DNA of 64,000 nt, from NCBI GenBank assembly GCA_937922675.1, contig CALAJN010000002.1, positions 62,001 through 126,000 of the forward strand, read 5' to 3'. How positions within the stretch are numbered: the first letter of the stretch is position 1; every line of letters begins with the position of its first letter. Both the position numbers and the translations under genes were made by a program. Below, piece after piece: positions 1-64,000 of this stretch. The stretch is from an uncultured Granulosicoccaceae bacterium (GTDB taxonomy: Bacteria; Pseudomonadota; Gammaproteobacteria; Granulosicoccales; Granulosicoccaceae). The notes below the pieces were generated by a model, which was not told where the DNA came from, did no database searches, and saw only the letters and a list, made by a program, of their open reading frames with translations.

Positions 1-1176
1 GGAGCAACCGGATCGATCGGCAAGAGCACGCTCGATGTTCTCCGCCGGCACCCGGATCGCTACCGCGTGCATGCGGTTACTGCGAATGCCAATGACACTG
101 CACTCGCTGCGATCTGCAAGGATGTCGAGCCGGATGTCGCGGTTATGGTGGATACGGATGCGGCTGAGCGGTTGCATCGCTCGCTTGCCAGCCTGGGTGT
201 CAGCACACGGGTAGAGCAGGGGGAGGTCGCCCTTGAAGCGGTGGCGCGCGAGGAGAGTGTGGATACGGTCGTTTCTGCCATTGTGGGGGCTGCGGCCTTG
301 CTACCGACCCTCGCTGCGGCAGAATCTGGCAAGCGCATCCTGCTCGCCAACAAGGAAGCGCTGGTCATGAGCGGCGATTTGCTTATGCGGGCTGCGCGTA
401 AGTCGGGTGCGTTGGTGATGCCCGTTGATAGCGAGCACAACGCCATATTTCAGTCTCTGCCAGCGGTTGAAACCGGCGTGTCGACCGAGGGTGTGGAAAA
501 AATAATATTGACAGCCTCCGGTGGACCCTTCCGTGAAACGCCGCTGGAAGCGCTTCGTGTTGCAACCGTACAACAAGCCTTGGCCCACCCGAACTGGTCG
601 ATGGGGCCGAAGATTTCGGTTGATTCTGCCACGCTCATGAACAAGGGTCTGGAGGTTATCGAGGCCTGTCGCCTGTTTGATCTTTCGGCTGATCAGATCG
701 AGGTCATAGTGCACCCCGAGAGCATTATTCATTCGATGGTGCGGTACGTGGATGGGTCTGTTGTCGCGCAGCTGGGGCGGCCTGACATGCGCACACCCAT
801 CGCTCATGCACTCGCCTGGCCGGAGCGTATCGATGCCGGCGTGGCGCCTCTGGATTTCAGCGAGGTATCAGGCTTGCATTTCGAAAAACCCGATCTTCAG
901 CGCTTCCCGGGGCTGCGTCTGGCGTTCGAAGCGCTGGTTGCCGGTGGCACAGCGCCTGCTGTACTCAATGCGGCCAACGAGGTGGCGGTTGATGCCTTTC
1001 TCGCCGGAGATGTCGCATTTTTGCAACTTGCCGAGATTGTTGAGCGGACACTGGTTCACGCGAAAAGCGCCACGCAGCCGGATTTGAGCACTATCATTCA
1101 AGCTGATGCGGAAGCGAGAGCCATCGCAGTCGAACAGCTCGGCCAGCTTGCCTCTCACGGCGGAGCCACAGGCTGA
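1..1176 (+). CDS. dxr: 1-deoxy-D-xylulose 5-phosphate reductoisomerase, 5' partial
   Basis: Second committed step of the MEP isoprenoid pathway: NADPH-dependent isomerisation and reduction of DXP to MEP in the cytosol. The window opens inside the N-terminal Rossmann motif (GATGSIGKSTLDVL), so only about 8-12 residues are missing; 391 residues remain against about 398 in E. coli. Visible family motifs are LLANKEALV, PVDSEHNAIFQ (metal/substrate site), ASGGPF and NPNW-like HPNWSMGPKISVDSATLMNK (positions about 195-214). It precedes rseP and bamA, the usual gammaproteobacterial order. The identification is secure; only the true start lies outside the window. Confidence 0.97.
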   Translation, partial: GATGSIGKSTLDVLRRHPDRYRVHAVTANANDTALAAICKDVEPDVAVMVDTDAAERLHRSLASLGVSTRVEQGEVALEAVAREESVDTVVSAIVGAAALLPTLAAAESGKRILLANKEALVMSGDLLMRAARKSGALVMPVDSEHNAIFQSLPAVETGVSTEGVEKIILTASGGPFRETPLEALRVATVQQALAHPNWSMGPKISVDSATLMNKGLEVIEACRLFDLSADQIEVIVHPESIIHSMVRYVDGSVVAQLGRPDMRTPIAHALAWPERIDAGVAPLDFSEVSGLHFEKPDLQRFPGLRLAFEALVAGGTAPAVLNAANEVAVDAFLAGDVAFLQLAEIVERTLVHAKSATQPDLSTIIQADAEARAIAVEQLGQLASHGGATG

Positions 1177-1242
1177 CAGAGCCGTTCACGGTAGCTCCGC
1201 GACCTCCCAGTAACCGTCCAGCACTCGTATTCGCCACAACGC

Positions 1243-2613
1243 ATGTTCAGCAATGTCGCCACCAGCGCGCTGGCTTTTGTCGTGGCTCTCGGCCTGCTCG
1301 TGGCTATTCACGAGTTCGGGCACTTCTGGGTCGCGCGACGTGTGGGCATCAAGGTGCTGCGTTTTTCGGTCGGATTTGGCAAGGCGCTGGTCTCACGTCG
1401 TGGGCGTATCGACAACACCGAGTTTGTGCTCGCCGCGATCCCACTCGGCGGCTACGTGAAGATGCTCGACGAACGGGAGGCCCCCGTTGCCCCCGGTGAG
1501 CGTGATCGCGCCTTCAACAGACAGCCTTTGTGGGCACGCTCGGCGGTTGTGATCGCGGGCCCGCTCGCGAACTTTATCCTCGCCGCACTGGTGTGGTGGA
1601 TCGTCAATCTGATTGGCATCCAGGGCCTTGCCCCGCTGGTCGGTGAGCCCGCCCCGGGCACGGCCGCTGCAGCAGCCGGTTTTGAGCACGAGGATCGCAT
1701 CCTGGCAGTGTCGGGGGAGACAACCGAGACCTGGCAGGAAGCTCGTCTGGCGTTGTTGCAAGCGGCTCTCAACGGCGACAGCAGCGTGACTTTGGACATC
1801 CGTACCGCTACCGGTGAGCAGATCCAGCGGACCCTGGAGATGTCATCCGAGGCCGTGCTTGAATCCGGCGGTGATGCCGTGGAGACCCTGGGCTTTGGCA
1901 CGTGGTGGCCGCGTGTTGAACCGCGGGCCGGTGAGGTCATCAGTGGCAGCGCCGCCGAGCGTGGTGGTCTGCGGAGCGGGGATCTGGTTGTGGCAGTGGA
2001 CGGGGATCCGGTCTCCGAGTGGCGTGAGTTGGTCCTCATGGTCCAGGCGAGCCCGAATCAGGCGCTGAGTCTGGAGGTTCTGCGCAACAACGAGCCCGTG
2101 CAATTGACCGTGACGCCGGCAGCAGTCGAGGTCGGCGAAACTCTGATAGGGCGAATCGGTGTTCGCGAGACCGCAGCAGAGGGTGTGTTTGACAAGGCGC
2201 GCGTGACCGTCAAGTTGCCACTCGGTGAGGCGCTGGTCGCCGCTTTGGTACAGACATGGGACATGTCGGTGCTGACGCTCAGAATGCTCGGCAAGCTGGT
2301 GGTCGGCCAGGCGTCTCTTGACAACATCTCGGGCCCGATCAGCATCGCGCAATACGCCGGTCAGTCAGCGAGCGTGGGCCCGTCGCACTACCTGAACTTC
2401 ATTGCCTTGATCAGTATCAGCCTTGCTGTGCTCAACCTTCTGCCCATACCGATGCTCGACGGCGGGCACCTTTTGTATTTTCTGATTGAGGCGGTACGCG
2501 GCAAGCCGTTGTCCGAGAGGGTTCAGATGATGGGTCAGCAGGTGGGTATCGTGATGCTTGGTGGCTTGATGCTGCTCGCTTTCTACAACGACATCTGGCG
2601 ATTGATTGGATGA
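1243..2613 (+). CDS. rseP: RseP-type site-2 intramembrane zinc metalloprotease
   Basis: Inner-membrane site-2 protease that in E. coli cleaves the anti-sigma factor RseA to release the envelope-stress sigma factor. The 456 residues match the family. The zinc motif HEFGH is at residues 23-27 inside the first membrane segment, and the third zinc ligand lies in the LDGG motif at 405-408 ([12 protein letters not shown]). Two PDZ-like segments lie between them (about 125-215 and 220-300), and the last membrane helix follows LDGG. The stop overlaps the bamA start by 4 bases (ATGA), indicating translational coupling. No rseA or rpoE is visible in this window. Confidence 0.96.
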
Positions 2614-5003
2614 TGTACGTCGCCCTGAACACGCACCTTTCTCAAACTGAGCAGGCGATGTGCTCTTCGCCAGAGCGGTTGCACCGGGTGTGGTACGCGG
2701 GGTTGCTGGCCTGCGCGCTCTGGATCGTGGGTATGACCAGCGCCTCGGCACAGTCGCTGCAACTTGGCAGTGGTACCGCTTCCTCGTTCACCATTGCCGA
2801 TATCGTGGTGGAGGGCAATGAGCGCATTGATCTCGGTACGGTGTTGACCTACCTGCCGGTGCGCACCCGTGATCGTTTTGATCCAGCGGCTGACGGGCCG
2901 CGTGTGGTGCGCGATCTCTTTGCCACAGGCCTGTTTGACGATGTAGTCTTGAAGCGTCGCGGCGCCAATACCCTGGTTGTGGAGCTGGTCGAACGTCCAG
3001 CCATCGGCAGTATCGATATCGAGGGCAACGACAAGATCCCGACCGAGGAGCTTGAACGCACCCTGCGGCAGTCCGATATTGCGCCAGGAAGGGTGTTCAA
3101 CCGTGCCATCCTGGAATCGATCGAACGTGAGCTGCGGCGCGTGTATTTCAGTGCGGGCAACTACGGTAGCCGCATTGAGATCGAGGTAGAGCCGCTTGAG
3201 CGCAATCGGGTGGCGGTAGACATCGATATCAGCGAGGGCTCGATTGCGCGCATCGAGCACATCAATATCGTTGGCAATGAGGCCTTCGATGAGGACACGT
3301 TGCTGGATCTGTTGCAGTCGCGCGACAACCCCTGGAATCCTTTCAGCTCGGCTGATGAATACTCGCAGGTAAAGCTCGCCGCCGATATCGAGACACTGCG
3401 CTCTTTCTATCAGGACCGGGGATACATTCGGTTCGACATCGAATCCACACAGGTGTCCATCTCCGAGGAGCTTGACGACATCTTCATTGTGATCAATGTG
3501 CGTGAGGGTGAGCGCTACACGGTCGATCAGATTGATGTAAGCGGGGATGTGAACATTGCTCGTGAGGAGCTCATGAGTCTGGTAGACGTGGAGCCCAACA
3601 CCTTTTTTGCACGCAAGGACATCGTGCGCAGCAATGGACTGATCACCAGCCGGCTGGGGCAGGATGGCTACGCTTTCGCCGAGGTAGACGTCATTCCGGA
3701 TATCGATGATGAATCGAGGACCGTGTCGCTGGATTTTCGGGTACGCCCGGGCAACCGGGTGTATGTCCGGCGGATCACTTTCAATGGTCAGTACAAGACA
3801 CGCGATGAGGTGTTGCGACGCGAGATGCGTCAGCTCGAGGGCAGTCGCTTTAGTCCACAGCTGGTCGAGCGCTCGCGTATCCGTCTGCAGAGGCTTGCGT
3901 TCATGCAAAGCGTCAGTATTGCCACGCCGCGCGTGCCCGGTAGTGACGATCAGGTGGATCTGGAAGTCACCGTTCAGGAAGGGCCTTCCGGTTCATTCAG
4001 CGCCGGCATCGGCTACGGCTCGGAGGGCACGGTGTCCGGCAATCTGGCCTTCAGCCAGGAGAATCTGTTCGGAACCGGCGAGAGCATGCAGTTCTCGTTC
4101 GACACCTCGAGTGTGACGCGCCAATTGTCACTGCGTCTGCGCGATCCTTACTTCACTGAGGATGGCATCAGCCGCACCGTCAGCGGTTTTATCCGCGAGA
4201 CCGATACCGGCCGAACCGAATCGCAGAGTCGATTCCTGGCCAGTACCCGTGGTGCAGATATCAGCTTTGGTGTTCCCCTGTCCGAGTTTTCGACTTTCCG
4301 GATTGGTCTGGGATACGAGCGAACCGAAATAGGGCGCACCGAGGGTACACCGGATGACATCATTGGTTTTCTCGATGAAAGAGGCGACACCTATGATGTG
4401 TTTGACCTGAATCTGGGCTTTACCTACGACACCCGTAACCGCACAGTCTTCGCCACCAGCGGAGCGATCAACCAGTTCACTCTCGAAGCGGTCATTCCGG
4501 GCTCTGACCTGACGTACTACAAGGCCGGTTATCGTTTTGAGTACTTTAGGCCCATCACTGAGCGGTACACCTTTTCGAGCACGATACGCGTCGATGGGGG
4601 CTCAGGATATGGGGATCTGGGCAGTTTGCCGTTCTTCAAGCGCTACTTTGCCGGGGGTGTTCGTACCTTGCGGGGTTACGAGACCGGGTCGCTGGGCCCG
4701 AGGGATTCAAACGACAATTCATCCGGCGGTGATTTTCGCACGCTCGGAACCCTGGAGATGATCTTCCCGCCACCCTTTGTCGAGGAGCCAGGAGCCACCC
4801 GGTTCAGCCTTTTCACCGATTTCGGTAATGTTTTTGACGATGTCGGCGACTTTGACACTGATGAATTTCGAGGCTCTTACGGGATCGCCTTCGTTTGGCT
4901 ATCTCCCGTCGGACCATTGACATTTAGTCTTGCTGAGCCCTATAACAACGACAGCGAGGACGAAATCCAGCGTTTTCAGTTCACGATCGGCTCGATCTTC
5001 TGA
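2610..5003 (+). CDS. bamA: Outer membrane protein assembly factor BamA
   Basis: Omp85-family core of the BAM complex that inserts beta-barrel proteins into the outer membrane. The 797-residue product has an N-terminal signal peptide (hydrophobic stretch about residues 30-45, ending SASAQS), five POTRA repeats (about 50-450) and a C-terminal barrel ending in phenylalanine (FTIGSIF), the usual outer-membrane signature. The barrel contains the conserved [10 protein letters not shown] segment (VRGF-like loop). The annotated ATG overlaps the rseP stop; an in-frame ATG at 2658 would give a shorter, more typical signal peptide and remains an alternative. The next gene encodes Skp, the periplasmic chaperone that delivers substrates to this complex. 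Confidence 0.96.
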
Positions 5004-5055
5004 CGTCCTTTCACGCGATGGTATCTCTCAGGTGACACGACCCGAAACTGACTCC

Positions 5056-5649
5056 ATGTACGTTGGTTCAATCCTGGCGGCCTCAATACCGCATCGAGTG
5101 TGGTGCAAGGTCGTGTCTTTTGCTCGTCTGCCGAGGCTGTGTGCTGCCGGTCTTGTTGTAATCGGCCTGGCGGCTGTCGGGCATGCGGTGGCCGACGGCG
5201 CTGGAGCGTCGCGTATCGGATTTGTCGATATTCCCTACCTGATCGATCGAGCGCCCCAGGCGCTTGAGGCCGAGCAACGCCTGGAGTCCGAGTTTGCCCC
5301 CCGCCAGGCCGAGCTCGAACGTCAGCGAGCCGAACTCGCTGAGATGGCATCGCGATTGGTGAATGGAGGCCTGAGTCTTGATGAAGACGAGCGCAGGCGG
5401 CTTGACCGCGAAACGCGAGGTCTTGAGCGCAGGATAAAGCGCAATGAGCAGGATTTCAGGGAAGAGCTCAACATCCGGAAGAACGATGAGTTCAAGAATG
5501 TGCGGATACTGGTACTTGAGGCGATCGCAAGTTTTGGCAAGGAGCATGACTACGATCTGATCGTCAGCGACGGTGTGCTCTATGCCAACAACCGTGTCGA
5601 TGTTACCGAGCGTATCCTCGAATACCTCGCACACGATCTCGCCAATTGA
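5056..5649 (+). CDS. skp: OmpH/Skp-family periplasmic chaperone
   Basis: Holdase chaperone that carries unfolded outer-membrane proteins across the periplasm. The mature part begins with the family-typical strand SRIGFVDIPYLI and is followed by a long charged coiled-coil helix (about residues 75-150, many E, R and Q) and a C-terminal strand segment (YDLIVSDGVLYANNRVDVT), as in Skp. A hydrophobic signal sequence precedes it (LCAAGLVVIGLAAVGHAVA). The reading frame is open further upstream into bamA; the ATG at 5056 is the first after the bamA stop, with GTG codons at 5032 and 5098 as alternatives. Position between bamA and lpxD is the conserved one. Confidence 0.9.
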   Translation: MYVGSILAASIPHRVWCKVVSFARLPRLCAAGLVVIGLAAVGHAVADGAGASRIGFVDIPYLIDRAPQALEAEQRLESEFAPRQAELERQRAELAEMASRLVNGGLSLDEDERRRLDRETRGLERRIKRNEQDFREELNIRKNDEFKNVRILVLEAIASFGKEHDYDLIVSDGVLYANNRVDVTERILEYLAHDLAN

Positions 5650-5666
5650 TGCAGGCTTGTACGTGA

Positions 5667-6686
5667 ATGAAGGCTAGCGAGCTGGCCGATGCTCTGGGGT
5701 TGCCGTTGGTGGGCGATCCCGGTCGCGAGATCGCGACCCTTGCCCCCTTGGAGCGGGCTGGGCCGGACGAGTTGAGCTTCGTGGTCGGCGCGCGTTTGAG
5801 GGCTGCGATGTGTGCGTCCCGGGCCGGCGTTCTCATTGTTCCGGAAGCTCTCGCGGCGGACTGTCCGGTAGATCATCTGATATCCCCGGCACCCTATGCG
5901 AGTTACGCGCAAGCCTCGTGGCTGTTGACCCCTGAATTGCGTCCTGCGCCCGGTATTCACGCCAGCGCTCACATTGACCCCACGGCAACGCTCGGCAAAG
6001 ACGTCTCTGTAGGCGCCTTCACCAGCGTGGGTGCTGGAGCCCGTGTCGGTGATGGCGTCATTCTGGGTGACGGTTGTCGGATTGCCGCAGGGGTAGAGAT
6101 CGGTGCCGGCACGCGTCTGTTTGATAACGTCTGTCTGAGCTACCGCGTCACCCTCGGTGAGCACTGTCGGGTACAGAGCGGTGCGGTGATCGGCGGTGAA
6201 GGGTTTGGCTATGCGCCAACCGCAGAGGGCTGGAGTGCCATTCATCAAACAGGCGGTGTGCGCATCGAGAACCGGGTGCACATCGGTGTGAACACCACGA
6301 TTGACGCTGGTGCCATTGATGCAACTGTGATCGAGGACGGTGTCATCATCGACAATCTCATTCAAGTGGGGCACAACGTATTCATTGGTCAGAATACGGC
6401 CATTGCTGCCTGTGCAGCGATTGGCGGGAGCGCGCGTATCGGGCGCAATTGTCTGATCGGCGGCGCCACTGCTATCAATGGTCATATCGAGATTGCCGAT
6501 GGCGTGACTGTCACCGGTACCTCGTTCGTGTCACGCTCCATCGACACACCCGGCAGCTATGGATCAGCGGTACCCTTGCAAGCTGCCAGGGAATGGCGCA
6601 GAACCTTCGCGGCACTGTCGCGGCTTGACGAGCTGCTCAAGCGCGTGCGTCGACTGGAGAAGGCAACATCAAAACTGGAGAGCTGA
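5667..6686 (+). CDS. lpxD: UDP-3-O-(3-hydroxyacyl)glucosamine N-acyltransferase
   Basis: Third step of lipid A synthesis: transfer of a 3-hydroxyacyl chain from acyl-ACP to the 2-amino group of UDP-3-O-acylglucosamine. The 339 residues comprise an N-terminal uridine-binding domain (about 1-95) and a left-handed beta helix of hexapeptide repeats (about 100-300), with the predicted catalytic histidine in QVGHN at residue 236 (E. coli His239). A charged C-terminal helix ends the protein (RRLEKATSK). The stop codon directly abuts the fabZ TTG start. Confidence 0.96.
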   Translation: MKASELADALGLPLVGDPGREIATLAPLERAGPDELSFVVGARLRAAMCASRAGVLIVPEALAADCPVDHLISPAPYASYAQASWLLTPELRPAPGIHASAHIDPTATLGKDVSVGAFTSVGAGARVGDGVILGDGCRIAAGVEIGAGTRLFDNVCLSYRVTLGEHCRVQSGAVIGGEGFGYAPTAEGWSAIHQTGGVRIENRVHIGVNTTIDAGAIDATVIEDGVIIDNLIQVGHNVFIGQNTAIAACAAIGGSARIGRNCLIGGATAINGHIEIADGVTVTGTSFVSRSIDTPGSYGSAVPLQAAREWRRTFAALSRLDELLKRVRRLEKATSKLES

Positions 6687-7142
6687 TTGGACACCGTGGA
6701 TGATATTTCCGAGATCCTGAAATACCTTCCTCATCGCTATCCGTTCTTGATGGTGGACAGAGTTACAGCGTTTGAGCCAAACCAGTCGCTGAAGGCATTC
6801 AAGAACGTGACCTACAACGAGCCCATATTTACTGGTCATTTCCCGCAGTCCCCCGTGTTTCCAGGCGTCCTCATTCTCGAAGCACTAGCGCAGGCCTCGG
6901 CGCTGCTCGCGTTCAAGAGCATGGGGGGATACCCTACCGAGCGCACCTTGTATCTGCTGGCAGGTATCGACAAGGCGCGCTTTCGGCGCCAGGTCGTACC
7001 CGGTGATCGTCTGAGCTTTGACGTGTCTGTGATACGCGAAAAGCGCGGCATCTGGAAATTTGATGCGCGCGCCAGTGTGGACGATGCTCTTGCGTGTACT
7101 GCGGAGGTGATGGTCGCTCGCAATGAGCTGGAGGAAGAATGA
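6687..7142 (+). CDS. fabZ: 3-hydroxyacyl-[acyl-carrier-protein] dehydratase FabZ
   Basis: Hot-dog fold dehydratase of fatty acid elongation, acting on 3-hydroxyacyl-ACP. The 151-residue product has the family motif [20 protein letters not shown] with catalytic His51 and Glu65, and the substrate motif [12 protein letters not shown] near the N-terminus. The start is TTG at 6687, immediately after the lpxD TGA, which places the conserved residues at the usual distance (E. coli His54 and Glu68). The last codons overlap the lpxA start (ATGA). Sharing an operon with lpxD and lpxA fits competition for the same 3-hydroxyacyl-ACP pool. Confidence 0.96.
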
Positions 7143-7909
7143 TCCATCCCACCGCGATTATCGATCCAAGCGCTGATGTCAGCGACGGCGCCAGGATCGG
7201 CCCCTATGCGGTTATTGGGCCTGAGGTCAGCATCGGGCGTGGTACCGATATTGGCCCGCATGTTGTCATCAAGGGCCCGACCCGTATCGGTGAGGACAAC
7301 AGGATTTATCAGTTTGCCTCGATCGGTGAAGATCCGCAGGATCTCAAATACGACGGTGAGCGCACCGAGCTGGTCATCGGTAACCGCAACCGCGTCCGCG
7401 AGTACGCGACAATCAACCGCGGCACCGAAGGCGGGGGGGGTGTTACGCGTGTTGGCGATGACAACCTGTTCATGGCCTACATACACATCGCACATGATTG
7501 CGTGGTTGGTAGTAACACGGTATTCGCCAATGGTGCCTCACTGGCAGGCCACGTCAAAGTCGGTGACTACGCGATCCTGGCAGGCTTTGCCTGTGTGCAT
7601 CAGTTCTGCGAAGTCGGAGAGCATGCTTTTCTTGGCCTGAATGCTGTGGCCAATCGGGATGTTGTTCCGTACACCCTTGCGGTCGGTAGCTACGCCGAGG
7701 CCAAGGGCATCAACAAGACGGGTCTCAGGCGGCGTGGATTTGATGACTTGACGATTGCCGCCTTGCATCGCGCCTATATGACACTGTTGCGCCAGCACGG
7801 CAAGCGGGATCAAGCGATTGCAGCACTTCAGACCGTGGCAAAGGGACACAAGGAAGTGCGTCGCTTTATCGACTTCATCGAGGGAAGCGAGCGCGGCGTT
7901 GTGCGCTAG
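7139..7909 (+). CDS. lpxA: UDP-N-acetylglucosamine O-acyltransferase LpxA
   Basis: First step of lipid A synthesis: O-acylation of UDP-GlcNAc from 3-hydroxyacyl-ACP. The 256 residues form a left-handed beta helix of hexapeptide repeats, with the catalytic-histidine segment AYIHIAHDC at about 113-121 (His119 matches E. coli His125) and the motif [14 protein letters not shown] helical C-terminus follows (about 190-256). The start overlaps the fabZ stop by 4 bases. Its stop codon overlaps, tail to tail, the stop of the inverted lpxB, and the sequence there is duplicated (see the 7901-7930 repeat). Confidence 0.96.
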
Positions 7910-7930
7910 TGACCTGGTGCGCTAGTGACC
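7901..7930. repeat. 14-bp direct repeat, period 16, spanning the lpxA and lpxB stop codons
   Basis: GTGCGCTAGTGACC occurs at 7901-7914 and again, identical, at 7917-7930. The first copy contains the lpxA stop (7907-7909) and, on the other strand, the lpxB stop (7906-7908). The second copy lies within the last codons of lpxB. A short tandem duplication at this spot could be a scar of the event that inverted lpxB, or simple slippage; the sequence does not distinguish the two. Confidence 0.85.
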
Positions 7931-9144
7931 GCGTCGGGCGCGCTCAGCTCTTGCATGATCTGCGCGACAGCGTCTGAGGCATCCTTGTCGCCCAGTAGCT
8001 CCTGAATCTTTTTGAGTTCCGCGCGCATTGCATCACGCGCATCCGAACTCTCCAGTAACTGCAGCACCGCATTGGCGAGCGCGTCCGCTGTGGCCTTCTC
8101 CTGAATATACTCGGGCACAATGCCGCGACCAGCGATGATATTGACAAGGGCCAAGTGGGGGATCTTGATCAGTCGTCGCATCAAGGCTGCGTTTGTAGCG
8201 GACACCTTGTAAACAACCACCATTGGCGTGCCGACCAAGCCTGTCTCCAGAGTTGCAGTACCGGAGGCTACCAGTACCACATCGGCTGCTCGCATCACGG
8301 TGGTCGAGGCGACCAGATCAGGCTCCAGCACCTGGATGCTGGCCGCATCCGCACCGGCCTCGTGTGCGGCTTGTTGCTCCTGAGCCAACAGTGTCCGGAT
8401 CGCGTCTGCATCAATTGAGGAAGCACGTGGCAACACGAAACGGCAGGCCGGGCGTGCGGCCGCGATGCCCCGCACGGATTCGAGCATCACGGGCAACAGG
8501 CGTTTGATTTCTCCAGGGCGGCTGCCTGGCAGCAGTGCGAGAACCTCGTTGTGTTCAGGTAGTCCGATCAGAGCGCGTGCGGCAGAGACGCTCTGAGTGG
8601 TGTCAATCGTGCGGACCATTGGATGACCGACACAGGTGGTGGGGACGCCTGCGTTTTGCCAGATGGGCACCTCAAAGGGAAACAGCACTGCCATGTGCGA
8701 TACCCGGCTCGCAATGCGCGGGATACGTCCAGCTCGCCATGCCCAGACCTGTGGCGCAACATACATCAGCACCGGGATATCGAGTTCTTGAGCGGTCTCT
8801 GCCAGTTTCAAGTTGAAGTCGGGGTAGTCCGCGATCAAAAGCAGTGCGGGTCTTCTGGTGCGCATCTCGTCGCGTAGCTGCGCCAGCCGTTTGAGAAATC
8901 GCGGGTAGTTCAGCAACACATCAACGAACCCGATCACCGACAGATCGCGGTTGTCGACGATGAGCTCGCAGCCGGCAGATTCCAGCGTCGCGCCGCCCAT
9001 ACCAAAGGCATCGACACTCTCACCCGTCTCGCCATTCGCTGCCAGGCGCGTACGCAGTGCAATCAAGGCATGCGCTGCATGGGCATCACCGGAGGCCTCC
9101 CCGGCGGAGATCATGATCTGTCTTGTGGGTCGATTGATAATCAA
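7906..9144 (-). CDS. lpxB: Lipid-A-disaccharide synthase
   Basis: GT19 glycosyltransferase condensing UDP-diacylglucosamine with lipid X to form the lipid A disaccharide at the inner membrane surface. Family motifs are visible: ISAGEASGDAHAA at the N-terminus, IADYPDFNLKLA, YVAPQVWAWRAGR, FPFEVPIWQNAG, LLPGSRPGEIKRLLPV and ASGTATLETGL. The frame is open about 40 residues further upstream; the TTG at 9144 puts the first motif at the family-typical distance, and the ATG at 9114 is an alternative. Unusually, the gene is convergent with lpxA rather than following it in the operon, and the stop codons overlap by 3 bases. Confidence 0.94.
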   Translation of the reverse strand: MIINRPTRQIMISAGEASGDAHAAHALIALRTRLAANGETGESVDAFGMGGATLESAGCELIVDNRDLSVIGFVDVLLNYPRFLKRLAQLRDEMRTRRPALLLIADYPDFNLKLAETAQELDIPVLMYVAPQVWAWRAGRIPRIASRVSHMAVLFPFEVPIWQNAGVPTTCVGHPMVRTIDTTQSVSAARALIGLPEHNEVLALLPGSRPGEIKRLLPVMLESVRGIAAARPACRFVLPRASSIDADAIRTLLAQEQQAAHEAGADAASIQVLEPDLVASTTVMRAADVVLVASGTATLETGLVGTPMVVVYKVSATNAALMRRLIKIPHLALVNIIAGRGIVPEYIQEKATADALANAVLQLLESSDARDAMRAELKKIQELLGDKDASDAVAQIMQELSAPDAVTSAPGH

Positions 9145-9219
9145 GGTGGCGCTCAGCGAATACAGGTATGCCTCGAAGTTCAGCGTGAGGATAACGCACG
9201 TAGGCTGAACCGAAAGCGA

Positions 9220-9245
9220 GTCTGCAAGCCGAGTGGCTTGCAGAC
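9220..9245 (-). terminator. Hairpin between the astacin-like gene and lpxB
   Basis: Perfect 11-bp stem (9220-9230 paired with 9235-9245) around a 4-base loop, located just after the stop codon of the minus-strand metalloprotease gene and before lpxB. There is no real T-run after it on the minus strand, so it may be a weak terminator or an RNA-stabilising stem. Confidence 0.6.
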
Positions 9246-9271
9246 CCGCAGCCTGTGGCAATCAGCGCGAG

Positions 9272-10768
9272 TTAGCCGCGCTTGCGTCGACGCCTCATCA
9301 GGATCAGCCCAACAAGACTCAGCAGCACAGGGCCGCTGGAACCGGCGACGGCATTCTTTGCCGCGGCACCGAGTGCAGGCGTGTTGTCGCTGGTGTTGCC
9401 AGAGCTGTTCGAGTTGCCAGAGTTGGACGTGTTACCAGAGTTGTTCGAGCTGCCAGAGCTGTTCGAGTTGCCAGAGTTGTTCGCAGTGCTGCTGGCCTGT
9501 TCATCACCAGCGGTCCCGTTCAGCGGTGTGTCGTCGTTGTAGGCATTGTTGGACAATTCAAGATCAAGCGTTCGGGAATCGAGACGTACACTCAAATCCT
9601 CTTCGCTAGCGCCATTGGGATTCACGGTCAAAACAAAGTTGGAGGAGAGTCCTGCAGCGAGTGTGGCTGTTTGACAATTCAGGCTGGAGCCGCTGATGGT
9701 GCAGTCCCAACCGCTGCTGTCACTGATAGTCAACCAGTCGGCAGCGGTGCCCAATTGCATGACGAGTTCGAGCGCGTGAGCACCCAGATTGCCGTTGTTG
9801 GTGACGTCAATGTCGACTATCAGACCATCGATCTCTGTGCCATCTTCTGTACTGACCTTGCCGACAGCTGTTCCAACGGACAGAACAAGGTCGGTCGCGT
9901 ACATGTAATTGATGCTGGCTATATCAAGTGAGCTCAAGCCGCTGCGCTGACCGATAGTGACGCCGTCGGGCGCCTCGATCGTCTTGCCTCCGGTCTTGCT
10001 GAAGAAATACTCGCCGTAGTGCATGATGGAGCCGTAGTCGTACTCGCCGATGTGCTGCGCGTTGGCTGTCAGAATCTCGAAGTTGCGCTCTTTGCCGCCG
10101 GTAACCTCGTCCCAGTTCACCTGGATGTAGTTATCGCGATCACGCCGCGTGTGTTCGTGATAGAGCCCAATGGCGTGGGCCAATTCGTGTATCACACTGC
10201 CGGATGAGCAGTTTTCGACAAACAGATCCTGTTCAGCGAAGTCGGTACGCCCGACATAAGAGGCGCAACCCCCGGTAGCGCGGAACACGAGGCGCGTGTC
10301 GTACGCATCACCACTTTGAGACTGCACAAAGGTGATGCGGGTATTGTCGTGGTAGTGTTGTATCGCCTCCAGTATTGCGCCGCGTTGCGTGTTGGTGATC
10401 CCGTCACCAAAGTCGTAGGGCACGATACCGTTAGGCCAGCGCTCCAGAGCCCGGTCGTGACCAAAGGCGCGCATACCACTACTCGTGTCTGACAGGGCTC
10501 TGAGTTGTTTGGGTCGCAGTAGCATGTCGCCTTCGTGGATGTCGGCGTCAATGGTGCTCTCGGAGGTGGTCCCGAGGGACTCGATGTCGAAGCGCTCTGG
10601 TCCGTGAAAGCTGTCTGCGAGTTCGTTTGCCGACGCGCTCGTGGCCATGGCGAGTACACATGACAAGAGTGTCGGGCGAAAGATCGGGAACGGTCTGCTG
10701 ACGGCATGTGTTGTACACATGTGCCCAACCGTTCGCTGCGCGTCTTCGCGCGCTTGCGAATGGATCAT
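9272..10768 (-). CDS. Secreted astacin-type (M12A) zinc metallopeptidase with C-terminal sorting-like tail
   Basis: The 498-residue product has a signal peptide after a long N-terminal region (hydrophobic stretch about 31-46, ending ATSASANE). Its catalytic domain carries the astacin zinc motif HELAHAIGLYHEH from residue 194 and the Met-turn SIMHY at 247-251. A CARDB- or DUF11-like beta domain follows (about 290-410). Next comes a low-complexity Asn/Ser/Gly linker encoded by 18-bp repeats, and then a tail of GSSGP, one hydrophobic helix and RRRRKRG, which resembles GlyGly-CTERM-type sorting signals. The start at 10768 was chosen for its GAGG ribosome site 6 bases upstream, preceded by an AT-rich stretch; an ATG at 10720 is an alternative. 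Substrate unknown. Confidence 0.85.
   Translation of the reverse strand: MIHSQAREDAQRTVGHMCTTHAVSRPFPIFRPTLLSCVLAMATSASANELADSFHGPERFDIESLGTTSESTIDADIHEGDMLLRPKQLRALSDTSSGMRAFGHDRALERWPNGIVPYDFGDGITNTQRGAILEAIQHYHDNTRITFVQSQSGDAYDTRLVFRATGGCASYVGRTDFAEQDLFVENCSSGSVIHELAHAIGLYHEHTRRDRDNYIQVNWDEVTGGKERNFEILTANAQHIGEYDYGSIMHYGEYFFSKTGGKTIEAPDGVTIGQRSGLSSLDIASINYMYATDLVLSVGTAVGKVSTEDGTEIDGLIVDIDVTNNGNLGAHALELVMQLGTAADWLTISDSSGWDCTISGSSLNCQTATLAAGLSSNFVLTVNPNGASEEDLSVRLDSRTLDLELSNNAYNDDTPLNGTAGDEQASSTANNSGNSNSSGSSNNSGNTSNSGNSNSSGNTSDNTPALGAAAKNAVAGSSGPVLLSLVGLILMRRRRKRG
9395..9484. repeat. Five tandem 18-bp units inside the metalloprotease gene
   Basis: Units of 18 bp (variants of GTTGCCAGAGTTGTTCGA on the plus strand) run at 9395, 9413, 9431, 9449 and 9467. 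On the coding minus strand each encodes a six-residue Asn/Ser/Gly block, giving a flexible linker before the C-terminal hydrophobic helix. Such in-frame units can change copy number by slippage, so linker length may vary between strains. Confidence 0.9.
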
Positions 10769-10974
10769 GAACTGCCTCTTTATTATTATTGTTTTTGTGC
10801 AGTGACGTTTCGTCCTTGCCTGACCGTTAGCGTCCCGAACCCGTATCCCTGTCGGTAGTGCATCACGGTCCGCACACCCCTTGGCGACAGCTTGCGAGCT
10901 GGATCGCGGTCTGGGAGAGAGTTGTGAAAGGCCACAGCTCAGGACTGTGAAGCAGCTCCCCAGATCTGGGCTCG

Positions 10975-12072
10975 TCAGGTGTGAACGCTTGTGACACTGT
11001 GCTCGCCGCAACGCTCACCGCTCGCGGTATCGAACAGATGTGCATCGGCTGCGTCAAAGTTGAGGTGTACCGTGTCGCCGATGGCCGCACGAAAGCTCTT
11101 GTCGGCCTTGGCTGAAACCAGTGTCCCACCCACGCGTACCGTGATCATGGTGGCATCGCCCAGTAGCTCCATGGAATACACAGGTGCGCTGATCACTGCC
11201 TCTGCAGACGTATTGACCAGGCTGACATCCTCGGCGCGATAACCGAGAGTGACAGAGCCTGCCGGCCCGGCTTCTTGAAACGTAGTCGGCAAGCCCGGCA
11301 GGGTGATATTGTCAGCCGAGAATACACCGGCGGTGTACTCGCCCTCCACCAGATTCATGGCAGGAGAGCCGATGAAGCCTGCGACAAAAAGATTGGCAGG
11401 CTTGTTGTAGACAGCCTCCGGAGTGCCGATCTGCATGATCGAGCCCTTGTTCATCACCACAATCCGGTCGGCAAGCGTCATCGCTTCAATCTGGTCATGG
11501 GTCACGTACAAGGTAGTCACAGCGAGTTGGTGCTGCAGGTTCTTGAGTTGCGCCCGCATGGTGACGCGCAACTTGGCATCGAGGTTGGACAGGGGCTCAT
11601 CCATCAAGAACACGGTGGGCTCACGTACTATCGCGCGCGCCAAAGCGACACGTTGTCGTTGACCGCCAGAGAGTTCCTTGGGTTTACGATCCAGAAGCTC
11701 TGTTAGCTCTACCATGTCGGCGGCCCGTCGCACACGTGTGTCGTGTTCATTGCCCGGAATCTTGCGAATCTTGAGCGGGAAGCGAATGTTCTCGAACACA
11801 CTCATGTTTGGATACAGGCCATAGTTCTGGAACACCATCGCAACGTCCCGGTCCTTGGGCTCGAGTGTATTGACGACTCGCTCCCCGATACGGATTTCAC
11901 CCGCGCTGGGGTGATCCAGTCCGGCAACCATGCGCATGGTAGTGGTCTTGCCGCACCCGGAGGGTCCCAGTAGCACCAGGAACTCGCGATCAGCGATATT
12001 CAGGTTCATGTCGCGTACGCCGTATACGTCACCCCAACGCTTGTTGATGTCAGTGAGAACGACCTGTGCCAC
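10975..12072 (-). CDS. MalK/UgpC-type ABC transporter ATP-binding protein (orphan ATPase)
   Basis: Cytosolic ATPase of CUT1 carbohydrate importers. Walker A is GPSGCGKTTT, the Q-loop region reads FQNYGLYPNMSVFENI, the signature is LSGGQRQRVALARAI, Walker B is FLMDEP, and the switch histidine lies in YVTHDQIEAM. A C-terminal TOBE-type regulatory region follows (about 240-365). The GTG start at 12072 gives the family N-terminus MAQVVLTDINKRWG and a typical length of 365; longer frames upstream are less likely. No permease or binding protein lies nearby, so it may energise one or more transporters encoded elsewhere, as MsiK-type ATPases do. The neighbour is malQ, which suggests an alpha-glucan link. 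Confidence 0.9.
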   Translation of the reverse strand: MAQVVLTDINKRWGDVYGVRDMNLNIADREFLVLLGPSGCGKTTTMRMVAGLDHPSAGEIRIGERVVNTLEPKDRDVAMVFQNYGLYPNMSVFENIRFPLKIRKIPGNEHDTRVRRAADMVELTELLDRKPKELSGGQRQRVALARAIVREPTVFLMDEPLSNLDAKLRVTMRAQLKNLQHQLAVTTLYVTHDQIEAMTLADRIVVMNKGSIMQIGTPEAVYNKPANLFVAGFIGSPAMNLVEGEYTAGVFSADNITLPGLPTTFQEAGPAGSVTLGYRAEDVSLVNTSAEAVISAPVYSMELLGDATMITVRVGGTLVSAKADKSFRAAIGDTVHLNFDAADAHLFDTASGERCGEHSVTSVHT

Positions 12073-12464
12073 TTTCGAATCCGCTCGCTGTGCTTTGCGA
12101 TCATGGTGCCACATGCGGAGTCGGTATATGTCAGAGATTTCAGCTCCAGGGCCCACGTTTGCCTCATGGCGAACCCCCCGACGTTGTGATTGCAGTGGGC
12201 TGCCTGATTGCGGTGATTGGCTTCGGCGCTCGCTCCTCCATGCCTTCTCGGCGTTTTCTCTGGCGCTGCAGACCCTTCAACAGGCACTGTCCCGTTTATG
12301 TGCACGACCTGGGCCTCGATCCGATTATCGGTGCACGGTTCTGTCCTGTATCCAATTCGTGACAGCGATATCCATAGTTGTAGTGTTTTTTGTCGCTCCT
12401 CGATGAAACGCCGTTGGCGAGGCTGCAATCAACACCCGATTAAACCACTCAGGCGTGCGGTGAG
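12073..12464. other. 392-bp intergenic region between malQ and the orphan ATPase
   Basis: No convincing gene: the short frames here lack a ribosome site and family resemblance. On the minus strand a possible -10 element (TATACC within CATATACCG, near 12123-12130) lies upstream of the ATPase gene, without a clear -35. The region probably holds the ATPase promoter; I see no strong hairpin or repeat. Confidence 0.4.
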
Positions 12465-14720
12465 CTAGTTGCGCTCCTGACGGATCAGCTCGGCGGTCTC
12501 GACAAAGCGTTGTGAGCTTGCCCATTGGTCGACCTGCACATCAGGTCTGCGCCGCCAGTTGGGATAGCGATCACGATCAGTACCTGGCAGGTTCATTTGC
12601 CGGGTCTCGCCCAGCACGTCCTCGACACTGATTACCAGCAAGGACGAGCTGGTACGCGCCAGGTAGCGATGAATCGCATCGATCAGAGACGTGGTCATCT
12701 GGACCTGGTCCGGGTGATGCGGGTCGATACCGGCTGGTAACAGATCCTGCTCGTCCAGAGCCGCGAGCAGCCTGTGACGGTCAGCAGCGCGCTCTGCCAA
12801 CTGGCGTTCACGCATGGCCTCGGAGGGGAACAGGTTCAGCTCTGTTCTGAGTACGATATCGCTACCGTTCCAGAAGCCTATCAGGGTAGGCAAGTCATGG
12901 GTGTTGGCCCCAACGAGGGACTGGCTTGCATACTCTTGTGGCCGGTGAAACTGACCGTCGGTCTCGTAGTGCTTTTCAAAGTACATCAACTTGTAGGACA
13001 GCACACCGGCTGCCTGCAGGCGCTCGCGAAATCCTTCCGGGACGGTTCCAAGGTCTTCACCGATTACAAGGCATTGTGCGCGTGTGCTCTCAATGGCAAG
13101 CACAGCGAGCATCTCTTCGAGGTGGGCAGCAACATAGGCCCCCTCGGTAGGGGAGGTGCCTGCCGGTATGCAAAAAAGCCGGGCCAGTCCCATCACATGA
13201 TCGATGCGCAAAGCGCCAGCCGCCTTCATATTGGCGCGTAGCATGTCCCTGAACGGGGCATAGCCCTGGCGCCGAAGCTCACGCGGGTTCATTGGCGGCA
13301 GGCCCCAGTCCTGACCGTTGACGCTGAATTCATCGGGCGGTGCGCCAACGTGTACATCCGGTACATATACAGCACTGTCCGACCAGGCATCTGCTCCGTT
13401 GGCCGCAATTCCCACCGCAAGATCGCGATACAGACCGACCTTGAGTCCGAGTTCTTTGGAACGTTGAGCGACGTATTCAAGCTGCATTGTGGCGATCCAT
13501 TGCAACCATACGTGATACTGGATGCGCTCGGCATACTGCTCGGCGAGCTGTGCAACTTCCTCAGACTGTGGATCTTGCAGGGCGGGTTGCCACCTGCGCC
13601 AGGAGCCTTGAGCGAGTGCAGGCTCGCGGGAATCTCGTTCGCGCAGCATTTCAAAGGTGGCAAAACGCTGCAGTGCGTGACCTTGCGCCGCCTGCCATTG
13701 CCCGAAGGCCTGATGAGCAACATCACCGTCACCCGATGAGACAAAGCGCTTGAACAGTATTTCAAGGGTACGGTGCTTGCTCAGCGCAGCTGCTGTGTAG
13801 TCGACCAGGCTCGGGTCGTCCGCTGGCGCTGGCACACTGGCATCGCGCTCCGCTTGCGTGAGTTGTGCGTAGCCTGGGACCGCTGACAGATCGATATACA
13901 GCGGATTCAGAAAGACCCGACTTGACGGACTGTACGGACTTGCGTCCTCAGGGGCGTGCGCAAACAAGGTGTGCAGCGGGTTGATACCGACCAGGTCGCC
14001 ACCGAGCGACTGCACTGCCTCCAGAGCGTGCACAAGATCCCCAAAATCGCCGATGCCACTGGACTCCGACGAGCGCAAGGCATAGAGCTGAATCGACAAG
14101 CCCCACAGTCTGTTTACTGGCTCCCCAGCCGCTGCTTCGTGGCAGCGCAATGGCGCGACAATAAGATGAGCTGTGCATCTGCCTGCCTTGTCATCGCTTG
14201 CCACCACATCGCGTGCCACGACAATGCGGTGGTAGCCGACGGGCAGGGCAGGTAATGCGAGCCAGCGAAGCTCGCGTTTCACACCGTCAAGCTCGATGCG
14301 TGATTCACCGACACCGCCGCCCTCGTGTCCTGCCATCGCAAGCTCGGACGGTATGAATGTGTCGTGCAATTGTGTACCGTCCTCGAGTACGACCTGCCAT
14401 GTCCAGGTCCTGCCAAGTGCAGGTTCACGAACCATCAGCTCGATCCCGGAGGCGTGACCTTCGTGGAGTACGCGCACCGGGGCGAGCTCTCGCTGCCAGA
14501 GGATGTGGCGTTGTCGGTGTAGTGCCGAGCCTATGTCTGCATCGCTTGCGTGGATATCATCGAGTACGCCGAGTCCGGTCAGAAGGTGCCTCAGGCTCGC
14601 TTCACTGACATCATGGTGGTGACCAAGACTGTCCCACCAATCGCGATCGATTCCCGAGAGTGCAGCGAGCTCGGAAAGCTCGTGGTGCTGATTTCCTGAT
14701 GGCGCCTGATCGCTGTTCAT
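12465..14720 (-). CDS. malQ: 4-alpha-glucanotransferase (amylomaltase)
   Basis: GH77 enzyme that transfers alpha-1,4-glucan segments between maltodextrins, releasing glucose. The 751 residues match the long E. coli-like type with an extra N-terminal domain (about 1-165) before the catalytic barrel. Catalytic motifs are ALRIDHVMGL (Asp nucleophile), VIGEDLGTVP (Glu acid/base) and GANTHDLPTL (third carboxylate). The ATG at 14720 was chosen because the upstream extension has no family resemblance. It is co-directional with the orphan MalK-type ATPase downstream, but the 392-bp gap argues for separate promoters. Confidence 0.94.
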   Translation of the reverse strand: MNSDQAPSGNQHHELSELAALSGIDRDWWDSLGHHHDVSEASLRHLLTGLGVLDDIHASDADIGSALHRQRHILWQRELAPVRVLHEGHASGIELMVREPALGRTWTWQVVLEDGTQLHDTFIPSELAMAGHEGGGVGESRIELDGVKRELRWLALPALPVGYHRIVVARDVVASDDKAGRCTAHLIVAPLRCHEAAAGEPVNRLWGLSIQLYALRSSESSGIGDFGDLVHALEAVQSLGGDLVGINPLHTLFAHAPEDASPYSPSSRVFLNPLYIDLSAVPGYAQLTQAERDASVPAPADDPSLVDYTAAALSKHRTLEILFKRFVSSGDGDVAHQAFGQWQAAQGHALQRFATFEMLRERDSREPALAQGSWRRWQPALQDPQSEEVAQLAEQYAERIQYHVWLQWIATMQLEYVAQRSKELGLKVGLYRDLAVGIAANGADAWSDSAVYVPDVHVGAPPDEFSVNGQDWGLPPMNPRELRRQGYAPFRDMLRANMKAAGALRIDHVMGLARLFCIPAGTSPTEGAYVAAHLEEMLAVLAIESTRAQCLVIGEDLGTVPEGFRERLQAAGVLSYKLMYFEKHYETDGQFHRPQEYASQSLVGANTHDLPTLIGFWNGSDIVLRTELNLFPSEAMRERQLAERAADRHRLLAALDEQDLLPAGIDPHHPDQVQMTTSLIDAIHRYLARTSSSLLVISVEDVLGETRQMNLPGTDRDRYPNWRRRPDVQVDQWASSQRFVETAELIRQERN

Positions 14721-14834
14721 TCTATAAGTGTAGGCACAGCGTGGCGCGAATCGCAGGTGACAGGGGCATTTATCTCTCCTCTGTGATAGCTGCACCGTCT
14801 CAGGTTCGCTACCTGCCGCCGGTTGACTCACCGT

Positions 14835-16412
14835 ATGGATCCGATCGTCCTAGCCTTGGCCTTTGTTGCCGGTGCTGTCTTCAGCAGCGTGGGCTTGCCA
14901 CCCTTGCTCGGCTTTCTGCTGGCGGGCTTTGCGGGCAATATGCTCGGCTATGGCAGCCTTGAATCGCTTGCCCCGATAGCCGACGCTGGCATTTTGATTC
15001 TGCTGTTCACCATCGGTTTGAAGCTCGATCCGTTGGATCTCAAGCCTCGCTACGTCTGGGGATCGGCGTTGCTCCACATCGCCATCGTCGTGCCGCTCAC
15101 TGCGGCTGTTCTGACGGTGCTGGCGAGTCTCTACGAGCCTTTGGCCTTCGGGCACCCGGCTGCGGCGTGGACGCTGGCGTTTGCCCTGTCGTTTTCAAGC
15201 ACGGTACTCGCCATCAAGCTGGTTGACGATCGCGGTGAGAGCTCCAGCTTCTATGCGCGTATCGCTATCGGCTTACTCATTGTGCAAGATGTTCTGGCAG
15301 TCATGTACGTGGTAGCAAGTTCAGGTGAATGGCCGTCACCCTGGGCGTTGGTCTTGATCATGTTGCCGTTCGCAGCACCGGTGGTCAGGCGTATTCTGCC
15401 CAGCATCGGTCACGGCGAGCTTCTGCTGTTGACAGGAATCTTGTGCACCTTCGGTTTTGGTGCGCTGTTTGAAGCGGTAGGACTCAAGGACGGTCTCGGT
15501 GCATTGGTAGGTGGAATGCTTGTGCGTTACTGGCATGCCGACAAATCACGAGAACTCTACCGCCAGTTGGCAGGCCTCAAGGACTTGCTACTGATCGGTT
15601 TCTTTGTACAGATTGGCTACTACGGTCTGCCCTCATTTGAAATGCTCATGGTCGCAGCACTGATCACGGTATTGACGGTGCTGCGCCCTTTGGTCTACTT
15701 TGCCTTGTTCTCGCGCTTTGGCCTGCGTGTGCGTACCAGCTATCTCGGCGGCCTTGCCTTGTTCAGCTACAGTGAGTTCGGCTTGATCGTGGCAGCGATT
15801 GCGGTTGAATCAGACGTGGTGAGTCCGGAATGGATTACCACCATTGCTCTGGCACTCGCCTTGTCCTACCTCATGTCTATTCCGATCAACCGGGTGGCGC
15901 TGGATCTGTATCGGCGCACCGAGAAGCGTCTGTTGCTGTATGAACGCGCTGAACGCCTACCGATCGAGCAGATAGGCTCGCTTGGCGATGCTTCAATAGT
16001 GGTGCTCGGCATGGGGCGTGTCGGGCGCGGCGCTTATGATGCGCTTGTCGAGCACGACGCCGCTTTGGTTGGGGTTGAGGAGAACATGTCGAACGTGCTT
16101 CGCTATCAGGGTGACGGATATCGGTGCATCCACGGTGATGCATCGGACAGGGATTTCTGGGAGCGAACCGGCTTGGCGCGGCGCGACTTTATCCTGGTGA
16201 GCTTGAGCAGTCACAGTGAGCACCTGTTGGTCGCGCAACTGGCGCGCAAACTCGGGTTTAAAGGCACGCTTGCTGTGGCCACACGTTTTGCTGACGAGGC
16301 CGAGGAACTGGCAGCGATGGGTTGTGTTGCGTATTACCGCTACGAGGGTATTGGGCGCGACTTTGCCCTGCACTCGCTCGATGCACACCAGCGCTTTGCT
16401 GAGGTGGGGTGA
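14835..16412 (+). CDS. CPA2-family cation:proton antiporter with RCK N domain (Kef/YbaL-like)
   Basis: Inner-membrane monovalent cation/proton antiporter of about 525 residues. The first 370 or so residues form about a dozen hydrophobic segments, with family motifs such as FALSFSSTVLAIKLVDDRGE and GLLIVQDVLAV. The C-terminal part (about 385-500) is a Rossmann-type TrkA-N/RCK domain beginning IVVLGMGRVGRGAYDAL, which binds nucleotides and gates transport in this family. The ATG at 14835 gives a short cytosolic start; a TTG lies 4 codons upstream. The stop overlaps the start of the dipeptidase gene by one base. The ion transported cannot be told from the sequence. Confidence 0.9.
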   Translation: MDPIVLALAFVAGAVFSSVGLPPLLGFLLAGFAGNMLGYGSLESLAPIADAGILILLFTIGLKLDPLDLKPRYVWGSALLHIAIVVPLTAAVLTVLASLYEPLAFGHPAAAWTLAFALSFSSTVLAIKLVDDRGESSSFYARIAIGLLIVQDVLAVMYVVASSGEWPSPWALVLIMLPFAAPVVRRILPSIGHGELLLLTGILCTFGFGALFEAVGLKDGLGALVGGMLVRYWHADKSRELYRQLAGLKDLLLIGFFVQIGYYGLPSFEMLMVAALITVLTVLRPLVYFALFSRFGLRVRTSYLGGLALFSYSEFGLIVAAIAVESDVVSPEWITTIALALALSYLMSIPINRVALDLYRRTEKRLLLYERAERLPIEQIGSLGDASIVVLGMGRVGRGAYDALVEHDAALVGVEENMSNVLRYQGDGYRCIHGDASDRDFWERTGLARRDFILVSLSSHSEHLLVAQLARKLGFKGTLAVATRFADEAEELAAMGCVAYYRYEGIGRDFALHSLDAHQRFAEVG

Positions 16413-17455
16413 TGCCACTCGTTTTTGATGGGCACAACGATGTGCTTACCCGATTGCTGCGCGGTGGTGGCGTAGCGCGCGCTGAGCAGTTCATTGACGG
16501 CAGTCCCTTTCAGCTTGACGTGCCCAAGGCTCGTACTGGAGGTTTTGGCGGCGGCTTCTTTGCTGTGTGGGTCGCCTCTCCTTCAGGAGCGGGTGACACC
16601 TTTGCTGCCATGGAAGGCGGGGGCTATGACGTGCCTTTGCCGCCTCCCTTGTCTCGTGATGAGGCCATTGGTGACGTCATGCATGAAATCGCCATCTTGT
16701 ATCGCCTTGAATCACTTGGCGCCCTGAAAGTGTGTACGACGGTGGCCGACATTCGACACTCTCTGGATCAGGGTACTCTTGCGGCCATCCTGCACATCGA
16801 AGGTGCAGAGGCGATCGACCCCGAGCTGCATACGCTCGAAGTCCTGTATCAGGCAGGGCTCCGTTCACTGGGGCCGGTGTGGAGTCGCAACACCTGTTTT
16901 GCTGATGGCGTGCCTTTCAGATTTCCCTCGACGCCGGATGTGGGTGGGGGTCTGACGGCCGTGGGCCGGCAGCTGATCAGGCGTTGCAATGAGCTCGGCA
17001 TATTGATCGATCTGTCGCACATGACCGAACGCGGTTTTGATGATGTGGCAGGCCTTAGCTCGGCACCGCTGGTTGCTACTCATTCCAACGCACACGCACT
17101 GTGTGCTCACGCTCGTAATCTGACCGACCGTCAGCTCGATGTGATTGCTGCCTCCGGTGGCGTGGTCGGACTTAATCTTGCCGGGGCCTTTTTGCGTGAT
17201 GACGGGCGAATGCGGGCTGATGTTCCCATGACTACATTACTGAGGCACCTCGACCACTTGCTTGGGCACCTGGGTGAGGGCGGTGTCGCGATTGGATCCG
17301 ACTTTGATGGTGCTGTTGTGCCCGAGGCTATAGGCGATGTATCCGGTTTGCCGGTGTTGGTACAGGCAATGCGTGAGCACGGCTACAGCGATGCACTGAT
17401 TACACGTATTTGTCACGGCAACTGGCTCGATGTGCTGGAGCGCACCTGGCATTGA
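16412..17455 (+). CDS. Membrane dipeptidase (renal dipeptidase family, M19)
   Basis: Zinc amidohydrolase-fold peptidase that cleaves dipeptides. Visible features: FDGHNDVLTRLL (first two zinc ligands H and D), the bridging glutamate in ILHIEGAEAI, and histidines in LIDLSHMTERGF and ATHSNAHALCAHARNLTD. IGSDFDGA near the C-terminus is the conserved substrate segment. At 347 residues it is of normal family length and has no signal peptide, so it is probably cytosolic. The ATG overlaps the antiporter stop by one base, suggesting coupled translation. It fits a local set of peptide-degrading genes. Confidence 0.92.
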   Translation: MPLVFDGHNDVLTRLLRGGGVARAEQFIDGSPFQLDVPKARTGGFGGGFFAVWVASPSGAGDTFAAMEGGGYDVPLPPPLSRDEAIGDVMHEIAILYRLESLGALKVCTTVADIRHSLDQGTLAAILHIEGAEAIDPELHTLEVLYQAGLRSLGPVWSRNTCFADGVPFRFPSTPDVGGGLTAVGRQLIRRCNELGILIDLSHMTERGFDDVAGLSSAPLVATHSNAHALCAHARNLTDRQLDVIAASGGVVGLNLAGAFLRDDGRMRADVPMTTLLRHLDHLLGHLGEGGVAIGSDFDGAVVPEAIGDVSGLPVLVQAMREHGYSDALITRICHGNWLDVLERTWH

Positions 17456-17478
17456 AGCAGTGTTGCCTCTTGAGGAAG

Positions 17479-19398
17479 CTAGGCGAACAAGCGGGTATAA
17501 AAATCCAGCTCGGACTGCAAGGCCTTGATGATCGTGGATGCCTGACGAAACCCGTGTTGTTCACCTTCAAACTCATGGTACTCGACCGTCACTCCTCGCT
17601 CCTCCAGCGCGGCCACAATCATGCGTGACTGGTTGGGCGGCACGATCTTGTCCTGGCTGCCTTGCAGCACGATCATCGGTGTGTTGAAGCTGTCCAGATG
17701 ATGGATGGGTGAGCGAGCGATGTAGGTCTGCTTTGCCTCGGGGTATGGTCCCACCAGCGAATCGAGGTAGCGGCTCTCGAACTTGTGCGTATCGCCTGCC
17801 AGGGCCTCAAGATCTGCCACACCGTAGAGGCTTGCCCCTGCGGTGAAGGTGTCATGGAAAGCAAGGGCGCACAACACCGTAAAGCCACCAGCACTTCCTC
17901 CACGAATAATCAAGCGCTGCGGATCGGCATCACCACGGCGTACGAGATAGCGAGCAGCGGCCACGCAGTCCTCCACATCGGTGATACCCCAGTTGCCATC
18001 GAGGCGCTTGCGGTAGGCGCGACCAAAACCTGAGCTACCGCGGTAGTTCACGTCAACCACCCCAAAGCCGCGACTGGTCCAGAAGCGAATCCCGAGATTC
18101 AGTTGTGAGCGCGCAGCCGAGGTCGGCCCACCGTGCGCCATGACCACCAGCGGCGCGCGTTCATTCTCGGCCAGTGTGGCCTCCGGGTTGGCCGGTGCGT
18201 AGTAGAGCGCATGCGCGGTCTCCATGGCTGTTCCGGTGTCGACCTGCTCGGTGCTGCCTGTCGGAAAACTCAAGCGCTCGGGAGCCGGGAAAAAGGCACC
18301 GTCCATATCGAGTGCCCGAGGCTCTGCCACCGTGTGCCCATCGGCGATCACCGCGGCCCCTGAGGCGAAAGAGGCTGCGACCCAGGCAAGGCGCTCGCCG
18401 TCGCTACGGATAGCGTGAAAGGCGCTGTAGTCGCTTGTGTCAACCCCGCTCCCGTCCAGATATTCAAGGCCCCCCTCAAACCGTGCGCCGACAATGGAGC
18501 CATCGGGTTTGAACGCATAGCGAGACAAGCCAAACACCCATGGCGGGTATCCCAGTTCTCCGTCCACCACGTGTACCGGTGTGTCCTTGCCCTGCACGTA
18601 GAGTTGCCAGCCATCACCCTGCGCGGTGCGTGCGTCGCTCAGATAGTGCAACTCGCCGCTTGGTGACCACTCAGGTTGCACGATCGCGACGTTTGCAGCG
18701 TCACCACCAGCGACCAGTTGACGATCATTCAGCACGGGTTGATCGCCACCCAGATCAAGTCTTGCAACGTGCAGGGATGTCACATCCCAGGGCATGTTCG
18801 GGTGTTGCCACTCGACCCAGGCGAGAGAGCTGCCGTCAGGTGAGAGACGTGGTGAGCCGTAGAAGTCGGCCCCCGAGGCGAGTTCAACGCAACGCTCGCT
18901 ACCATCGTTTGCAATGGCCACCAACACGTTTTGGGGCTCATGCCTACCGGTGTCATGTCGTTCCATGACGGCAATCAGCCAACGGCGATCAACGGTCGGA
19001 CGAACATCGGCGTAGCGCCAGGCACTGGCTGTTGTCGGGGTAGCTGTCAACGCCGTTGGAACAAAGGCGTTTGCACCCGAGGTCTCTATCCGATAGAGCC
19101 GCTGGTCCCGGTATTCGCTGTACCAGACGACGCCACCGCTTGCCCACCACGAACCACCGCCATACTCATGCACAGTGGTGCGCACATTGGAGTCTTTGGG
19201 TGTGAGTTCTATCGCTGCCGGGGCGTCTGCGTGCACACTGCGGCGCATGATGGCTGTGCGCCCCCCTTCATCCGGGCGAGACTCGGCCCACCACACCATG
19301 TCCCCATCCGGAATCGCCTCGCTGATGCCGACAGCCCCGGCTACCAGAGTCTCCGGCGTGATGGGCGAGGGCCAGAGACCCGCTACTGGCCTGCTCAA
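17479..19398 (-). CDS. S9-family prolyl oligopeptidase-like serine peptidase
   Basis: A 639-residue peptidase of the dipeptidyl/acylaminoacyl-peptidase type. The first about 370 residues form a beta-propeller and the rest an alpha/beta-hydrolase domain with the serine in GGSAGGFTVL, aspartate in LQGSQDKIVPP and histidine in GEQHGF. No signal peptide is visible, so a cytosolic role in finishing peptide breakdown is likely. The start is TTG at 19398 with a GGAG about 10 bases upstream; the family start SPITPETLVAG follows closely. It lies 7 bases downstream of the hexosaminidase gene, so both probably share a transcript. Confidence 0.92.
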   Translation of the reverse strand: MSRPVAGLWPSPITPETLVAGAVGISEAIPDGDMVWWAESRPDEGGRTAIMRRSVHADAPAAIELTPKDSNVRTTVHEYGGGSWWASGGVVWYSEYRDQRLYRIETSGANAFVPTALTATPTTASAWRYADVRPTVDRRWLIAVMERHDTGRHEPQNVLVAIANDGSERCVELASGADFYGSPRLSPDGSSLAWVEWQHPNMPWDVTSLHVARLDLGGDQPVLNDRQLVAGGDAANVAIVQPEWSPSGELHYLSDARTAQGDGWQLYVQGKDTPVHVVDGELGYPPWVFGLSRYAFKPDGSIVGARFEGGLEYLDGSGVDTSDYSAFHAIRSDGERLAWVAASFASGAAVIADGHTVAEPRALDMDGAFFPAPERLSFPTGSTEQVDTGTAMETAHALYYAPANPEATLAENERAPLVVMAHGGPTSAARSQLNLGIRFWTSRGFGVVDVNYRGSSGFGRAYRKRLDGNWGITDVEDCVAAARYLVRRGDADPQRLIIRGGSAGGFTVLCALAFHDTFTAGASLYGVADLEALAGDTHKFESRYLDSLVGPYPEAKQTYIARSPIHHLDSFNTPMIVLQGSQDKIVPPNQSRMIVAALEERGVTVEYHEFEGEQHGFRQASTIIKALQSELDFYTRLFA

Positions 19399-19405
19399 GA
19401 TCGGA

Positions 19406-22246
19406 CTACTCCAGGCTGTCTATCCGACCCGCTCTACTGCCATTGGCAGAACGGGCTCGAACCGAGGTGATACCAGCAGCCGATGTACCCGGAACGAAGG
19501 TTGATAGCGCGCTGCCGGTACCCGCTTCGAGCGGCAGACCGGGATAGGCGATGTTCATTTCCAGAGTGCCTGTGCTGGTGTTGGCGCCGGGGACAGGGAT
19601 GCGGTATTGCACACCGGCTGCGTCAAGTTTTGCAAGTTCCTTGGTACCGAGCGCTGCGGCAAAGCTTGCCCAGTCGTCGGCGAGTAATTCGTCGCTCACA
19701 AGATTGGAGCTGGCCGAGAAGGTGGTGCCAGCGGCATAGTCGAGTTCCCACTCCGCACGGTGCCAGGCGCGCTCGGCCAGAGCGAGCATGCGCGGAAAGG
19801 CCATGTAGTCCACTTGTGCTGCTGTGCGTACCGTCTCACCCCACAGCTGACCTTGCATACCAATGTAGTCAGGACTGCCGGTCGTGCCGGTGGCTGTCCA
19901 GCTGTCGCCAGTGTTGGTGATCGATGTCTCCGCATTCTGCGGGAGATTCTCGGGGGCAAAGGCAAACACCTTGCGCGAGTCAGTGAAGCGGGTGGCCCAA
20001 TAATAGCCACGCTCCTCCGGATCGACTTCTTGCGGGAAGTCGAAGTACAGGAAATCCGGCACGGCGATGACGGTCTCGAAGCCGCGGTTGGCAAAGCCTG
20101 CAGCGTTGTTGTAGTTGCTGGCGCTGTGTACCACTTCCCAGAAGCCGACGCCGGCGCGGGAAGTGGCCAGAGTGCTTGCGTTGCGATCATCGTAGATATC
20201 CTGATAGGCGTACATCGCGGGTATGCCTGCCGCGTTGACAATCTCGCTGACCCGCTCGACAAAGTGGGGCTGCAGGTCTTCGCGAGAGTTCACGCCCGCG
20301 GTGTTTTGTATGTAGGCGGCACAGGCGGGTGAGCCTTCCCAGGGGAAGTCCCATGCACCGGGATCAAAGCTCACACCGCTGGGTCCAAAGCCAAAACCCT
20401 TGAACACGTTGTTGGCTTCATCGCCACCCATATGCCACACATCCAGCTCTGCACCTGCTGCGGTATACATGGCGCTGACCTCATTGACAACGGTCTCGAT
20501 GAAGGTGTAGGTCCCTGCAATGCAGGGGTTCAGAATGCCGTCGTCGTAGTGCTGGATGGTGCGGTAGCGTGACGTGTCGTCTGGGTCATCAATACGGATG
20601 TCGGTGCTGTCCGGCGAGCCGAGATTGGCCGCACGTGCTCGCATGGACACAACGGCGGCTCTGGCGTGAGCCGGCATATCGATGGCCGGGATGACATCGA
20701 CAAAACGTGCTGTTGCGTATTCAAGGATCTCGATGAAATCAGCACGGGTGAAGAACCCGCTGCCAGCGTTGTTGCTGGCAGGCCCCGAGCCCAATTGCGG
20801 CATCAAGGCATTGCCTTCAAACACATCGCCATTGCTGTCGAGCTGAAATTGGCGCCGGCCACCGACCGAGGTCAACTCGGGCAGAGACGGGATCTGTATA
20901 CGCCAGCCCTCATCATCGGTGAGGTGGATGTGCAGCTTGTTCAATTTGTAGGCAGCCATCTGATCGATGACACGCTTGATCGTAGCAACAGAGTGAAAGT
21001 TGCGCGCCACATCGATATGCATGCCGCGATAGGCAAATCGCGGTGCATCACTGACCGCGACGTAAGGAATCGAGCCGAGTCCGGGTTGCACGAGAGCAAG
21101 CACGGATTGGGCACCGTAGAAGACCCCTGCCTGATCACCACCAACGATGTTGATGCCATCGTCGTCGATATCCAGTATGTAGGCCTCGGCTCCGAGCGCA
21201 CCGTCAATGCTCGTGGTGACCGTTGTACCGTTTGCTGCGGACATGAAGGTCGCTTTGCGAGATGCCAATGCTGCCACCGAGGCTGGCGGTAGCAAGCCTG
21301 TATCAAAGGAGATACCGCCTGATACATCGAGGCTGCCGGTGCGAGCGATCAGCGAACTTGGCCGCGGTACGATACGGGATTGGATGTCTGTGAGGGTCAG
21401 ACTTGCGGCTCGTCGGCTGGTATCCGCATTGGCGGCAAAGCGTGTCGCAGGCGTTGCGAGTGGCACGGTTTCAGTGCTGAAGGAGCGCGCGTTGTCACCT
21501 GTGATCGGTTGCGCGTAGGCTGACTCATCGGTGTCCTGATCAGTATTGGCGACCAGAGTGACTCGCGGATTGCCATCAGACAGATTTTGCACGAACCAGT
21601 AGCGCGGCATGAAATCGCTCTCGATCAGGTGCTGGAATTCGGTGATCAAGCGGACGGTTTCGACGTTGCCATCAAAGCCCTGGAAGGTGTCTGAAGGGGC
21701 AAGGTAGTTGAGGTCCCCGTTGACCTGAAAGACATTGAACTTGTCGCTGTCGGCTCGCAGAATACGGCGGATGCTGTGGAAATAGAGCCGCCAATCTGTG
21801 CCGCTCAAAGCGCCTGCGGCATCTTTTATATGCAGATTGGTGACGCTGCAGGAGCGATAGGCGGCACCCAATGCCGCGCAGTCGAAGGAGGATTCGTTGC
21901 CCTGATTTTCGGTGACCTCATAGACGACGCCGAGATCGCCAATGAGATCTTCTGCACGTGTGCGTCCCGCCGTCGAGACCAGCTCTGCGCCGACTGTGTC
22001 GATATCAAGACGGGGAAGCAGGGTGCCGGCTTGCGACAGATCCTGTGAGCCAGTTCCGCCACCTGTGCCTCCGACCGTGCCGCCGGTCGTGCCCACACCG
22101 GTGGTCGTGCCATTGCCCGTGGTGCCCCCCGAGCTGTCATCACCGCCGGAGCTACAAGCGCCAAGCAGCACTGCGGCGAGCGCCGTGCTGAGGAGAAGGG
22201 CGGGCGTTCTGACCCGATATCGGGGAAGTGCTGAGGAGTGCGTCAT
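19406..22246 (-). CDS. GH20 beta-N-acetylhexosaminidase (chitobiase-like) lipoprotein
   Basis: Exo-acting hydrolase releasing GlcNAc from chitooligosaccharides. The 946 residues begin with a lipoprotein signal (LLLSTALAAVLLGAC, cysteine at about 30) followed by a Gly/Thr-rich linker. Next come a CHB_HEX-type carbohydrate-binding domain (about 75-270), a GH20b domain (about 290-440), the GH20 barrel with LHIHLTDDEGWRIQIPSLPE and the catalytic Asp-Glu pair in HMGGDEANN, and a C-terminal immunoglobulin-like part. The signal places it on a membrane facing the periplasm or outside. The ATG at 22246 precedes the signal peptide directly. Expected substrate is chitobiose or longer chitin fragments. 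Confidence 0.93.
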   Translation of the reverse strand: MTHSSALPRYRVRTPALLLSTALAAVLLGACSSGGDDSSGGTTGNGTTTGVGTTGGTVGGTGGGTGSQDLSQAGTLLPRLDIDTVGAELVSTAGRTRAEDLIGDLGVVYEVTENQGNESSFDCAALGAAYRSCSVTNLHIKDAAGALSGTDWRLYFHSIRRILRADSDKFNVFQVNGDLNYLAPSDTFQGFDGNVETVRLITEFQHLIESDFMPRYWFVQNLSDGNPRVTLVANTDQDTDESAYAQPITGDNARSFSTETVPLATPATRFAANADTSRRAASLTLTDIQSRIVPRPSSLIARTGSLDVSGGISFDTGLLPPASVAALASRKATFMSAANGTTVTTSIDGALGAEAYILDIDDDGINIVGGDQAGVFYGAQSVLALVQPGLGSIPYVAVSDAPRFAYRGMHIDVARNFHSVATIKRVIDQMAAYKLNKLHIHLTDDEGWRIQIPSLPELTSVGGRRQFQLDSNGDVFEGNALMPQLGSGPASNNAGSGFFTRADFIEILEYATARFVDVIPAIDMPAHARAAVVSMRARAANLGSPDSTDIRIDDPDDTSRYRTIQHYDDGILNPCIAGTYTFIETVVNEVSAMYTAAGAELDVWHMGGDEANNVFKGFGFGPSGVSFDPGAWDFPWEGSPACAAYIQNTAGVNSREDLQPHFVERVSEIVNAAGIPAMYAYQDIYDDRNASTLATSRAGVGFWEVVHSASNYNNAAGFANRGFETVIAVPDFLYFDFPQEVDPEERGYYWATRFTDSRKVFAFAPENLPQNAETSITNTGDSWTATGTTGSPDYIGMQGQLWGETVRTAAQVDYMAFPRMLALAERAWHRAEWELDYAAGTTFSASSNLVSDELLADDWASFAAALGTKELAKLDAAGVQYRIPVPGANTSTGTLEMNIAYPGLPLEAGTGSALSTFVPGTSAAGITSVRARSANGSRAGRIDSLE

Positions 22247-22373
22247 GCTACCTATGATACCGCTCAGCCTCGCGAGTTTCGGTGGGCATTCCGACCCGCT
22301 TGCCTGTTCGTCATTCGCCCCATGCCGTCTGCTGCTCCGCCTCGAGTACCGCCGAGCGCCGCCACTACCACTG

Positions 22374-22389
22374 ATCAACTCGAGTTGAT
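22374..22389. promoter_or_regulatory. 16-bp perfect palindrome between hexosaminidase and M42 genes
   Basis: ATCAACTCGAGTTGAT is a perfect 16-bp palindrome, 128 bp upstream of the minus-strand hexosaminidase start and 91 bp upstream of the plus-strand peptidase start. A good -10 element TATACT (22444-22449) for the peptidase gene lies downstream, with no clear -35. The palindrome looks like an operator for a dimeric regulator of either or both divergent genes; which regulator is unknown. Confidence 0.55.
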
Positions 22390-22479
22390 GTCGTAGCATT
22401 GGGTTTGATCTTGGCTGGTATCACGCTTGGCCAGTCACGCTCGTATACTCCCTCATCCACAACGAACAAACAGTGACCG

Positions 22480-23727
22480 ATGGCCGACGCACGCCCCTGG
22501 ACCGAATCGATGCCCGAAGAGCAGTTCGGCTTCATGCGAGACATTCTCGCAGCCCCCAGCCCGATCGGGCTTGAGTCGGCAATGACCATTGGGGTCCTCA
22601 AGCCCTACTTTGACAGTTTCATGCCAGATAGCTGGGCCATGCACCGCTATGTGGGTAACGCCGGGGTTGTCTGGGACTCACACCCGGGCGAGGACGAGCG
22701 CTTCAGCATCATGCTGGTCGGCCACGCCGACAAGATTCGTCTGCAGGTGCGCAAGGTCGGCGCGGATGGCAAGGTCTGGATCAACAGTGACAGCTTCCTG
22801 CCGACCACCCTGATTGGGCACGAAGTGACTCTGTTCAGTGAGGATCCTGACGCGCCTGGAAGCTACCGCAAGCTTGAGGGCGGCACCATCGAAGCGCTCG
22901 GCGCCATCCACTTTTCTGATCCTGCACAACGTACGGGTGACAAGGGGATTCGTCCTAACTCGCTCTACCTGGACCTGCAGATTCATGGCAAGAACAAGGC
23001 AGATCAGATCAAGCGCCTGGGTGTAAAGCCGGGTGACTCGCTGTTGTTGAATCGACCGATCAAGCGCGGCTTCAGCCCCGATACGTTCTATGGGGCTTAC
23101 CTCGACAACGGACTCGGATGCTTTGTTACCGCTGAAGTAGCCAAGCTTGTGGCAGCTGCTGGCGGTACCAAAAACGTACGTTGTCTGTATGCAATTGCCT
23201 CACATGAAGAGATCGGACGATTCGGTTCACGGGTGCTGGCAGGGGAACTCAAGCCCGATATCCTGGTGGGGGTTGATGTCAATCATGACTATGTGGCCGC
23301 CCCCGGTATTGGAGATCGCAACATGCAGGCGCTCGAAATGGGCAAGGGCTTTACCCTGACCACCGGAGCGATTGTCAGCGAAGCGCTGAATGCGCGTATC
23401 AAGCGCGCGGCACAGGCAGCCGACATTCCCATGCAAATCGATGTCAGTGGCCGTGATACCGGGACCGACGGCATGGCGGCAGTGCTTGCCAGTGTGGACA
23501 GTGCTGCAACTTCTGTAGGGTTTCCCACGCGCAACATGCACACTATCTCCGAGTCAGGACATACAGGCGATGTGCTTGCAGCCATTCATGTCCTCAAGGA
23601 TACGATTCTTGCGCTCGACGCCGAAGACGATCCACGCGAGGCCTTCCGCTCGGAGCACCCGAGGCTGGATCAGGTCACCCCGTTGGTGCACCAGGGATTT
23701 GACAAGATCGAGACAGACAAGAGCTAG
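22480..23727 (+). CDS. M42-family metallo-aminopeptidase/hydrolase
   Basis: A 415-residue cytosolic zinc peptidase of the M42 type. The metal and catalytic segments appear in family order: GHADKIRLQV (first histidine), AYLDNGLGC (bridging Asp), SHEEIGRFGS (catalytic and metal Glu), VGVDVNHDY (Asp), GTDGMAAVL and SESGHTGDVLA (last His). An inserted domain (about 80-185) is also usual in M42. The spacing of the first motif differs somewhat from textbook M42 (HADKI rather than HMDEI), so M42-like is safer than a named enzyme. It is divergent from the hexosaminidase gene, with a palindrome between them. Confidence 0.88.
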   Translation: MADARPWTESMPEEQFGFMRDILAAPSPIGLESAMTIGVLKPYFDSFMPDSWAMHRYVGNAGVVWDSHPGEDERFSIMLVGHADKIRLQVRKVGADGKVWINSDSFLPTTLIGHEVTLFSEDPDAPGSYRKLEGGTIEALGAIHFSDPAQRTGDKGIRPNSLYLDLQIHGKNKADQIKRLGVKPGDSLLLNRPIKRGFSPDTFYGAYLDNGLGCFVTAEVAKLVAAAGGTKNVRCLYAIASHEEIGRFGSRVLAGELKPDILVGVDVNHDYVAAPGIGDRNMQALEMGKGFTLTTGAIVSEALNARIKRAAQAADIPMQIDVSGRDTGTDGMAAVLASVDSAATSVGFPTRNMHTISESGHTGDVLAAIHVLKDTILALDAEDDPREAFRSEHPRLDQVTPLVHQGFDKIETDKS

Positions 23728-23748
23728 CACTGCTGTGGCGGCCGCTCG

Positions 23749-23779
23749 GGGCGCATTCTCGAGTGACGAGAATGCGCCC
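23749..23779. terminator. Perfect 13-bp hairpin between convergent genes
   Basis: GGGCGCATTCTCG (23749-23761) pairs perfectly with 23767-23779 around the loop AGTGA. It sits 21 bp after the M42 gene and 26 bp from the end of the convergent MDR gene. No T-run follows on either strand, but the position and GC-rich stem suggest a bidirectional transcript-end structure. Confidence 0.75.
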
Positions 23780-23805
23780 GCTGCTGCCCAGATGCTGCTT
23801 GTTTG

Positions 23806-24804
23806 TCAGCTTGTGTGTACGTCAACGACCACCTTGCCAACAGCGCTGCCACTTGTCAGCCTCGCGTGTGCATCGCCAACCTGCTCCAGTGAGTAGCGCG
23901 GCTCGTCCAGCAGCGGCCTGAGTACCCCGGCATCGACCAATTGCGCAAGCTCTGCCAACACAGCCCCATGTGTTTCACGCCCGACGTCATGCATCATGGG
24001 TATCAGCATGAATACGACGTGCAGAGACAAACCCTTGAAATGTGCGACTGTGAGATCCAGCGATAGCAAGGACACCGTAGTGGCTACATGCGCGTTCAGC
24101 GCAGCAGCCTCAAAGGAATTGACCAGATTCTCGCCACCCACGCTGTCGTAGACAATGTCAAAGCCCTTGCCACCCGTGTGCTTGGCAACGTAGTCAGCAA
24201 CGGATTCAGTTGTGTAGTCAATGGCACTTGCACCATAGCCCTTGATCAGCTCCAGTTTGTCAGGCGTGCTGCCTGTAGCAAACACCTCGGCACCCCAGTG
24301 CTGTGCAAGCTGTATTGCAATATGACCGACTCCACCGGTTCCGCCGTGTACCAGCACCTTGTTGCCTTTGCCTGTTTTGGCACGCTGCAATCCTTCGTGT
24401 GCTGTGATGCCGCAAAGCGGTAGTGCCGCTGCCTCACGCATCGACACGGATTTGGGTTTGTGCGCGATCAGGCGTGCATCAGCTGGCATGTACTCTGCCA
24501 ATGCGCCTTGCAGATCCAGTAGGCCACCCGCACAGCCGTAGACCTCGTCACCCACTGCAAAATCGGTAACACCTGCGCCAACCTCTGCAACTGTGCCAGC
24601 GAAGTCCATACCAAGTACAGCCGGTAGGCTCGGAGACAAAGGCAGTTGCTCCTGACCCAGCGCTCGAATCATCGTGTCTACCGTATTGACGCTGGTTGCG
24701 GCTACGCGTACCAGTACCTGTCCAGCCTGTGCGCTCGGTTGCACCCTATCGGTTGCCTTGAAGGGCGCGTCGGGACCATAGGCGTCCAGAATCATTGCTT
24801 TCAT
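23806..24804 (-). CDS. MDR-family NADPH:quinone reductase-like oxidoreductase
   Basis: A 332-residue zinc-free medium-chain dehydrogenase of the quinone oxidoreductase branch. It has the GroES-like N-terminal domain (LGMDFAGTVAEVGAGV) and a Rossmann motif VHGGTGGVGHIAIQLA. The Cys/His/Glu zinc ligands of true alcohol dehydrogenases are absent. Substrate cannot be assigned. It is the third gene of a co-directional run (LLM oxidoreductase, SDR, MDR), with 34 bp between it and the SDR gene, opposite a LysR regulator. Confidence 0.9.
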   Translation of the reverse strand: MKAMILDAYGPDAPFKATDRVQPSAQAGQVLVRVAATSVNTVDTMIRALGQEQLPLSPSLPAVLGMDFAGTVAEVGAGVTDFAVGDEVYGCAGGLLDLQGALAEYMPADARLIAHKPKSVSMREAAALPLCGITAHEGLQRAKTGKGNKVLVHGGTGGVGHIAIQLAQHWGAEVFATGSTPDKLELIKGYGASAIDYTTESVADYVAKHTGGKGFDIVYDSVGGENLVNSFEAAALNAHVATTVSLLSLDLTVAHFKGLSLHVVFMLIPMMHDVGRETHGAVLAELAQLVDAGVLRPLLDEPRYSLEQVGDAHARLTSGSAVGKVVVDVHTS

Positions 24805-24838
24805 GGGAGGTGTTTTTCTGTGTCAGTGTTGAAGTGAA

Positions 24839-25645
24839 TCAGAGATAGGGAGTCAGTAAGGTCTGGATGGACTGTGTGACGCGCTGACTGAGTGCAGAGT
24901 CCAGAGCGTCGCGGTGCGGCGGGCCGAACTGTCCGATGTCATTGTCGAAGTACTTGCCGGTCGCTGACTCAAATTCGTCTGACAGCGCGGCACGCATGAG
25001 AATGTCTGCACCGATGCGTAGGTCGTTTCCGGCTACACCGAAGCCGTCACGTACCATCTTGGTTGCCAGCAGAGAACCCGGATTGATCGCTACAACGACT
25101 GGCCCCTCATCACCCAGCGCTGAAGCCAGCTGTGCCGAATACATCGTCAGAGCCAGTTTGCTCTGAGCGTAGGCATCCATGTCTGACAGTGTTTTGTTGC
25201 CAGCGAGAGCATCGCCATCAACTGTTGCCTGCGCGGCAGATGAGAGGTTGATGATCCGGCCAGTGGCGGGCAGCAGAGGCAGCAAAGCCTGCGTCAACAA
25301 CCAGGGCGCAAAGGTGTTGACAGCAAAGCGTACATCGAAGCCATCCGGTGTTCTTGGTGTGTCGGTCTTCAATACTCCTGCGTTATTGATGAGCACGTCG
25401 AGTTGCGAATGTTCTGCTCTTACCTGCTGTGCCAGGCGTGTCACCTCGGCAAGCTGTGAGAAATCTGCACGGTAGCTTTGTGCCTGTCCATCACCAGGCA
25501 GTGCGGACAGCGTATTGACAACATCCTGCAATTTTTTGGCACTGCGTCCGTGAACCAGTACGTGATGGCCAGCCTCAACCAGCAATTGAGCCGCGACAAG
25601 GCCGATACCGTCGGTTGCACCTGTAATGAGGATGCGTTTTTTCAC
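24839..25645 (-). CDS. SDR-family NAD(P)-dependent oxidoreductase
   Basis: A 268-residue classical-like short-chain dehydrogenase. The cofactor motif is ITGATDGIGLVAA (TGxxxGIG), INNAGVL is the NNAG motif, and INLSSAAQA plus the active-site pair in DMDAYAQSKLAL (YxxxK) are present. The retinol dehydrogenase-like subgroup is plausible. The GTG start at 25645 places the glycine motif near the N-terminus as usual; AGAG lies about 12 bases upstream, a weak ribosome site. It sits between the LLM flavoprotein and the MDR reductase, probably in one operon; substrate unknown. Confidence 0.9.
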   Translation of the reverse strand: MKKRILITGATDGIGLVAAQLLVEAGHHVLVHGRSAKKLQDVVNTLSALPGDGQAQSYRADFSQLAEVTRLAQQVRAEHSQLDVLINNAGVLKTDTPRTPDGFDVRFAVNTFAPWLLTQALLPLLPATGRIINLSSAAQATVDGDALAGNKTLSDMDAYAQSKLALTMYSAQLASALGDEGPVVVAINPGSLLATKMVRDGFGVAGNDLRIGADILMRAALSDEFESATGKYFDNDIGQFGPPHRDALDSALSQRVTQSIQTLLTPYL

Positions 25646-25667
25646 AGTGTTCAATTCTCTTTGTTGG

Positions 25668-26672
25668 TCAGCTGAAGCCGGGTAACACATCGTCGGCGAT
25701 GCGTTGCAAGGTCGTTTCAATATCGATCTGGTTGAACCGCAGATTCAAGGCGACATGATTGACGCCGATCTCCTCCAATGCCTGCAGGAAAGCCAGTAGA
25801 TGGTCAACACCCAAACGCATACCCAGGTGGATCGGTTGTGGTGGTGCGGCGGAGTTGTCAACAAGATCAATGTAGAGTGGTTGCATGACGGGTTTGTCGT
25901 ACTCACTGACGGCGTGCACTCGGCTGCGCCAATCCGCGATCACAGACGCCTGAGCCTGCAGCGGGCGTGGGTAGGTCATCCATCCATCCGCATGCTGTGC
26001 AATCCAGTCAGGGTCTTGTCGGCTGCCGCCGGTGACCAAAAGCGGCAGGCGGCCAGCACAGGGCTTGGGGAGCAAGTCCATGCCTGCACCCACTTGCCCC
26101 AGCGGGTTATCAATGCAAGGGCGGACCTCGGCAGCACGTCGGATGTAGTCCACGCCATCGCGGAATCGGGTGCCGCGCTCCTCAAAGGAGGCATTGAGTG
26201 CGGGGTACTCCTCTGGCCGATCACCGGACGCAATGCCCAACAATAAACGACCGCCGGACAGCTGATCCCCGCTGGCAGCCGCCTTGGCGATGTGTGCGGG
26301 GTGGCGAAGCGGCAAGATGATGCTCGCTACGCCCAGCGCAATACGTGATGTGCAGCCTGCCAGCACGCCCAGATACACAAAGGGATCAAAGGTCTGACCG
26401 GCATCGCCAAACGAGGGCACGTCAAACGGCACATCACGCAACCAGAGCGCCTTGAAGCCAAGCTCATCGGCAAGCACTGCGCGCTCCAGATGCCGCGCCA
26501 TTGTTGGCCGTGAGTCCGACGGGTAGTGCTCCAAAGGCACTACCAGACCGATGCTCATTCTGCCGGAAGTGAAAACCGCACTGTAGGCCTGATTCAGCGT
26601 GTCAAATCCTGTTGCAGAGGGGTCGCGCGTGGCGCTGTCATGCGTGGGTGTCTGGTTTGATTCTGTTTTCAC
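25668..26672 (-). CDS. LLM-class (bacterial luciferase-like) flavin-dependent oxidoreductase
   Basis: A 334-residue TIM-barrel monooxygenase of the luciferase-like family that uses reduced flavin. Typical segments are SIGLVVPLEHYP, LADELGFKALWLRDVPF, GVASIILPLRHPAHIAKAA and LLLGIASGDRPEEYPALN. The last and its surroundings match the TIGR03571-like subgroup as I recall it. It is the first gene of the three-gene run, 22 bp upstream of the SDR start, and is transcribed divergently from a LysR regulator 80 bp away. The substrate is not evident. Confidence 0.88.
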   Translation of the reverse strand: MKTESNQTPTHDSATRDPSATGFDTLNQAYSAVFTSGRMSIGLVVPLEHYPSDSRPTMARHLERAVLADELGFKALWLRDVPFDVPSFGDAGQTFDPFVYLGVLAGCTSRIALGVASIILPLRHPAHIAKAAASGDQLSGGRLLLGIASGDRPEEYPALNASFEERGTRFRDGVDYIRRAAEVRPCIDNPLGQVGAGMDLLPKPCAGRLPLLVTGGSRQDPDWIAQHADGWMTYPRPLQAQASVIADWRSRVHAVSEYDKPVMQPLYIDLVDNSAAPPQPIHLGMRLGVDHLLAFLQALEEIGVNHVALNLRFNQIDIETTLQRIADDVLPGFS

Positions 26673-26682
26673 GGCGCTAGCC

Positions 26683-26749
26683 TATTATCTGCTTCAAGAA
26701 TATAAAACGGGTTAATCTGAGCTTCTGAATTCGGTTTTTGAAGATAATA
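26683..26749. promoter_or_regulatory. Divergent control region with inverted repeat (LLM operon / LysR)
   Basis: TATTATC at 26683-26689 is repeated inverted as GATAATA at 26743-26749. Counting flanks, TATTATCTGCTTCAA faces TTGAAGATAATA with a 3-base offset. The stretch between is AT-rich against its surroundings and includes TATAAA (26701-26706), a possible -10 for the LysR gene. LysR-type regulators commonly bind such divergent spacers. Confidence 0.45.
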
Positions 26750-26752
26750 ACG

Positions 26753-27673
26753 ATGGATACCGATGCTGTTCGGCTGTTTGTGATGGCCGCCGAGAAGCTC
26801 AACATAAGCTCGGCGGGGCGGAGTCTGGGCTTGTCTCCGGCCGTTGCCAGCGCGCGTCTGGCAAAGCTTGAAAAATCGCTTGATGCCGAGCTGCTGCATC
26901 GCTCCACGCGAAAGGTCACACTGTCGATGCAGGGGGCCGAGTTTCTGCCCTACGCGCGCGAGCTGATCGCGCAGGAAGAGGCTGCCTTGACGGTGTTGGG
27001 TTTCGGGCAGACAACGGTCACCGGAACCTTGCGTTTTGCCGCACCGAGTAGCTTTGCCCAGCAATACATCGCGCCGCTGCTGCCCGAATTTCTTGCCAGC
27101 CAGCCGGGGCTTTCGCTGGATCTGCGCTTGTCTGACACACCGTTTGACCTGATCGAAGGAAGCTTTGATCTGGCTCTGAGAAATTCGGCTCCACAGGATT
27201 CGAGCTTCAAGGGGCGCAAGCTTGCCGACGACAGGCGCCTGCTATGTGCTTCACCGGACTATCTTGCCGCTCACGGTAGACCGGAGCATCCGAAGGATCT
27301 TGAGCAGCATCAGTTGATTGCGTTCCGAGAGCAGACAGGTCGACGACTGCTGGGCCCGGCAGGTGAGAAAGCCTGCTTTGACCCACGCCGCACGGGTTGT
27401 CGATTGATCATTGACGATGGCGCCAGTCAAAAACTCGCGACCATGGCGGGTGTCGGTATTTCAATCAATTCTGAGTGGAGCGTTCACAGCGAACTTGCCA
27501 ATGGCACACTCGAGCACGTATTGCCGGACTATCAGGTCGACGATGCTTCTGTGTTGTGGCTGGTGTACCCGAGCTCTAACGTGCTGACTGCCAAGGTGCG
27601 TGTCTTCATTGATTTTTTACTCGAGCGGATAGGGCAATCGCCCACTTGGCTCATGAGCAAAAACAGTGAGTAA
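26753..27673 (+). CDS. LysR-family transcriptional regulator
   Basis: A 306-residue LysR-type regulator. The N-terminal winged helix is clear (AVRLFVMAAEKLNISSAGRS, then ARLAKLEKSLDAELLHRSTR), followed by the periplasmic-binding-like effector domain from about residue 90 (GTLRFAAPSSFAQQYIAPLL). It resembles the subgroup often found with oxidoreductase genes. The ATG at 26753 fits the family start; a TTG lies 5 codons upstream. It is divergent from the LLM-SDR-MDR run, its likely target and possibly its own repressed gene. Its stop codon directly abuts the tRNA-Arg gene on the other strand. Confidence 0.92.
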   Translation: MDTDAVRLFVMAAEKLNISSAGRSLGLSPAVASARLAKLEKSLDAELLHRSTRKVTLSMQGAEFLPYARELIAQEEAALTVLGFGQTTVTGTLRFAAPSSFAQQYIAPLLPEFLASQPGLSLDLRLSDTPFDLIEGSFDLALRNSAPQDSSFKGRKLADDRRLLCASPDYLAAHGRPEHPKDLEQHQLIAFREQTGRRLLGPAGEKACFDPRRTGCRLIIDDGASQKLATMAGVGISINSEWSVHSELANGTLEHVLPDYQVDDASVLWLVYPSSNVLTAKVRVFIDFLLERIGQSPTWLMSKNSE

Positions 27674-27750
27674 TGGCGTCCCGGGAGAGATTCGAACTCC
27701 CGACCTGCCCCTTAGGAGGGGGCTGCTCTATCCAGCTGAGCTACCGGGAC
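27674..27750 (-). tRNA. tRNA-Arg (anticodon CCT)
   Basis: On the minus strand a full cloverleaf of 77 nt. The acceptor stem GTCCCGG pairs with CCGGGAC, the D arm is GCTC...GAGC, and the anticodon stem GCCCC/GGGGC encloses the loop CTCCTAA (anticodon CCT, reading AGG). The T arm is GGGAG TTCGAAT CTCTC, and CCA is encoded. Its 3' end touches the LysR stop codon on the other strand; its 5' end is 22 bp after the YheT-like gene. Confidence 0.97.
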
Positions 27751-27772
27751 GCGTGCCCCAAGTGTAGCGCCG

Positions 27773-28771
27773 TCAGCCGGCTTCGAGCAGTTCTGCGATC
27801 ACCTTGGCTACATATTGGTCCAGCCAGCGGCGCGAGCGTTTGGGAGCGCCAGCGAGTCTGCCGGAGCCTGTGCTACCCAAAAAGCCGACATGCCCGCCGT
27901 GCTCGGGTACGTCAAGCGTGGTGCCGGGTGCGAGCTCCGAGGCCTTGGGCAGAATGGCGGGTGTGAAGAAAGGGTCGTCTGCTGCGCACAGTAAACGAGT
28001 GGGTTTTGCGATTCCGCCAAGCCACTTTCGGGCGCTGCACTCGCTGTAGTAGTGGTGCACGTCGCGGTAGCCATGCAGAGGTGCTGTCAACGCGTTGTCA
28101 AAACGCCAGAAGGTGTTCAAGTCAGGACTTGCCGGTGGCAGATCAAGCTCCGGGTAGGCGCAGCGCTTGGCCTCGTGTTGCGACCTCATCAGCCCCAACA
28201 AATGGCGCTGGTAGATGCGCGTAAAGCCTGTGTCGAGTTTGTCGGCACCAACGGACAAGACCAATGGTGGACAGATGGACACTGCCGCATCAAACGGGCT
28301 AGCGTCACCTGTTTGCCCCAGGTGCACCAGCAAGGCGTTGCCGCCGAGCGACCAACCGACAGCCGCCAGAGGCTCATCGGGAAAGCGTTGTCGAAGGAGT
28401 TGGCCGAGTCGGTTGACGTCGTCGGTTGCACCCGAGTGATAGGAGCGTGCCAGTCGGTTGGGCTCGCCACTACAGCCACGCCAGTGCATCAGTGTCACCC
28501 GGTAGCCGCTTGCGGTCAGTGTGTTGATCGCGCCGCTGACATAGGCCGACGACACACAGCCGGCAAGGCCATGAAAAAGGCAGACGGTGGCGCGGGGTGT
28601 TGCTACCGCATGGGCGTGAGCGAGGTCCAGGAAGTCACCGTCTTCAAGCTCCAGTCGTTCGCTGGTAACGGTCGGCAGGGGCGGCTTGAGCAGACGCGCG
28701 GCAAGAATGGTTTGCACATGCGGGTTGCGCAACCACCACGGCGGTCTAAATTCATGTGTCACATGCCGCAC
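27773..28771 (-). CDS. YheT-family alpha/beta hydrolase
   Basis: A 332-residue hydrolase of the YheT/ABHD group. It has the family opening FRPPWWLRNPHVQTILA, oxyanion segment VCLFHGLAG, the nucleophile elbow GWSLGGNAL, aspartate in LCAADDPFF and histidine in VPEHGGHVGF. The GTG start at 28771 was chosen because a strong GGGGGG ribosome site lies 7 bases upstream and the family motif follows; longer upstream frames would overlap surE. Physiological substrate unknown; esterase activity is predicted. It is divergent from surE, with 24 bp between the starts. Confidence 0.9.
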   Translation of the reverse strand: MRHVTHEFRPPWWLRNPHVQTILAARLLKPPLPTVTSERLELEDGDFLDLAHAHAVATPRATVCLFHGLAGCVSSAYVSGAINTLTASGYRVTLMHWRGCSGEPNRLARSYHSGATDDVNRLGQLLRQRFPDEPLAAVGWSLGGNALLVHLGQTGDASPFDAAVSICPPLVLSVGADKLDTGFTRIYQRHLLGLMRSQHEAKRCAYPELDLPPASPDLNTFWRFDNALTAPLHGYRDVHHYYSECSARKWLGGIAKPTRLLCAADDPFFTPAILPKASELAPGTTLDVPEHGGHVGFLGSTGSGRLAGAPKRSRRWLDQYVAKVIAELLEAG

Positions 28772-28795
28772 CTGAAAGCCCCCCGATCCCACTGA

Positions 28796-29569
28796 ATGCG
28801 TATTTTGCTCGCCAATGATGACGGATATCTCGCCCCAGGTATCCAAGCGATGCGTGTTGCACTTGACCCGCTGGGTGAAGTCACGACGGTGGCGCCGGAC
28901 AGGAACAAGAGCGGCGCAAGTCACTCCTTGACGCTATCTCATCCGATTCATGTACGAAATCACGGGGAGCGCGTCTGGTCGGTTGAGGGCACCCCGACAG
29001 ACTGCGTCAATATCGCCTTGTCAGGTCTGCTCGACGAGAGGCCGGACATGGTCGTAAGCGGTATCAATGACGGCCCCAACATGGGTGATGATGTGTTGTA
29101 TTCAGGTACGGTCGCTGCGGCCATCGAGGGGCGTCACCTGGGCGAGCCAGCGATAGCGGTTTCGATGGCGAGCTTTGAGCCTCAGCACTTTGCCTGTGCG
29201 GCGCGCGCGGTGGTCGATATCGTCACACACCTGCGCGAGGTGCCGCTGCCGACAGACACCATTCTCAACATCAATGTGCCCGATCTGCCGTATGAGCACA
29301 TGAAGGGTTTCAAGGCGACGCGCCTGGGATCGCGCCATCCTTCCGAGAACGCAACTCGCATGATGAGTCCGCGCGGAGAGACCCTGTTCTGGATCGGCGC
29401 TGCCGGTGACGTATCCGACGCAGGCGAGGGCACAGACTTTAGCGCCACCGAGGCTGGCTGGATTTCGGTGACGCCCTTGACCACAGACCTGACAAGACGG
29501 GATGGCATTGCACCGGTTTCGGACTGGTTGACTCGCCTCAACACCGGTACGAAAGGAACAGCCACATGA
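28796..29569 (+). CDS. surE: 5'/3'-nucleotidase SurE
   Basis: Cytosolic stationary-phase survival protein that dephosphorylates nucleoside 5'- and 3'-monophosphates. The 257-residue product begins with the metal-binding motif MRILLANDDGYLAPGI (Asp-Asp) and contains SGASHSLTLS, VEGTPTDCVN and VVSGINDGPNMGDDVLYSGTVAAAI-type metal/phosphate loops (residues about 85-109). The stop overlaps the pcm start by 4 bases. Order surE-pcm-nlpD-rpoS is the standard gammaproteobacterial arrangement. Confidence 0.96.
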   Translation: MRILLANDDGYLAPGIQAMRVALDPLGEVTTVAPDRNKSGASHSLTLSHPIHVRNHGERVWSVEGTPTDCVNIALSGLLDERPDMVVSGINDGPNMGDDVLYSGTVAAAIEGRHLGEPAIAVSMASFEPQHFACAARAVVDIVTHLREVPLPTDTILNINVPDLPYEHMKGFKATRLGSRHPSENATRMMSPRGETLFWIGAAGDVSDAGEGTDFSATEAGWISVTPLTTDLTRRDGIAPVSDWLTRLNTGTKGTAT

Positions 29570-30237
29570 TTGCCACAGCCGCAGACATTCGCGGAATCGG
29601 TTTTACCTCGCAGCGCACACGAGACCGTATGGTCGAGCGGCTTGAGCAGAGCGGCATTCAAGACCCCGATGTGCTGGCTGCCTTTGCACATGTACCGCGC
29701 CACCTGTTCGTCGACGACATGTTGCAGACCCGTGCCTATGAAGATGTGTCGCTACCGATTGGTGAGGGTCAGACCATATCGCGTCCCTGGGTTGTCGCTC
29801 GCATGACAGAGATCCTGCTCGAGGATGGTCCGGTATCGCGGGTGCTCGAGGTGGGCACCGGATCGGGTTTTCAGGCGGCGATACTCTCTGGTCTGGTGGA
29901 TGCGGTGTTCAGCGTAGAACGTATTCGCATGTTGCACGAGCGAGCACGGCGGCGGTTCAAGGCGCTCGACTACCGAAACGTGCACACACGCCACAGCGAC
30001 GGCGGCTGGGGTTGGGCCAGTCAGGGACCCTTCGATGGCATCGTTGTCACGGCCGCACCCGAGCGCGTGCCTGCGCCCCTGCTCGAGCAGCTCGCCGTGG
30101 GCGGGCGCTTGGTGTGCCCGGTGGGAACCCGTCGTGGCGCTCAGTCATTGACGGTGATCACGCGCACGCACGCCGGCTTCTCCGAGCGCACCGAGTCTGA
30201 CGTGACCTTCGTGCCTTTCCTGACGGGCAAGTCGTGA
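29566..30237 (+). CDS. pcm: Protein-L-isoaspartate O-methyltransferase
   Basis: SAM-dependent enzyme that starts repair of isoaspartyl residues in aged proteins. The 223 residues show the conserved N-terminal part (VPRHLFVDDMLQTRAYEDVS), followed by PIGEGQTISRPWVVARMTE and the SAM motif VLEVGTGSGFQAAILS, then VCPVGTRRGAQSL. The length is near the family's 208. Start ATG overlaps the surE stop (ATGA). Co-location with surE, nlpD and rpoS fits a stationary-phase maintenance role. Confidence 0.95.
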   Translation: MIATAADIRGIGFTSQRTRDRMVERLEQSGIQDPDVLAAFAHVPRHLFVDDMLQTRAYEDVSLPIGEGQTISRPWVVARMTEILLEDGPVSRVLEVGTGSGFQAAILSGLVDAVFSVERIRMLHERARRRFKALDYRNVHTRHSDGGWGWASQGPFDGIVVTAAPERVPAPLLEQLAVGGRLVCPVGTRRGAQSLTVITRTHAGFSERTESDVTFVPFLTGKS

Positions 30238-30261
30238 ATCAGTGACTACACTTTGCACCTG

Positions 30262-31296
30262 ATGAATCCTTGCACCCGGACAGCAACAGTGGCAGCAGTG
30301 CTTGAATTTCCGCGGTGCGCTGCGGCCTCACGAGGCACTCTGTTGGCTTGTGCCCTGGCGCTTGTCGGTTGCGCGAACGTGTCCACAGACTCGGTGGAGT
30401 CGCGTCTGGAGAGGTTGACGCTGCAACCCAATATGTACGTGGTGCAAGCAGGCGACACCCTGGAGACGGTCGCATTTCGCTACCAGCTGGCGCCAGCGGA
30501 TCTTGCTGCGCTGAATCCGGGAATCTCCCAGTACCTCGTGCCAGGAGCGCGCATCAATGTACGGCCTGGAACGCAGTTGTCGGCCGAGTTGCGTGCAGCC
30601 TCTCGGGTGCCGTCCAATGCGGCATCAATTATCGCGGCAGCTCCAGCGGCTCCGCCTGCTGCGGCGTCGACAGGTACAACGCGAGGAGTGCCTGCGGAGT
30701 CGACAGTGACCACGGTCTCAACCTTCGAGCCCGGCATGAATTCAGCGCAGGCGCCAACGATTGCGCAGCCGCGAGCAGGGGAGATCATCATCGCCGAGGC
30801 GGCGTTTGATTCTGTGACCGGTGGGTATCCGGGTGAAGAGGTCGTCACCGATGAGTTTGATGTACTGGCGCCTTCAAATGGCTACACGCCAGTGCCGTCT
30901 GCTGATACGGCTGCAGCGACAGGATCAAACTGGGTATGGCCTACCGAAGGACAGGTCGCGCGTGGTTTTGCTCCAGAGCGCATCGGAGGCCAAGGCGTGG
31001 ATATTGCCGGTGTACCAGGGCAGAACATTGTGGCAGCGACAACCGGCACGGTTGTTTACTCGGGCAAGGATCCATCAGGTGCGGGTGGCAGTCTGGTCAT
31101 TCTGAAACACGCCGACGATCTGATGACCACCTACTCGCATGCAGACAAACTCTTCGTAACGGAAGACGACATCGTTCAAGCGGGCGATCCGATTGCGAGT
31201 CTCGGGTGGAATGACGCCTCGGAGTCAGTGCTGAGTTTTGAAGTCAGACGAGCTGGATCCCCCTTGGATCCACTGAGTTTTGTTACCGCTCGTTGA
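30262..31296 (+). CDS. nlpD: NlpD-like lipoprotein, LysM plus degenerate LytM (M23) domain
   Basis: Outer-membrane lipoprotein that activates the septal amidase AmiC in relatives. The 344-residue product has a lipoprotein signal (LLACALALVGC), one LysM repeat (MYVVQAGDTLETVAFRYQLA and on), a Pro/Ala/Thr-rich linker, and a C-terminal M23-fold domain (from GQVARGFAPERIGGQGVDIA). The zinc ligands of active LytM enzymes are replaced (GQGVDIA lacks the first histidine, VLSFEVRR lacks the HxH histidine), so it is an activator rather than a hydrolase. The ATG at 30262 is preferred over a TTG three codons earlier. It directly precedes the rpoS control region. Confidence 0.93.
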   Translation: MNPCTRTATVAAVLEFPRCAAASRGTLLACALALVGCANVSTDSVESRLERLTLQPNMYVVQAGDTLETVAFRYQLAPADLAALNPGISQYLVPGARINVRPGTQLSAELRAASRVPSNAASIIAAAPAAPPAAASTGTTRGVPAESTVTTVSTFEPGMNSAQAPTIAQPRAGEIIIAEAAFDSVTGGYPGEEVVTDEFDVLAPSNGYTPVPSADTAAATGSNWVWPTEGQVARGFAPERIGGQGVDIAGVPGQNIVAATTGTVVYSGKDPSGAGGSLVILKHADDLMTTYSHADKLFVTEDDIVQAGDPIASLGWNDASESVLSFEVRRAGSPLDPLSFVTAR

Positions 31297-31324
31297 CACT
31301 TGGCGCCTTGCGAGGCGGTATAGC
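31293..31324 (+). promoter_or_regulatory. Possible sigma70 promoter for rpoS overlapping the nlpD stop
   Basis: A consensus -35 hexamer TTGACA (31293-31298) overlaps the nlpD stop codon. At usable spacing the -10 is weak (GGTATA with 18 bp; TATAGC is a better hexamer but 20 bp away). It would start transcription inside the 38-bp dyad just downstream. Promoter status is an inference. Confidence 0.4.
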
Positions 31325-31360
31325 TGTATGTAATAACAGCTAGCTGTTGAAACATACAGC
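31323..31360. promoter_or_regulatory. 38-bp dyad in the nlpD-rpoS intergenic region
   Basis: Two co-centred palindromes share the midpoint 31341.5. The inner one is the perfect 14-bp AACAGCTAGCTGTT (31335-31348). The outer pair is GCTGTATGT (31323-31331) and ACATACAGC (31352-31360). Only 3 bases on each side between them fail to pair. It is AT-rich compared with flanking genes, has no following T-run, and lies 129 bp before the rpoS start. It may be an operator or a leader-RNA stem controlling rpoS. Confidence 0.8.
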
Positions 31361-31488
31361 ATAAGTTCTCTGGTTTCTCCAAACATTTGTTAACTCAAGG
31401 TGGTTACGCCGCAAACTTAAAGTAACTTGTCATAACCTTCTTCCTAACGCGCACATGCGCAGCGATTCACTGACTCCCGGGTACGCCA

Positions 31489-32445
31489 ATGGCCACGATG
31501 ATGCAAGAAAGCTGGAACCGTTCACTGGTCACCGAGCCGCGGGAGCGCCCGCCGGAATCTCGCAGCAAGGAAAAATTGCCCAAGAGTCAGCTGAAGGATG
31601 CATCGCGCAAGGAGATGGACGCTACGCGTCTGTACCTGAAGGAAATCGAGCATTCGGAGTTGTTGACCGCTGACGAGGAAAAGAGCTACACCCGACTTGC
31701 ACAAGCGGGTTGTGAGAAGTCTCGCGCCAAGATGATCGAATGCAATTTGCGTCTGGTTGTCAAGATTGCGCGTCGATACATGAATCGTGGTCTTGCGCTG
31801 CTTGACCTGATCGAAGAGGGCAACCTCGGTCTGATTCACTCTGTGGAAAAATTTGACCCCGAGCGAGGCTTTCGCTTCTCCACTTACGCCACCTGGTGGA
31901 TTCGCCAGACCATCGAGCGTGGCTTGATGAACCAGACTCGCACGATCCGACTGCCGATTCACGTCGTCAAGGAGATGAACGTCTACATCAAGGCTGAGCG
32001 TCGTCTGCAGCAGTCACTGGATCGCGAGCCGACGGCCGAAGATATTGCCCAGATCACTGAAAAGCCGGTCGCTGATGTCATCCGCCTGATGGGTCTGCGT
32101 GATCGCGTCACGTCAGTTGATGTAGCGGTTGGCAAGGACGGTGAGCGTTCCTTGCTCGATATCATCCCTGACGAGAACAACCTGGACCCGTCCGAGGCTC
32201 TGCAGGACGAGCGGGTCAACGGCAATATCGACAAATGGTTGTCTTCACTCGAAGACAAGCAACGCGAGGTGCTGGTTCGTCGTTTTGGCCTGCACGGTCA
32301 CGAAAAAAATACACTCGAAGAAGTGGGCAAGGAGCTCGGTGTTACTCGAGAGCGCGTTCGCCAGATCCAGATGGAGGCGCTCAAGCGCCTGCGCCGCACT
32401 CTCGAGGGCAGCGGGTACTCGGCCGACACCTTGTTCACTGCCTGA
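31489..32445 (+). CDS. rpoS: RNA polymerase sigma factor RpoS (stationary phase/general stress)
   Basis: Sigma70-family group 2 factor of 318 residues (E. coli 330). Region 1.2 reads [21 protein letters not shown], region 2 includes [27 protein letters not shown]-type sequence with the -10-melting segment [19 protein letters not shown], region 3 [15 protein letters not shown], and region 4 [19 protein letters not shown]. The ATG at 31489 has no strong ribosome site, with a second ATG three codons later. Downstream of nlpD as in other gammaproteobacteria; a 38-bp dyad in the leader suggests extra control. Confidence 0.96.
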
Positions 32446-32530
32446 GGCTTTGCTTCAGCCCTTGGCTCCAGGTCTTTGCATGACACGTATTTTCAGCTGA
32501 ACCCTGAAGTGGCCAGCCCGGTGCGAGACC

Positions 32531-32938
32531 TCAGGGCTGCTCAATTTGCAGCAATGCGGCCGCCACGGGGCGGCTTTCGTTGACCAATACGCTGTAGGTG
32601 CGGCAGGCAGCCCGCGTGTGCATGGCCTCAAGGGCGATGCCGCGAGCTGCCATTTCCGCTATCAGGCTCATTGGCGGGAAGCGGTGAGTCGATCCTGTCC
32701 CGAGCAGGCAGATCTCTACAGTCTCCTCGCCTTCCGGTGGGTGCAGCAGGTCGCTGAAGTGCGCAAGCGTCAGCTGTTCGAGAGGATTTGGCCCCGTGGC
32801 GGGTGAATACCAGTCCTCTATAACCTGCGACGGTGTCACCAGAATGTGTCCGGTATAGGCGGTGCCATCCACCGCCAGCGATCCCGGGCCATAGCCGCTG
32901 ATCAATCGTTGCTCGGCAGATTCGAGTTGCATCTTCAT
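32531..32938 (-). CDS. Mth938/DUF498-domain protein
   Basis: A 135-residue protein of the small Mth938-like fold family. Visible features match the family: YGPGSLAVDGTAYTGHILVTP, then PEGEETVEICLLGTGSTHRFPP and the end MHTRAACRTYSVLVNESRPVAAALL. In mitochondria a relative (NDUFAF3) helps assemble complex I; bacterial members have no settled function. It is convergent with rpoS and divergent from hom (98 bp). Confidence 0.85.
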   Translation of the reverse strand: MKMQLESAEQRLISGYGPGSLAVDGTAYTGHILVTPSQVIEDWYSPATGPNPLEQLTLAHFSDLLHPPEGEETVEICLLGTGSTHRFPPMSLIAEMAARGIALEAMHTRAACRTYSVLVNESRPVAAALLQIEQP

Positions 32939-33036
32939 ATCGGCGTATCATACCGGCCCGCGAGGCTTGGCCGTGGACACCTTCGTGTCGCCCCGAGGCT
33001 GGCCCTCCTCATTAGCTATGTAGCAAGATTTCTTAC

Positions 33037-34338
33037 GTGAATGCAGTGAATATCGGCCTGCTTGGCCTTGGAACGGTTGGCCAGGGCACCGCGACGATCC
33101 TTGCCAGGAACGCTGAGGAGATCACGCGCCGAGCCGGCGTGCCGATCCGTGTAGCAGGGGCTGTGGTGCGCGATGTGGCCAAAGCCGAAGCGTGGACGGC
33201 GGCGGCCGGACTCTCGTTTCCGATTACAACCGATGGCGATGCCCTGATCAACGATCCTGACATCCAGATCGTCTGTGAGTTGGCAGGTGGTGAGGAGCCA
33301 GCTCACCGCTGGACACGTGCCGCGCTCGAGGCGGGCAAGCATGTGGTGACAGCCAACAAGGCGCTGATTGCCACCCATGGCAATGAGCTTCTGGCGCTGG
33401 CTCGCGATAAGCGGGTGTCTCTGCGATTTGAGCCGGCTGTGGCTGGGGGCATCCCGGTCATCAAGGCGCTCAGTGAAGGCCTTGCCGCCAACCGGATTGA
33501 ATGGCTTGCGGGCATTATCAACGGTACCGGCAACTTTATCTTGTCCGAGATGGCGAGCCGTGGTCGCGACTTTGCCGATGTGCTCGCCGAGGCGCAGTCG
33601 CTTGGGTATGCCGAGGCAGACCCGACCTTTGACGTGGAGGGTATCGATGCGGCACACAAGCTTGCGATCCTCGGCGCCATCGCCTTTGATACACCGATCG
33701 ACTTTGATTCGCTGTGTATCGAGGGCATCAGCGGTATTACCGGTGTTGATGTCGCCTTTGCCGAGCAGCTCGGCTACCGCATCAAGCATCTGGGTGTGGC
33801 GCGTCGGCGCGAGCACGGGGTGGAGCTTCGGGTGCATCCAGCGTTGATACCCATGAAACGATTGCTTGCCAATGTGGACGGGGTCATGAACGCAGTGGTC
33901 ATCCACGGTGATGCTGTGGGGTCTACCTTGCACTATGGCGCGGGAGCTGGTGCAGAAGCTACAGGCTCTGCAGTGGTTGCAGACCTTGTCGACCTGGCGC
34001 GCGGTGGTAGCGAGCCAATCAGCCTACCGAGTACTGTGCCCGACAAGCGTGCCGCCCTTGAGCCTGGCGATTTTTCCTGTCCGTTTTACTTGCGCCTTGA
34101 AGTGACTGATCAGCCTGGTGTCATGGCGGCTGTTGCCGCCATTTTTGGCACGCTGGAGATCAGTATCGAGGCCATTTTGCAAAAGGAGCCTGCAGCGCAC
34201 GAGGACACCACCGTGCCACTGATATTGCTGACGCGTACGGTCACTGAAGCGCGTGTCCGTGATGCCATCACACAGCTGGAGGCGCTCGAAGACATCGTCT
34301 CCCCTGTGGTGTTGTTGCGCGTCGAGACGCTTGATTAA
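33037..34338 (+). CDS. hom: Homoserine dehydrogenase
   Basis: Monofunctional NAD(P)-dependent enzyme converting aspartate semialdehyde to homoserine, the branch to threonine, methionine and isoleucine. The 433 residues show the cofactor motif IGLLGLGTVGQGTA, VTANKALIATHG, the catalytic region (AGGIPVIKAL, LAGIINGTGNFILSEM), DPTFDVEGIDAAHKLAIL with the catalytic lysine, and a C-terminal ACT domain (FYLRLEVTDQPGVMAAVAAIFG). GTG start at 33037; another GTG at 33046 is possible. It is 24 bp upstream of thrC, probably one operon. Confidence 0.95.
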   Translation: MNAVNIGLLGLGTVGQGTATILARNAEEITRRAGVPIRVAGAVVRDVAKAEAWTAAAGLSFPITTDGDALINDPDIQIVCELAGGEEPAHRWTRAALEAGKHVVTANKALIATHGNELLALARDKRVSLRFEPAVAGGIPVIKALSEGLAANRIEWLAGIINGTGNFILSEMASRGRDFADVLAEAQSLGYAEADPTFDVEGIDAAHKLAILGAIAFDTPIDFDSLCIEGISGITGVDVAFAEQLGYRIKHLGVARRREHGVELRVHPALIPMKRLLANVDGVMNAVVIHGDAVGSTLHYGAGAGAEATGSAVVADLVDLARGGSEPISLPSTVPDKRAALEPGDFSCPFYLRLEVTDQPGVMAAVAAIFGTLEISIEAILQKEPAAHEDTTVPLILLTRTVTEARVRDAITQLEALEDIVSPVVLLRVETLD

Positions 34339-34362
34339 ACCTCTCTACTTGTTCATATCATC

Positions 34363-35490
34363 ATGCGCTACCAGGGTCTGATCGAACGCTATCGCGACCG
34401 CCTGCCAGTGGATGACACAACACCCGTTGTGTCCTTGTGTGAAGGCGATACGCCGCTCATAGAGTTGCACAATCTCACTGGCGAGCTCGCAGCTGAAACC
34501 GGTGGTGATCCGGTGCGAATATTCGTCAAATACGAGGGGCTCAATCCTACGGGCTCTTTCAAGGATCGCGGCATGACCATGGCGGTCAGCAAGGCGGCTG
34601 AGAAGGGCGCCAAGGCGATTGTCTGCGCCTCGACGGGCAATACCTCGGCAGCTGCTGCTGCCTATGCAGCGCGCGCTGGCATGACAGCCTTTGTCCTCAT
34701 TCCGGAGGGCAAGATTCCGATGGGAAAGCTTGCTCAGGCAATCGCGCATGGCGCTGTGGTCCTGCAGATACGCGGCAACTTTGATGACGGTATGCGTCTT
34801 GTCAAGGAGGTCGCAGGTGAGGCCCCGGTGGAGATCGTCAACTCCATCAATCCCTACCGCTTGCAAGGGCAGAAGACTGGCGCGTTCGAGATCATCGAAG
34901 CGCTTGGGGACGCACCTGACTATCACTGTATTCCGGTGGGCAATGCCGGCAATATTTCCGGCTACTGGATTGGTTATTCCGAGATGGCCGGTTGCAATAC
35001 TGCCAGCTGCACGCTCTGTAACGGCGAGTGCCCCTACCTTGAACAACCCAAGACCCGTAAGCGTCCGGTCATGGTCGGTTACCAGGCAGCAGGGGCTGCT
35101 CCGTTCATGCGTGGCGCGCCGGTAGAGGCACCCGAAACCCTGGCTACGGCTATCCGCATCGGTAACCCGCAGTCCTGGGATCTTGCCAGGGCAGCGATAG
35201 AAGAGTCAGGGGGCTGGTTTGATGAGGTCACAGATGATGAGCTGCTGGCAACGCAATCCCTGCTCGCCACGCGTGAGGGGGTGTTTTGTGAGCCTGCCTC
35301 GGCGGTCTCACTCTGCGGCGCAGTGCGCGACATCCGTGCCGGTCGTATTCCGGGTGGCAGTACGATTACCTGTACGCTCACAGGCCATGGGCTCAAGGAC
35401 ACCGCCACAGCAATTGCCGGGCGGGAGACGGTAGAGACGGTCGATGCAGATCTTGCATCAGTCAAAGCCGCTATCGTCGGGCGCTTGTAG
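34363..35490 (+). CDS. thrC: Threonine synthase with an unusual four-cysteine loop
   Basis: PLP-dependent lyase converting O-phosphohomoserine to threonine; 375 residues, the short form. PLP lysine is Lys67 in NPTGSFKDRGM; phosphate-binding GNAGNISGYW and CASTGNTSAAAAAYAARAG are also present. Between the GNAGN loop and the conserved GYQAAGAAPF lies an extra segment with Cys211, Cys216, Cys219 and Cys223 (CX4CX2CX3C, inside AGCNTASCTLCNGECPYL), looking like a metal-binding site. I do not recall it from well-studied relatives. It lies 24 bp after hom. Confidence 0.95.
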   Translation: MRYQGLIERYRDRLPVDDTTPVVSLCEGDTPLIELHNLTGELAAETGGDPVRIFVKYEGLNPTGSFKDRGMTMAVSKAAEKGAKAIVCASTGNTSAAAAAYAARAGMTAFVLIPEGKIPMGKLAQAIAHGAVVLQIRGNFDDGMRLVKEVAGEAPVEIVNSINPYRLQGQKTGAFEIIEALGDAPDYHCIPVGNAGNISGYWIGYSEMAGCNTASCTLCNGECPYLEQPKTRKRPVMVGYQAAGAAPFMRGAPVEAPETLATAIRIGNPQSWDLARAAIEESGGWFDEVTDDELLATQSLLATREGVFCEPASAVSLCGAVRDIRAGRIPGGSTITCTLTGHGLKDTATAIAGRETVETVDADLASVKAAIVGRL

Positions 35491-35517
35491 CCAGCTGGCA
35501 GCTAATGCGCTCGCCTG

Positions 35518-36207
35518 TCAGTAATCAAACAGACGCGCAAACCGTTCGTGTGCACCATCGGTATAGTGATCGAGGAGTGCGCTGTAGGCTTGCCGGGTGA
35601 TTGTGGTCGCGCCGAGGGACAGCAGGTGGTCGTTTTCCAGCTGGCAGTCGATGACGTGATGGCGTCCGGTGCCAACCAGATGGGCAAGGGCGACCTTGGA
35701 GGCATCACTGGCGCGCGCGAACATCGACTCACCGATAAACACTCGGCCGAGTTCGATACCGTACAGGCCACCAACCAGGGTGTCGTCTTGCCAGACTTCA
35801 ACTGAGGTTGCGGCACCGACGGCTGCAAGCTCGCTGTAGGCGTCGAGCATAGCCAAGGTAATCCAGGTGCCGCTCGAACCGGCACGAGGTGCGCCGCACT
35901 GTTGCATGACATCGCGAAAGGCTGCGTTCTCTGTGACTCGATAGCGGCCGGACCGCAGGGTCTTGCGAAGACTGCGCGAGATTTTCAGCTCCTCGGGCCA
36001 GATCACGCAGCGTGGATCCGGTGACCACCATAGAATAGGCTCCCCTTCCTCGTACCAGGGAAACACACCGTGGCGGTAGGCACTGAGCAGGCGGCGCGGC
36101 GCCAGATTGCCGCCAGCCATCAACAGACCATTGGGCTCTGATAGCGCCTCGGCGACATCAGGAAAGGGTGTTGTGTGGTCGGTGGGAGCGAGGAAAGCAA
36201 TAGGCAC
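35518..36207 (-). CDS. aat: Leucyl/phenylalanyl-tRNA--protein transferase
   Basis: N-end rule enzyme that adds Leu or Phe to proteins with N-terminal Arg or Lys, marking them for ClpAP. The 229 residues include the family segments PNGLLMAGGNLAPRRLLSAY, GVFPWYEEGEPILWWSPDPR and VEVWQDDTLVGGLYGIELG, then FIGESMFARASDASKVALAHL. GTG start at 36207 with AAGG about 9 bases upstream. It lies 41 bp downstream of the FemAB-like gene in the same direction, a common pairing with arginyl-transferase or GNAT-type genes. Confidence 0.95.
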   Translation of the reverse strand: MPIAFLAPTDHTTPFPDVAEALSEPNGLLMAGGNLAPRRLLSAYRHGVFPWYEEGEPILWWSPDPRCVIWPEELKISRSLRKTLRSGRYRVTENAAFRDVMQQCGAPRAGSSGTWITLAMLDAYSELAAVGAATSVEVWQDDTLVGGLYGIELGRVFIGESMFARASDASKVALAHLVGTGRHHVIDCQLENDHLLSLGATTITRQAYSALLDHYTDGAHERFARLFDY

Positions 36208-36248
36208 GAGTAGACCTTCTTCTGGTGCGCGGCCCGGATGAGCCTGGC

Positions 36249-37466
36249 TCAGGTAAGGGTCACATCTTGTCGGAACGGTAGCAAATCGGTCAGGCCACTG
36301 CAGCGCTGCTGAACAAACGGGCGTTCCTCCTTGAGAAAGTTTTCTATTGCGTCGCGAAAACCGGAGTGAAATACCGCATGCGCTGACCGGGTCAGTGTGG
36401 GCTGAAATCCACGCGTGATCTTGTGCTCGCCCTGGGCACCTGGTTCAAAGTGCTGGATGCCGTGTTCAATACAGTGCTCGATGCCCTGGTAGTAGCAGGC
36501 CTCGAAATGCAAACTGTGGTACTCACGACGACAGCCCCAGTAGCGCCCATAAAGCGTATCGCCTCCTTGAAACATGACCGAGCAGGCCACGGGGCGATCA
36601 GGTGTTTCATCGCTTGGGTCATAGGCAAACACAATCAAGGTGTGCGTCCCGAAGGTTGCTCCCATGCTTTTGAAAAACGCCAGGGTCAGCGATGGATTTC
36701 CCCACTTGCGGTCAAACGTCGAGCAGTAGAAACGGTGCACGTCGGCCCACTCATCCTCTGACAAGGACTCGCCAAAGCGACGCTCAAGGCGCAGGCCAGC
36801 ATCGCTGACGTGGCGTCTTTCGCGCTTCAAGGTCTTGCGACGCCTGGAGGTACAGGCGGCTAGAAAATCATCAAAACTTGCATAGTCGGCATTGCTCCAG
36901 TGGTATTGGCAATCGATGCGCGCCAGATGCAGCGCATTGTCGCCGTCACACAGCAGGGTCTGCTCGCGTTCGCTGACAAACAGGTGATGAACGCTCGATA
37001 AGGATTCGCTGTCGGCAAACTGCAATATCGCACGCGATAACAAGCGCGCTACAGGCTCCCATGGCTGGTCTTCGCGGACCAACAGGCGCGGGCCGGTCGC
37101 AGGGGTGAACGGGATGCCGACGACCAGCTTGGGGTAGTAGGGCTCATCGTGTCTCTGATAGGCATCGGCCCAGGCCCAGTCGAAGACGAATTCGCCGTAG
37201 CTGTTGGTCTTGATATAGGCCGCTGCACCGCCAATCAGCTCCTTGTTCTCGAACAGCAGAAAGTAGCGCGGATACCAACCTGTGACCTCACCCAGACAGC
37301 CCGTTGCCTCGAGTGAATGCAGGAACTCGAAGCGCAGGAAAGGATTGCCGTCCTGATTCAGCGCGTTCCAGTCAGTCGCCGCGACGTCGCCAAGCGAGCC
37401 GCGGACCTCGATTTGCACGCCGTCCGTCGGATAGCTGTCAGTCTCGTTGCTGTTTTCGTCGTCCAC
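36249..37466 (-). CDS. FemAB-like/GNAT-fold acyltransferase (PF04339, DUF482-type)
   Basis: A 405-residue member of the family annotated as peptidoglycan-biosynthesis-like or GNAT N-acyltransferase. Typical features: FLRFEFLHSLEATGCLGEVTGW at the N-terminus, LIGGAAAYIKTNSYGEFVFDW, and a second half with LYGRYWGCRREYHSLHFEACYYQG and HFEPGAQGEHKITRGFQPT. The true substrate is unknown. GTG start at 37466. It sits between trxB (18 bp) and aat (41 bp), all on the minus strand. Confidence 0.88.
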   Translation of the reverse strand: MDDENSNETDSYPTDGVQIEVRGSLGDVAATDWNALNQDGNPFLRFEFLHSLEATGCLGEVTGWYPRYFLLFENKELIGGAAAYIKTNSYGEFVFDWAWADAYQRHDEPYYPKLVVGIPFTPATGPRLLVREDQPWEPVARLLSRAILQFADSESLSSVHHLFVSEREQTLLCDGDNALHLARIDCQYHWSNADYASFDDFLAACTSRRRKTLKRERRHVSDAGLRLERRFGESLSEDEWADVHRFYCSTFDRKWGNPSLTLAFFKSMGATFGTHTLIVFAYDPSDETPDRPVACSVMFQGGDTLYGRYWGCRREYHSLHFEACYYQGIEHCIEHGIQHFEPGAQGEHKITRGFQPTLTRSAHAVFHSGFRDAIENFLKEERPFVQQRCSGLTDLLPFRQDVTLT

Positions 37467-37484
37467 CTCGTTCAGTACGCGGCC

Positions 37485-38510
<1,026 letters not shown>

Positions 38511-38545
38511 CTACACTTTAGTATTCTACCGGCCGTTCAGGCCCG

Positions 38546-38566
38546 CGCGAGTATGACTCGCGTTTT
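38546..38566 (+). promoter_or_regulatory. Terminator-like hairpin in the ftsK leader
   Basis: CGCGAG (38546-38551) pairs with CTCGCG (38557-38562) around TATGA and is followed by TTTT. No plus-strand gene precedes it (trxB is divergent), so if transcribed it would act in the ftsK leader as an attenuator, or be chance. The 6-bp stem is short. Confidence 0.4.
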
Positions 38567-38595
38567 CCCTTTCGCAACGCGACTCCGGCTCAGGT

Positions 38596-41500
38596 TTGGC
38601 TCAGGCAACCCGAAAACGACCCAAGGCAGCGGCCAAGAAGAAGGCGGCTGCACGCAAGAAGACCGCTGCTCGGTCCAGCACGCGCATTACCTCGCGCAAG
38701 GCAACCGCAACGCGCACGGCGACACCAAGGACGGCCAAGTCTGCGGCCAAATCTGCGGCCAAATCTGCGGCCAGGGCCACGGCTGGCGCTCGCACTGCAG
38801 CCCGGCCAGGTAGTCAGCGCAGACTCGCTACTGCCACGCTCGCCAACACGGTGGCGTTGGGGCAGATGGGGCGACTGCTCAAGGAAGTCGCTGCCATTGT
38901 CTGTCTCTTTGCAGCGCTCATCGGGGTACTGGCGCTGGTCAGCTTTCATATAGACGATCCGGGTTGGTCGCACACCGGTGACGGCGCATCCGTACGCAAC
39001 AGTGTGGGCCGGGCAGGCGCCTGGTTTGCCGACGTCGCCTTCTACCTGCTTGGGTACATGGCCTATCTGATACCGCTGATTGCGGCGGTGTCTGCCTGGA
39101 TGCTGTTTAGCGGGGAAAAAACGCAAAAGAGCGGTTATCAACCGTTCCTGTTTGTGCGTGTGATCGGTGTCGGTCTGATGCTCGCTGCAGCCAGCGGACT
39201 TGCTGACTTGCACTTCGCCGTACCCGATGGAGCCTTGCCGCGCGGCACCTTTGGCGGTGGCATTCTTGGCACCGCAGTCGCCTGGCGTCTGGTTGCCAAC
39301 TTTCAGCATCTGGGTACCACGTTGTTATTGCTTGCCGCCTTCTTTTGCTCGCTGACCCTGGCCTTTGGTACGTCCTGGTTGCAGCTGGTCGAATCCATCG
39401 GTGCATGGATGGGGCGTGCTGCCAACAAGTGTGTGGCGCTCTTTCGGGTTGACCCGGAGGCACAGGCGGAGAAACAGCGCCAGCGCGCGGCAGATGAAGT
39501 CCGGCGTGCTCGCTTTGCCGAGGCTGTGCCGGGCGCGACCGACGCCTTGTTGGCAGACACGGACGGTATAGCGATTGATGCCGATTCGCGTGGCGCTTCC
39601 GGTGGTGGCCTTCAATCGGTGTTTGAGCGTGTTGGCACAGGTCTGCGGCAACTGGTCCATGGACCTGACCTGCCCATCGGTACAGGCGTCGCATCAACAG
39701 GTGCAGCCGCGGCAGCCTTGTCACGCTCGCGCCACGACGGTCATGATGAGCTGATGTCTGCCTCGCTGGATGCAGCAGGGCGCGAGCTTGCCAGTAGCGG
39801 TGATGCTCCGATCGATCAGGTGTTCGGTGACGCAGTGGCGCAGGAACCTCGGGCCCCAAAGCCTGCTCAGAGGCGTCGGGTAGTTGATGACCTGGATCCG
39901 CCGTTTGATGTTGAACCAACAGCACCCGGCAGATCCAGCAAGGCCCGGGCGGAGCCTGGCCCCGAGAGCCTGACGCATACACCACCACCCGCTGCTGAAG
40001 ATGCACCGCAGCCGGTAGAGGATGTCGCTGCCCGCTCAAGGAAGATCGCGATCAAGCAGCGCGCCTATAACGACGAGCGCCAGGCCAAGCTGTATCTCGA
40101 TGTGCCTGACTCGGATCTACCTCCCTTGTCGTTGCTGGATGCACCGGAGCCACAGACCACGGGTTTTACCGAGGAGGAGCTGCGCGGACTGTCTCTCTTG
40201 CTCGAACAAAAGCTTGCCGAGTTCCGCATCAAGGTCGATGTGGTGGCGGTACAGCCCGGACCTGTGATCACACGCTTTGAAATGCAACTCGCGCCCGGTA
40301 TCAAAGCCAGCAAGGTCACGGGGTTGTCGCAGGACATTGCACGTTCCCTGTCCCTGGTGTCTGTTCGGGTGGTCGAAGTCATTGCCGGCAAAAGCACCAT
40401 CGGCATCGAAGTGCCCAATGAGCGTCGCGAGATCGTGCAGTTGTCAGAGATGCTGATGAGTGAGCAATACGCTCGTCAAACCTCGCCTTTGACGCTTGCG
40501 CTCGGCAAGGACATTTCGGGCCATTCGGTGACGGCTGACCTTGGAAAGATGCCCCACCTGCTGGTGGCGGGTACCACAGGATCCGGTAAATCGGTTGCGG
40601 TGAACTCGATGTTGATCAGCCTGCTGTACAAGGCAACCGCCAAGGATGTACGGCTGATTCTCATTGATCCGAAAATGCTCGAGTTGAACGTCTATGACGG
40701 CATACCGCACCTGCTCGCGCCGGTGGTCACGGACATGTCCGAGGCGGCCAATGCGCTTCGTTGGTGTGTGGGTGAGATGGAGCGTCGATACACGGTCATG
40801 GCGGAACTCAAAGTGCGCAATATTGCGGGCTACAACAAGAAGATTCAGGAAGCGATTGAACGTGGCGAGCCACTGACAGATCCCTTGTGGCAGGCCGAGT
40901 TGTCACTCGATCCCTCGGGCCCACCGCCCGAGCTTGAGCCGATGCCGCTTATCGTGGTCGTCGTCGATGAGTTTGCCGACATGATGATGCAGGTAGGCAA
41001 AAAAGCCGAAGAACTCATCGCTCGCATCGCGCAAAAGGCACGTGCGGCCGGTATTCACTTGATCCTTGCCACACAGCGACCGTCCGTGGATGTGATCACC
41101 GGTTTGATCAAGGCTAACGTTCCAACGCGTATCGCGTTTCAGGTGTCGACCAAGATCGACTCGCGCACCATTATCGATCAAGGTGGTGCCGAGACCCTGC
41201 TCGGTCATGGCGACATGCTGTATCAACCTCCCGGCGCATCGATAACACAACGGGTGCACGGTGCATTCGTGGATGACCATGAGGTGCTCGCTGTAGTGGC
41301 TCACATCAAGCAGACGGGTGAGCCGCAGTACATTGAAGCCATTCTGCAAGAGAACACCGCACCTATTCCTGGCATCTCCGGTGGCGAGGCTGCCGGTGAG
41401 GGCAACGAGTTGGATGCTCTCTATGACCAGGCCGTGGCAGTAGTGACCGAGTCTCGCCGCGCGTCAATCTCTTTTGTTCAGCGCAAGCTGAAGATCGGTT

Positions 41501-41601
41501 ACAACCGCGCGGCGCGGATGGTTGAGGACATGGAGGCGGCCGGTGTGGTAAGCCCTGATCACAATGGCAAGCGCGAGGTGCTCGCACCACCGCCTGTCTA
41601 G
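38596..41601 (+). CDS. ftsK: DNA translocase FtsK with basic Lys/Ala-rich N-terminal extension
   Basis: Septum-anchored ATPase that pumps chromosomal DNA and drives dimer resolution at division; 1001 residues. The order is a Lys/Ala/Arg-rich N-terminal tail (1-75, histone H1-like), four membrane segments (about 95-275), a linker (about 280-500), the alpha-beta motor with Walker [16 protein letters not shown] and Walker [15 protein letters not shown], and the DNA-reading gamma winged helix ([19 protein letters not shown]). TTG start at 38596; an ATG at codon 91 (38866) would omit the tail and is the alternative. In many relatives lolA follows directly; here a metabolic block intervenes. Confidence 0.94.
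38734..38769. repeat. Three tandem 12-bp units in the ftsK 5' region
   Basis: GCCAAATCTGCG-type units at 38734, 38746 and 38758 (the first has one change) encode AKSA repeats in the basic N-terminal tail of FtsK. They could expand or contract in frame. Confidence 0.85.
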
Positions 41602-41613
41602 GTCACAAGCGCG

Positions 41614-42375
41614 CTACCCGTAGGCGGTCAGCCATTGCAAGGTCGGCTCGGTGGCGCCTCGGGGTTTGTACTCAGCACCCAGTGGCATTGAGTAGCCAAT
41701 CTCGTCGATGATTGCGAATACGTGCGCGTAGTTGAGTTCTCCATGATCCGGGGCACCGCGGTCGGGCACGCTTGCGAATTGCACATGCCCGATGCTTTCC
41801 TGCAGGCGCTCCAGGCGGTTGCCGACATCGCCCTCCATCAATTGCACGTGATAGCAATCGAACATCAGCTTCACATTGCTTGCAGCGACCTCACCAATGA
41901 TCTCCATGGCCTGGTCGGTAGTCTGTAGAAAATAGCCGGGGGCGTCGTAGTGGTTGAGCGGTTCGATCAACACCGTGATGTTGGCGGCTGACGCCCTGGT
42001 GCAAGCGTATTTCAGGTTCTCGACGAACGTCTTGTGAGCACTTTCACCACGAGCAAAGCCTGCCATCACATGAACATTTCGTGCGCCAATAGCCTCGGCA
42101 TAGCTCACCGCCTGATCGATGGCTGCACGCGCCTCGGTGGCGCGGTCGGGCAGGGCAGCCAGCCCGTTGTCACCGGCCTCCACGTCGCCGCGATTCGTGT
42201 TCAGTCCCAGCATGAGCATGCCGGTTTCACTGAGCGCGGTGTTGACCTCGGCCGGGTCAAACGCATAAGGCCAATGACACTCGACAGCAGCAAAACCTGC
42301 TTTGCCGGCCGCGCGAATCGCCTCGGGTAGAGGTAACTCTGTCCAGAGAAAACCAAGGTTGGCCGAAAATTGCAT
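41614..42375 (-). CDS. otnI: 2-oxo-tetronate isomerase (hydroxypyruvate isomerase family)
   Basis: TIM-barrel isomerase expected to interconvert 2-oxo- and 3-oxo-tetronate in D-erythronate or L-threonate breakdown. The 253 residues carry Hyi/OtnI features: FSANLGFLWTELPLPEAIRAA, VECHWPYAF, GLNTNRGD, VLIEPLNHYDAPGYFL, LMFDCYHVQLMEGD and YKPRG near the end. The ATG at 42375 overlaps the otnC stop (TGATG). It is the last gene of the ltnD-otnK-otnC-otnI operon. True hydroxypyruvate isomerase is the alternative, but the neighbours favour the tetronate role. Confidence 0.9.
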   Translation of the reverse strand: MQFSANLGFLWTELPLPEAIRAAGKAGFAAVECHWPYAFDPAEVNTALSETGMLMLGLNTNRGDVEAGDNGLAALPDRATEARAAIDQAVSYAEAIGARNVHVMAGFARGESAHKTFVENLKYACTRASAANITVLIEPLNHYDAPGYFLQTTDQAMEIIGEVAASNVKLMFDCYHVQLMEGDVGNRLERLQESIGHVQFASVPDRGAPDHGELNYAHVFAIIDEIGYSMPLGAEYKPRGATEPTLQWLTAYG

Positions 42376-43019
42376 CAGTCGTTCCACTCCACATTAAAGT
42401 GCGTTACCAGGTCTTGTACTTGTGTCTCATCAAGCATTCTTGCAGGCAAACCGCGCATCAACATGGCCAGGCGTGCGGTGTCCTCCAGTTCCTCGATCGC
42501 GTTGCAGGCCGCCTCGACATCCTTGCCTGCTACAACGGGCCCGTGATTGGCAAGCATCACAGCAGAGCGTTTGCCAGCGAGTCCTCGCAGTGCCTTGCCG
42601 GCAGCCGGGTCGCCCGGCCGATAGAAAGGTAGCAACTTGACCTTGCCGAGTTTCATGATGGCGTAGGGAGTCATGGGCGGTAGAAAATTATCGGCATCTA
42701 CCTCAGGCATCATGGACCAGGCCACCGAGTGACAGGAATGCAGATGGACAACCGCTCCTGCGGTACTGCGTGTGTCGTAGAAAGCTGCGTGCAAGGGCAT
42801 TTCCTTGGTGGGTGGGTCGCCGTCGACAAGTACGCCATTGACATCGAAGTGCGACAGTCTGGCAGGGTCGAGTCTTCCAAAACTCGTGCCTGTGGGAGAG
42901 ACCAGCAAACCGCCGTCTGCTGTTCGAGCAGAGATATTGCCTGTGCTTCCGCCGGTCAAGCCGCGATCAAACATGGACTTTGCCAGCAGGCATATCTGTT
43001 CGCGCAGGGCTGTGCTCAT
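42375..43019 (-). CDS. otnC: 3-oxo-tetronate 4-phosphate decarboxylase (class II aldolase family)
   Basis: Metal-dependent class II aldolase-fold enzyme that converts 3-oxo-tetronate 4-phosphate to dihydroxyacetone phosphate and CO2. The 214 residues show TGGSTGNISARTADG, SPTGTSFGRLDP and the zinc histidines in VVHLHSCHSVAWS, and LLPFYRPGDPA and MLANHGPVVAGKDVEAA. It lies 22 bp after otnK and overlaps otnI. Among aldolase-family proteins, the pairing with an OtnK kinase makes this assignment specific. Confidence 0.92.
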   Translation of the reverse strand: MSTALREQICLLAKSMFDRGLTGGSTGNISARTADGGLLVSPTGTSFGRLDPARLSHFDVNGVLVDGDPPTKEMPLHAAFYDTRSTAGAVVHLHSCHSVAWSMMPEVDADNFLPPMTPYAIMKLGKVKLLPFYRPGDPAAGKALRGLAGKRSAVMLANHGPVVAGKDVEAACNAIEELEDTARLAMLMRGLPARMLDETQVQDLVTHFNVEWND

Positions 43020-43041
43020 TGTCGTAGGCTCGTGCTTTGAC

Positions 43042-44286
43042 TCATGTACGTGCGCCGCTCAAAATGCTTGAGGCCTTCTCAAAAAAATCATGACTGCCGA
43101 AATTTCCAGACTTCAATGACAATACAAGTTTGTCACTTGCACGCAAGGCCGGGACGCCCGGGCTTATCTCGGGGCCTATCTCGAGCTGCTTTAGCGACAA
43201 ACCCGCAACCACCGCGCTCGAGGTTTCACCACCGGCGGTCAGTAGTTTGCGAACTCCGGCAGCGGTAACCAATCGCGCGACCTCGGCAAAGAACTGCTCG
43301 ATGACTTCAGCGCTTTTCTCACGGCCATAACGTTGCTGTGCGGCTTTCACCACTGCTGGCTCGGCCGAGCTGTAGATCAGCGGTATGCCTTCCTTCTGGA
43401 TCGCCCATTCAGCGGCTTTTTCGGCGGTGTGTGAGCCGTCAAAAAGGCTGTCTGCTGAAATTTCAAGTAGAGGGTGATTCTTGCTGTGATGTTCTATCTG
43501 TCCACGTGTAGCCGTCGAACACGAGCCTGACAACACCACACAGGTGCCACTCTCGCCCTTCCAGCGCGTACCGGATTGCGCGGTAATACCGAAGTTTGCG
43601 GGCAGTCCGAGTGCGGCACCCGACCCACCTGTGACCAATGCCATGCCCTTGGCGGCACGGCCGATCTCCAACAGATCCTGATCTCGCATTGCATCCACCA
43701 CAATCAATCGCTTGCCCGCAGCAGTTTCGCCAGCCAGTGCATGGCGAATCTGATCGGCCCCCGACAGCACAGTCGATGCATCCACATGACCGACCGGGCC
43801 CGTGGATTGCGCTGCGAGAACGCGACGGATATCGGCATCTTGCATCGGGGTCAGTGGGTGGTCCTGCATACCGCTTTCATTAAGCAGCACGTCATTGACA
43901 AACAGATGACCTTGATAGATCGACCGTCCGGTGCCCGGGAACGCCGGGCAGACAATGACCGTCTTGGCCGCCAGCCTGTCTGCCAAAGCCTCCGAGACAG
44001 GGCCGATATTGCCTTTTGCTGTGCTGTCAAAGGTTGAACAGTACTTGAAGTAGATCTGCTCGCATCCCTGCGCGAGCAGCCAGTCAAGGGCTGCCAGGGA
44101 TTGCGCAACGGCATCTGCAGCGGCTATGGAGCGAGTCTTCAGTGCGACAACGCCAGCCTGCACAGCGTCATTGGCAGGTTGGTCCGGCACGCCGCTGTAC
44201 TGCACAACGTGCATGCCCTCCTTGGCCAGGGTGTTGGCAAGGTCACTGGAGCCTGTAAAGTCATCTCCTATACAGCCGAGCAGCAT
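43042..44286 (-). CDS. otnK: 3-oxo-tetronate kinase (four-carbon acid sugar kinase, DUF1537)
   Basis: ATP-dependent kinase phosphorylating 3-oxo-tetronate at C4. The 414-residue product has both DUF1537 domains: N-terminal substrate domain (GCIGDDFTGSSDLANTLAKEG, YFKYCSTFDSTAKGNIGPV, CPAFPGTGRSIYQGHLFVN) and C-terminal nucleotide domain (VLSGSCSTATRGQIEHH, then LLTAGGETSSAVV). The ATG overlaps the ltnD stop (TGATG), so translation is coupled. This kinase type defines the OtnK/DtnK pathway described for erythronate and threonate. Confidence 0.93.
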   Translation of the reverse strand: MLLGCIGDDFTGSSDLANTLAKEGMHVVQYSGVPDQPANDAVQAGVVALKTRSIAAADAVAQSLAALDWLLAQGCEQIYFKYCSTFDSTAKGNIGPVSEALADRLAAKTVIVCPAFPGTGRSIYQGHLFVNDVLLNESGMQDHPLTPMQDADIRRVLAAQSTGPVGHVDASTVLSGADQIRHALAGETAAGKRLIVVDAMRDQDLLEIGRAAKGMALVTGGSGAALGLPANFGITAQSGTRWKGESGTCVVLSGSCSTATRGQIEHHSKNHPLLEISADSLFDGSHTAEKAAEWAIQKEGIPLIYSSAEPAVVKAAQQRYGREKSAEVIEQFFAEVARLVTAAGVRKLLTAGGETSSAVVAGLSLKQLEIGPEISPGVPALRASDKLVLSLKSGNFGSHDFFEKASSILSGART

Positions 44287-45185
44287 CAGGCATCTCCAGG
44301 TAGGGTCAGGCCAGCGTTACGCGCATAAACCTTTGCAACTGCCGCGTCGTCTTCTGCACCGAGGCCTGATCCGGAGGCGGCCAGAAACTGTTGTAATGCC
44401 GCGGCTGTGAGGGGCGCCCCAAAACGTGCTGATTTGGCGATATCGAGAACGATGCCAAGGTCCTTCGGCCAGATGTCGACCGAAGAACGCGGGCTGTAGT
44501 CACCCTCGACAATGTGCGGTGCACGGTTTTCCAGCATCCAGCTCGTGCCGGCGCACTGGCTGATGACTTCGAGGAACTTGTCAGGCTTCACACCCTGGGT
44601 CATACCGAATGTCAGCGCTTCTGCCATGGCCGCTATATGCACTCCCGCGAGCAGTTGATTGACCGCCTTCATGGCAGAGCCAGCACCAACCTCGTCGCCC
44701 AGGTTGAAAACCGTTTGAGCCATGGCATCGAGGGCAGGGCTTGCGCCATCAAACGCTGCTGCAGCGCCCGAGGCCATCACGCTCAATTGTCCATCAGCAG
44801 CCTTCGCAGCACCGCCAGAAATGGGTGCGTCGAGATAGTGCAGGCCGAGGGCCTCGCAGCGCGCTGCCATTTCCCTGGCGAAAGCCGGTGCGACGGTGGC
44901 ACAGGCGATGATGGTGGCACCTTTTGCAAGCTGTTCTGCCCAGCCGTCGCTACCGAACAGCACCTGCTCGACTTGCGCCGCGTTGAGAACGACCAACACC
45001 AGGCAGTCGCAGCGCGCTGCCGCCTCGCCTTGCGATTCGGTTTGCCCGCCCTCGGCCGCGAAGCGTGCGCTTGTTTCAGGGTTGATATCAAAGCCCTGTA
45101 CCACATGCCCGGCGCGCAGCAGAGACTGAGCCATGCCATAGCCCATTGATCCGAGACCGACGACGGAGGTGCGTTGAGTGGCCAT
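44286..45185 (-). CDS. ltnD: L-threonate/tetronate dehydrogenase (3-hydroxyisobutyrate dehydrogenase family)
   Basis: Beta-hydroxyacid dehydrogenase predicted to oxidise L-threonate (C2) to 2-oxo-tetronate, the first step feeding OtnI, OtnK and OtnC. The 299 residues show the NAD motif VVGLGSMGYGMAQSLL, the substrate segment DAPISGGAAKAADG and the catalytic lysine region SAMKAVNQLLAGVHIAAMAEA. The ATG at 45185 fits the family start; the frame is open upstream but without resemblance. First gene of the operon; 205 bp divergent from an ABC importer. Substrate rests on gene context. Confidence 0.9.
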   Translation of the reverse strand: MATQRTSVVGLGSMGYGMAQSLLRAGHVVQGFDINPETSARFAAEGGQTESQGEAAARCDCLVLVVLNAAQVEQVLFGSDGWAEQLAKGATIIACATVAPAFAREMAARCEALGLHYLDAPISGGAAKAADGQLSVMASGAAAAFDGASPALDAMAQTVFNLGDEVGAGSAMKAVNQLLAGVHIAAMAEALTFGMTQGVKPDKFLEVISQCAGTSWMLENRAPHIVEGDYSPRSSVDIWPKDLGIVLDIAKSARFGAPLTAAALQQFLAASGSGLGAEDDAAVAKVYARNAGLTLPGDA

Positions 45186-45390
45186 ACTGGAGTCGGTGAG
45201 TTGCGCGTGATGTGCTTGAGCCCACATCGTAACAGGGCGACTTCGGGTGCCGTATCGGCTGATCATCGAATAATTCTTTGTGTCCGTGGCTTGTGCCGTC
45301 AGGTCATGCCCCAATGACGTTCGGGGTCTGTCCAAGTGCTTGTCGGCGAGATAGACTTTTGCCCACTTGACACAATTGGAGCTCACATCG

Positions 45391-46392
45391 ATGTTTTTGA
45401 GATCACTGCTTGCCGCCGGCGGCCTGTTTGCTGCAGTCACGGCTCACGCGGCCACCGACATGCCCTTCGCGCTGGACTGGAAGTTTGAGGGTCCCTCGGC
45501 CCCGTTCTTCATGGCCATTGACGAAGGCTTTTTTGCAGAGTCTGATCTGAACGTCGAGATTACCGCGGGCTCAGGCTCCCTCGACGCCATACCGAAGGTC
45601 GCCACTGGCGCGTTCCCGGTCGGGTTTGCCGATATCAATTCCCTGGTTCGCTTTCTCGACCAGAATCCCGGCGCACCTGTCACGGCGGTGATGATGGTGT
45701 ACGACAAGCCACCGTTCGCCATTGTCGGGCGCAAGAGTCTTGGGGTTTCGGCGCCCGCGGATCTGGAGGGCAAGGTACTCGGTGCACCGCCACCAGATGG
45801 TGCTTGGGCGCAGTTTCCGATCTTTGCTGCCGAAACCGGGATCGATGTGGATGCGATAACGGTAGAGCCTGTTGGCTTCCCGACGCGCGAGCCGATGCTG
45901 GCAGAGGGCAATGTTGCCGCTGTCACCGGCTTCTCGTTCTCCTCATTCTTGAACCTGGTGCGTCTTGGGGTGCCCGAAGACGACATCTCCACTATCCTGA
46001 TGGCCGACCACGGGGTGGATCTCTACGGCAATGCCATCATCGTCAATACCGACTTCGCGCAAGCCAATCCGGATGCGGTAAAGGCGTTTCTGGCAGCGGT
46101 TGGCAAGGGCTGGGCTGCGGCTATCAGTGACCCTGAAAGCGCCACCAAGAGTCTGATGGAGCGCAACCCGGCAGCCGATGCCGAGCTTGAGCAGCGTCGC
46201 TTGCAACTCGCCATCGACGCCAATGTGGTCACCGAGTACACGACGGCCAACGGCATGGGCGGTATTGATGCTGATCGTCTGGCCAATGCCATTGAGCAAA
46301 TTCGCCTGACCTACGAGTTCCAGAACGAGCCCGATGCGGGATTGTATTTCACTGATACCTTCCTGCCGGAAGGTGGATTTGCTCTGCCCTGA
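45391..46392 (+). CDS. NitT/TauT-family ABC transporter substrate-binding protein
   Basis: Periplasmic binding protein of 333 residues (NMT1/THI5/SsuA-like). A signal peptide ends at VTAHAATD; the mature part begins MPFALDWKFEGPSAPFFMAIDEGFF, i.e. the family's opening over about 25 residues, then GSLDAIPKVATGAFPVGFAD and APPPDGAWAQFPIFA. The ATG at 45391 has a GGAG about 10 bases upstream. The ligand is not evident: relatives bind nitrate, sulfonates or the thiamine pyrimidine. Its position opposite the threonate operon suggests a possible sugar-acid or related anion. Confidence 0.9.
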   Translation: MFLRSLLAAGGLFAAVTAHAATDMPFALDWKFEGPSAPFFMAIDEGFFAESDLNVEITAGSGSLDAIPKVATGAFPVGFADINSLVRFLDQNPGAPVTAVMMVYDKPPFAIVGRKSLGVSAPADLEGKVLGAPPPDGAWAQFPIFAAETGIDVDAITVEPVGFPTREPMLAEGNVAAVTGFSFSSFLNLVRLGVPEDDISTILMADHGVDLYGNAIIVNTDFAQANPDAVKAFLAAVGKGWAAAISDPESATKSLMERNPAADAELEQRRLQLAIDANVVTEYTTANGMGGIDADRLANAIEQIRLTYEFQNEPDAGLYFTDTFLPEGGFALP

Positions 46393-46411
46393 TTGCCTGG
46401 CGCCTGCGTCC

Positions 46412-47224
46412 GTGGACAAATTAATCGAAATCAGGGACGTCCGCCACGCCTATTCAACAGCCTCGGGGCCGCTCCCGGTACTGGCAGGGCTCGAGCTGTC
46501 GGTGCGCGAGGGCGGCTTCACGGCGGTCGTTGGGCCGTCGGGTTGCGGCAAGTCCACGCTGACGCGGCTGGTTGCTGGCCTGATGATCCCGGACAGCGGC
46601 GACGTCTATCTGCATGGGGAACGAGTCACAACGCCTCGCGCGACGGTGGGCATGGCGTTCCAGAATCCGGTATTGCTCGAATGGCGCACGATCTTGCAGA
46701 ATGTGTTGCTGCCGCTTGAGATCGTGCCAACCACACTATCGCAGCGTGCCAAGGAGGAGCGTGCGCGCTCGCTGTTGGCGCTGGTTGGCCTGGAGGGTTT
46801 TGAGGACAAGCGACCATCAGAGCTGTCAGGCGGGATGCGTCAGCGAGCCTCACTGTGTCGTGCGCTTGTACATCAGCCTGAGGTCCTGATTCTCGATGAG
46901 CCTTTTGGTGCGCTCGATGCTTTCACGCGCGAGGACCTCTGGCAGATCATGCATGAGCTCAAGGCGCGCGAGCCCTTTACGGGTATCTTGATCACGCATG
47001 ATTTGCGCGAGTCGATCTTTCTTGCCGATCAGGTGGTGGTGCTGTCCGGTCGTCCGGCACGCACGCAATACGTGCTTGATGTGCCATCAGAAGCACCGCG
47101 GGATCTGGACATGATGTACACCGCGGAGTCGGCAGACATGCTTGCCACCTTGCGTGACCAGATTCGCATAGCGCGGGAAGGCGAGGCCCAGGTGGCGCAA
47201 ACATCGAGTGGAGCATCCCAATGA
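46412..47224 (+). CDS. NitT/TauT-family ABC transporter ATP-binding protein
   Basis: Cytosolic ATPase of the importer, 270 residues. Walker A GPSGCGKSTL, Q-loop MAFQNPVLLEW, signature LSGGMRQRASL, Walker B LILDEPFGALDAFT and switch histidine ITHDLRES. The GTG start at 46412 yields the family N-terminus VDKLIEIRDVRHAY; it has no clear ribosome site and an ATG at 46334, inside the binding-protein gene, is a less likely alternative. Its stop overlaps the permease start by 4 bases. Confidence 0.92.
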   Translation: MDKLIEIRDVRHAYSTASGPLPVLAGLELSVREGGFTAVVGPSGCGKSTLTRLVAGLMIPDSGDVYLHGERVTTPRATVGMAFQNPVLLEWRTILQNVLLPLEIVPTTLSQRAKEERARSLLALVGLEGFEDKRPSELSGGMRQRASLCRALVHQPEVLILDEPFGALDAFTREDLWQIMHELKAREPFTGILITHDLRESIFLADQVVVLSGRPARTQYVLDVPSEAPRDLDMMYTAESADMLATLRDQIRIAREGEAQVAQTSSGASQ

Positions 47225-47982
47225 GCATGCGCAAGCTGCTGGTTCCGCTGATCGCTCTTTTGGTATTTCTGCTGTTGTGGGAGGCCCTGGTCTGGTTTAA
47301 CGACTGGCCAAACTACAAGATGGCGTCGCCTTCAGATTTGTTGCCGGCCTACCAGCGGTATTGGGGCTTGTTCTTGACCATGGGCTGGCAGACGTTATGG
47401 CGCACGGTAGTGGGATTGTTGCTCGCCGTTGTCGTCGGTGTGCTGCTCGGCATGGTCATGGGTTTTTCACGCACGATGCGTGATGCGCTGTATCCCTTGT
47501 TGGTCGGGTTCAACGCAGTCCCCAAGGCGACGGTTGTGCCGATTGTCGCGTTGCTGTTTGTCGGCGCTCACGACTTCAACACGATTCTGATCGCGTTCAT
47601 GATCTCGTTTTTCCCGATCGCGGTCTCGGTCTCGATTGGTCTGTCTACTCTGGAGCCAGAGTACCGCGACATCCTGCGCTCACTTGGCGCCTCACGCTTC
47701 ACCATCTTCAGAAAGATTGCCCTGCCCAAGACCTTGCCCGAATTTTTCGGAGCCTTGAAGGTGGCTGTGACACTGGCCTTTATCGGCACCAATCTGATGG
47801 AGATTGTCTCACCGCACGGGCGAGGTCTTGGTGCCTTGTTTGATTCTGGCAAGACCAACTCGGACTACCCCTTGATGTTTGCGGTGCTCATCGCGCTCGC
47901 CTTTCTCGGCATCGTCTTGTACTACGTGGTCGTGGCCCTGGAAAATATCTTTGCAGGTTGGGCTGAGCGCGCTCAGGACTAG
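47221..47982 (+). CDS. NitT/TauT-family ABC transporter permease
   Basis: Inner-membrane permease of 253 residues with about six hydrophobic segments and the EAA-type loop (SLGASRFTIFRKIALPKTLPE). The opening MRKLLVPLIALLVFLLLWEALV and the segment GFNAVPKATVVPIVALLF are typical of this family. Start ATG overlaps the ATPase stop. It is the last gene of the three-gene transporter operon. Confidence 0.93.
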   Translation: MSMRKLLVPLIALLVFLLLWEALVWFNDWPNYKMASPSDLLPAYQRYWGLFLTMGWQTLWRTVVGLLLAVVVGVLLGMVMGFSRTMRDALYPLLVGFNAVPKATVVPIVALLFVGAHDFNTILIAFMISFFPIAVSVSIGLSTLEPEYRDILRSLGASRFTIFRKIALPKTLPEFFGALKVAVTLAFIGTNLMEIVSPHGRGLGALFDSGKTNSDYPLMFAVLIALAFLGIVLYYVVVALENIFAGWAERAQD

Positions 47983-48135
47983 CGTTCTGCTGAGGGTGGG
48001 GAACAAGATCAGTCGCCTGACGTCTTAATGCTTGAACGCTGATCCCGCTCTGCGCCTTCGGTCTGTAGGGGTGCTTCACAGGCGGTAATGCACACACAAG
48101 GGATGACAGTCGATTCGCATGCCACACTCTGTCCC

Positions 48136-48768
48136 ATGAGAACCTTTTATCGGACGACTTTGCTGCTCCTGTCGGGCGCAATCCCTGCTGCAGCGATTGC
48201 CGATACGGCCGCGCTGGACAATTTCATGGCCGAGGTCAATGCCTTTTCGGCCCGCTTTGAACAAACCCTGTATGACGCAGATGGCGATACGCTTCAGACG
48301 TCTTCGGGCACTGTGGTGCTCGAGCGCCCAGCGCGTTTTCGTTGGGAATATGCGGCACCTGACAGCGGTGCCAGCGGCCAGGTTCTCGTTGCCGATGGCG
48401 AACGCGTATGGCTCTATGACCCGGATCTCGAACAGGTGACAGTCAACCAGATCGATGAGCGGGTAGCCGGCACGCCCTTGGTAGTGTTGATGGGAACCGA
48501 GCCACTGGACAGCGTATTTACTGTTGAGTCTCTTGGCAGCTCGGACGGTATTGACTGGTTTGAACTCGCCCCGATGACAGCGGATGGGGATTTTGATGCC
48601 GTGTTTGTGGGTCTGGATGACGGCGAACTTGCGGCCATGGAGCTGCGTGACAGCTTCGGGCAGGCCACCCAGATTCGTTTCAGCGACTTCGACGCAAACA
48701 TCGATCCGGAGGACGAGTTGTTCAGTTTCGTCGCACCGCCGGGTGTCGACGTGATCGGCGCTGACTGA
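48136..48768 (+). CDS. lolA: Outer-membrane lipoprotein carrier protein LolA
   Basis: Periplasmic chaperone that carries lipoproteins from LolCDE to LolB. The 210-residue product has a signal peptide (FYRTTLLLLSGAIPAAAIA) and the family features: LDNFMAEVNAFSARFEQTL, GTVVLERPARFRWEY, VADGERVWLYDPDLEQVTV and the C-terminal QATQIRFSDFDANI and FSFVAPPGVDVI. The ATG at 48136 sits directly before the signal peptide. It lies four bases upstream of the TPR gene, and together with rarA restores the usual ftsK-lolA-rarA neighbourhood. Confidence 0.94.
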   Translation: MRTFYRTTLLLLSGAIPAAAIADTAALDNFMAEVNAFSARFEQTLYDADGDTLQTSSGTVVLERPARFRWEYAAPDSGASGQVLVADGERVWLYDPDLEQVTVNQIDERVAGTPLVVLMGTEPLDSVFTVESLGSSDGIDWFELAPMTADGDFDAVFVGLDDGELAAMELRDSFGQATQIRFSDFDANIDPEDELFSFVAPPGVDVIGAD

Positions 48769-48772
48769 CCAC

Positions 48773-50107
48773 ATGCTCACTGACCGTCGCGGGCACGCGA
48801 TCAGCACGGTTGAGCCTCGGGCGGCGGTAGCCCTTGATGAAGCGATAGCGCATCTGGTCGGCCGCCGTTCAGCCTTGACGCCAACACTTGCACGCGTTCG
48901 CGAACTGGACCCTGACTGTGTGATGGGGCAGGTGCTCACCGGGATGATGGGATGTGGCGTGCGCAAGCTGTCGGGACTTGAAGCCGCACGTGAGGCATAT
49001 GCTGCGGCAGCCGCGCAGCGCGACCAGGTATCCGCGCGAGAGCGCTTGTACGTCGATGTTCTCGAGAGCGCGATTGCCAGAGAGCCCGATGCAGTTGTCG
49101 AGCGCTTGTCGGCGATTCTTGAACATTGCCCGACTGATCTGCTTGCTTCGGTGCTCTTGCAAGGCGAGTTGTTCTGGACCGGAGACATGCAGCGTGCAGA
49201 GGCCGAGTCCGCGCGTGTGGATGCGTTCTGGTGCTCCTCGATAGAGGGGTATGCAGACTGGCTGGCGCTGCGCGCCTTTGATCTGGAGGAGACCGGGGAT
49301 CTGGCTCTTGCCGAGCGTCTGGGACGTGAATCAGTTGAGCGTGATCCGAATAACCTGTGGGGTGCTCATTCGGTGGCTCACGTGCTGGAGATGAAGGGCG
49401 AAAGCGCTGAGGGTATTCGTTGGCTGGACGAGCTCAAGGGCGGTTGGGATGCCGGTGGTCCGATGAAGTATCACCTGTGGTGGCATCGTTGTTTGTGCCA
49501 TATCGAACAGGGCCAGTTTGAGGCGGCGTTGGAGATTCACGACACCTGGATACGCAACTCCGAGTTGCCATTTCAGAAGGCGCTGCCAGACTTCTACCTC
49601 GACATCCAGAACGGCGCATCCAATCTGATTCGTCTCGAGCTTCAAGGGATAGATGTCGGTGAGCGTTGGCAGGTGCTTGCCAATGCGATAGAGGGCAGTT
49701 GGGATGATCTATCAAACCCTTTCACAACCCTGCATGTAGCAATGGTGTTGGCTGCGACCGGTCAGCTCGGGCGCCAGCAGGCATTGCTCAACAACGTCAA
49801 TGCGCTGGCAAGCGAGCAACAGAGCGCATTGGCGAGGACGTATCGCGGCGTCCCTGTGGTGCTCGAGTTCATTGCTGCGCATCGAGCGGGCAGGCATCAG
49901 CAGGTGGTTGCCTGTGGCGCATCGTCGCGCGCGTCCCTGTGGCAGCTCGGTGGAAGCCATGCCCAGCGTGATGTGCTCTTTCAGCTCTTGTTCGATTCGG
50001 CGCGGCGCTGCCAGGATTACGCACTGATCACGAGCATTCACAGTGATCTGGAGCGTATCGGGTTTGTCCACCCGCTCGGGCGTGTTGCCTACAGGGATGC
50101 CGCGTGA
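48773..50107 (+). CDS. TTC38-like tetratricopeptide repeat protein
   Basis: A 444-residue helical-repeat protein without signal peptide. It resembles the TTC38 family: YVDVLESAIAREPDAVVERL, NNLWGAHSVAHVLEMKGESA and KYHLWWHRCLCHIEQGQFEA are its recognisable repeats; the HLWWH and AHVLEM segments are characteristic. Molecular function of the family in bacteria is not known to me. It sits 4 bp after lolA and its stop overlaps the rarA GTG start, so all three are likely one transcript; a link to either neighbour's function is only inferred. Confidence 0.82.
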   Translation: MLTDRRGHAISTVEPRAAVALDEAIAHLVGRRSALTPTLARVRELDPDCVMGQVLTGMMGCGVRKLSGLEAAREAYAAAAAQRDQVSARERLYVDVLESAIAREPDAVVERLSAILEHCPTDLLASVLLQGELFWTGDMQRAEAESARVDAFWCSSIEGYADWLALRAFDLEETGDLALAERLGRESVERDPNNLWGAHSVAHVLEMKGESAEGIRWLDELKGGWDAGGPMKYHLWWHRCLCHIEQGQFEAALEIHDTWIRNSELPFQKALPDFYLDIQNGASNLIRLELQGIDVGERWQVLANAIEGSWDDLSNPFTTLHVAMVLAATGQLGRQQALLNNVNALASEQQSALARTYRGVPVVLEFIAAHRAGRHQQVVACGASSRASLWQLGGSHAQRDVLFQLLFDSARRCQDYALITSIHSDLERIGFVHPLGRVAYRDAA

Positions 50108-51483
50108 CCTCGACACCTGGCCTGTTTGATCAGGGCGAGGCGGTGCTCGCAGACGTCCACGACACGGTAGCGGTGGACCTTGCAACGCGTCCGCTGGCCG
50201 ATCGCTTGCGACCTTCTACCCTGGACGAGTTTTGCGGGCAGTCTCACCTGCTTGGCGAGGGCTCGAGCTTGCGTATGGCACTCGAGCAGGACCGCCTGCA
50301 TTCGATGGTGTTCTGGGGGCCACCCGGTACCGGCAAAACGACGTTGGCTCGCATGATCGCAACCCACTGCGATGCACATTTCATGAGTCTTTCTGCGGTC
50401 TTGTCCGGGGTGAAAGACATTCGCGAGAGCGTGGCCAAGGCGCGTGATCTCCGTGAACGGACCGGTCGCCGCAGCGTGTTGTTTGTTGACGAGGTTCATC
50501 GTTTCAACAAGGGTCAACAGGACGCTTTTCTGCCTCACATCGAGGACGGCACTCTGCATTTTGTCGGCGCAACGACTGAGAATCCGAGTTTTGAATTGAA
50601 CAACGCCTTGTTGTCGCGCGTACGGGTTTATGTGTTGCGCTCGCTCGAGACAGACGACTTGCGCCGCATCATCGACCGCGCGCTCGATGATGAGCGACGC
50701 GGGCTCGGCGGTAATGTCGCGATGTCTGAACCCGATCGCGACACGCTTGCAGCATTGGCCGACGGTGATGCACGCCAGACACTCGTTCTGCTTGAACTCG
50801 CTGCGAGTTGTGCGCGTGAGCAAGAGGGTCAGAGAGTGATTGACGAGGCGGTTCTGCGTGAGGTCACACGCGATTCCCTGCGTCGTTTTGACAAGGGCGG
50901 GGATGCTTTCTATGACCAGATATCCGCCTTGCACAAGTGCATGCGAGGCTCTGACCCCGACGCGGCCCTGTATTGGTACTGCCGCATGCTCGACGGTGGG
51001 TGTGACCCCTTGTACATTGCTCGGCGGGTTCTGCGTTTTGCCAGTGAGGATATCGGCAATGCCGACCCTCGTGCAGCCGAGCTTGCGGTATATGCCTGGC
51101 AGTCGTATGAGCGTCTCGGCTCACCAGAAGGGGATCTGGCCATTGCCCACGCTATCGTGTTTGCCTCGGTAGCTGCCAAGAGCAACGCGGTCTATAACGC
51201 CTTCAAGCGTGCCAGGCAATTTGTCTCCGAGCATGGCTCAGACCCTGTTCCGATGCACTTGCGTAATGCCCCCACGAGCCTGATGAAGGATCTGGGACAT
51301 GGGGATGGGTATCGCTACGCTCACGATGAGGCGGACGGATTTGCCGCAGGTGCCAACTACTTTCCGGAGTCGCTCGACGCACCAGTGTTCTATGAACCTG
51401 TGTCACGCGGGCTCGAGATCCGGATTGCAGAACGCCTGGCTGATCTGCGGGCACGCAATGCCGCGGCCAACAAGTCTGGCTGA
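50104..51483 (+). CDS. rarA: Replication-associated recombination protein A (RarA/MgsA)
   Basis: AAA+ ATPase related to clamp loaders that acts at stalled forks. The 459 residues include PLADRLRPSTLDEFCGQSHLL, Walker A WGPPGTGKTTLARM, Walker B SVLFVDEVHRFNKGQQDAFL, sensor-1 FVGATTENPSFELN, and the C-terminal MgsA tetramerisation region (GSDPDAALYWYCRMLDGG, then FASEDIGNADPRA). GTG start at 50104 overlaps the TPR gene stop by 4 bases. Confidence 0.95.
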   Translation: MTSTPGLFDQGEAVLADVHDTVAVDLATRPLADRLRPSTLDEFCGQSHLLGEGSSLRMALEQDRLHSMVFWGPPGTGKTTLARMIATHCDAHFMSLSAVLSGVKDIRESVAKARDLRERTGRRSVLFVDEVHRFNKGQQDAFLPHIEDGTLHFVGATTENPSFELNNALLSRVRVYVLRSLETDDLRRIIDRALDDERRGLGGNVAMSEPDRDTLAALADGDARQTLVLLELAASCAREQEGQRVIDEAVLREVTRDSLRRFDKGGDAFYDQISALHKCMRGSDPDAALYWYCRMLDGGCDPLYIARRVLRFASEDIGNADPRAAELAVYAWQSYERLGSPEGDLAIAHAIVFASVAAKSNAVYNAFKRARQFVSEHGSDPVPMHLRNAPTSLMKDLGHGDGYRYAHDEADGFAAGANYFPESLDAPVFYEPVSRGLEIRIAERLADLRARNAAANKSG

Positions 51484-51530
51484 GACCGCTAGACTGTGTA
51501 AAAGCTTGCATTGCATTCAGGGAATTTGAC

Positions 51531-51965
51531 ATGTTCAAAGCGTTGAGAGGCTCATCGCCCGGCGTACTGTTCACACGGTGGCTGATCGCGGCGATCGTGG
51601 TCTTTGCTACCTACAACCCTACCGGTACATCCATAGGCCATTGGGTGTTTACCCATGAAAACCCGATGGATGCGTGGGTCGTGCTGGTTGCAATCATCAC
51701 GCTGCTGGCCAATATCGCGCTGCTGATTGCAGCCTGGAAGGCCTTGGGCAAACTCGGCGCGATCATCGTCGGGGTGCTGTTTGCCGCCATTATCTACCTC
51801 TCCTTGCAGGAGGGCTGGGTCTCAACAGGCAACACTCAATCGTTTGAATGGCTCGCGCTCATTCTCGTCAGCGTCTTTCTTGGCATTGGCCTCTCGGGAG
51901 CCATTCTGTGGCGAAGAGCCACAGGACAGGTCGTTACCGATGAAGCGCCTGACGTTGATCACTGA
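51531..51965 (+). CDS. Small four-helix membrane protein (DUF6524-like)
   Basis: A 144-residue inner-membrane protein with four hydrophobic segments: around 15-27, 47-66, 73-92 and 104-125. The segment FTRWLIAAIVVFATYNPTG resembles the DUF6524 family as I recall it; function unknown. ATG at 51531 follows rarA after 47 bp and is convergent with the minus-strand TPR gene. Confidence 0.75.
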   Translation: MFKALRGSSPGVLFTRWLIAAIVVFATYNPTGTSIGHWVFTHENPMDAWVVLVAIITLLANIALLIAAWKALGKLGAIIVGVLFAAIIYLSLQEGWVSTGNTQSFEWLALILVSVFLGIGLSGAILWRRATGQVVTDEAPDVDH

Positions 51966-51996
51966 CAGACCGCAATCGACATTCCTTGCCTTGAGC

Positions 51997-52015
51997 GATC
52001 ATTGAATCAATGATC
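51997..52015. terminator. 19-bp perfect palindrome between convergent genes
   Basis: GATCATTGAATCAATGATC has 9-bp arms around one central base and overlaps the stop codon of the minus-strand TPR gene. It lies 31 bp after the DUF6524-like gene. As RNA it would form a short stem with about 7 usable pairs; no T-run follows. A bidirectional transcript end is plausible; a protein-binding dyad cannot be excluded. Confidence 0.45.
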
Positions 52016-53077
52016 TGTCATCAGTCCTGGCAGGTCTTGTTCAGCGGCGTCTATCAGCGATTGCGACTGATCTCGAAGGGATGCGATTTCAGTTTCATGG
52101 CTGGCTGCATCGCGAGCCTCCAGAACATCGGCAAGGGCGATCATCATTTGCGGTAGACCTGTTCGCGCGACGATGTCCCGATAACTGACCTCCGCTTGCT
52201 CCAGACGTCCTTGCAGCGTATCGACTTCCGCGACGTGCTCTTCAATGAGCCAATAGCCAGGAAAGGTCTCGTTGGCCATGGTGAAGTAGTGGTGCGCCTC
52301 GTCCAGCTGTTGCTGCTCCAGATGCACAATCCCACGTTGCAGTTGCATCCAACCAAGAGCATAAGCCGACGTGCCGAGGAATCGCTCGCTTGCGACTTCC
52401 AGCCATTGCTCTGCTGCTTGATAGTCGCTTTGTGCAGAATGCCAATGAGCCATTCGCACGGCGCTGATCATGCTTGGAGCGGATGCGTTCAGTTGCTGAT
52501 AAATCGCACCGGCTTCAACGTGGTTTTCGGTTTGCATGAGAGCATCGGCACGCAGACCCTTGATCCGCAGCGCGGTGGCCTGATCGACCAACAGGGCATT
52601 GCCCGCGATATCAAGATCGCTCATCGCTTGATCAAAGCGGTGCACCGCAACATTGATACCCGCTCGTGTCAGAAACGGCCCGGCTTTGTCGCCGGACAAG
52701 GCAAACGCTCTGTCAATGGCGTCAAGCGCAGCACGATAGTCTGTGGCATTGCCTGAAAGGCGTGCACGGTCAAGGCGTGCTGATGCGAGTCTTTCAAGGT
52801 GTAGCCACGAACGCTTGTTGGCACGAACGAGCCTCTCGATTGAATCGATGGTGGCGTCTACCCGCGCAAGCTCTTCATCGAAGGAGCCGCTTGTTCTCAC
52901 GGCCCCGGCGGCTGGAACCTCGCCGGTAGTGCCTGTGTCAACCGGAATTGAAGCTCGGTTGGCACTTGCCGGCGCCGGCGCTGATATCAGCACGCTCGTG
53001 CACAACAGCGCCGCTCGCAGCCAAGGTGCAGGTGATAAGGGGAGAGGCTTCCTTGCCATCGTATCTGCTGTACTCAT
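52007..53077 (-). CDS. Exported TPR-like protein, partner of the split DUF4331 genes
   Basis: A 356-residue protein with a signal peptide (LRAALLCTSVLISAPAPASA) and helical repeats from about residue 60 to 335 that fit the TPR pattern weakly (SAYALGWMQLQRGIVHLEQQ; FPGYWLIEEHVAEVD; EQAEVSYRDIVARTGLP). No catalytic motif is visible, so a periplasmic scaffold or recruitment role is the best guess. It is the last of three co-directional genes: 10 bp separate it from the DUF4331 C-terminal half gene. ATG start at 53077; a second ATG lies 6 codons in, directly before the signal sequence. Confidence 0.8.
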   Translation of the reverse strand: MSTADTMARKPLPLSPAPWLRAALLCTSVLISAPAPASANRASIPVDTGTTGEVPAAGAVRTSGSFDEELARVDATIDSIERLVRANKRSWLHLERLASARLDRARLSGNATDYRAALDAIDRAFALSGDKAGPFLTRAGINVAVHRFDQAMSDLDIAGNALLVDQATALRIKGLRADALMQTENHVEAGAIYQQLNASAPSMISAVRMAHWHSAQSDYQAAEQWLEVASERFLGTSAYALGWMQLQRGIVHLEQQQLDEAHHYFTMANETFPGYWLIEEHVAEVDTLQGRLEQAEVSYRDIVARTGLPQMMIALADVLEARDAASHETEIASLRDQSQSLIDAAEQDLPGLMTDH

Positions 53078-53087
53078 CCCCGTCGAA

Positions 53088-53699
53088 CTACGGCTGGTGT
53101 GGCGCTGCTACGAATGGGAAAGCATCCCCGAACGCGAGGTCGTTTGCAGCCGGGTTGAGCACGCCGACCAGATCGCCCGGGGTTTGCGGTGGCTCGTCTC
53201 CGGTGAGTTCAAGCAGGGCGACAGCCAGAGTGACGTCAATGACTGGATCGGTCAACAAGCGTCCGTTCGGGAAGCCGCTGGCAGTAGTGGTGTCAATTTT
53301 AAGGGTGTCGGGCAGGATCAACGGCACAGCAAACTGCGCACAGGTACCCGTGCCGTCGCCCACTACCGTGCAGGGAGTTAGCCCAAGGTCAGTGAGCTGC
53401 TGATCAAGCGCGCCGTGCAGAAATGTAAGGCTTCCCAGGATTTCGGGTACGAAATCACCCGCGCTATCGTTGACGGGGTCCGCCATGTTGTAGGCATCCG
53501 TGCTCTCGATCAGGGCTGTCGCAATTGCAGGCATGCCCATTCGGTCCACGCGGGTGAATGTTTCGATCGCGTCTGTCGAGAAGGCAAACGGCTCAGCCTC
53601 TGGGGTATCCGCTCCATCGTCGTCATCACTGCTGCAAGCGGCCAGTACAAACAGTGGAAGAGTCAATGCAACTACTGATAGTTTCTTTAAGGTTTTCAT
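53088..53699 (-). CDS. Lipoprotein resembling the C-terminal half of DUF4331
   Basis: A 203-residue protein with a lipoprotein signal (VVALTLPLFVLAAC, cysteine at 22) and an acidic spacer (SSDDDDGADTPEAEP). The remainder contains the landmarks of the second half of DUF4331 proteins: TRVDRMGMPAIATALIES, then DAYNMADP and FPNGRLLTDPVIDVTLAVAL. In one-piece family members these follow directly on a segment like the end of the next protein upstream (LQTWATTAS). It lies 9 bp after that gene. Function unknown; probably membrane-anchored in the periplasm. Confidence 0.8.
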   Translation of the reverse strand: MKTLKKLSVVALTLPLFVLAACSSDDDDGADTPEAEPFAFSTDAIETFTRVDRMGMPAIATALIESTDAYNMADPVNDSAGDFVPEILGSLTFLHGALDQQLTDLGLTPCTVVGDGTGTCAQFAVPLILPDTLKIDTTTASGFPNGRLLTDPVIDVTLAVALLELTGDEPPQTPGDLVGVLNPAANDLAFGDAFPFVAAPHQP

Positions 53700-53708
53700 G
53701 ATGATGTC

Positions 53709-54332
53709 TTATTGAGAGGCGGTAGTGGCCCAGGTTTGAAGCGCGCCGCCACCTGGCATGACAGTCTCCACGGGCAGTTGCACGGCAAGCACTGTGATGT
53801 TGAGGCCGGCTACATCGTCCTGAGTCGGGTCGAAGGAGATAACGCCGGTGGATATCGTCTCGTTGAACCCGCTTGCATTGAAGAAGAAGGGATCGTCGGC
53901 GAGGCCAGCGTAGGCTGCGATATCGTCACCTGACAGAACAGTGTCCACGGCGCCTTCGATCAGTGAGGTATCCGAGGCATCGGAGACGCGCAGGCCCCAA
54001 TCTCCGTCAACATTCTGTGCAAAACGCACATACAGATCGAAGTCGGATACCGCGTCCGGGGTCTCCGAGGTGTCAAAGTGCATTCCGTACAGCACGCTCT
54101 CATCGAAGGCCGCTTCCATGCCGGGCGCGCTGAAAGTACCAAAGGTCACGATCAGGTTCAGCTGCCCATCCGCATGCCAGGCGTAATAGTCACCAATGTC
54201 AGCTGACAGCTGAGCGGTTGCGCCAGGCGCTTCCTGGTGGTCGGCTGCCTGCAGGCCGCACGAGGCGATCAAGGCCAAGCCGGCGGCTAGCGACCTCGCT
54301 TTGGTCCGTGGTAGGGCATTTCGTTGTTGCAT
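53709..54332 (-). CDS. Exported protein resembling the N-terminal half of DUF4331
   Basis: A 207-residue protein with a signal peptide (SLAAGLALIASCGLQAA) and the family opening ADHQEAPGATAQLSADIGDYYAW, shown here in part; the typical HxEAP and DxxDxYAF-like landmarks are present. Downstream segments (LYVRFAQNVDGDWGLRVSD; DDPFFFNASGFNET; ITVLAVQLPVETVMPG) match the first half of DUF4331 proteins, and it stops right after LQTWATTAS. ATG at 54332 preferred over a TTG 4 codons earlier. First gene of the three-gene run divergent from the ECF sigma factor. Confidence 0.8.
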   Translation of the reverse strand: MQQRNALPRTKARSLAAGLALIASCGLQAADHQEAPGATAQLSADIGDYYAWHADGQLNLIVTFGTFSAPGMEAAFDESVLYGMHFDTSETPDAVSDFDLYVRFAQNVDGDWGLRVSDASDTSLIEGAVDTVLSGDDIAAYAGLADDPFFFNASGFNETISTGVISFDPTQDDVAGLNITVLAVQLPVETVMPGGGALQTWATTASQ

Positions 54333-54412
54333 GTCTGAGCTCAATCTCTGTTCGCATGAATTCGCCCTTGTGTGCCGGGCAACCTCAGTCTACGGGCAAA
54401 CATGAGCGCGAG

Positions 54413-54448
54413 ATGCACCAACTGTATTTTTTTCTGCTGCAGGTGCAT
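54413..54448. promoter_or_regulatory. Inverted repeat in the DUF4331/ECF divergent region
   Basis: ATGCACC (54413-54419) and GGTGCAT (54442-54448) are perfect inverted copies separated by 22 bp that include a T-rich tract. It lies 80 bp from the DUF4331 start and just before the sigma factor start region. A protein-binding site for control of one or both directions is possible. Confidence 0.4.
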
Positions 54449-54470
54449 ACACTACAGGCCGCCGCGACTG

Positions 54471-55118
54471 ATGCTGTCCTTGTCGCGACAATGTGCCGAC
54501 GCGACAAGTGATAACTCGCTACCTTTGCAACAGACTGCTGCCCCGATAGTGAAAGACAAAGCTGATAACGACGAGCTTCGCGGGCTCTTGCAAGCCGCGG
54601 CAACAGGTGACCGGCGCGCCTTTGAAGCCTTGTATTTGCATACCAGCTGGCCTCTGTATCGCATTTTGCTGCGTATGTTGAAAGTGGAGGCCATCGCACA
54701 AGAAGCCTTGCAGGAAGTTTTCATCAAGATCTGGCAGCGTGCTGATCACTACGATCCCGATCTCTCGGTCCCCATGGCATGGATGTCGCGCATTGCACGA
54801 AACCAGGCCATAGACACGATGCGTTATCAACAGATAAGAGTTGATCTGGAATTGGACAATGGCGAGCGATTGCTTGAACAGCTGGTGGATGCATCACCGG
54901 GCCAGCGCCCGGACGACTTTGATTCAGCGCTACCGCTGCTCCATTGTCTGGAGCAACTCGCACCAACACCTCGTTCCTGTGTGGTGCGAGCATTTTGCGA
55001 GGGTTACTCGCAGGAGGAGTTAAGTGCGCAGACTGGCGCTCCGATTGGCACTGTCAAGAGCTGGATCCGGCGTAGCCTGAGCGCACTGCGCCGTTGCCTG
55101 GATCAGTTTCATGAGTAG
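54471..55118 (+). CDS. ECF-type RNA polymerase sigma factor (SigK/RpoE-like)
   Basis: Extracytoplasmic-function sigma factor. Region 2: RRAFEALYLHTSWPLYRIL, ALQEVFIKIWQRADHYDP and MAWMSRIARNQAIDTMR; region 4: LPLLHCLEQLAPTPRSC, EGYSQEELSAQTGAPIGTVK and the end RSLSALRRCLDQF. The ATG at 54471 gives 215 residues; a GTG at 54549 gives 189, closer to the usual ECF length, so the start is uncertain. It overlaps its anti-sigma gene by 8 bases. Divergent DUF4331 genes are the obvious regulon candidates. Confidence 0.9.
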   Translation: MLSLSRQCADATSDNSLPLQQTAAPIVKDKADNDELRGLLQAAATGDRRAFEALYLHTSWPLYRILLRMLKVEAIAQEALQEVFIKIWQRADHYDPDLSVPMAWMSRIARNQAIDTMRYQQIRVDLELDNGERLLEQLVDASPGQRPDDFDSALPLLHCLEQLAPTPRSCVVRAFCEGYSQEELSAQTGAPIGTVKSWIRRSLSALRRCLDQFHE

Positions 55119-55983
55119 TACTGACAAGGAAGAGTGGTGGCTTGTCGAAGCGGGTGAGTACGTTCTCGGTACCCTGCGTGGTCCAGAGCGCGATCTGTTC
55201 GAAAAGTTACTTGAGCGGGATAGCGATGCCAGATCCATGGTGTACTTCTGGGAGACTCACCTGGCAACGCTGGACTCCGTGCTGGCGCAACAATCCGCGC
55301 AATCAGTCGCTACATCGGTACCGAGGTTTGTCTGGGAGGAGATAACACGTCGTTTGGACGACTTGGTCCCGTCAGCTGCCGACACCACATCAATCTCAAA
55401 GCGTGCGGTCAAACTCCATGTCAACGGGATAGACAGTGCCGCAAATCGCTTGCCTCTGTGGCGCTTTGCAGCCGTCGCCTCGATGGTTGCAAGTGTCGCT
55501 CTCGGGGCACTTGTACTCAACCAGTTCAGACTCAACCCGGTCATGTATGCGTCCGAGAATCCCACTGGCAATCCTGTTGGTGCGGACATACCTGCCGTAT
55601 CGGCAGGCGTCGCCGATGACCTTGATGTAGTGGCCGTTCTGAGTGACGAAGAGGGCGCTGTATTGTGGCTTGTGGTTGCGGATGAGACAGACGGTAGTCT
55701 GCGCGCGATCGCTCTGCAAACTCCGGCACAGTCGGACACGCAGTCACATCAGTTGTGGGTGTTGCTTCCTGACGACGGCGGAGTTGAGTCGGTTGGACTG
55801 TTACCCTACCGTGATGGCTCGTCCAGGACTTACCAACTGTCGTCCGAGGCAGCGCTGGAACGATTGAGGGCCGGGGTAGCATTTGCGATCAGTGTTGAAC
55901 CTGCTGGCGGCACCAAGAGCGGCGGCCCGACCGGGCCTGTCATCAGTTCAAGCGCATTCACTCGGGTAGACGACGCCTTGTAA
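55111..55983 (+). CDS. RskA-type anti-sigma factor
   Basis: A 290-residue single-pass membrane regulator. The N-terminal anti-sigma part has the family sequence WWLVEAGEYVLGTLRGPER; one membrane helix (RFAAVASMVASVALGALVLN) is at about 118-137; the C-terminal periplasmic RskA domain contains GAVLWLVVADETDGSLRAI, SHQLWVLLPDDGGVESVG and AFAISVEPAGG-type sequence (about 180-275). It should hold the upstream sigma factor at the membrane until an envelope signal. The ATG overlaps the sigma gene by 8 bases. Confidence 0.9.
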   Translation: MSSTDKEEWWLVEAGEYVLGTLRGPERDLFEKLLERDSDARSMVYFWETHLATLDSVLAQQSAQSVATSVPRFVWEEITRRLDDLVPSAADTTSISKRAVKLHVNGIDSAANRLPLWRFAAVASMVASVALGALVLNQFRLNPVMYASENPTGNPVGADIPAVSAGVADDLDVVAVLSDEEGAVLWLVVADETDGSLRAIALQTPAQSDTQSHQLWVLLPDDGGVESVGLLPYRDGSSRTYQLSSEAALERLRAGVAFAISVEPAGGTKSGGPTGPVISSSAFTRVDDAL

Positions 55984-56235
55984 GGCAGGCAGCGTGGAGT
56001 ACGTGCCGCAACCGATCATGGAGTGGTTGAAGCACAGAGCTACCATCATTCTCAGAAAGCCTGGTGTACTCAAGTCAACAGATGCCCTGTTGCGAACTGT
56101 TGTACCTGCACCAGTGCAGGCACGTTGGGAACTCGGCAGCAGCGCACACAAGGCAATAGATTGCGCATGGACATCACAGGCGCTTGCGACGTTAAGATCA
56201 CACCTGCCTCTGTCCAGGGATGAGCGTGTACCCAA

Positions 56236-56721
56236 ATGATTGTCACCTGCCGTGAGCTTGACTACACCGATGCTCGCGATGCGACGCTGTTGATCCATCT
56301 GCTCGATGCCTATGCGCGCGACCCCATGGGTGGAGGCGCGCCGCTGTCGGCCAGCACACGTGAGCAGCTTGCCGAAGTTCTGGCGAATACACCAAACGCG
56401 TTCTCGGTTGTCGCTGAATATGAGGGGCGAGGGCTTGGTTTGGCCAATTGCTTTACGTCGGTGTCAACCTTTGCTGCCAAGCCCATTGTGAACATCCACG
56501 ACGCCTATGTCGTGCCCGACGCCCGAGGGCAGGGCGTGGTTGACGCCTTGTTTACCGCCATAGAAATGGCCGCATCCTCACTCGATGCCTGCAAGATCAC
56601 ACTTGAAGTGCTGGAGGGCAATGCACGTGCTCAAGCGGTATACCAGCGACTCGGGTTCAACGGTTATGCGCTTGACCCGACCATTGGTAATGCCTTGTTC
56701 TGGGAAAAGAAGCTTGCCTAG
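56236..56721 (+). CDS. GNAT-family N-acetyltransferase
   Basis: A 161-residue acetyl-CoA-dependent acyltransferase. The acetyl-CoA pyrophosphate loop is VVPDARGQGVVDALF (motif A, Q/RxxGxG/A) and motif B follows as EVLEGNARAQAVYQRLGF. Substrate unknown. The 252 bp upstream hold no convincing gene, only a small palindrome (CCTGCAC-CA-GTGCAGG at 56105-56120). Its stop overlaps, tail to tail, the stop of queG by 4 bases. Confidence 0.9.
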   Translation: MIVTCRELDYTDARDATLLIHLLDAYARDPMGGGAPLSASTREQLAEVLANTPNAFSVVAEYEGRGLGLANCFTSVSTFAAKPIVNIHDAYVVPDARGQGVVDALFTAIEMAASSLDACKITLEVLEGNARAQAVYQRLGFNGYALDPTIGNALFWEKKLA

Positions 56722-57842
56722 ATTTTGTGAGTGTCATGCTGCGTGATAGCCCAGCTAACGGCCTCAGCTACCACTTCGGACTCATGCGCCCGGCGGCTAT
56801 CGAGTGCGCGCAACGTGTCAGGGGAGGTGGGCGCATTGCCAAGGGCTATGGCAATGTTGCGTAGCCAGCGTTCGTATCCGATACGGCGTATGGGCGAACC
56901 CTCAAAGCGGCTCAGAAACTGCCGTTCGGTCCAGGCAAACAGTTCGGTCAGCGTGACCGTATCCAGACTGTGTCGCGGAGCAAAGGCCGGCTCCCCGCGT
57001 GGTGTGAACTTGTCAAAGGGGCACACCAACTGACAATCATCACAGCCATAGATTCTGTTGCCCATGGCCTGACGGAACTCGACAGGTATCGGTCCCTCAA
57101 GCTCGATAGTGTGATAGCTGATACAGCGACGTGCATCGACCTCACGCTCGCCGACGATAGCCTGAGTCGGACAGGCTTCAATACAAGTGCGGCAAGACCC
57201 GCAATGGTCCTCTGTGGTTGCGAGATCTACGGGCAAGTGCAGGTCGGTATACAGCTCGCCGATGAAAAACCAGCTGCCGGCGTTCGGTGAAATCAGGTTG
57301 GCATGTTTGCCAATCCAGCCGAGTCCTGCCTTCTCAGCCAGTGCTTTTTCCAGCACGGGCGCGCTATCGGTAAACGCTCGATAGCCAAACGGCCCAATCT
57401 TGTTTTCTATACGTGTGGCCAATGTTTGCAAGCGGTTTCGCAGCACGCGGTGATAGTCGCGGCCAAGTGCGTAGCGCGATACGTAGGCGCGGTGGGTTGC
57501 CTTGAGATTCTCGTGTGCATCTGCTGCATCAGGAGGGAAGTAGTCCTGACGCACGGAGATCACACGCACCGTGCCAGGCACCAGATCCGAGGGTCGGCTT
57601 CGGCGGGTGCCATGTCGCTCCATCCATTCCATCTCGCCATGGCGCCCGGCATCGAGCCAATTCAACAAGTGCACTTCGTGTGCGGCAAGATCGGTGTCGG
57701 TGATGCCAACAGCAGACAAGCCCAGGTCCAGGCCCCAGCTCTTGATCTCTTTTGCCAGTTGCGCAAGTTCGGCGGTACCAAGGCGCTCACAGGCTCTGGG
57801 TGCGGTTGAACGTGTTGCCGATTGATCTGCGTCTGTCTGCAC
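56718..57842 (-). CDS. queG: Epoxyqueuosine reductase QueG
   Basis: Cobalamin- and Fe-S-dependent enzyme of the last step of queuosine tRNA modification. The 374 residues match the family: DYFPPDAADAHENLK-like region, YALGRDYHRVLRNRLQTLA, FTDSAPVLEKALAEKAGLGW, FFIGELYTDL, the two 4Fe-4S motifs CGSCRTCIEACPTQAI and CDDCQLVCPF, and a C-terminal helical repeat. GTG start at 57842. Stop overlaps that of the GNAT gene on the other strand by 4 bases. The 245 bp upstream, between it and the cupin gene, hold no supported gene. Confidence 0.95.
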   Translation of the reverse strand: MQTDADQSATRSTAPRACERLGTAELAQLAKEIKSWGLDLGLSAVGITDTDLAAHEVHLLNWLDAGRHGEMEWMERHGTRRSRPSDLVPGTVRVISVRQDYFPPDAADAHENLKATHRAYVSRYALGRDYHRVLRNRLQTLATRIENKIGPFGYRAFTDSAPVLEKALAEKAGLGWIGKHANLISPNAGSWFFIGELYTDLHLPVDLATTEDHCGSCRTCIEACPTQAIVGEREVDARRCISYHTIELEGPIPVEFRQAMGNRIYGCDDCQLVCPFDKFTPRGEPAFAPRHSLDTVTLTELFAWTERQFLSRFEGSPIRRIGYERWLRNIAIALGNAPTSPDTLRALDSRRAHESEVVAEAVSWAITQHDTHKI

Positions 57843-58087
57843 GCGCAGTGCTCACGCTCAAGGGAAGTTGGCCGCTCTTTTACCAGATCCTGTGGTCCAC
57901 TGCCTTGCAGCGTATGCGTCCCGCTGTGTTTCAGTGCAAGGTACCGGCCTGTTGTGATCGGTTCTCCGAGGCAGTAGGCATCACGCTGTATTGCGAACAG
58001 GCGCTCGGCGGCTGGTGACGACTATTCAGATCAAGAGGTAACGAAAGCCTCGATCAGTCCTGATGGGCTGGTTGGGCGCGAGTCGGT

Positions 58088-58861
58088 TTACCCTGGCTCG
58101 TTTTGCGTGATCGTCACACCGTCTGGAAAATGCCCGCTTTTGTACCAGACGAGGGTGCCAGGGGTGCCAGCCCATGACTGCCAGGCAGGTACCGGGTTTC
58201 GGATCCAGCTGCCGGCGGGGTAGGTGCCGCTGGAGTCGTGAAGTGCTCCGCTCAGCACATAGAGTTCCTCTCCGATCGGATCCAGATTGGGGTGAAAGGC
58301 AGCGGTTGTGTGCCAGCGCACCAGCATGACAGTGCTGGTCCCGTGCCCATGCAGTGGCAGGACCTCCACACCGCCAACCGGCCCCTCGAACCAGGCTGCG
58401 TCGTCGTTGGTATCCATGCGGCGAACCTCGGTATCGGTGGACTCGATCTGGCCGATGGCAACGGTGACCAGCGACTCCTCGAGCAGCGTGATGGCGCGGA
58501 TCTCTCCCGGGTCCCGTGGTAGTCGCAGATAGGTGCCTGGGCCAAGTCTTTCATCGCCGAGAAGAACGCTTCCGCGTTGCACAAACATCTCGATTCCATG
58601 GTCAGCACCGATTACCGCGCCGGTCTGCAGTGGCTGCAGTACGGCGACGAGTCGGCCATCCTTACGGCTCAGCTCGAGCAGTCGGATCTCCAGCTCGTGG
58701 TTGGTGTCCTGCAGCCACTCAGGCTCGCCAGGCAGGCAGACCTCGCGCAGGCGGTGATCAGCTGCGACATCGGCGGACGCTGCAAGCAGCCAGGTCGGCA
58801 ATGCTGTCGAGGAGGCAGGCGGCTGTGCCTTGCGCTTGTCTGTGGCGGGTCTGGGTGACAC
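58088..58861 (-). CDS. ChrR-like double cupin protein
   Basis: A 257-residue protein with two cupin-like repeats (about 45-125 and 155-245). The second repeat carries the ChrR-cupin type sequence: HPNLDPIGEELYVLSGALHD followed by GTYPAGSWIRNPVPAWQSW, with histidine and glutamate metal ligands. The N-terminal anti-sigma zinc domain of true ChrR is missing, so it is not expected to bind a sigma factor. Function is otherwise unknown; metal-dependent sensing or a stand-alone enzyme are possible. GTG start at 58861, divergent from the LexA-type gene (134 bp). Confidence 0.85.
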   Translation of the reverse strand: MSPRPATDKRKAQPPASSTALPTWLLAASADVAADHRLREVCLPGEPEWLQDTNHELEIRLLELSRKDGRLVAVLQPLQTGAVIGADHGIEMFVQRGSVLLGDERLGPGTYLRLPRDPGEIRAITLLEESLVTVAIGQIESTDTEVRRMDTNDDAAWFEGPVGGVEVLPLHGHGTSTVMLVRWHTTAAFHPNLDPIGEELYVLSGALHDSSGTYPAGSWIRNPVPAWQSWAGTPGTLVWYKSGHFPDGVTITQNEPG

Positions 58862-58940
58862 GTGAGTGAGCCTGAACGGTCTGCTGGGACTTGTCTGTGG
58901 AGTTCCGTTCTGGAGGTAGCGGCGAGTGCACGCAAAGCCG

Positions 58941-58969
58941 TTGAAAATTCTCCAAACGTTCTCTATGAT
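58941..58969 (+). promoter_or_regulatory. Sigma70 promoter of the LexA-type gene
   Basis: TTGAAA (58941-58946) and TATGAT (58964-58969) are separated by exactly 17 bp, each one base off consensus. Transcription would begin near 58976, leaving a leader of about 20 bases with GGAG (58985-58988) 7 bases before the ATG. Confidence 0.8.
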
Positions 58970-58991
58970 CGAAAGAGAACTTTTGGAGAAT
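58947..58991. promoter_or_regulatory. Composite operator of the LexA-type gene
   Basis: Left arm ATTCTCCAAACGTTCTCT (58947-58964) and right arm (58974-58991) are inverted copies differing at one of 18 positions, with a 9-bp centre. Each arm holds two TTCTC (or GAGAA) half-sites 11 bp apart: 58948, 58959, 58975 and 58986. The left arm fills the -35/-10 spacer; the right covers the predicted start and ribosome site. This fits tight autorepression by the product. Confidence 0.85.
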
Positions 58992-58995
58992 CTTT

Positions 58996-59796
58996 ATGAG
59001 TGAAGGCCCACCGCTGACGCATCTGGAAGCCCGTGTACTGGCAGCCATCGAGCGCCACATCCGGGCCGAAGGTGTCGCGCCAACCATCGCTGAACTGGCA
59101 TCGGACTTACGTCTGAAGTCCAAGGGCACCGTGCATCGCTACGTGCAGTCACTCATTGGCAAAGGCCGGTTGGAGCGTCACGGCAACGGGTGGCGCGGGT
59201 TGCGCATCGTGGGCCTGGATGTCCCCGGGTATCGCTCCAACGTCCATCCCTTCCCGAGTCGCCGCAAATCAGATCAGGTGGCCAATGAACCGACGGCTGA
59301 GCAGCGCAGCATGGTGGTCACGCCGCTGGCATTGCCGGCCAGCGTGGAGTCAGACGTGTCCGAACCTGTTGCATTGCCAGCAGAAGGCAGACACGCAGGA
59401 GGTTCGAGTGCCGAGCAGGGCATGCGCATACCGCTGCTGGGACGAATTGCCGCCGGCATGCCCATCGAAGCCATAGAAGATCAGCACTATCTTGATCTGG
59501 CTGCTTTTTTCATCGGCCCGGATCGCTACGCCCTGCGAGTCACTGGGGATTCGATGATGGATGTCGGCATACTCGATGGCGATACGGTGATCCTGCGCAA
59601 ACAGGAGACGGCAAACACTGGAGACATCGTTGTGGCGCTGATCGATGGTCAGGAAGCAACGCTGAAACGCCTCGGCTCCGTACGCGACGGCAAAGTGGAA
59701 CTCATCCCCGAGAACGCTGCGATGGAGACGATGCTCTACCACCTTGATCGCGTCAGTTTTCAGGGCGTGTTGGTCGGGCAGCTGCGGAATTATTGA
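58996..59796 (+). CDS. lexA: LexA-type repressor (S24 family) with long linker
   Basis: SOS-type repressor with self-cleavage domain. The winged-helix DNA-binding part (about 7-72) has TIAELASDLRLKSKGTVHRY; a linker of about 70 residues, much longer than in E. coli, follows; the S24 domain (about 142-262) has the cleavage site Ala153-Gly154 (RIAAGMPIEA), nucleophile Ser186 (TGDSMMDVG) and Lys224 (ATLKRLG) at spacings like E. coli. Length 266 against 202. ATG at 58996 with GGAG 7 bases upstream. The operator half-sites overlap its own promoter. SRAP and nth are next. Whether it is the housekeeping LexA or a second, specialised one is open. Confidence 0.9.
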   Translation: MSEGPPLTHLEARVLAAIERHIRAEGVAPTIAELASDLRLKSKGTVHRYVQSLIGKGRLERHGNGWRGLRIVGLDVPGYRSNVHPFPSRRKSDQVANEPTAEQRSMVVTPLALPASVESDVSEPVALPAEGRHAGGSSAEQGMRIPLLGRIAAGMPIEAIEDQHYLDLAAFFIGPDRYALRVTGDSMMDVGILDGDTVILRKQETANTGDIVVALIDGQEATLKRLGSVRDGKVELIPENAAMETMLYHLDRVSFQGVLVGQLRNY

Positions 59797-59886
59797 ACCC
59801 GGTGCCGGGCGAGCCGACTGATGCTGCAATCGCTACACTCGAGCTTACAGTACCCGACTACTATCTACCTGCAACTGCAAGCCTCC

Positions 59887-60096
59887 ATGTCTGACACCGA
59901 TCTCATTCATGCCCTCAAAGTGGCCTTTACCTACTTGCCACAGGCCATGGACGTCAATGAGTACGACTTTCCCGGACGCGTAGACAAAACACTTGCCGAC
60001 ATCGAATGCGTGCGTGAGGCTTTGCTGGCGCAAGGTATCGACCCGGACGAGGTAGCAGGGGAGTTTGACCTCGGCGCGCCCGAGTCGAGCCTGTAG
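59887..60096 (+). CDS. Hypothetical 69-residue acidic protein
   Basis: Not recognised. The 69 residues are acidic and mostly helical in character (ALKVAFTYLPQAMDVNEYDF, later DKTLADIECVREALLAQGID and PDEVAGEFDLG), no signal peptide or membrane segment. ATG at 59887; the frame is open to another ATG at 59821 giving 91 residues, neither with a strong ribosome site. It lies 90 bp downstream of the LexA-type gene, between it and the convergent SRAP gene, so co-expression with the repressor is possible. Confidence 0.6.
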   Translation: MSDTDLIHALKVAFTYLPQAMDVNEYDFPGRVDKTLADIECVREALLAQGIDPDEVAGEFDLGAPESSL

Positions 60097-60114
60097 GTCG
60101 CGTGTCGCTCACCC

Positions 60115-60804
60115 TCAAAACAAGGGCAGGTTGCGAGGCGGTGCGAGGCACTCCGGACCTTCGTTTCTGGCGCTGTTGACGTAGTCTCCCACACGCTCCA
60201 CAGCGAGCTCGATCTTCGAGGGCTCTTGTATGGCGTGTTCGCAAAGATCATCCTCACTCATCCATCGCCGCGCCGCGGTCGGTGTGAGCATGACTGGCAT
60301 GCGATCGTGGATGTCGGTGAAGTGTGAGTCCGCAGCACGGGTCAACAAGCACAAGGCCGGCAGTGGTTGCTCACTACCGGCCGGCGGGGCCCAGATACCG
60401 GCGACGAGCAGGCCCGGTCCGGCGCATGGGCGGATGTAGTAGGCGTGGCGTTGTCTGGCGCTGCGCTGCCATTCGTAAAATCCGTTGATCGGAAGGATGC
60501 ATCGTCTGGTGCGGGCGTGCTCGCGAAAGCTTGGCTTGTCGAACACGGATTCTGAACGTGCGTTGATCAAGGGCGGCTGCGTTCCCTTCCAGGGCGCCTT
60601 GATTCCCCAGTGCATTCTGACGATGGACCTGTCGCGGGTCACCGCGTCGAGCGAGCGAGTCGGCGCGACATTCCATCGCGGTATGCGTGCTGTGGGCGCG
60701 GGCTCGGCTACGTCCGGGGCCTGAGGCCTGGTCGTGTGCTCGATAATCGACGCGATCAACTCGTCGAGCCCCTCCAGGTCGCTGACATTTACTCGTCCGC
60801 ACAT
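60115..60804 (-). CDS. SOS response-associated peptidase (SRAP; YedK/HMCES family)
   Basis: Protects abasic sites in single-stranded DNA by forming a thiazolidine cross-link through the N-terminal cysteine. The 229 residues start at MCGRVNVSDL, making Cys2 the N-terminal residue after methionine removal, the reason for choosing this ATG; then WNVAPTRSLDAV, PLINARSESVFDKPSF, CILPINGFYEW (active glutamate) and FTDIHDRMPVML (histidine) follow. It is divergent from nth by 22 bp; both process damaged bases. Location near a LexA-type gene agrees with the family's SOS association. Confidence 0.94.
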   Translation of the reverse strand: MCGRVNVSDLEGLDELIASIIEHTTRPQAPDVAEPAPTARIPRWNVAPTRSLDAVTRDRSIVRMHWGIKAPWKGTQPPLINARSESVFDKPSFREHARTRRCILPINGFYEWQRSARQRHAYYIRPCAGPGLLVAGIWAPPAGSEQPLPALCLLTRAADSHFTDIHDRMPVMLTPTAARRWMSEDDLCEHAIQEPSKIELAVERVGDYVNSARNEGPECLAPPRNLPLF

Positions 60805-60826
60805 GCGGTGATGATAGTTTGAACCG

Positions 60827-61471
60827 ATGAACGCTGACAAACGCCGAGAGATTTTTCGACGACTCGCTGAGGAGAGACCTCATCCTGTGCCGGAGCTCGA
60901 CTATACGAGCCCCTTTGAACTGCTGGTCGCTGTGATCCTGTCGGCTCAGGCAACTGATATCAGCGTCAATCTGGCCACCGGCAAGCTGTATCCGGTGGCA
61001 AACACGCCTGAGACCATGCTTGATCTTGGAGTTGATGGCGTGATCGAGCACATCCGCACCATCGGTCTGTTCAACAACAAGGCGAAAAACGTGATCGAGA
61101 CCTGTCGCATTCTGCTGGAGCAACATGACGGTCAGGTGCCGGCAGATCGCAAGTCGCTGGAGGCCTTGCCCGGTGTGGGCAGAAAAACCGCCAACGTGGT
61201 GCTTAACATTGCATTTGGCCAGCCCACGCTGGCTGTGGATACACATGTATTTCGTGTCTCCAATCGCACAGGCCTGGTCAGGGGCAAGACGGTGGATGAG
61301 GTGGAGAAAAAACTGTTGCGTCATGTGCCCAAGGACTATCTGATGGACGCGCATCACTGGTTGATTCTGCATGGGCGCTACACTTGTGTGGCGCGCAAGC
61401 CCAGATGTCCGAGCTGCGTTATTCGTGATGTGTGCGAATTTCGTGACAAGACACGTGACGTCACTGCTTGA
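60827..61471 (+). CDS. nth: Endonuclease III (DNA glycosylase/AP lyase)
   Basis: Base-excision repair enzyme removing oxidised pyrimidines. The 214 residues show the helix-hairpin-helix and catalytic lysine in LEALPGVGRKTANVVLNIAF, catalytic aspartate in AVDTHVFRVSNR and the C-terminal 4Fe-4S cluster CVARKPRCPSCVIRDVC (CX6CX2CX5C). Length is near E. coli's 211. ATG at 60827, divergent from the SRAP gene by 22 bp, implying a shared promoter region. Confidence 0.96.
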   Translation: MNADKRREIFRRLAEERPHPVPELDYTSPFELLVAVILSAQATDISVNLATGKLYPVANTPETMLDLGVDGVIEHIRTIGLFNNKAKNVIETCRILLEQHDGQVPADRKSLEALPGVGRKTANVVLNIAFGQPTLAVDTHVFRVSNRTGLVRGKTVDEVEKKLLRHVPKDYLMDAHHWLILHGRYTCVARKPRCPSCVIRDVCEFRDKTRDVTA

Positions 61472-61520
61472 CCTGCAGGAGTCATGGACGCTAGGGTCAC
61501 CCAATGAGAGGTGTCACGCC

Positions 61521-63017
61521 ATGACTCAGACTCCGACTGCTACCGCCTTCGTGCAGGACAGCACGGATGTTGGACGTCCGCAAGTGGTAAGCCGGAATCG
61601 TGAGTCAACAGAGCGCGACTCGGGCTTTGATCGCCTGCTCGCCAACGCAGCCATCCTTGTCGTCGACGATGAGCTTGGCATCTGCAACTTTCTCAAGCGG
61701 GCTCTTGAGCCTCGCTGCGCGATGATCGAGGTCGCCTCCAGCGCCGAGGAGGCAGAAGCTCTGCGGCTGCGCTTCCACTTCGATGTGTTAATCGTGGATA
61801 TTCGCCTGCCGGGCTTGTCGGGTCTCGATTGGCTGGCTCATTTGCGCGAGCGTGGTGTGCGCACGCATGTGATCTACATGACCGCTTACGCGGACCTGAA
61901 CATGGCGATAGAGGCCATACGTCACGGCGCGCATGATTTTGTGCTCAAACCGTTTCGTATCGAGGAGATGACATTGGCCTTGGGTCGGACCCTGACTCAA
62001 CGTCAAGTACTACGCGAGAACTCGTTGCTCAAGCTGCAGTTGCAACAATTGCAGCGCGATCAGGGCGTGGTCGGCGAAAGCGCCGCCATCAGAGAAACGC
62101 TGGAGCTTGCGCAGCGTGTTGCTCCGACCCCGACGACAGTACTGATCGAGGGTGAAACGGGCACCGGAAAGGAACTGGTCGCGCGTACGGTGCATCAGCT
62201 GGGGCGGCGTTCCGGAGCATTCGTTGCCGTCAACTGCGGAACGGTTCCGGGCGAGTTGTTCGAGAGCGAGTTGTTCGGTCATGTGCGTGGCGCGTTCTCG
62301 GGTGCAGTGCAGTCGCGCGAGGGCCTGGTGGTGCATGCGGAGCGCGGCACGCTGTTTCTCGACGAGATCGGTGAGTTACCGTTGTCAATGCAGGCAAAAT
62401 TGCTCCGGGTACTTGAAGAGAGAATGATACGTCCTGTAGGTGCGGAGCGAGAAATACCTGTGGATGTTCGCGTGCTTGCTGCGACCAATCGTGATCTTGC
62501 GGCGATGGTTGAAGAGGGTACGTTTCGACAGGATCTGTATTTCCGGCTCAACGTGTTGCCCATCAAGGTGCCACCCTTGCGTGACCGGCTAGACGATCTA
62601 CCGCTACTGGTGAGTCACTTCATCGAGCGCCTGACGGCAGAAATGCGCGTTGATCCGGTGGAGCTCATGCACACCGACTACGAACGATTGCGTGCCTGGC
62701 GATGGCCTGGCAACGTGCGCGAGCTTCGCAACATTATCGAAAGAACCCTCCTTCTCGGGCGCTTGCCGGCTGACAGCTTGCGCCACGCCTCACATGATAA
62801 TGCCGCGCAAGACACAGGCGTGGACGGCGCGCTGACCGAAGCTCTTGCAACAGGCTACCCGCTCGACTGGCCCATGGAGGCGGTGGAGCGAGCGCATATG
62901 CAGTCCGTATTGGCGTCCCACGGCAACAACAAGTCTGCCTCGGCACGGCAACTTGGAGTGTCGCGCAAGACGCTCGAGCGCAAGGAACAGATTTGGGCGC
63001 GCGAAACCGAAGCTTGA
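61521..63017 (+). CDS. NtrC-family sigma54-dependent response regulator
   Basis: A 498-residue activator. The receiver domain (about 43-155) has VVDDELGI, phospho-acceptor Asp93 (IVDIRLPG) and Lys143; the AAA+ domain (about 183-415) has Walker A GETGTGKE at 211-218 and the sigma54 loop GAFSGA at 257-262 (the usual GAFTGA with serine). The Fis-type helix-turn-helix ends the protein (NNKSASARQLGVSRKTLER). An unstructured stretch of about 40 residues precedes the receiver domain. ATG at 61521 with GAGAGG upstream. Its stop overlaps the kinase start (TTGA). Confidence 0.93.
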   Translation: MTQTPTATAFVQDSTDVGRPQVVSRNRESTERDSGFDRLLANAAILVVDDELGICNFLKRALEPRCAMIEVASSAEEAEALRLRFHFDVLIVDIRLPGLSGLDWLAHLRERGVRTHVIYMTAYADLNMAIEAIRHGAHDFVLKPFRIEEMTLALGRTLTQRQVLRENSLLKLQLQQLQRDQGVVGESAAIRETLELAQRVAPTPTTVLIEGETGTGKELVARTVHQLGRRSGAFVAVNCGTVPGELFESELFGHVRGAFSGAVQSREGLVVHAERGTLFLDEIGELPLSMQAKLLRVLEERMIRPVGAEREIPVDVRVLAATNRDLAAMVEEGTFRQDLYFRLNVLPIKVPPLRDRLDDLPLLVSHFIERLTAEMRVDPVELMHTDYERLRAWRWPGNVRELRNIIERTLLLGRLPADSLRHASHDNAAQDTGVDGALTEALATGYPLDWPMEAVERAHMQSVLASHGNNKSASARQLGVSRKTLERKEQIWARETEA

Positions 63018-64000
63018 TCGGCAGCTTTTGGCCGTTTGGTGGTATTCGCTATCGTCTGCTTGCGCTCGTTCTTGTCCCGCTGCTGTTACTCGCTGGTACT
63101 GTGGTGGCGATTGCGGCGAACTGGTCAACAGACGTTACCTATCGTCTGCTGTTTTCACGAGTGACCACCGACCTGAGAGTCGCTCGGGATAGTTTTGTCA
63201 GACTGCAGAGCGATGCGCTTGCAGAGCTCGAATCGCTTGCCTCGAGTTCCGCGCTCGGTGATGCGCTGGCAACAAGTGATCATGCGCGATTGGCTGCAAT
63301 CATCGAAAGCGAACAGACAATGGCGGGGTTTGATTTTCTGCGTCTGCTCAATGCCACCGGAGATCAACGCTTCAGCGCAGGCGCATGGGTGGCACACGCG
63401 CTGCGTACCTCGCCGCTGATTGATGCTGTGATCGGTGGCGTGCAGGAGGGGCGGCCACGTGGTCATGCGGGGATCGAGATCTATACCAGCGCGCAGTGGC
63501 GCGAGGGTGATCGTCCCCTGGTCGATCCTGCACAAGTGGTGTTGCCACTGGTTGACACACCACGGGCGGCACCGGATGCGCGTGCAGTTGCAGGGGCTGT
63601 CGAGGATCGCGCCATGATGATCCTTGCTGTCTTCCCGGTAGTGCAGGCAGATGGCCAACGCATTGCCTTGCTGCAGGGAGGGGTGCTGCTCAATCGCAAC
63701 AGCGATATTGTCGATACGGTGCGTGATCTTGTCTACGGGCCAGGCAGTGTGTCACCGGGTGGGCGGGGCACGGTGACCATCTTCCTCGATGACGTGCGTA
63801 TCAGTACCAACGTGCCTTCGACCGACACAGAGCGCGCCCTTGGCACCCGGGTATCCGCTGAGGTGAGGCGTCGGGTGTTGAGCGAGGGCAAGCTCTGGAC
63901 CGACCGCGCCTTTGTTGTCAACGACTGGTACATATCGGCCTATGAGCCGATCATCGACTCGGCGGGCAATCGCGTCGGCATGCTGTACGCAGGTTTTCTC
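63014..64000 (+). CDS. Sensor histidine kinase, Cache-type sensor part (3' partial)
   Basis: Open frame of 329 codons from TTG 63014 to the window end. It has an N-terminal membrane helix (LLALVLVPLLLLAGTVVAIA) and a long periplasmic sensor: helical part (LESLASSSALGDALATSDHA), then AGFDFLRLLNATGDQRFS, and the Cache_3-Cache_2-like segments GRGTVTIFLDDVRISTNVP, SEGKLWTDRAFVVNDWYISA and YEPIIDSAGNRVGMLYAGF. The kinase domain lies beyond the window and is inferred from the two-component partner upstream, whose stop it overlaps. Ligands of such sensors are small organic acids or similar. Confidence 0.8.
   Translation, partial: MIGSFWPFGGIRYRLLALVLVPLLLLAGTVVAIAANWSTDVTYRLLFSRVTTDLRVARDSFVRLQSDALAELESLASSSALGDALATSDHARLAAIIESEQTMAGFDFLRLLNATGDQRFSAGAWVAHALRTSPLIDAVIGGVQEGRPRGHAGIEIYTSAQWREGDRPLVDPAQVVLPLVDTPRAAPDARAVAGAVEDRAMMILAVFPVVQADGQRIALLQGGVLLNRNSDIVDTVRDLVYGPGSVSPGGRGTVTIFLDDVRISTNVPSTDTERALGTRVSAEVRRRVLSEGKLWTDRAFVVNDWYISAYEPIIDSAGNRVGMLYAGFL

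Follow-up and report, generated by a model that had tools for sequence, protein, structure and literature searches.

A SigK/RskA-type sigma factor pair opposite a split DUF4331 operon in a Granulosicoccaceae bacterium: a probable envelope regulon with a likely role in transition-metal handling

The question raised by this locus is what three exported proteins do opposite a divergently transcribed sigma/anti-sigma pair, and whether they are under its control. The window, the whole stretch of 64,000 nucleotides analysed, contains five predicted genes in two divergent units, according to open reading frame calls and a Pfam search. The sigma/anti-sigma pair lies on the + strand, and an operon encoding DUF4331-N, DUF4331-C and a TPR protein lies on the - strand. 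The five-gene locus described in an earlier note is confirmed, each gene being found where that note had placed it. The features are as follows.

52007..53077, - strand: third operon gene, encoding an exported protein with TPR repeats (PF14559 over cut-off; signal peptide by inspection)
53088..53699, - strand: C-terminal half of DUF4331, a separate lipoprotein (PF14224 positions 250-421, 42.2 bits, E 8e-11; lipobox LAAC)
53709..54332, - strand: N-terminal half of DUF4331 with a Sec signal and the predicted mature start Ala-Asp-His (PF14224 to position 234, 54.6 bits, E 1.4e-14)
54390..54419, - strand: predicted SigK-type promoter, GGTGCATCTCG-N13-CCGTAG (position weight matrix score 13.3 bits; 99% null 9.6)
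54549..55118, + strand: SigK-type ECF sigma factor (Sigma70_r2 and r4_2; best PDB match SigK 4nqw)
55111..55983, + strand: anti-sigma factor of the RskA type, with a single transmembrane segment (RskA_C, PF10099, 60 bits, cut-off 29, E 3e-16)

Both DUF4331 genes exceed the curated cut-off of PF14224, which is 27 bits. The open frame of the sigma gene begins at 54372, with GTG 54549 as the likely start from alignment, and the gene overlaps that of the anti-sigma factor by 8 bases. The locus is regarded as more than a chance arrangement because the split DUF4331 with its TPR gene and/or the sigma pair recur in congeners, and because DUF4331 and the sigma factor co-occur across genomes.

The regulator is, by its sequence, a known type of sigma/anti-sigma system, the SigK/RskA type. 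The sigma factor contains sigma-70 regions 2 and 4 only, has SigK as its closest match in the PDB (4nqw, E 3.7e-22) and keeps the equivalents of both Cys133 and Cys183 of SigK in alignments. The RskA_C domain of the adjacent anti-sigma factor completes a pair of this type. The SigK proteins of M. tuberculosis and Y. enterocolitica have been assigned to ECF18/ECF19, groups in which 94% (ECF18) and 56% (ECF19) of the SigK sequences retain the cysteines; the cysteine pair is reported to be required for full activation by RskA (PMC7509140).

DUF4331 proteins usually span PF14224 as a single polypeptide, a form that Pfam does not demand. This is not so in the window, where two genes with separate export signals are found: the N-half carries a signal of the signal-peptidase-I type and the C-half the lipobox, with a conserved Cys and a Ser at +2. 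The genes match complementary parts of one PF14224 profile and are therefore halves of a split protein, as had been proposed. Tandem duplication of DUF4331 was ruled out on the same ground. When the alignments are read onto a single-chain relative of 498 residues, modelled by AlphaFold (pLDDT 89.8, pTM 0.91), the profile gap between the halves maps between two beta strands, at about 262-277 and 287-299. This position suggests a beta-domain loop as the place of the cut, with one strand and the helical part left to the C-half. The N-half of the window, modelled alone, gave a poor model (pLDDT 65); it is ~20-30% identical to single-chain DUF4331 and lacks two cysteines that are invariant in the single-chain proteins. 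Fold comparison of the single-chain model by Foldseek gave no match below E 0.001, and with VIA-align the best hits were antibody beta-sandwiches (Z 5.3), which is uninformative. No solved structure related to DUF4331 by sequence was found.

Split DUF4331 proteins of the genus are of two kinds. Kind A (genomes G000, G002, G003, G008, G011, G015, G019 and G020) is accompanied by a TPR gene wherever the contig permits a view, which the G002 fragment does not, and by a CHRD-domain gene in three genomes. G000, G003, G019 and G020 have the sigma pair next to the split genes; in G015 it lies ~9 kb from the split locus, beside a single-chain DUF4331, and several other kind-A loci end at contig ends. 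Kind B (G005, G023 and G030) is without the sigma pair and has FAD/Fe-S/cyclic-nucleotide and HbpS-like proteins as its neighbours. In a sample of 369 genomes of the class, clear split-type N-halves outside the family occurred in one genome only (G073), and the split form is mainly a Granulosicoccaceae derivative. The genome of the window has only one further DUF4331 locus, a single-chain form on contig C20.

The wider surroundings of DUF4331 were surveyed in a broad set of the 80 nearest loci from a species-genome scan, which are ranked by similarity and not random. A TPR gene is present at 53 of these loci, a HupE/UreJ_2 permease at 44 and both at 40. Split sets recur in congeners, but the widespread unit is not the five-gene set: it is a single-chain DUF4331 whose operon also encodes a TPR protein and a HupE/UreJ_2 permease. 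The picture of DUF4331-TPR sets that lack the sigma pair everywhere else does not hold, as a SigK-type sigma factor (>100 bits) lies within the 8 kb flanks of 44/80 loci, at a median distance of 788 bases. The same association emerged from an independent set of 114 genomes of the class, 10 with DUF4331 and 104 without, at a sigma threshold of at least 100 bits. The SigK-type sigma factor is encoded in 9/10 DUF4331-positive genomes versus 10/104 others (p 1.3e-7), and HupE/UreJ_2 in 9/10 versus 23/104. The genome of the window, which has no PF13795 match, is the one DUF4331-positive genome of the 10 without HupE/UreJ_2. For this reason the locus is not filed under anglerase/HupE-UreJ_2 metal uptake.

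A bipartite motif, TGCATCCA-N13/15-CGTA, lies upstream of 64/80 DUF4331 genes of Proteobacteria, with ~1 expected. In an unseeded count of two-part words, ATCCA-N15-CGTA was found in 24/80 DUF4331 upstream regions, the top word in shuffles reaching 4-5. Upstream of sigma genes, the same type of count ranked GCATC-N17-CGTA first (12/42; shuffles 3-4), and this word is also far above shuffles upstream of DUF4331 genes. A two-box position weight matrix (PWM) took these words as its seed and the 80 broad loci as its training set, with the 99% null as threshold. Its boxes read TGcATCCA and gCGTAt, and 64/80 DUF4331 and 18/42 sigma upstream regions score above the threshold. The -35 element of mycobacterial SigK likewise has a CATCC core; the -10 element here is CGTA.

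The motif is present at all 42 DUF4331 loci with a scored linked sigma factor, versus 22 of the remaining 38. Among these 38, a SigK-type sigma factor is encoded in 21/22 genomes with the motif and in 3/16 without it (p 1.3e-6). The sigma factors of the 21 genomes score 115 bits or more, and at two of these loci (L068 and L137) the sigma gene is nearby and was missed by the start-codon filter. Since the motif tracks the sigma factor both in cis and in trans, it behaves as the promoter of that sigma factor. Acinetobacter and Sulfurovum loci of the broad set have neither motif nor SigK-type sigma factor. Within the genus, the motif precedes the first gene, DUF4331-N or CHRD, in 8/8 TPR-type (kind A) split operons and is found at 0/3 HbpS-type (kind B) loci. 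The shared motif and the co-occurrence in cis and in trans bear out the earlier proposal that the sigma pair controls the exported proteins, which very probably are the regulon of the SigK-type pair; the claim is strongly supported by comparison.

The site in the window, a locus outside the PWM training set, has its second box 63 bases before ATG 54332. The exact form TGCATCT-N16-CGTA occurs once in the window, with 0.03 expected. The whole genome contains six sites of the form TGCATCY-N16-CGTA, and two of them precede the only two DUF4331 loci. The DUF4331 gene on contig C20 is truncated at the contig end, and no sigma gene was found near it in the 12 kb examined. A further site precedes the gene of an exported DUF7282 protein, with Ala-Gly-His as its probable mature start, another precedes an S41 peptidase lipoprotein gene, and the last two overlap long open frames of the opposite strand. 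Only one RskA_C gene and one SigK-type sigma factor above 100 bits are encoded in the genome; the pair in the window is therefore the only candidate regulator found. No motif was seen upstream of the window's own sigma gene (PWM score -0.8), which gives no sign of autoregulation here. A generic sigma-70 promoter scan found none.

The function of the exported proteins was approached through their N-termini. The signal-peptidase rule permits a predicted cut exactly before X-X-His in 81/81 single-chain and 11/11 split DUF4331 proteins; in the single-chain proteins a cut two residues later, between ASS and H, is also permitted. The predicted mature starts are SSH (once ASH) in the single-chain form and ADH, invariant, in the 11 split proteins, and the signal peptides vary freely around the constant X-X-His. 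His3 is present in 63/63 aligned DUF4331 proteins and His64 in 61/63, the latter being retained in kind-A split proteins as well. The N-terminal His could be retained for folding instead of metal.

Proteins with a free N-terminus and His as the third residue are well known as Cu(II)/Ni(II) binders. The HupE/UreJ_2 and DUF4198 partners have a predicted mature N-terminus that starts with His. A home-made signal-peptide scan put the background of N-terminal His at ~10% (19/198), a figure too crude to serve as proof because the scan recovered only 34/56 DUF4331 cuts. A 2025 study reported Ni binding by a DUF4198 protein, with a Kd of 18 nM, and binding of Cu and Ni by the N-terminal-His domains that are fused to HupE/UreJ-2 (PMC12537917). 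Judged by the usual operon partners, whose families have published Ni/Cu-binding members, by the regulon and by the His at or near the predicted mature N-terminus, transition-metal handling appears, with moderate confidence, to be the likeliest role of the exported proteins. This reading is preferred to the new stress or surface system for which the set had been put forward as a candidate. As no HupE/UreJ_2 permease is present here, the proteins more likely serve in binding, buffering or sensing than in uptake.

The explanation that is favoured, and held to be probable, is a SigK/RskA-controlled envelope regulon for the capture or buffering of transition metals of the nickel/copper type. The gene set, the co-occurrence of promoter and sigma factor and the pattern of signal peptide and His are strongly supported by sequence comparison. 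RskA in the inner membrane would hold the sigma factor until a periplasmic signal, probably metal or redox state, releases it. Once free, the sigma factor would start transcription of the DUF4331-N/DUF4331-C/TPR operon at the TGCATC-N17-CGTA promoter (54419-54390) and would also act in trans on the single-chain DUF4331 of contig C20. Exported DUF4331 would bind metal through its mature N-terminal X-X-His, and the soluble N-half bearing this His may reassemble with the lipid-anchored C-half; the signal, the metal and this reassembly are here proposed. In most other bacteria, the operon also encodes the HupE/UreJ_2 permease with an N-terminal-His domain that is missing here. A broader version is put forward only tentatively. 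DUF4331 may be a periplasmic family whose Cu(II)/Ni(II) binding has gone unrecognised, and the hallmark product of a Proteobacteria-wide SigK/RskA metal regulon (TGCATCCA-N15-CGTA), and the Granulosicoccaceae split may yield soluble metal-binding and lipid-anchored halves, a two-chain unit without the usual permease.

The same regulon could instead serve general envelope or redox stress, with DUF4331 and TPR as structural or chaperone-like surface proteins, no metal handling and the His kept for folding. The sigma factor does retain the SigK cysteine pair, which is important for RskA-dependent activation (PMC7509140), the genome lacks the permease, the metal site in DUF4331 is putative and residues near the His (E5, P7, D16 and D19) are conserved too. 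However, families with published metal-binding members, HupE/UreJ_2 and DUF4198, dominate the wider neighbourhoods, and the His occupies predicted mature position 3 in 92/92 proteins, persisting in split kind B at 22-27% identity. A stress role is thus considered rather unlikely.

It is improbable that the exported proteins are mainly a sensor, in which the DUF4331 halves and the TPR protein would recognise a ligand and, through the periplasmic domain of RskA, release the sigma factor in the manner of FecA/FecR/FecI, with any effector role second. Their position divergent from the sigma pair, seen in several genomes, would suit such an arrangement, as would a lipoprotein C-half that could sit near RskA. 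However, the sigma factor, linked at 44/80 loci, acts in trans at many others, and the gene set has no receptor-like protein. Genomes such as Acinetobacter carry DUF4331 without a SigK-type sigma factor, so DUF4331 works without RskA. That the locus is a decaying remnant, a broken gene whose pieces have no joint function, is very improbable: split forms are rare outside Granulosicoccaceae, an additional single-chain copy exists and the N-half has lost its two cysteines, but each half has an intact export signal and both are conserved in at least 8 genomes (52-80% identity), where gene order and promoter are the same too.

The reading as a metal regulon would matter beyond this genome, as the DUF4331 family is large and occurs here in alpha-, beta- and gammaproteobacteria. 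With the promoter motif and the in-trans comparison, the family gains a regulator and a regulon, and the invariant His with the Ni/Cu-binding partner families offers a concrete biochemical role that is cheaply testable. SigK/RskA pairs would gain a defined target set outside Actinobacteria, and a widespread, undescribed bacterial metal-handling response would become directly testable. No paper was found in a literature search under DUF4331 or PF14224, and searches on RskA/HupE and on UreJ/sigma/nickel/copper gave nothing evidently on this gene set. DUF4331, TPR and sigma factors go unmentioned in the main text of PMC12537917. As far as the literature searched shows, the regulon is undescribed and the DUF4331 split is a new variant. 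Anti-phage defence was rejected in the absence of a PADLOC match.

Among known systems, the SigK/RskA pairs (ECF18/ECF19) of Mycobacterium and Yersinia resemble the window in the 4nqw match, Cys133/Cys183, the periplasmic RskA_C domain and the pairing of the genes. The targets differ, being DUF4331/TPR/HupE-type genes in Proteobacteria and not of the mycobacterial mpt70 type. The Caulobacter SigF/NrsF copper regulon (DUF2282/DUF692; gig operon) is similar in that an ECF sigma/anti-sigma pair controls envelope proteins, which are switched on in response to copper (PMC8224329); its anti-sigma and target families are others by annotation, and it serves as an analogy only. Anglerase-HupE/UreJ-2 permeases and DUF4198 Ni-binding proteins are the families of the usual DUF4331 partners and share the predicted N-terminal His, although the genome of the window is without HupE/UreJ_2. 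The single-chain DUF4331-TPR-HupE/UreJ_2 operons agree with the window in domain order once the halves are joined, in promoter and in sigma type, and differ in that the window encodes two polypeptides with different export signals.

The predicted SigK-type promoter motif of the window's split DUF4331 operon recurs elsewhere in the same genome:

L039:2-508 (contig C20), second DUF4331 gene, single-chain, truncated by the contig end
L164:1500-1983, DUF7282 exported protein
L165:1500-3025, S41 peptidase lipoprotein

The single-chain DUF4331 gene has the promoter motif as it is found at the window operon, at 17.9 bits, and a sigma gene is absent from the 12 kb read. The DUF7282 gene is a candidate further member of the regulon, with a perfect motif approximately 42 bases upstream of its start and a probable mature N-terminus of Ala-Gly-His. 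The motif approximately 100 bases upstream of the peptidase gene may be a chance occurrence.

Among the split loci, the strongest motifs (18-21 bits) lie upstream of CHRD-domain genes, each the first in its split DUF4331 operon:

L042:18886-19707
L044:5976-6803
L045:7792-8670

The mature N-terminus of the L042 protein is probably Gly-His. A second kind of split DUF4331 is found at three loci:

L048:1487-13569
L049:5756-18588
L050:8988-19001

All three are without the sigma/anti-sigma pair or the motif. They retain the histidine as third residue of the predicted mature N-terminus, and adjoin an FAD/cyclic-nucleotide/Fe-S protein, a multi-CxxCH protein and an HbpS-like lipoprotein.

Two further features flank the window operon:

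54479-54508, perfect inverted repeat with 9-base arms, CTTGTCGCG-N12-CGCGACAAG, in the stretch that separates the sigma gene from the DUF4331 promoter
51531-51965, DUF6524 membrane protein, encoded on the downstream side of the DUF4331/TPR operon

The repeat, which has no counterpart at the equivalent position in the congener G003, could be an additional operator. The position of the DUF6524 gene is conserved, as it also adjoins the split DUF4331 locus of G003.

Follow-up and report, generated by a model that had tools for sequence, protein, structure and literature searches.

The window analysed here is a stretch of 64,000 nucleotides from an uncultured Granulosicoccaceae bacterium, in which two consecutive open reading frames on the minus strand were found at the coordinates originally given. 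Gene A (53709–54332, minus strand) encodes the N-terminal half of a DUF4331 protein, with a cleavable Sec signal peptide. It starts at ATG 54332, or at an in-frame TTG upstream at 54344, has its stop at 53709, and ends in LQTWATTASQ. Gene B (53088–53699, minus strand) encodes the C-terminal half, as a lipoprotein. It starts MKTLKKLSVVALTLPLFVLAAC, its family part begins TRVDRMGMPAIATALI, and its signal, LFVLAAC-S, has the form of a bacterial lipoprotein signal, with a hydrophobic stretch followed by the lipobox cysteine. The lipobox as read from the gene is LAAC (53634–53645, minus strand), with Cys22 as the predicted lipidated residue.

Both genes exceed the curated cut-off of 27 for PF14224, gene A with 54.6 bits in two stretches (profile positions 2–81 and 149–234), and gene B with 42.2 bits (250–421). 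The matches fall on different, consecutive stretches of the profile and not on the same half of the family, and neither gene taken singly contains a complete DUF4331 domain in one chain. The original prediction of two complementary exported halves is thereby upheld: on sequence grounds, genes A and B together are one DUF4331 member in two chains. A search of NCBIfam gave no useful match for either gene. The window genome has a second DUF4331 gene, which is a large one-piece form cut by the end of its contig (L001, G000:C20:11-421).

The break had been predicted to fall at a junction that one-piece proteins read through, and one-piece homologues do contain this segment. It can be measured as the distance from a conserved Trp, in the last strand of the N-half, to a conserved Arg, in the first strand of the C-half. 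This gap has a median of 12 residues (range 12–28) in 12 compact one-piece proteins, and is 21–46 residues long in 80 large ones. Split N-halves end 5–12 residues past the same Trp (107/107), which together with the 12-residue spacing places the break at or near the turn of a predicted β-hairpin. In the window, the last strand of the N-half is LQTWATTAS (53715–53741, minus strand; strand 168–177 in the AlphaFold2 model), with the split directly after it. The first strand of the C-half, identified by the model (strand 231–236) and by the 12-residue Trp-to-Arg spacing, is TRVDRM (53538–53555, minus strand), and in compact one-piece proteins it is probably the hairpin partner of the last N-half strand.

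AlphaFold2 was used to predict the structure of the window pair joined as one chain, by reading through the TAA stop. The model has a pLDDT of 83.4 and forms one globule from both halves, with a pTM of 0.83, although such a value says less about contact between two chains when these were modelled as one. Part of the signal and linker between the halves has pLDDT below 50. A is predicted to be a β-sandwich, and B to be mainly helical, with the two strands TRVDRM and LKID. Comparison with immunoglobulin-type sandwiches using VIA gave alignments that start at N-half residues 3–16 and end at residues 319–326 in all 50 of the rows shown; the end points are in the C-half, just beyond the LKID strand. 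We infer from the model that the TRVDRM and LKID strands of B would complete the sandwich of A. The best VIA matches were antibody VH domains (Z 7.7), which VIA rates as ordinary, and no kinship is claimed. Foldseek found no fold relative in the PDB at E ≤0.001, and no solved structure was found by sequence (best E 0.056).

A search with gene B gave 30 related loci, including Granulosicoccaceae, Myxococcota, Gemmatimonadota, Eisenbacteria and Alphaproteobacteria, and in these both halves are separate open reading frames wherever the contig extends far enough. Among the loci examined, wherever a split N-half has contig in reach, a C-half adjoins it, in the order N before C (107/107; Granulosicoccaceae, Myxococcota, Gemmatimonadota and Alphaproteobacteria). 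PF14224 was matched in 19 of 57 genomes picked for relatedness to that of the window, which is one of them, in 34 of 299 of a Caulobacteraceae-type family centred on a Phenylobacterium genome, in 61 of 235 genomes from the Enhygromyxa phylum, and in 30 of 369 of the window's class. In the window's class, split pairs occur only in the window genome and one other (G616), the remaining matches being one-piece or cut by contig ends. Within the window's genus, 10 of 27 genomes have split pairs, eight of type I and two of type II (the latter marked by CGGR), and several have one-piece paralogues beside them. In two relatives of the window organism (L032 3311-4186, L033 3502-4320), the split pair is immediately preceded by a CHRD-domain gene, assigned by Pfam for L032 and by similarity for L033.

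The survey suggested in the original prediction thus finds the split form in several phyla, as a sample shaped by the searches and not as a census. The 208 non-redundant N domains, drawn in this way from loci L001–L248 and the window, comprise 95 in one-piece proteins, 68 in split pairs, 39 in split pairs with a permuted C-half, one in a one-piece protein with a permuted C-half, and five without a C-half in reach. Four of these five are at contig ends (L001, L016, L086, L179), and in the fifth (L168) the C-half is beyond the distance limit; among the loci examined, no N-half away from contig ends lacks a C-half. As judged from these loci, the split is an ancient two-gene form shared by several phyla, and is not new in the window genome. 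The presence of split pairs in several phyla rules out a recent split there, and on this point the original prediction, which treated the split as a local event, has to be revised. Its other proposal, that the second half has its own lipoprotein signal, agrees both with gene B and with the family: under a strict rule, 90 of 107 C-halves have a lipobox ahead of them, as against 7 of 204 N domains. The linkers of the C-half lipoproteins are long and variable in length.

The order of segments within the C-half was followed with separate HMMs for its two parts, C1 (RMGMP...) and C2 (GFPNGR...). The order is C1–C2 in the pairs of Myxococcota and Granulosicoccaceae and in one-piece proteins, and C2–C1 in pairs from Phenylobacterium, Novosphingobium, Sphingosinicella and Sphingomonas. 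The inversion is visible with PF14224 itself, where profile positions 362–421 come ahead of 247–293. Rotation of the permuted chains improves their score against gene B of the window in 40/40 cases (42–60% identity over about 157 residues), whereas unpermuted controls score better in their native order (53/55). The rotated scores are 246–392, compared to at most 75 for shuffled sequences, and the rotated alignment is superior along the whole domain. A linker of 11–13 residues joins the old ends (40/40), and the N-half is directly upstream in all 39 two-gene permuted pairs. By this comparison, the C-half of Sphingomonadaceae and Caulobacteraceae is circularly permuted. A binning artefact is excluded, because Sphingomonas colocasiae JCM 31229 and Sphingosinicella sp. 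YJ22 are named strains and not metagenome-assembled genomes. AlphaFold2 gave a pLDDT of 35 for a permuted C-half alone, from 7 rows only.

Full-length matches to a profile of the permuted form came from 37 of the 298 sphingomonad-family genomes, which have 40 copies between them and include the query genome G063; five further genomes have weak partial matches alone. The Caulobacteraceae-type family has full-length matches in 8 of 299 genomes (counting the fused case in G297), and a sample of 385 genomes from across the class has them in 2, one being G063 again. The trees group the permuted rows as a single clade (FastTree 0.986; SH-aLRT 99). We take the permuted order to be the derived one, from comparison with the order in one-piece and type II sequences. 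A quick tree had the permuted forms arising inside the unpermuted type I clade, but this was rejected, as the arrangement with the unpermuted forms as one clade has the higher likelihood (p-AU 0.674). Duplication is described, in excerpts from PMC3320104, as one of two main models for circular permutation. Enhygromyxa salina SWB007 has tandem extra C-halves behind an N, C and TPR set (L043 4733-5480, 5547-6289), the last copy being spread over two frames, which indicates that duplication does occur in this gene.

Some individual loci depart from these patterns. At four loci from Phenylobacterium-type genomes (L054, L055, L089, L090) there is an additional split pair, which is unpermuted and has a long insert; the genomes of L054, L055 and L089 have a permuted pair as well, which in the fourth genome (G179) is only partial. 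A 679-residue one-piece frame (L155/L211, G879) groups with type I, and its C1 segment is missed by the C1 model. In G297:C60 (L093/L199), a single frame of 369 residues has the N-half fused straight to a permuted C-half, and lacks the final strand of the N-half as well as the lipoprotein signal and the first cysteine. It looks like a re-fusing deletion or an assembly error.

The point at which the permuted chains were opened corresponds to a loop in gene B of the window bounded by Cys110 and Cys120 (53340–53372, minus strand). Of the unpermuted type I C-halves, 46/49 have a cysteine pair in this loop between C1 and C2 (one has four cysteines), 3/49 have no loop cysteine, and none has a single one; the assignment of the 56 unpermuted rows to types I and II is taken from the tree. 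Two-gene permuted pairs have exactly one cysteine near each new end (39/39), which implies that the chain was opened between the two cysteines. The pair is probably a disulfide that staples the new ends together, to judge from this pattern, and the three type I C-halves that lack both cysteines indicate that such a disulfide is not essential everywhere.

The next gene in the operon encodes an exported protein with a Pfam TPR match (52007–53077, minus strand). On the other side is a divergent gene for an ECF sigma factor (54372–55118, plus strand; Sigma70_r2 and r4_2), whose true start is probably 3′ of the listed GTG, followed by an RskA-type anti-sigma factor (55111–55983, plus strand; PF10099, 60.3 bits). 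Within a 1.2 kb flank, a TPR gene is downstream at 43 of 59 split loci and 28 of 37 permuted loci, and at only 26 of 84 one-piece loci. One-piece gammaproteobacterial loci (L258–L261, L266) have the arrangement of a divergent ECF gene, DUF4331, TPR and HupE/UreJ-2; among the 20 one-piece loci that include these (L249–L268), many are without ECF, TPR or HupE/UreJ-2 neighbours. ECF genes are also found beside DUF4331 at other loci. The ECF and TPR neighbours shared with these one-piece loci imply that the window pair occupies the operon slot of the one-piece protein.

Of 20 permuted loci with wide flanks (L269–L288), 18 have a same-strand TPR gene downstream, with L274 inverted and L272 having none; HupE/UreJ-2 comes after the TPR gene in eight and is inverted in L274, and ECF or anti-sigma genes are nearby in four. 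No HupE/UreJ-2 was found among the proteins near the window pair that were scanned with Pfam. In the HupE/UreJ-2 neighbours that were found, a His comes directly after the signal-like stretch in 18/18, where the start of the L283 permease was placed a few residues further on by eye. HupE/UreJ-2 proteins with a mature His1 are described, in excerpts from PMC12537917, as 'anglerase' (Ang-1), which binds Cu and Ni and gives thermal-shift effects with both. Like Ang-1, the permeases encoded next to DUF4331 in related operons have PF13795 and a mature His1; they are separate proteins from DUF4331. A HupE/UreJ-like gene of Sphingobium is strongly induced by Ni, although in another gene cluster (excerpts from PMC5557971). 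The operon is likely to serve capture or sensing of metal in the envelope.

According to signal-peptide analysis, the third residue of the mature protein is a His in 199 of 204 N domains. This His is missing from the N-halves of four split pairs (L184, L188, L191, L192) and from a single one-piece protein (L149). Cleavage at this position agrees with the (−3, −1) rule at a fraction of 1.0 for split sequences (n = 63), 0.99 for one-piece ones (n = 88) and 0.97 for permuted ones (n = 39). In one-piece proteins the rule alone also permits cleavage directly before the His (0.82 of 88). The strict A-x-A pattern is found at the assigned site in 92 of 196, and in at most 10 at every other offset from 1 to 12, which favours the His as residue 3 over residue 1. 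Mature residues 1 and 2 vary, being mostly A/S and then D/S, and no His-bearing tripeptide has Pro at position 2. For gene A, the His and the (−3, −1) rule predict a mature protein that starts at 54245 with ADHQEAP, the Ala-Asp-His tripeptide being encoded by 54237–54245 (minus strand).

An amino-terminal Cu/Ni site of the ATCUN type is NH2-Xaa-Zaa-His, where Zaa is not Pro, as given in the abstract of PMC12929937. The predicted mature N-termini of DUF4331 agree with this definition in the same 199 of 204, and in this respect resemble ATCUN proteins, metal binding by DUF4331 itself being putative. The NH2-Ala-Asp-His start of gene A is thus likely to be a Cu(II)/Ni(II) site.

In unrooted trees, the large one-piece proteins form one clade, and the compact, split and permuted forms another. 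The Granulosicoccaceae clade of the window sits among Myxococcota, and this placement suggests a transfer. Type II splits form a separate clade, inside which nine compact one-piece proteins of Caulobacteraceae type are nested (L091, L092, L094, L096–L099, L200, L201); these are possible re-fusions. The nesting implies that either re-fusion or repeated fission has happened.

The simplest objection to a two-gene protein is a nonsense mutation or assembly error specific to the window, with read-through of the stop giving one chain, since A and B share a reading frame, with one TAA and 9 nucleotides between them. This is scarcely credible. A complete lipoprotein signal is present between A and B, in close relatives the corresponding two genes overlap or are in different frames, and pairs of the A/B type are kept across phyla. 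For 68 unpermuted pairs, the offset between the frames of the N- and C-halves is 0 in 21, 1 in 14 and 2 in 33, which is near random, so that the shared frame in the window is a coincidence and not a design for read-through. Together with the intervening signal peptide this rules out stop read-through and also frameshift, the latter in agreement with the original prediction. The opposite history, in which the two-gene form is ancestral and one-piece proteins are fusions, is unlikely. The nested type II proteins indicate that fusion may happen, the trees are unrooted, and a single clade of all two-gene forms is not rejected (p-AU 0.143). On the other hand, contig ends and tandem C copies are the only places where N- and C-halves were found separately, the cut is inside a hairpin and not between independent domains, and the extra lipoprotein signal is on the C-half only. 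The last two points favour fission over fusion. Of the fission originally proposed, the real split and the added lipoprotein signal stand, while its direction is favoured and not proved, the trees being unrooted.

It is also conceivable that the halves act apart, A as a soluble periplasmic protein and B as a lipoprotein, with only the operon in common. The long and variable linkers of B would allow this, and the A–B complex is itself putative, but the halves are conserved side by side in the slot of the one-piece form, and the joined model has a high pTM with strands placed across the break. We consider separate action quite improbable. A more serious alternative is that X-X-His is a structural or export feature and not a metal site, and that the operon does some other job, such as sensing of envelope stress. 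Other residues are conserved (D16, D19, Y55 and W176) and may account for the conservation. Against this, the position of the His in the mature protein does not change although the two residues ahead of it vary, the second of them is never Pro in the His-bearing tripeptides, and the neighbouring permease has His1 wherever it was found. We rate this alternative as possible, at somewhat less than even odds.

Our preferred reading, to which we give a probability of about 0.7, is that the two DUF4331 half-genes make a composite, membrane-anchored, metal-binding envelope protein, whose C-half was later permuted in some lineages. Its starting points are computed (the pair of halves, their separation across the family, the circular permutation, the pattern of cysteines, X-X-His and the gene order), and the complex, the disulfide, the membrane tethering and the metal binding would be inferred steps. 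The DUF4331 chain would have been broken long ago at a β-hairpin turn. A would have kept the β-sandwich and its cleavable Sec signal, and B the mainly helical half, gaining a lipoprotein signal; the halves would then reunite in the periplasm, with B holding A at the membrane. As a separate chain, B could have its ends relocated at a later stage, and in Sphingomonadaceae and Caulobacteraceae it would have been opened inside the probable disulfide loop and closed by the 11–13 residue linker. In a system for metal capture or sensing, DUF4331 may then be the partner that binds metal in the periplasm. The fuller version, in which DUF4331 is an envelope Cu/Ni family, split at a hairpin and then permuted in a disulfide loop, that works with the His1 HupE/UreJ-2 permease in capture under ECF control, is held tentatively, at a little under an even chance.

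The one-piece proteins share with the window pair the order N, C1, C2, the X-X-His start and the operon slot, but are single chains without a lipoprotein signal; the large ones have extra residues inside the N part and no type I cysteine pair. Circular permutation itself is a known kind of event, and natural cases are mostly met as end products. To our knowledge there is no precedent for a half-protein permuted inside a cysteine-bridged loop. In the openly licensed PMC literature, no paper was found that names DUF4331, and no strict match for natural circular permutation combined with gene fission; looser matches include PMC3320104. PMC3608174 was considered as a source on DUF4331 and rejected, its excerpts being on other matters. 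The natural permutations described in excerpts from PMC3320104 (saposin/swaposin and transhydrogenases) likewise have N- and C-terminal parts swapped with the fold presumably kept, but unlike those cases, the permuted DUF4331 chain is half of a split protein and is cut between conserved cysteines.

If this fuller version is true, the family is a natural stepwise record of a fission that opened the way to permutation. One-piece, split and split-and-permuted forms, and one that is apparently re-fused, coexist in living bacteria, which makes it possible to test directly in what order the events took place and what the probable disulfide does. The X-X-His start, together with the His1 permease neighbour, would be the first specific functional lead for DUF4331.

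Follow-up and report, generated by a model that had tools for sequence, protein, structure and literature searches.

A second LexA in a Granulosicoccus-group gammaproteobacterium and the paired, inverted direct-repeat boxes at its promoter

A marine gammaproteobacterium of the Granulosicoccus group carries a normal LexA and a second one, LexA2, whose gene is preceded by two inverted boxes of the type known from alphaproteobacterial LexA. We propose, with a probability of roughly 0.8, that LexA2 is an autorepressor that binds these two boxes and is cleaved upon DNA damage, forming a nearly self-contained circuit that leaves the main SOS genes to the canonical LexA1. All coordinates refer to the whole 64-kb stretch of DNA that was analysed, here called the window.

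The LexA2 protein and its operator

The locus comprises the following features:
58088..58861, minus strand: ChrR-type cupin gene, divergent; conserved neighbour and possible second LexA2 target
58941..58946, plus strand: -35 hexamer TTGAAA, conserved in relatives
58947..58991, no strand assigned: whole inverted repeat, with 18-bp arms (58947-58964 and 58974-58991), a 9-nt gap and 1 mismatch
58947..58963, plus strand: putative left LexA2 box ATTCTC-CAAAC-GTTCTC, of GTTC-N7-GTTC type, filling the promoter spacer exactly
58964..58969, plus strand: -10 hexamer TATGAT (TATNNT conserved in relatives)
58975..58991, minus strand: putative right LexA2 box, reverse complement ATTCTC-CAAAA-GTTCTC, covering the ribosome-binding site and the transcription start expected near 58976
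58985..58989, plus strand: Shine-Dalgarno GGAGA, overlapping the right box at its outer half-site and conserved in the alignment
58996..59796, plus strand: lexA2, encoding a LexA paralogue of 266 aa with an N-terminal winged HTH and an S24 domain
59821..60096, plus strand: small conserved ORF downstream of lexA2, start more likely at 59887

A preliminary description of this DNA had called the gene behind the operator LexA-type, and the profile searches agree. The lexA2 product scored 146.6 bits against TIGR00498 (cut-off 110.95), at the level of a LexA equivalog, had Pfam matches to LexA_DNA_bind and Peptidase_S24 above the curated cut-offs and matched solved LexA structures; by these sequence measures, lexA2 encodes a genuine LexA. 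The recognition helix of its winged HTH is SKGTVHRYVQSL, its linker is about 65 aa longer than that of E. coli LexA, and its S24 domain retains the cleavage pair Ala153-Gly154 and the Ser/Lys dyad (Ser186, Lys224).

Gene order around lexA2 is conserved, with chromosomal synteny, and nearly all loci compared retain the cupin gene and also the small ORF beside lexA2. The small ORF, without a match in Pfam or NCBIfam, may be co-transcribed with lexA2. At 60115-61471 of the window, nth and a gene for an SRAP (SOS response associated peptidase) are divergently arranged and overlap at their 5' ends; both are frequent conserved neighbours of lexA2, and there is no LexA2 box there.

The inverted repeat with 18-bp arms and a single mismatch had been noted before, and it proved to be the only one of such quality in the window; 60 dinucleotide shuffles gave 4 inverted-repeat counts in total, nested matches within one palindrome being counted separately. 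Elsewhere in the window the arm sequence does not recur even when up to 3 mismatches are allowed (0.09 expected), and only the two arms reach box scores of at least 9 bits. As previously described, the TTCTC half-sites of an arm have a spacing of 11 bp, and each arm read one way is a direct repeat, (A/G)TTCTC-N5-GTTCTC. A GTTC-N7-GTTC direct repeat is the reported alphaproteobacterial LexA box (PMC8565304, PMC3323433, PMC9578287), and both lexA2 boxes are of this type, each departing from it at one position in the window (ATTC-N7-GTTC). The dyad therefore consists of two direct-repeat boxes facing each other. The E. coli-type SOS operator, CTGT-N8-ACAG, is absent from 58941-58996. The preliminary description was right in matching the operator to neither the E. 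coli box nor that of Gram-positive bacteria, but the arms belong to a type already known from alphaproteobacteria.

The near-consensus promoter claimed for lexA2 was recovered as the single promoter-like site in the region (TTGAAA-17-TATGAT, 58941-58969; 10/12, shuffle mean 0.0). The operator had been said to overlap this promoter fully; the left arm does lie in the spacer, but the right arm lies over the start-site and ribosome-binding region.

Conservation of the boxes and the recognition unit

In the Granulosicoccaceae, lexA2 promoters carry both boxes in 17 loci and the right box only, in perfect form, in 5; at the remaining family loci the left box is weaker or degenerate, or the contig is cut. 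The right-hand box is an exact GTTC-N7-GTTC in 9 family loci, and at least 5 half-site positions are invariant across 32 arms. The left box in relatives adjoins a TTGNNN -35 element, with a TATNNT -10 element in nearly all and a spacing of exactly 17 bp. Within the genus, 3-4 bp separate the end of the right box from the start codon, and the outer half-site GGAGAA doubles as the Shine-Dalgarno sequence. Across 14 aligned upstream regions, the main conserved block was formed by promoter, boxes and ribosome-binding site. A similar box pair is found at lexA of other gammaproteobacteria (L098, L099, L152 and L162), and both boxes are present at 21 loci when other gammaproteobacterial families are included. 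Counting against these boxes as the LexA2 operator is a subgroup (L052-L055) with an intact recognition helix and only a weak left box.

Two side observations concern these promoters. A short TAGCGGC-like element (58916-58924 in the window), about 20 bp 5' of the lexA2 -35 hexamer, is conserved in many relatives. The L162 protein (G082:C67), the only LexA of a small gammaproteobacterial genome, keeps the helix and the GTTCTC box pair and lacks the Ala-Gly pair and the catalytic Ser (SDN; DDGM replaces GDSM); it is probably non-cleavable.

The recognition unit is probably the single direct-repeat box and not the dyad, because five relatives keep only one such box. The four half-sites could instead form one 45-bp palindromic operator recognised in its entirety, perhaps by a LexA tetramer, a reading favoured by the near-perfect 18-bp arms at the window's lexA2 and by the 21 loci with both boxes. 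We consider it rather unlikely: the box that stands without a partner in the five relatives is perfect, the gap between boxes varies among loci (9-11 or 16-18 bp), and paired boxes within a promoter match at 86% of half-site positions versus 58% of spacer positions, so the half-sites are what is kept. Cooperative binding by two LexA2 dimers, a possibility raised in the preliminary description, is plausible given the four half-sites. The position of the long inverted repeat immediately before the start codon could also point to a function in RNA, as a 5' UTR hairpin, attenuator or terminator. The left arm, however, lies between -35 and -10 and hence would not be transcribed from the TTGAAA-17-TATGAT promoter, the predicted 5' end folds no better than shuffles (z 0.96), no terminator-like site was found in the region, and pairing is not kept at spacer positions in relatives; we rejected an RNA hairpin role as highly improbable.

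Kinship with alphaproteobacterial LexA

As a control, GTTC-N7-GTTC or its complement was found upstream in 33/33 alphaproteobacterial lexA loci with a placeable start. The LexA2 helix SKGTVHRYVQSL fits the alphaproteobacterial SKSGIHRLITAL, unlike SPTAADDHLRAL of LexA1; its pattern, S-[KR]-G-x-V-H-R-Y, resembles the alphaproteobacterial S-K-S-G-[IV]-H-R-L, and median identity over the helix is 46% to alphaproteobacterial and 15% to canonical gammaproteobacterial LexA. Outside the recognition helix, the N-terminal domain has a median identity of 30% to alphaproteobacterial LexA, no higher than to canonical gammaproteobacterial LexA.

We placed LexA2 in a tree of 57 LexA sequences (21 of them alphaproteobacterial) in which long branches are present. 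LexA2 of the Granulosicoccaceae formed one group (97/92) inside a gammaproteobacterial group (94/87), canonical gammaproteobacterial LexA stood apart (98/97), and the node joining the alphaproteobacteria with the LexA2 group was moderate (93/79). These relationships fit an old sister lineage of alphaproteobacterial LexA better than a recent transfer. A recent acquisition of LexA2 and its operator from an alphaproteobacterium would agree with the best full-length matches outside the family, which belong to alphaproteobacteria or to a different class within the phylum (38-44% identity), and lateral acquisition of an alphaproteobacterial lexA is recorded for Acidobacterium, going by a title cited in PMC3323433. 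Such an acquisition nevertheless appears unlikely, as the 21 alphaproteobacterial sequences are monophyletic (100/99) with LexA2 outside, LexA2 clusters with other gammaproteobacterial LexA and its chromosomal synteny is conserved. Plasmid and phage collections held no close LexA2 relative, all matches being below 60% identity.

At many alphaproteobacterial lexA promoters (for example, L121, L124, L137-L139 and L144), the direct repeat is accompanied by a third, inverted GTTC/GAAC half-site close by, so additional half-sites in inverted orientation may be a wider phenomenon. On a Methylobacter plasmid (L148), lexA and umuDC-like genes are divergent, and the region that separates them contains GTTCTCTTTTTGTTCTA; this plasmid LexA is a possible mobile relative of the lexA2 circuit.

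LexA1, the LexA2 regulon and the proposed circuit

The genome of the window has one other LexA, LexA1, which is of canonical gammaproteobacterial type and adjoins an imuA-like gene (labelled by eye; profile matches to RecA/SulA were sub-threshold only). A canonical LexA also occurs in 19/19 of the family genomes with LexA2 that were compared. The genome's own recA carries CTGTAACTGTTTACAG, a classical CTGT-N8-ACAG, and no GTTCTC-type box; imuB carries the classical CTGTAAATAAATACAG, and a gene resembling a DNA-repair radical SAM protein (by eye) carries CTGTTTTTATGAACAG. Judged by recA, LexA2 does not appear to be the SOS master regulator of this organism. With CTGT-N8-ACAG at recA and imuB and a separate canonical LexA1, the lexA2 site does not serve as the organism's master SOS box. 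The preliminary description had named, as a finding that would count against it, classical boxes at the real SOS genes combined with no role for this site; the boxes are there at recA and imuB, whereas the conservation of the site contradicts the absence of a role. In gammaproteobacterial families with only a LexA2-type LexA (G039, G043 and G082), recA has neither box, so an SOS takeover is not visible there. Separate contigs carry the lexA1-imuA pair and imuB (L001/L111 (G000:C8) and L112 (G000:C4)), and a transposase-like ORF (by eye) is found directly upstream of lexA1.

In the whole-genome profile ranking, the two lexA2 arms came out best and the third match fell in a parB-like coding sequence. 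The profile search covered nine genomes (the genome of the window and eight congeners) and scored the best 150 candidates per genome, so degenerate LexA2 targets may be missed. Exact matches to TTCTC-N5-GTTCTC in 27 genomes of the genus were mostly lexA2 sites; among the others, those inspected were nearly all coding, and no second target was shared. Because neither pattern nor profile gave a second convincing site in its own genome and eight congeners, LexA2 appears to be a cleavable autorepressor that controls little or nothing beyond its own gene. That weaker operators give it a broader regulon, which might take in the divergently oriented cupin gene and the small ORF on the other side, is conceivable though the less favoured reading. 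Those two genes are conserved neighbours in nearly all loci, and the second LexA proteins of Pseudomonas putida and Xanthomonas axonopodis have regulons (PMC9578287); against this, the nine genomes gave chance-level matches only, nearly all of those inspected being within coding sequence, and the lexA2-cupin intergenic region has no promoter-like site on its minus strand.

In the circuit that we propose, LexA2 would repress its own transcription through the two inverted GTTCTC-N5-GTTCTC boxes, occluding RNA polymerase between -35 and -10 from the left box and blocking the start region from the right box. DNA damage would give rise to RecA filaments, LexA2 would cleave itself between Ala153 and Gly154, and repression would be released. 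DNA binding, cleavage, induction and cooperativity of LexA2 are here inferred from its sequence. The main SOS genes would stay under canonical LexA1 with CTGT-N8-ACAG, which would make LexA2 an independent, nearly self-contained damage-responsive circuit. More tentatively, LexA2 may be a self-only switch, its sole operator at its own promoter, kept family-wide beside canonical SOS, perhaps as a stage in regulon replacement or as a damage timer based on the cleaved protein.

The second LexA of P. putida and X. axonopodis has operator sequences other than those of LexA2. Like LexA2, these proteins represent a case of two LexA with separate binding sequences in one gammaproteobacterium (PMC9578287), but they have regulons, whereas for LexA2 only self-regulation is apparent. 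Alphaproteobacterial LexA (for example, of Caulobacter crescentus) shares with LexA2 a lexA promoter with a direct-repeat box, the 11-bp spacing of its half-sites, the recognition helix SK..[VI]HR.[VI]..L and the long linker. LexA2 differs in that its host, a gammaproteobacterium, also has a canonical LexA, its half-site is extended to GTTCTC, its two full boxes are inverted, and no direct-repeat box was found at the host's recA. An autoregulated LexA with the operator GGTT-N10-AACC (PMC8565304) likewise does not act on recA, but has another operator and a distant host. Francisella FddR (PMC13148647) is also a small damage-responsive S24 autorepressor circuit; it is of phage-repressor origin and has the palindrome GTG-N11-CAC, whereas LexA2 has a LexA DNA-binding domain.

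A second LexA with diverged boxes, alphaproteobacterial-type direct repeats and an autoregulated LexA that ignores recA are thus already known. New, as far as we searched, are the presence of direct-repeat boxes in a LexA lineage of gammaproteobacteria, their doubled, inverted arrangement that fits promoter spacer and ribosome-binding site, and the apparent self-only regulon; we found no paper on LexA in Granulosicoccus in the open-access literature. As lexA2 shows, direct-repeat LexA boxes also occur outside the alphaproteobacteria. The natural series of two boxes, one box and degenerate boxes may help to show how a LexA dimer with two-fold symmetry recognises a direct repeat, and what becomes of LexA operators once the gene has been duplicated. 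A cell with two LexA circuits that seem orthogonal, one of them apparently self-only, would allow a direct test of the idea that LexA evolves by regulon replacement.
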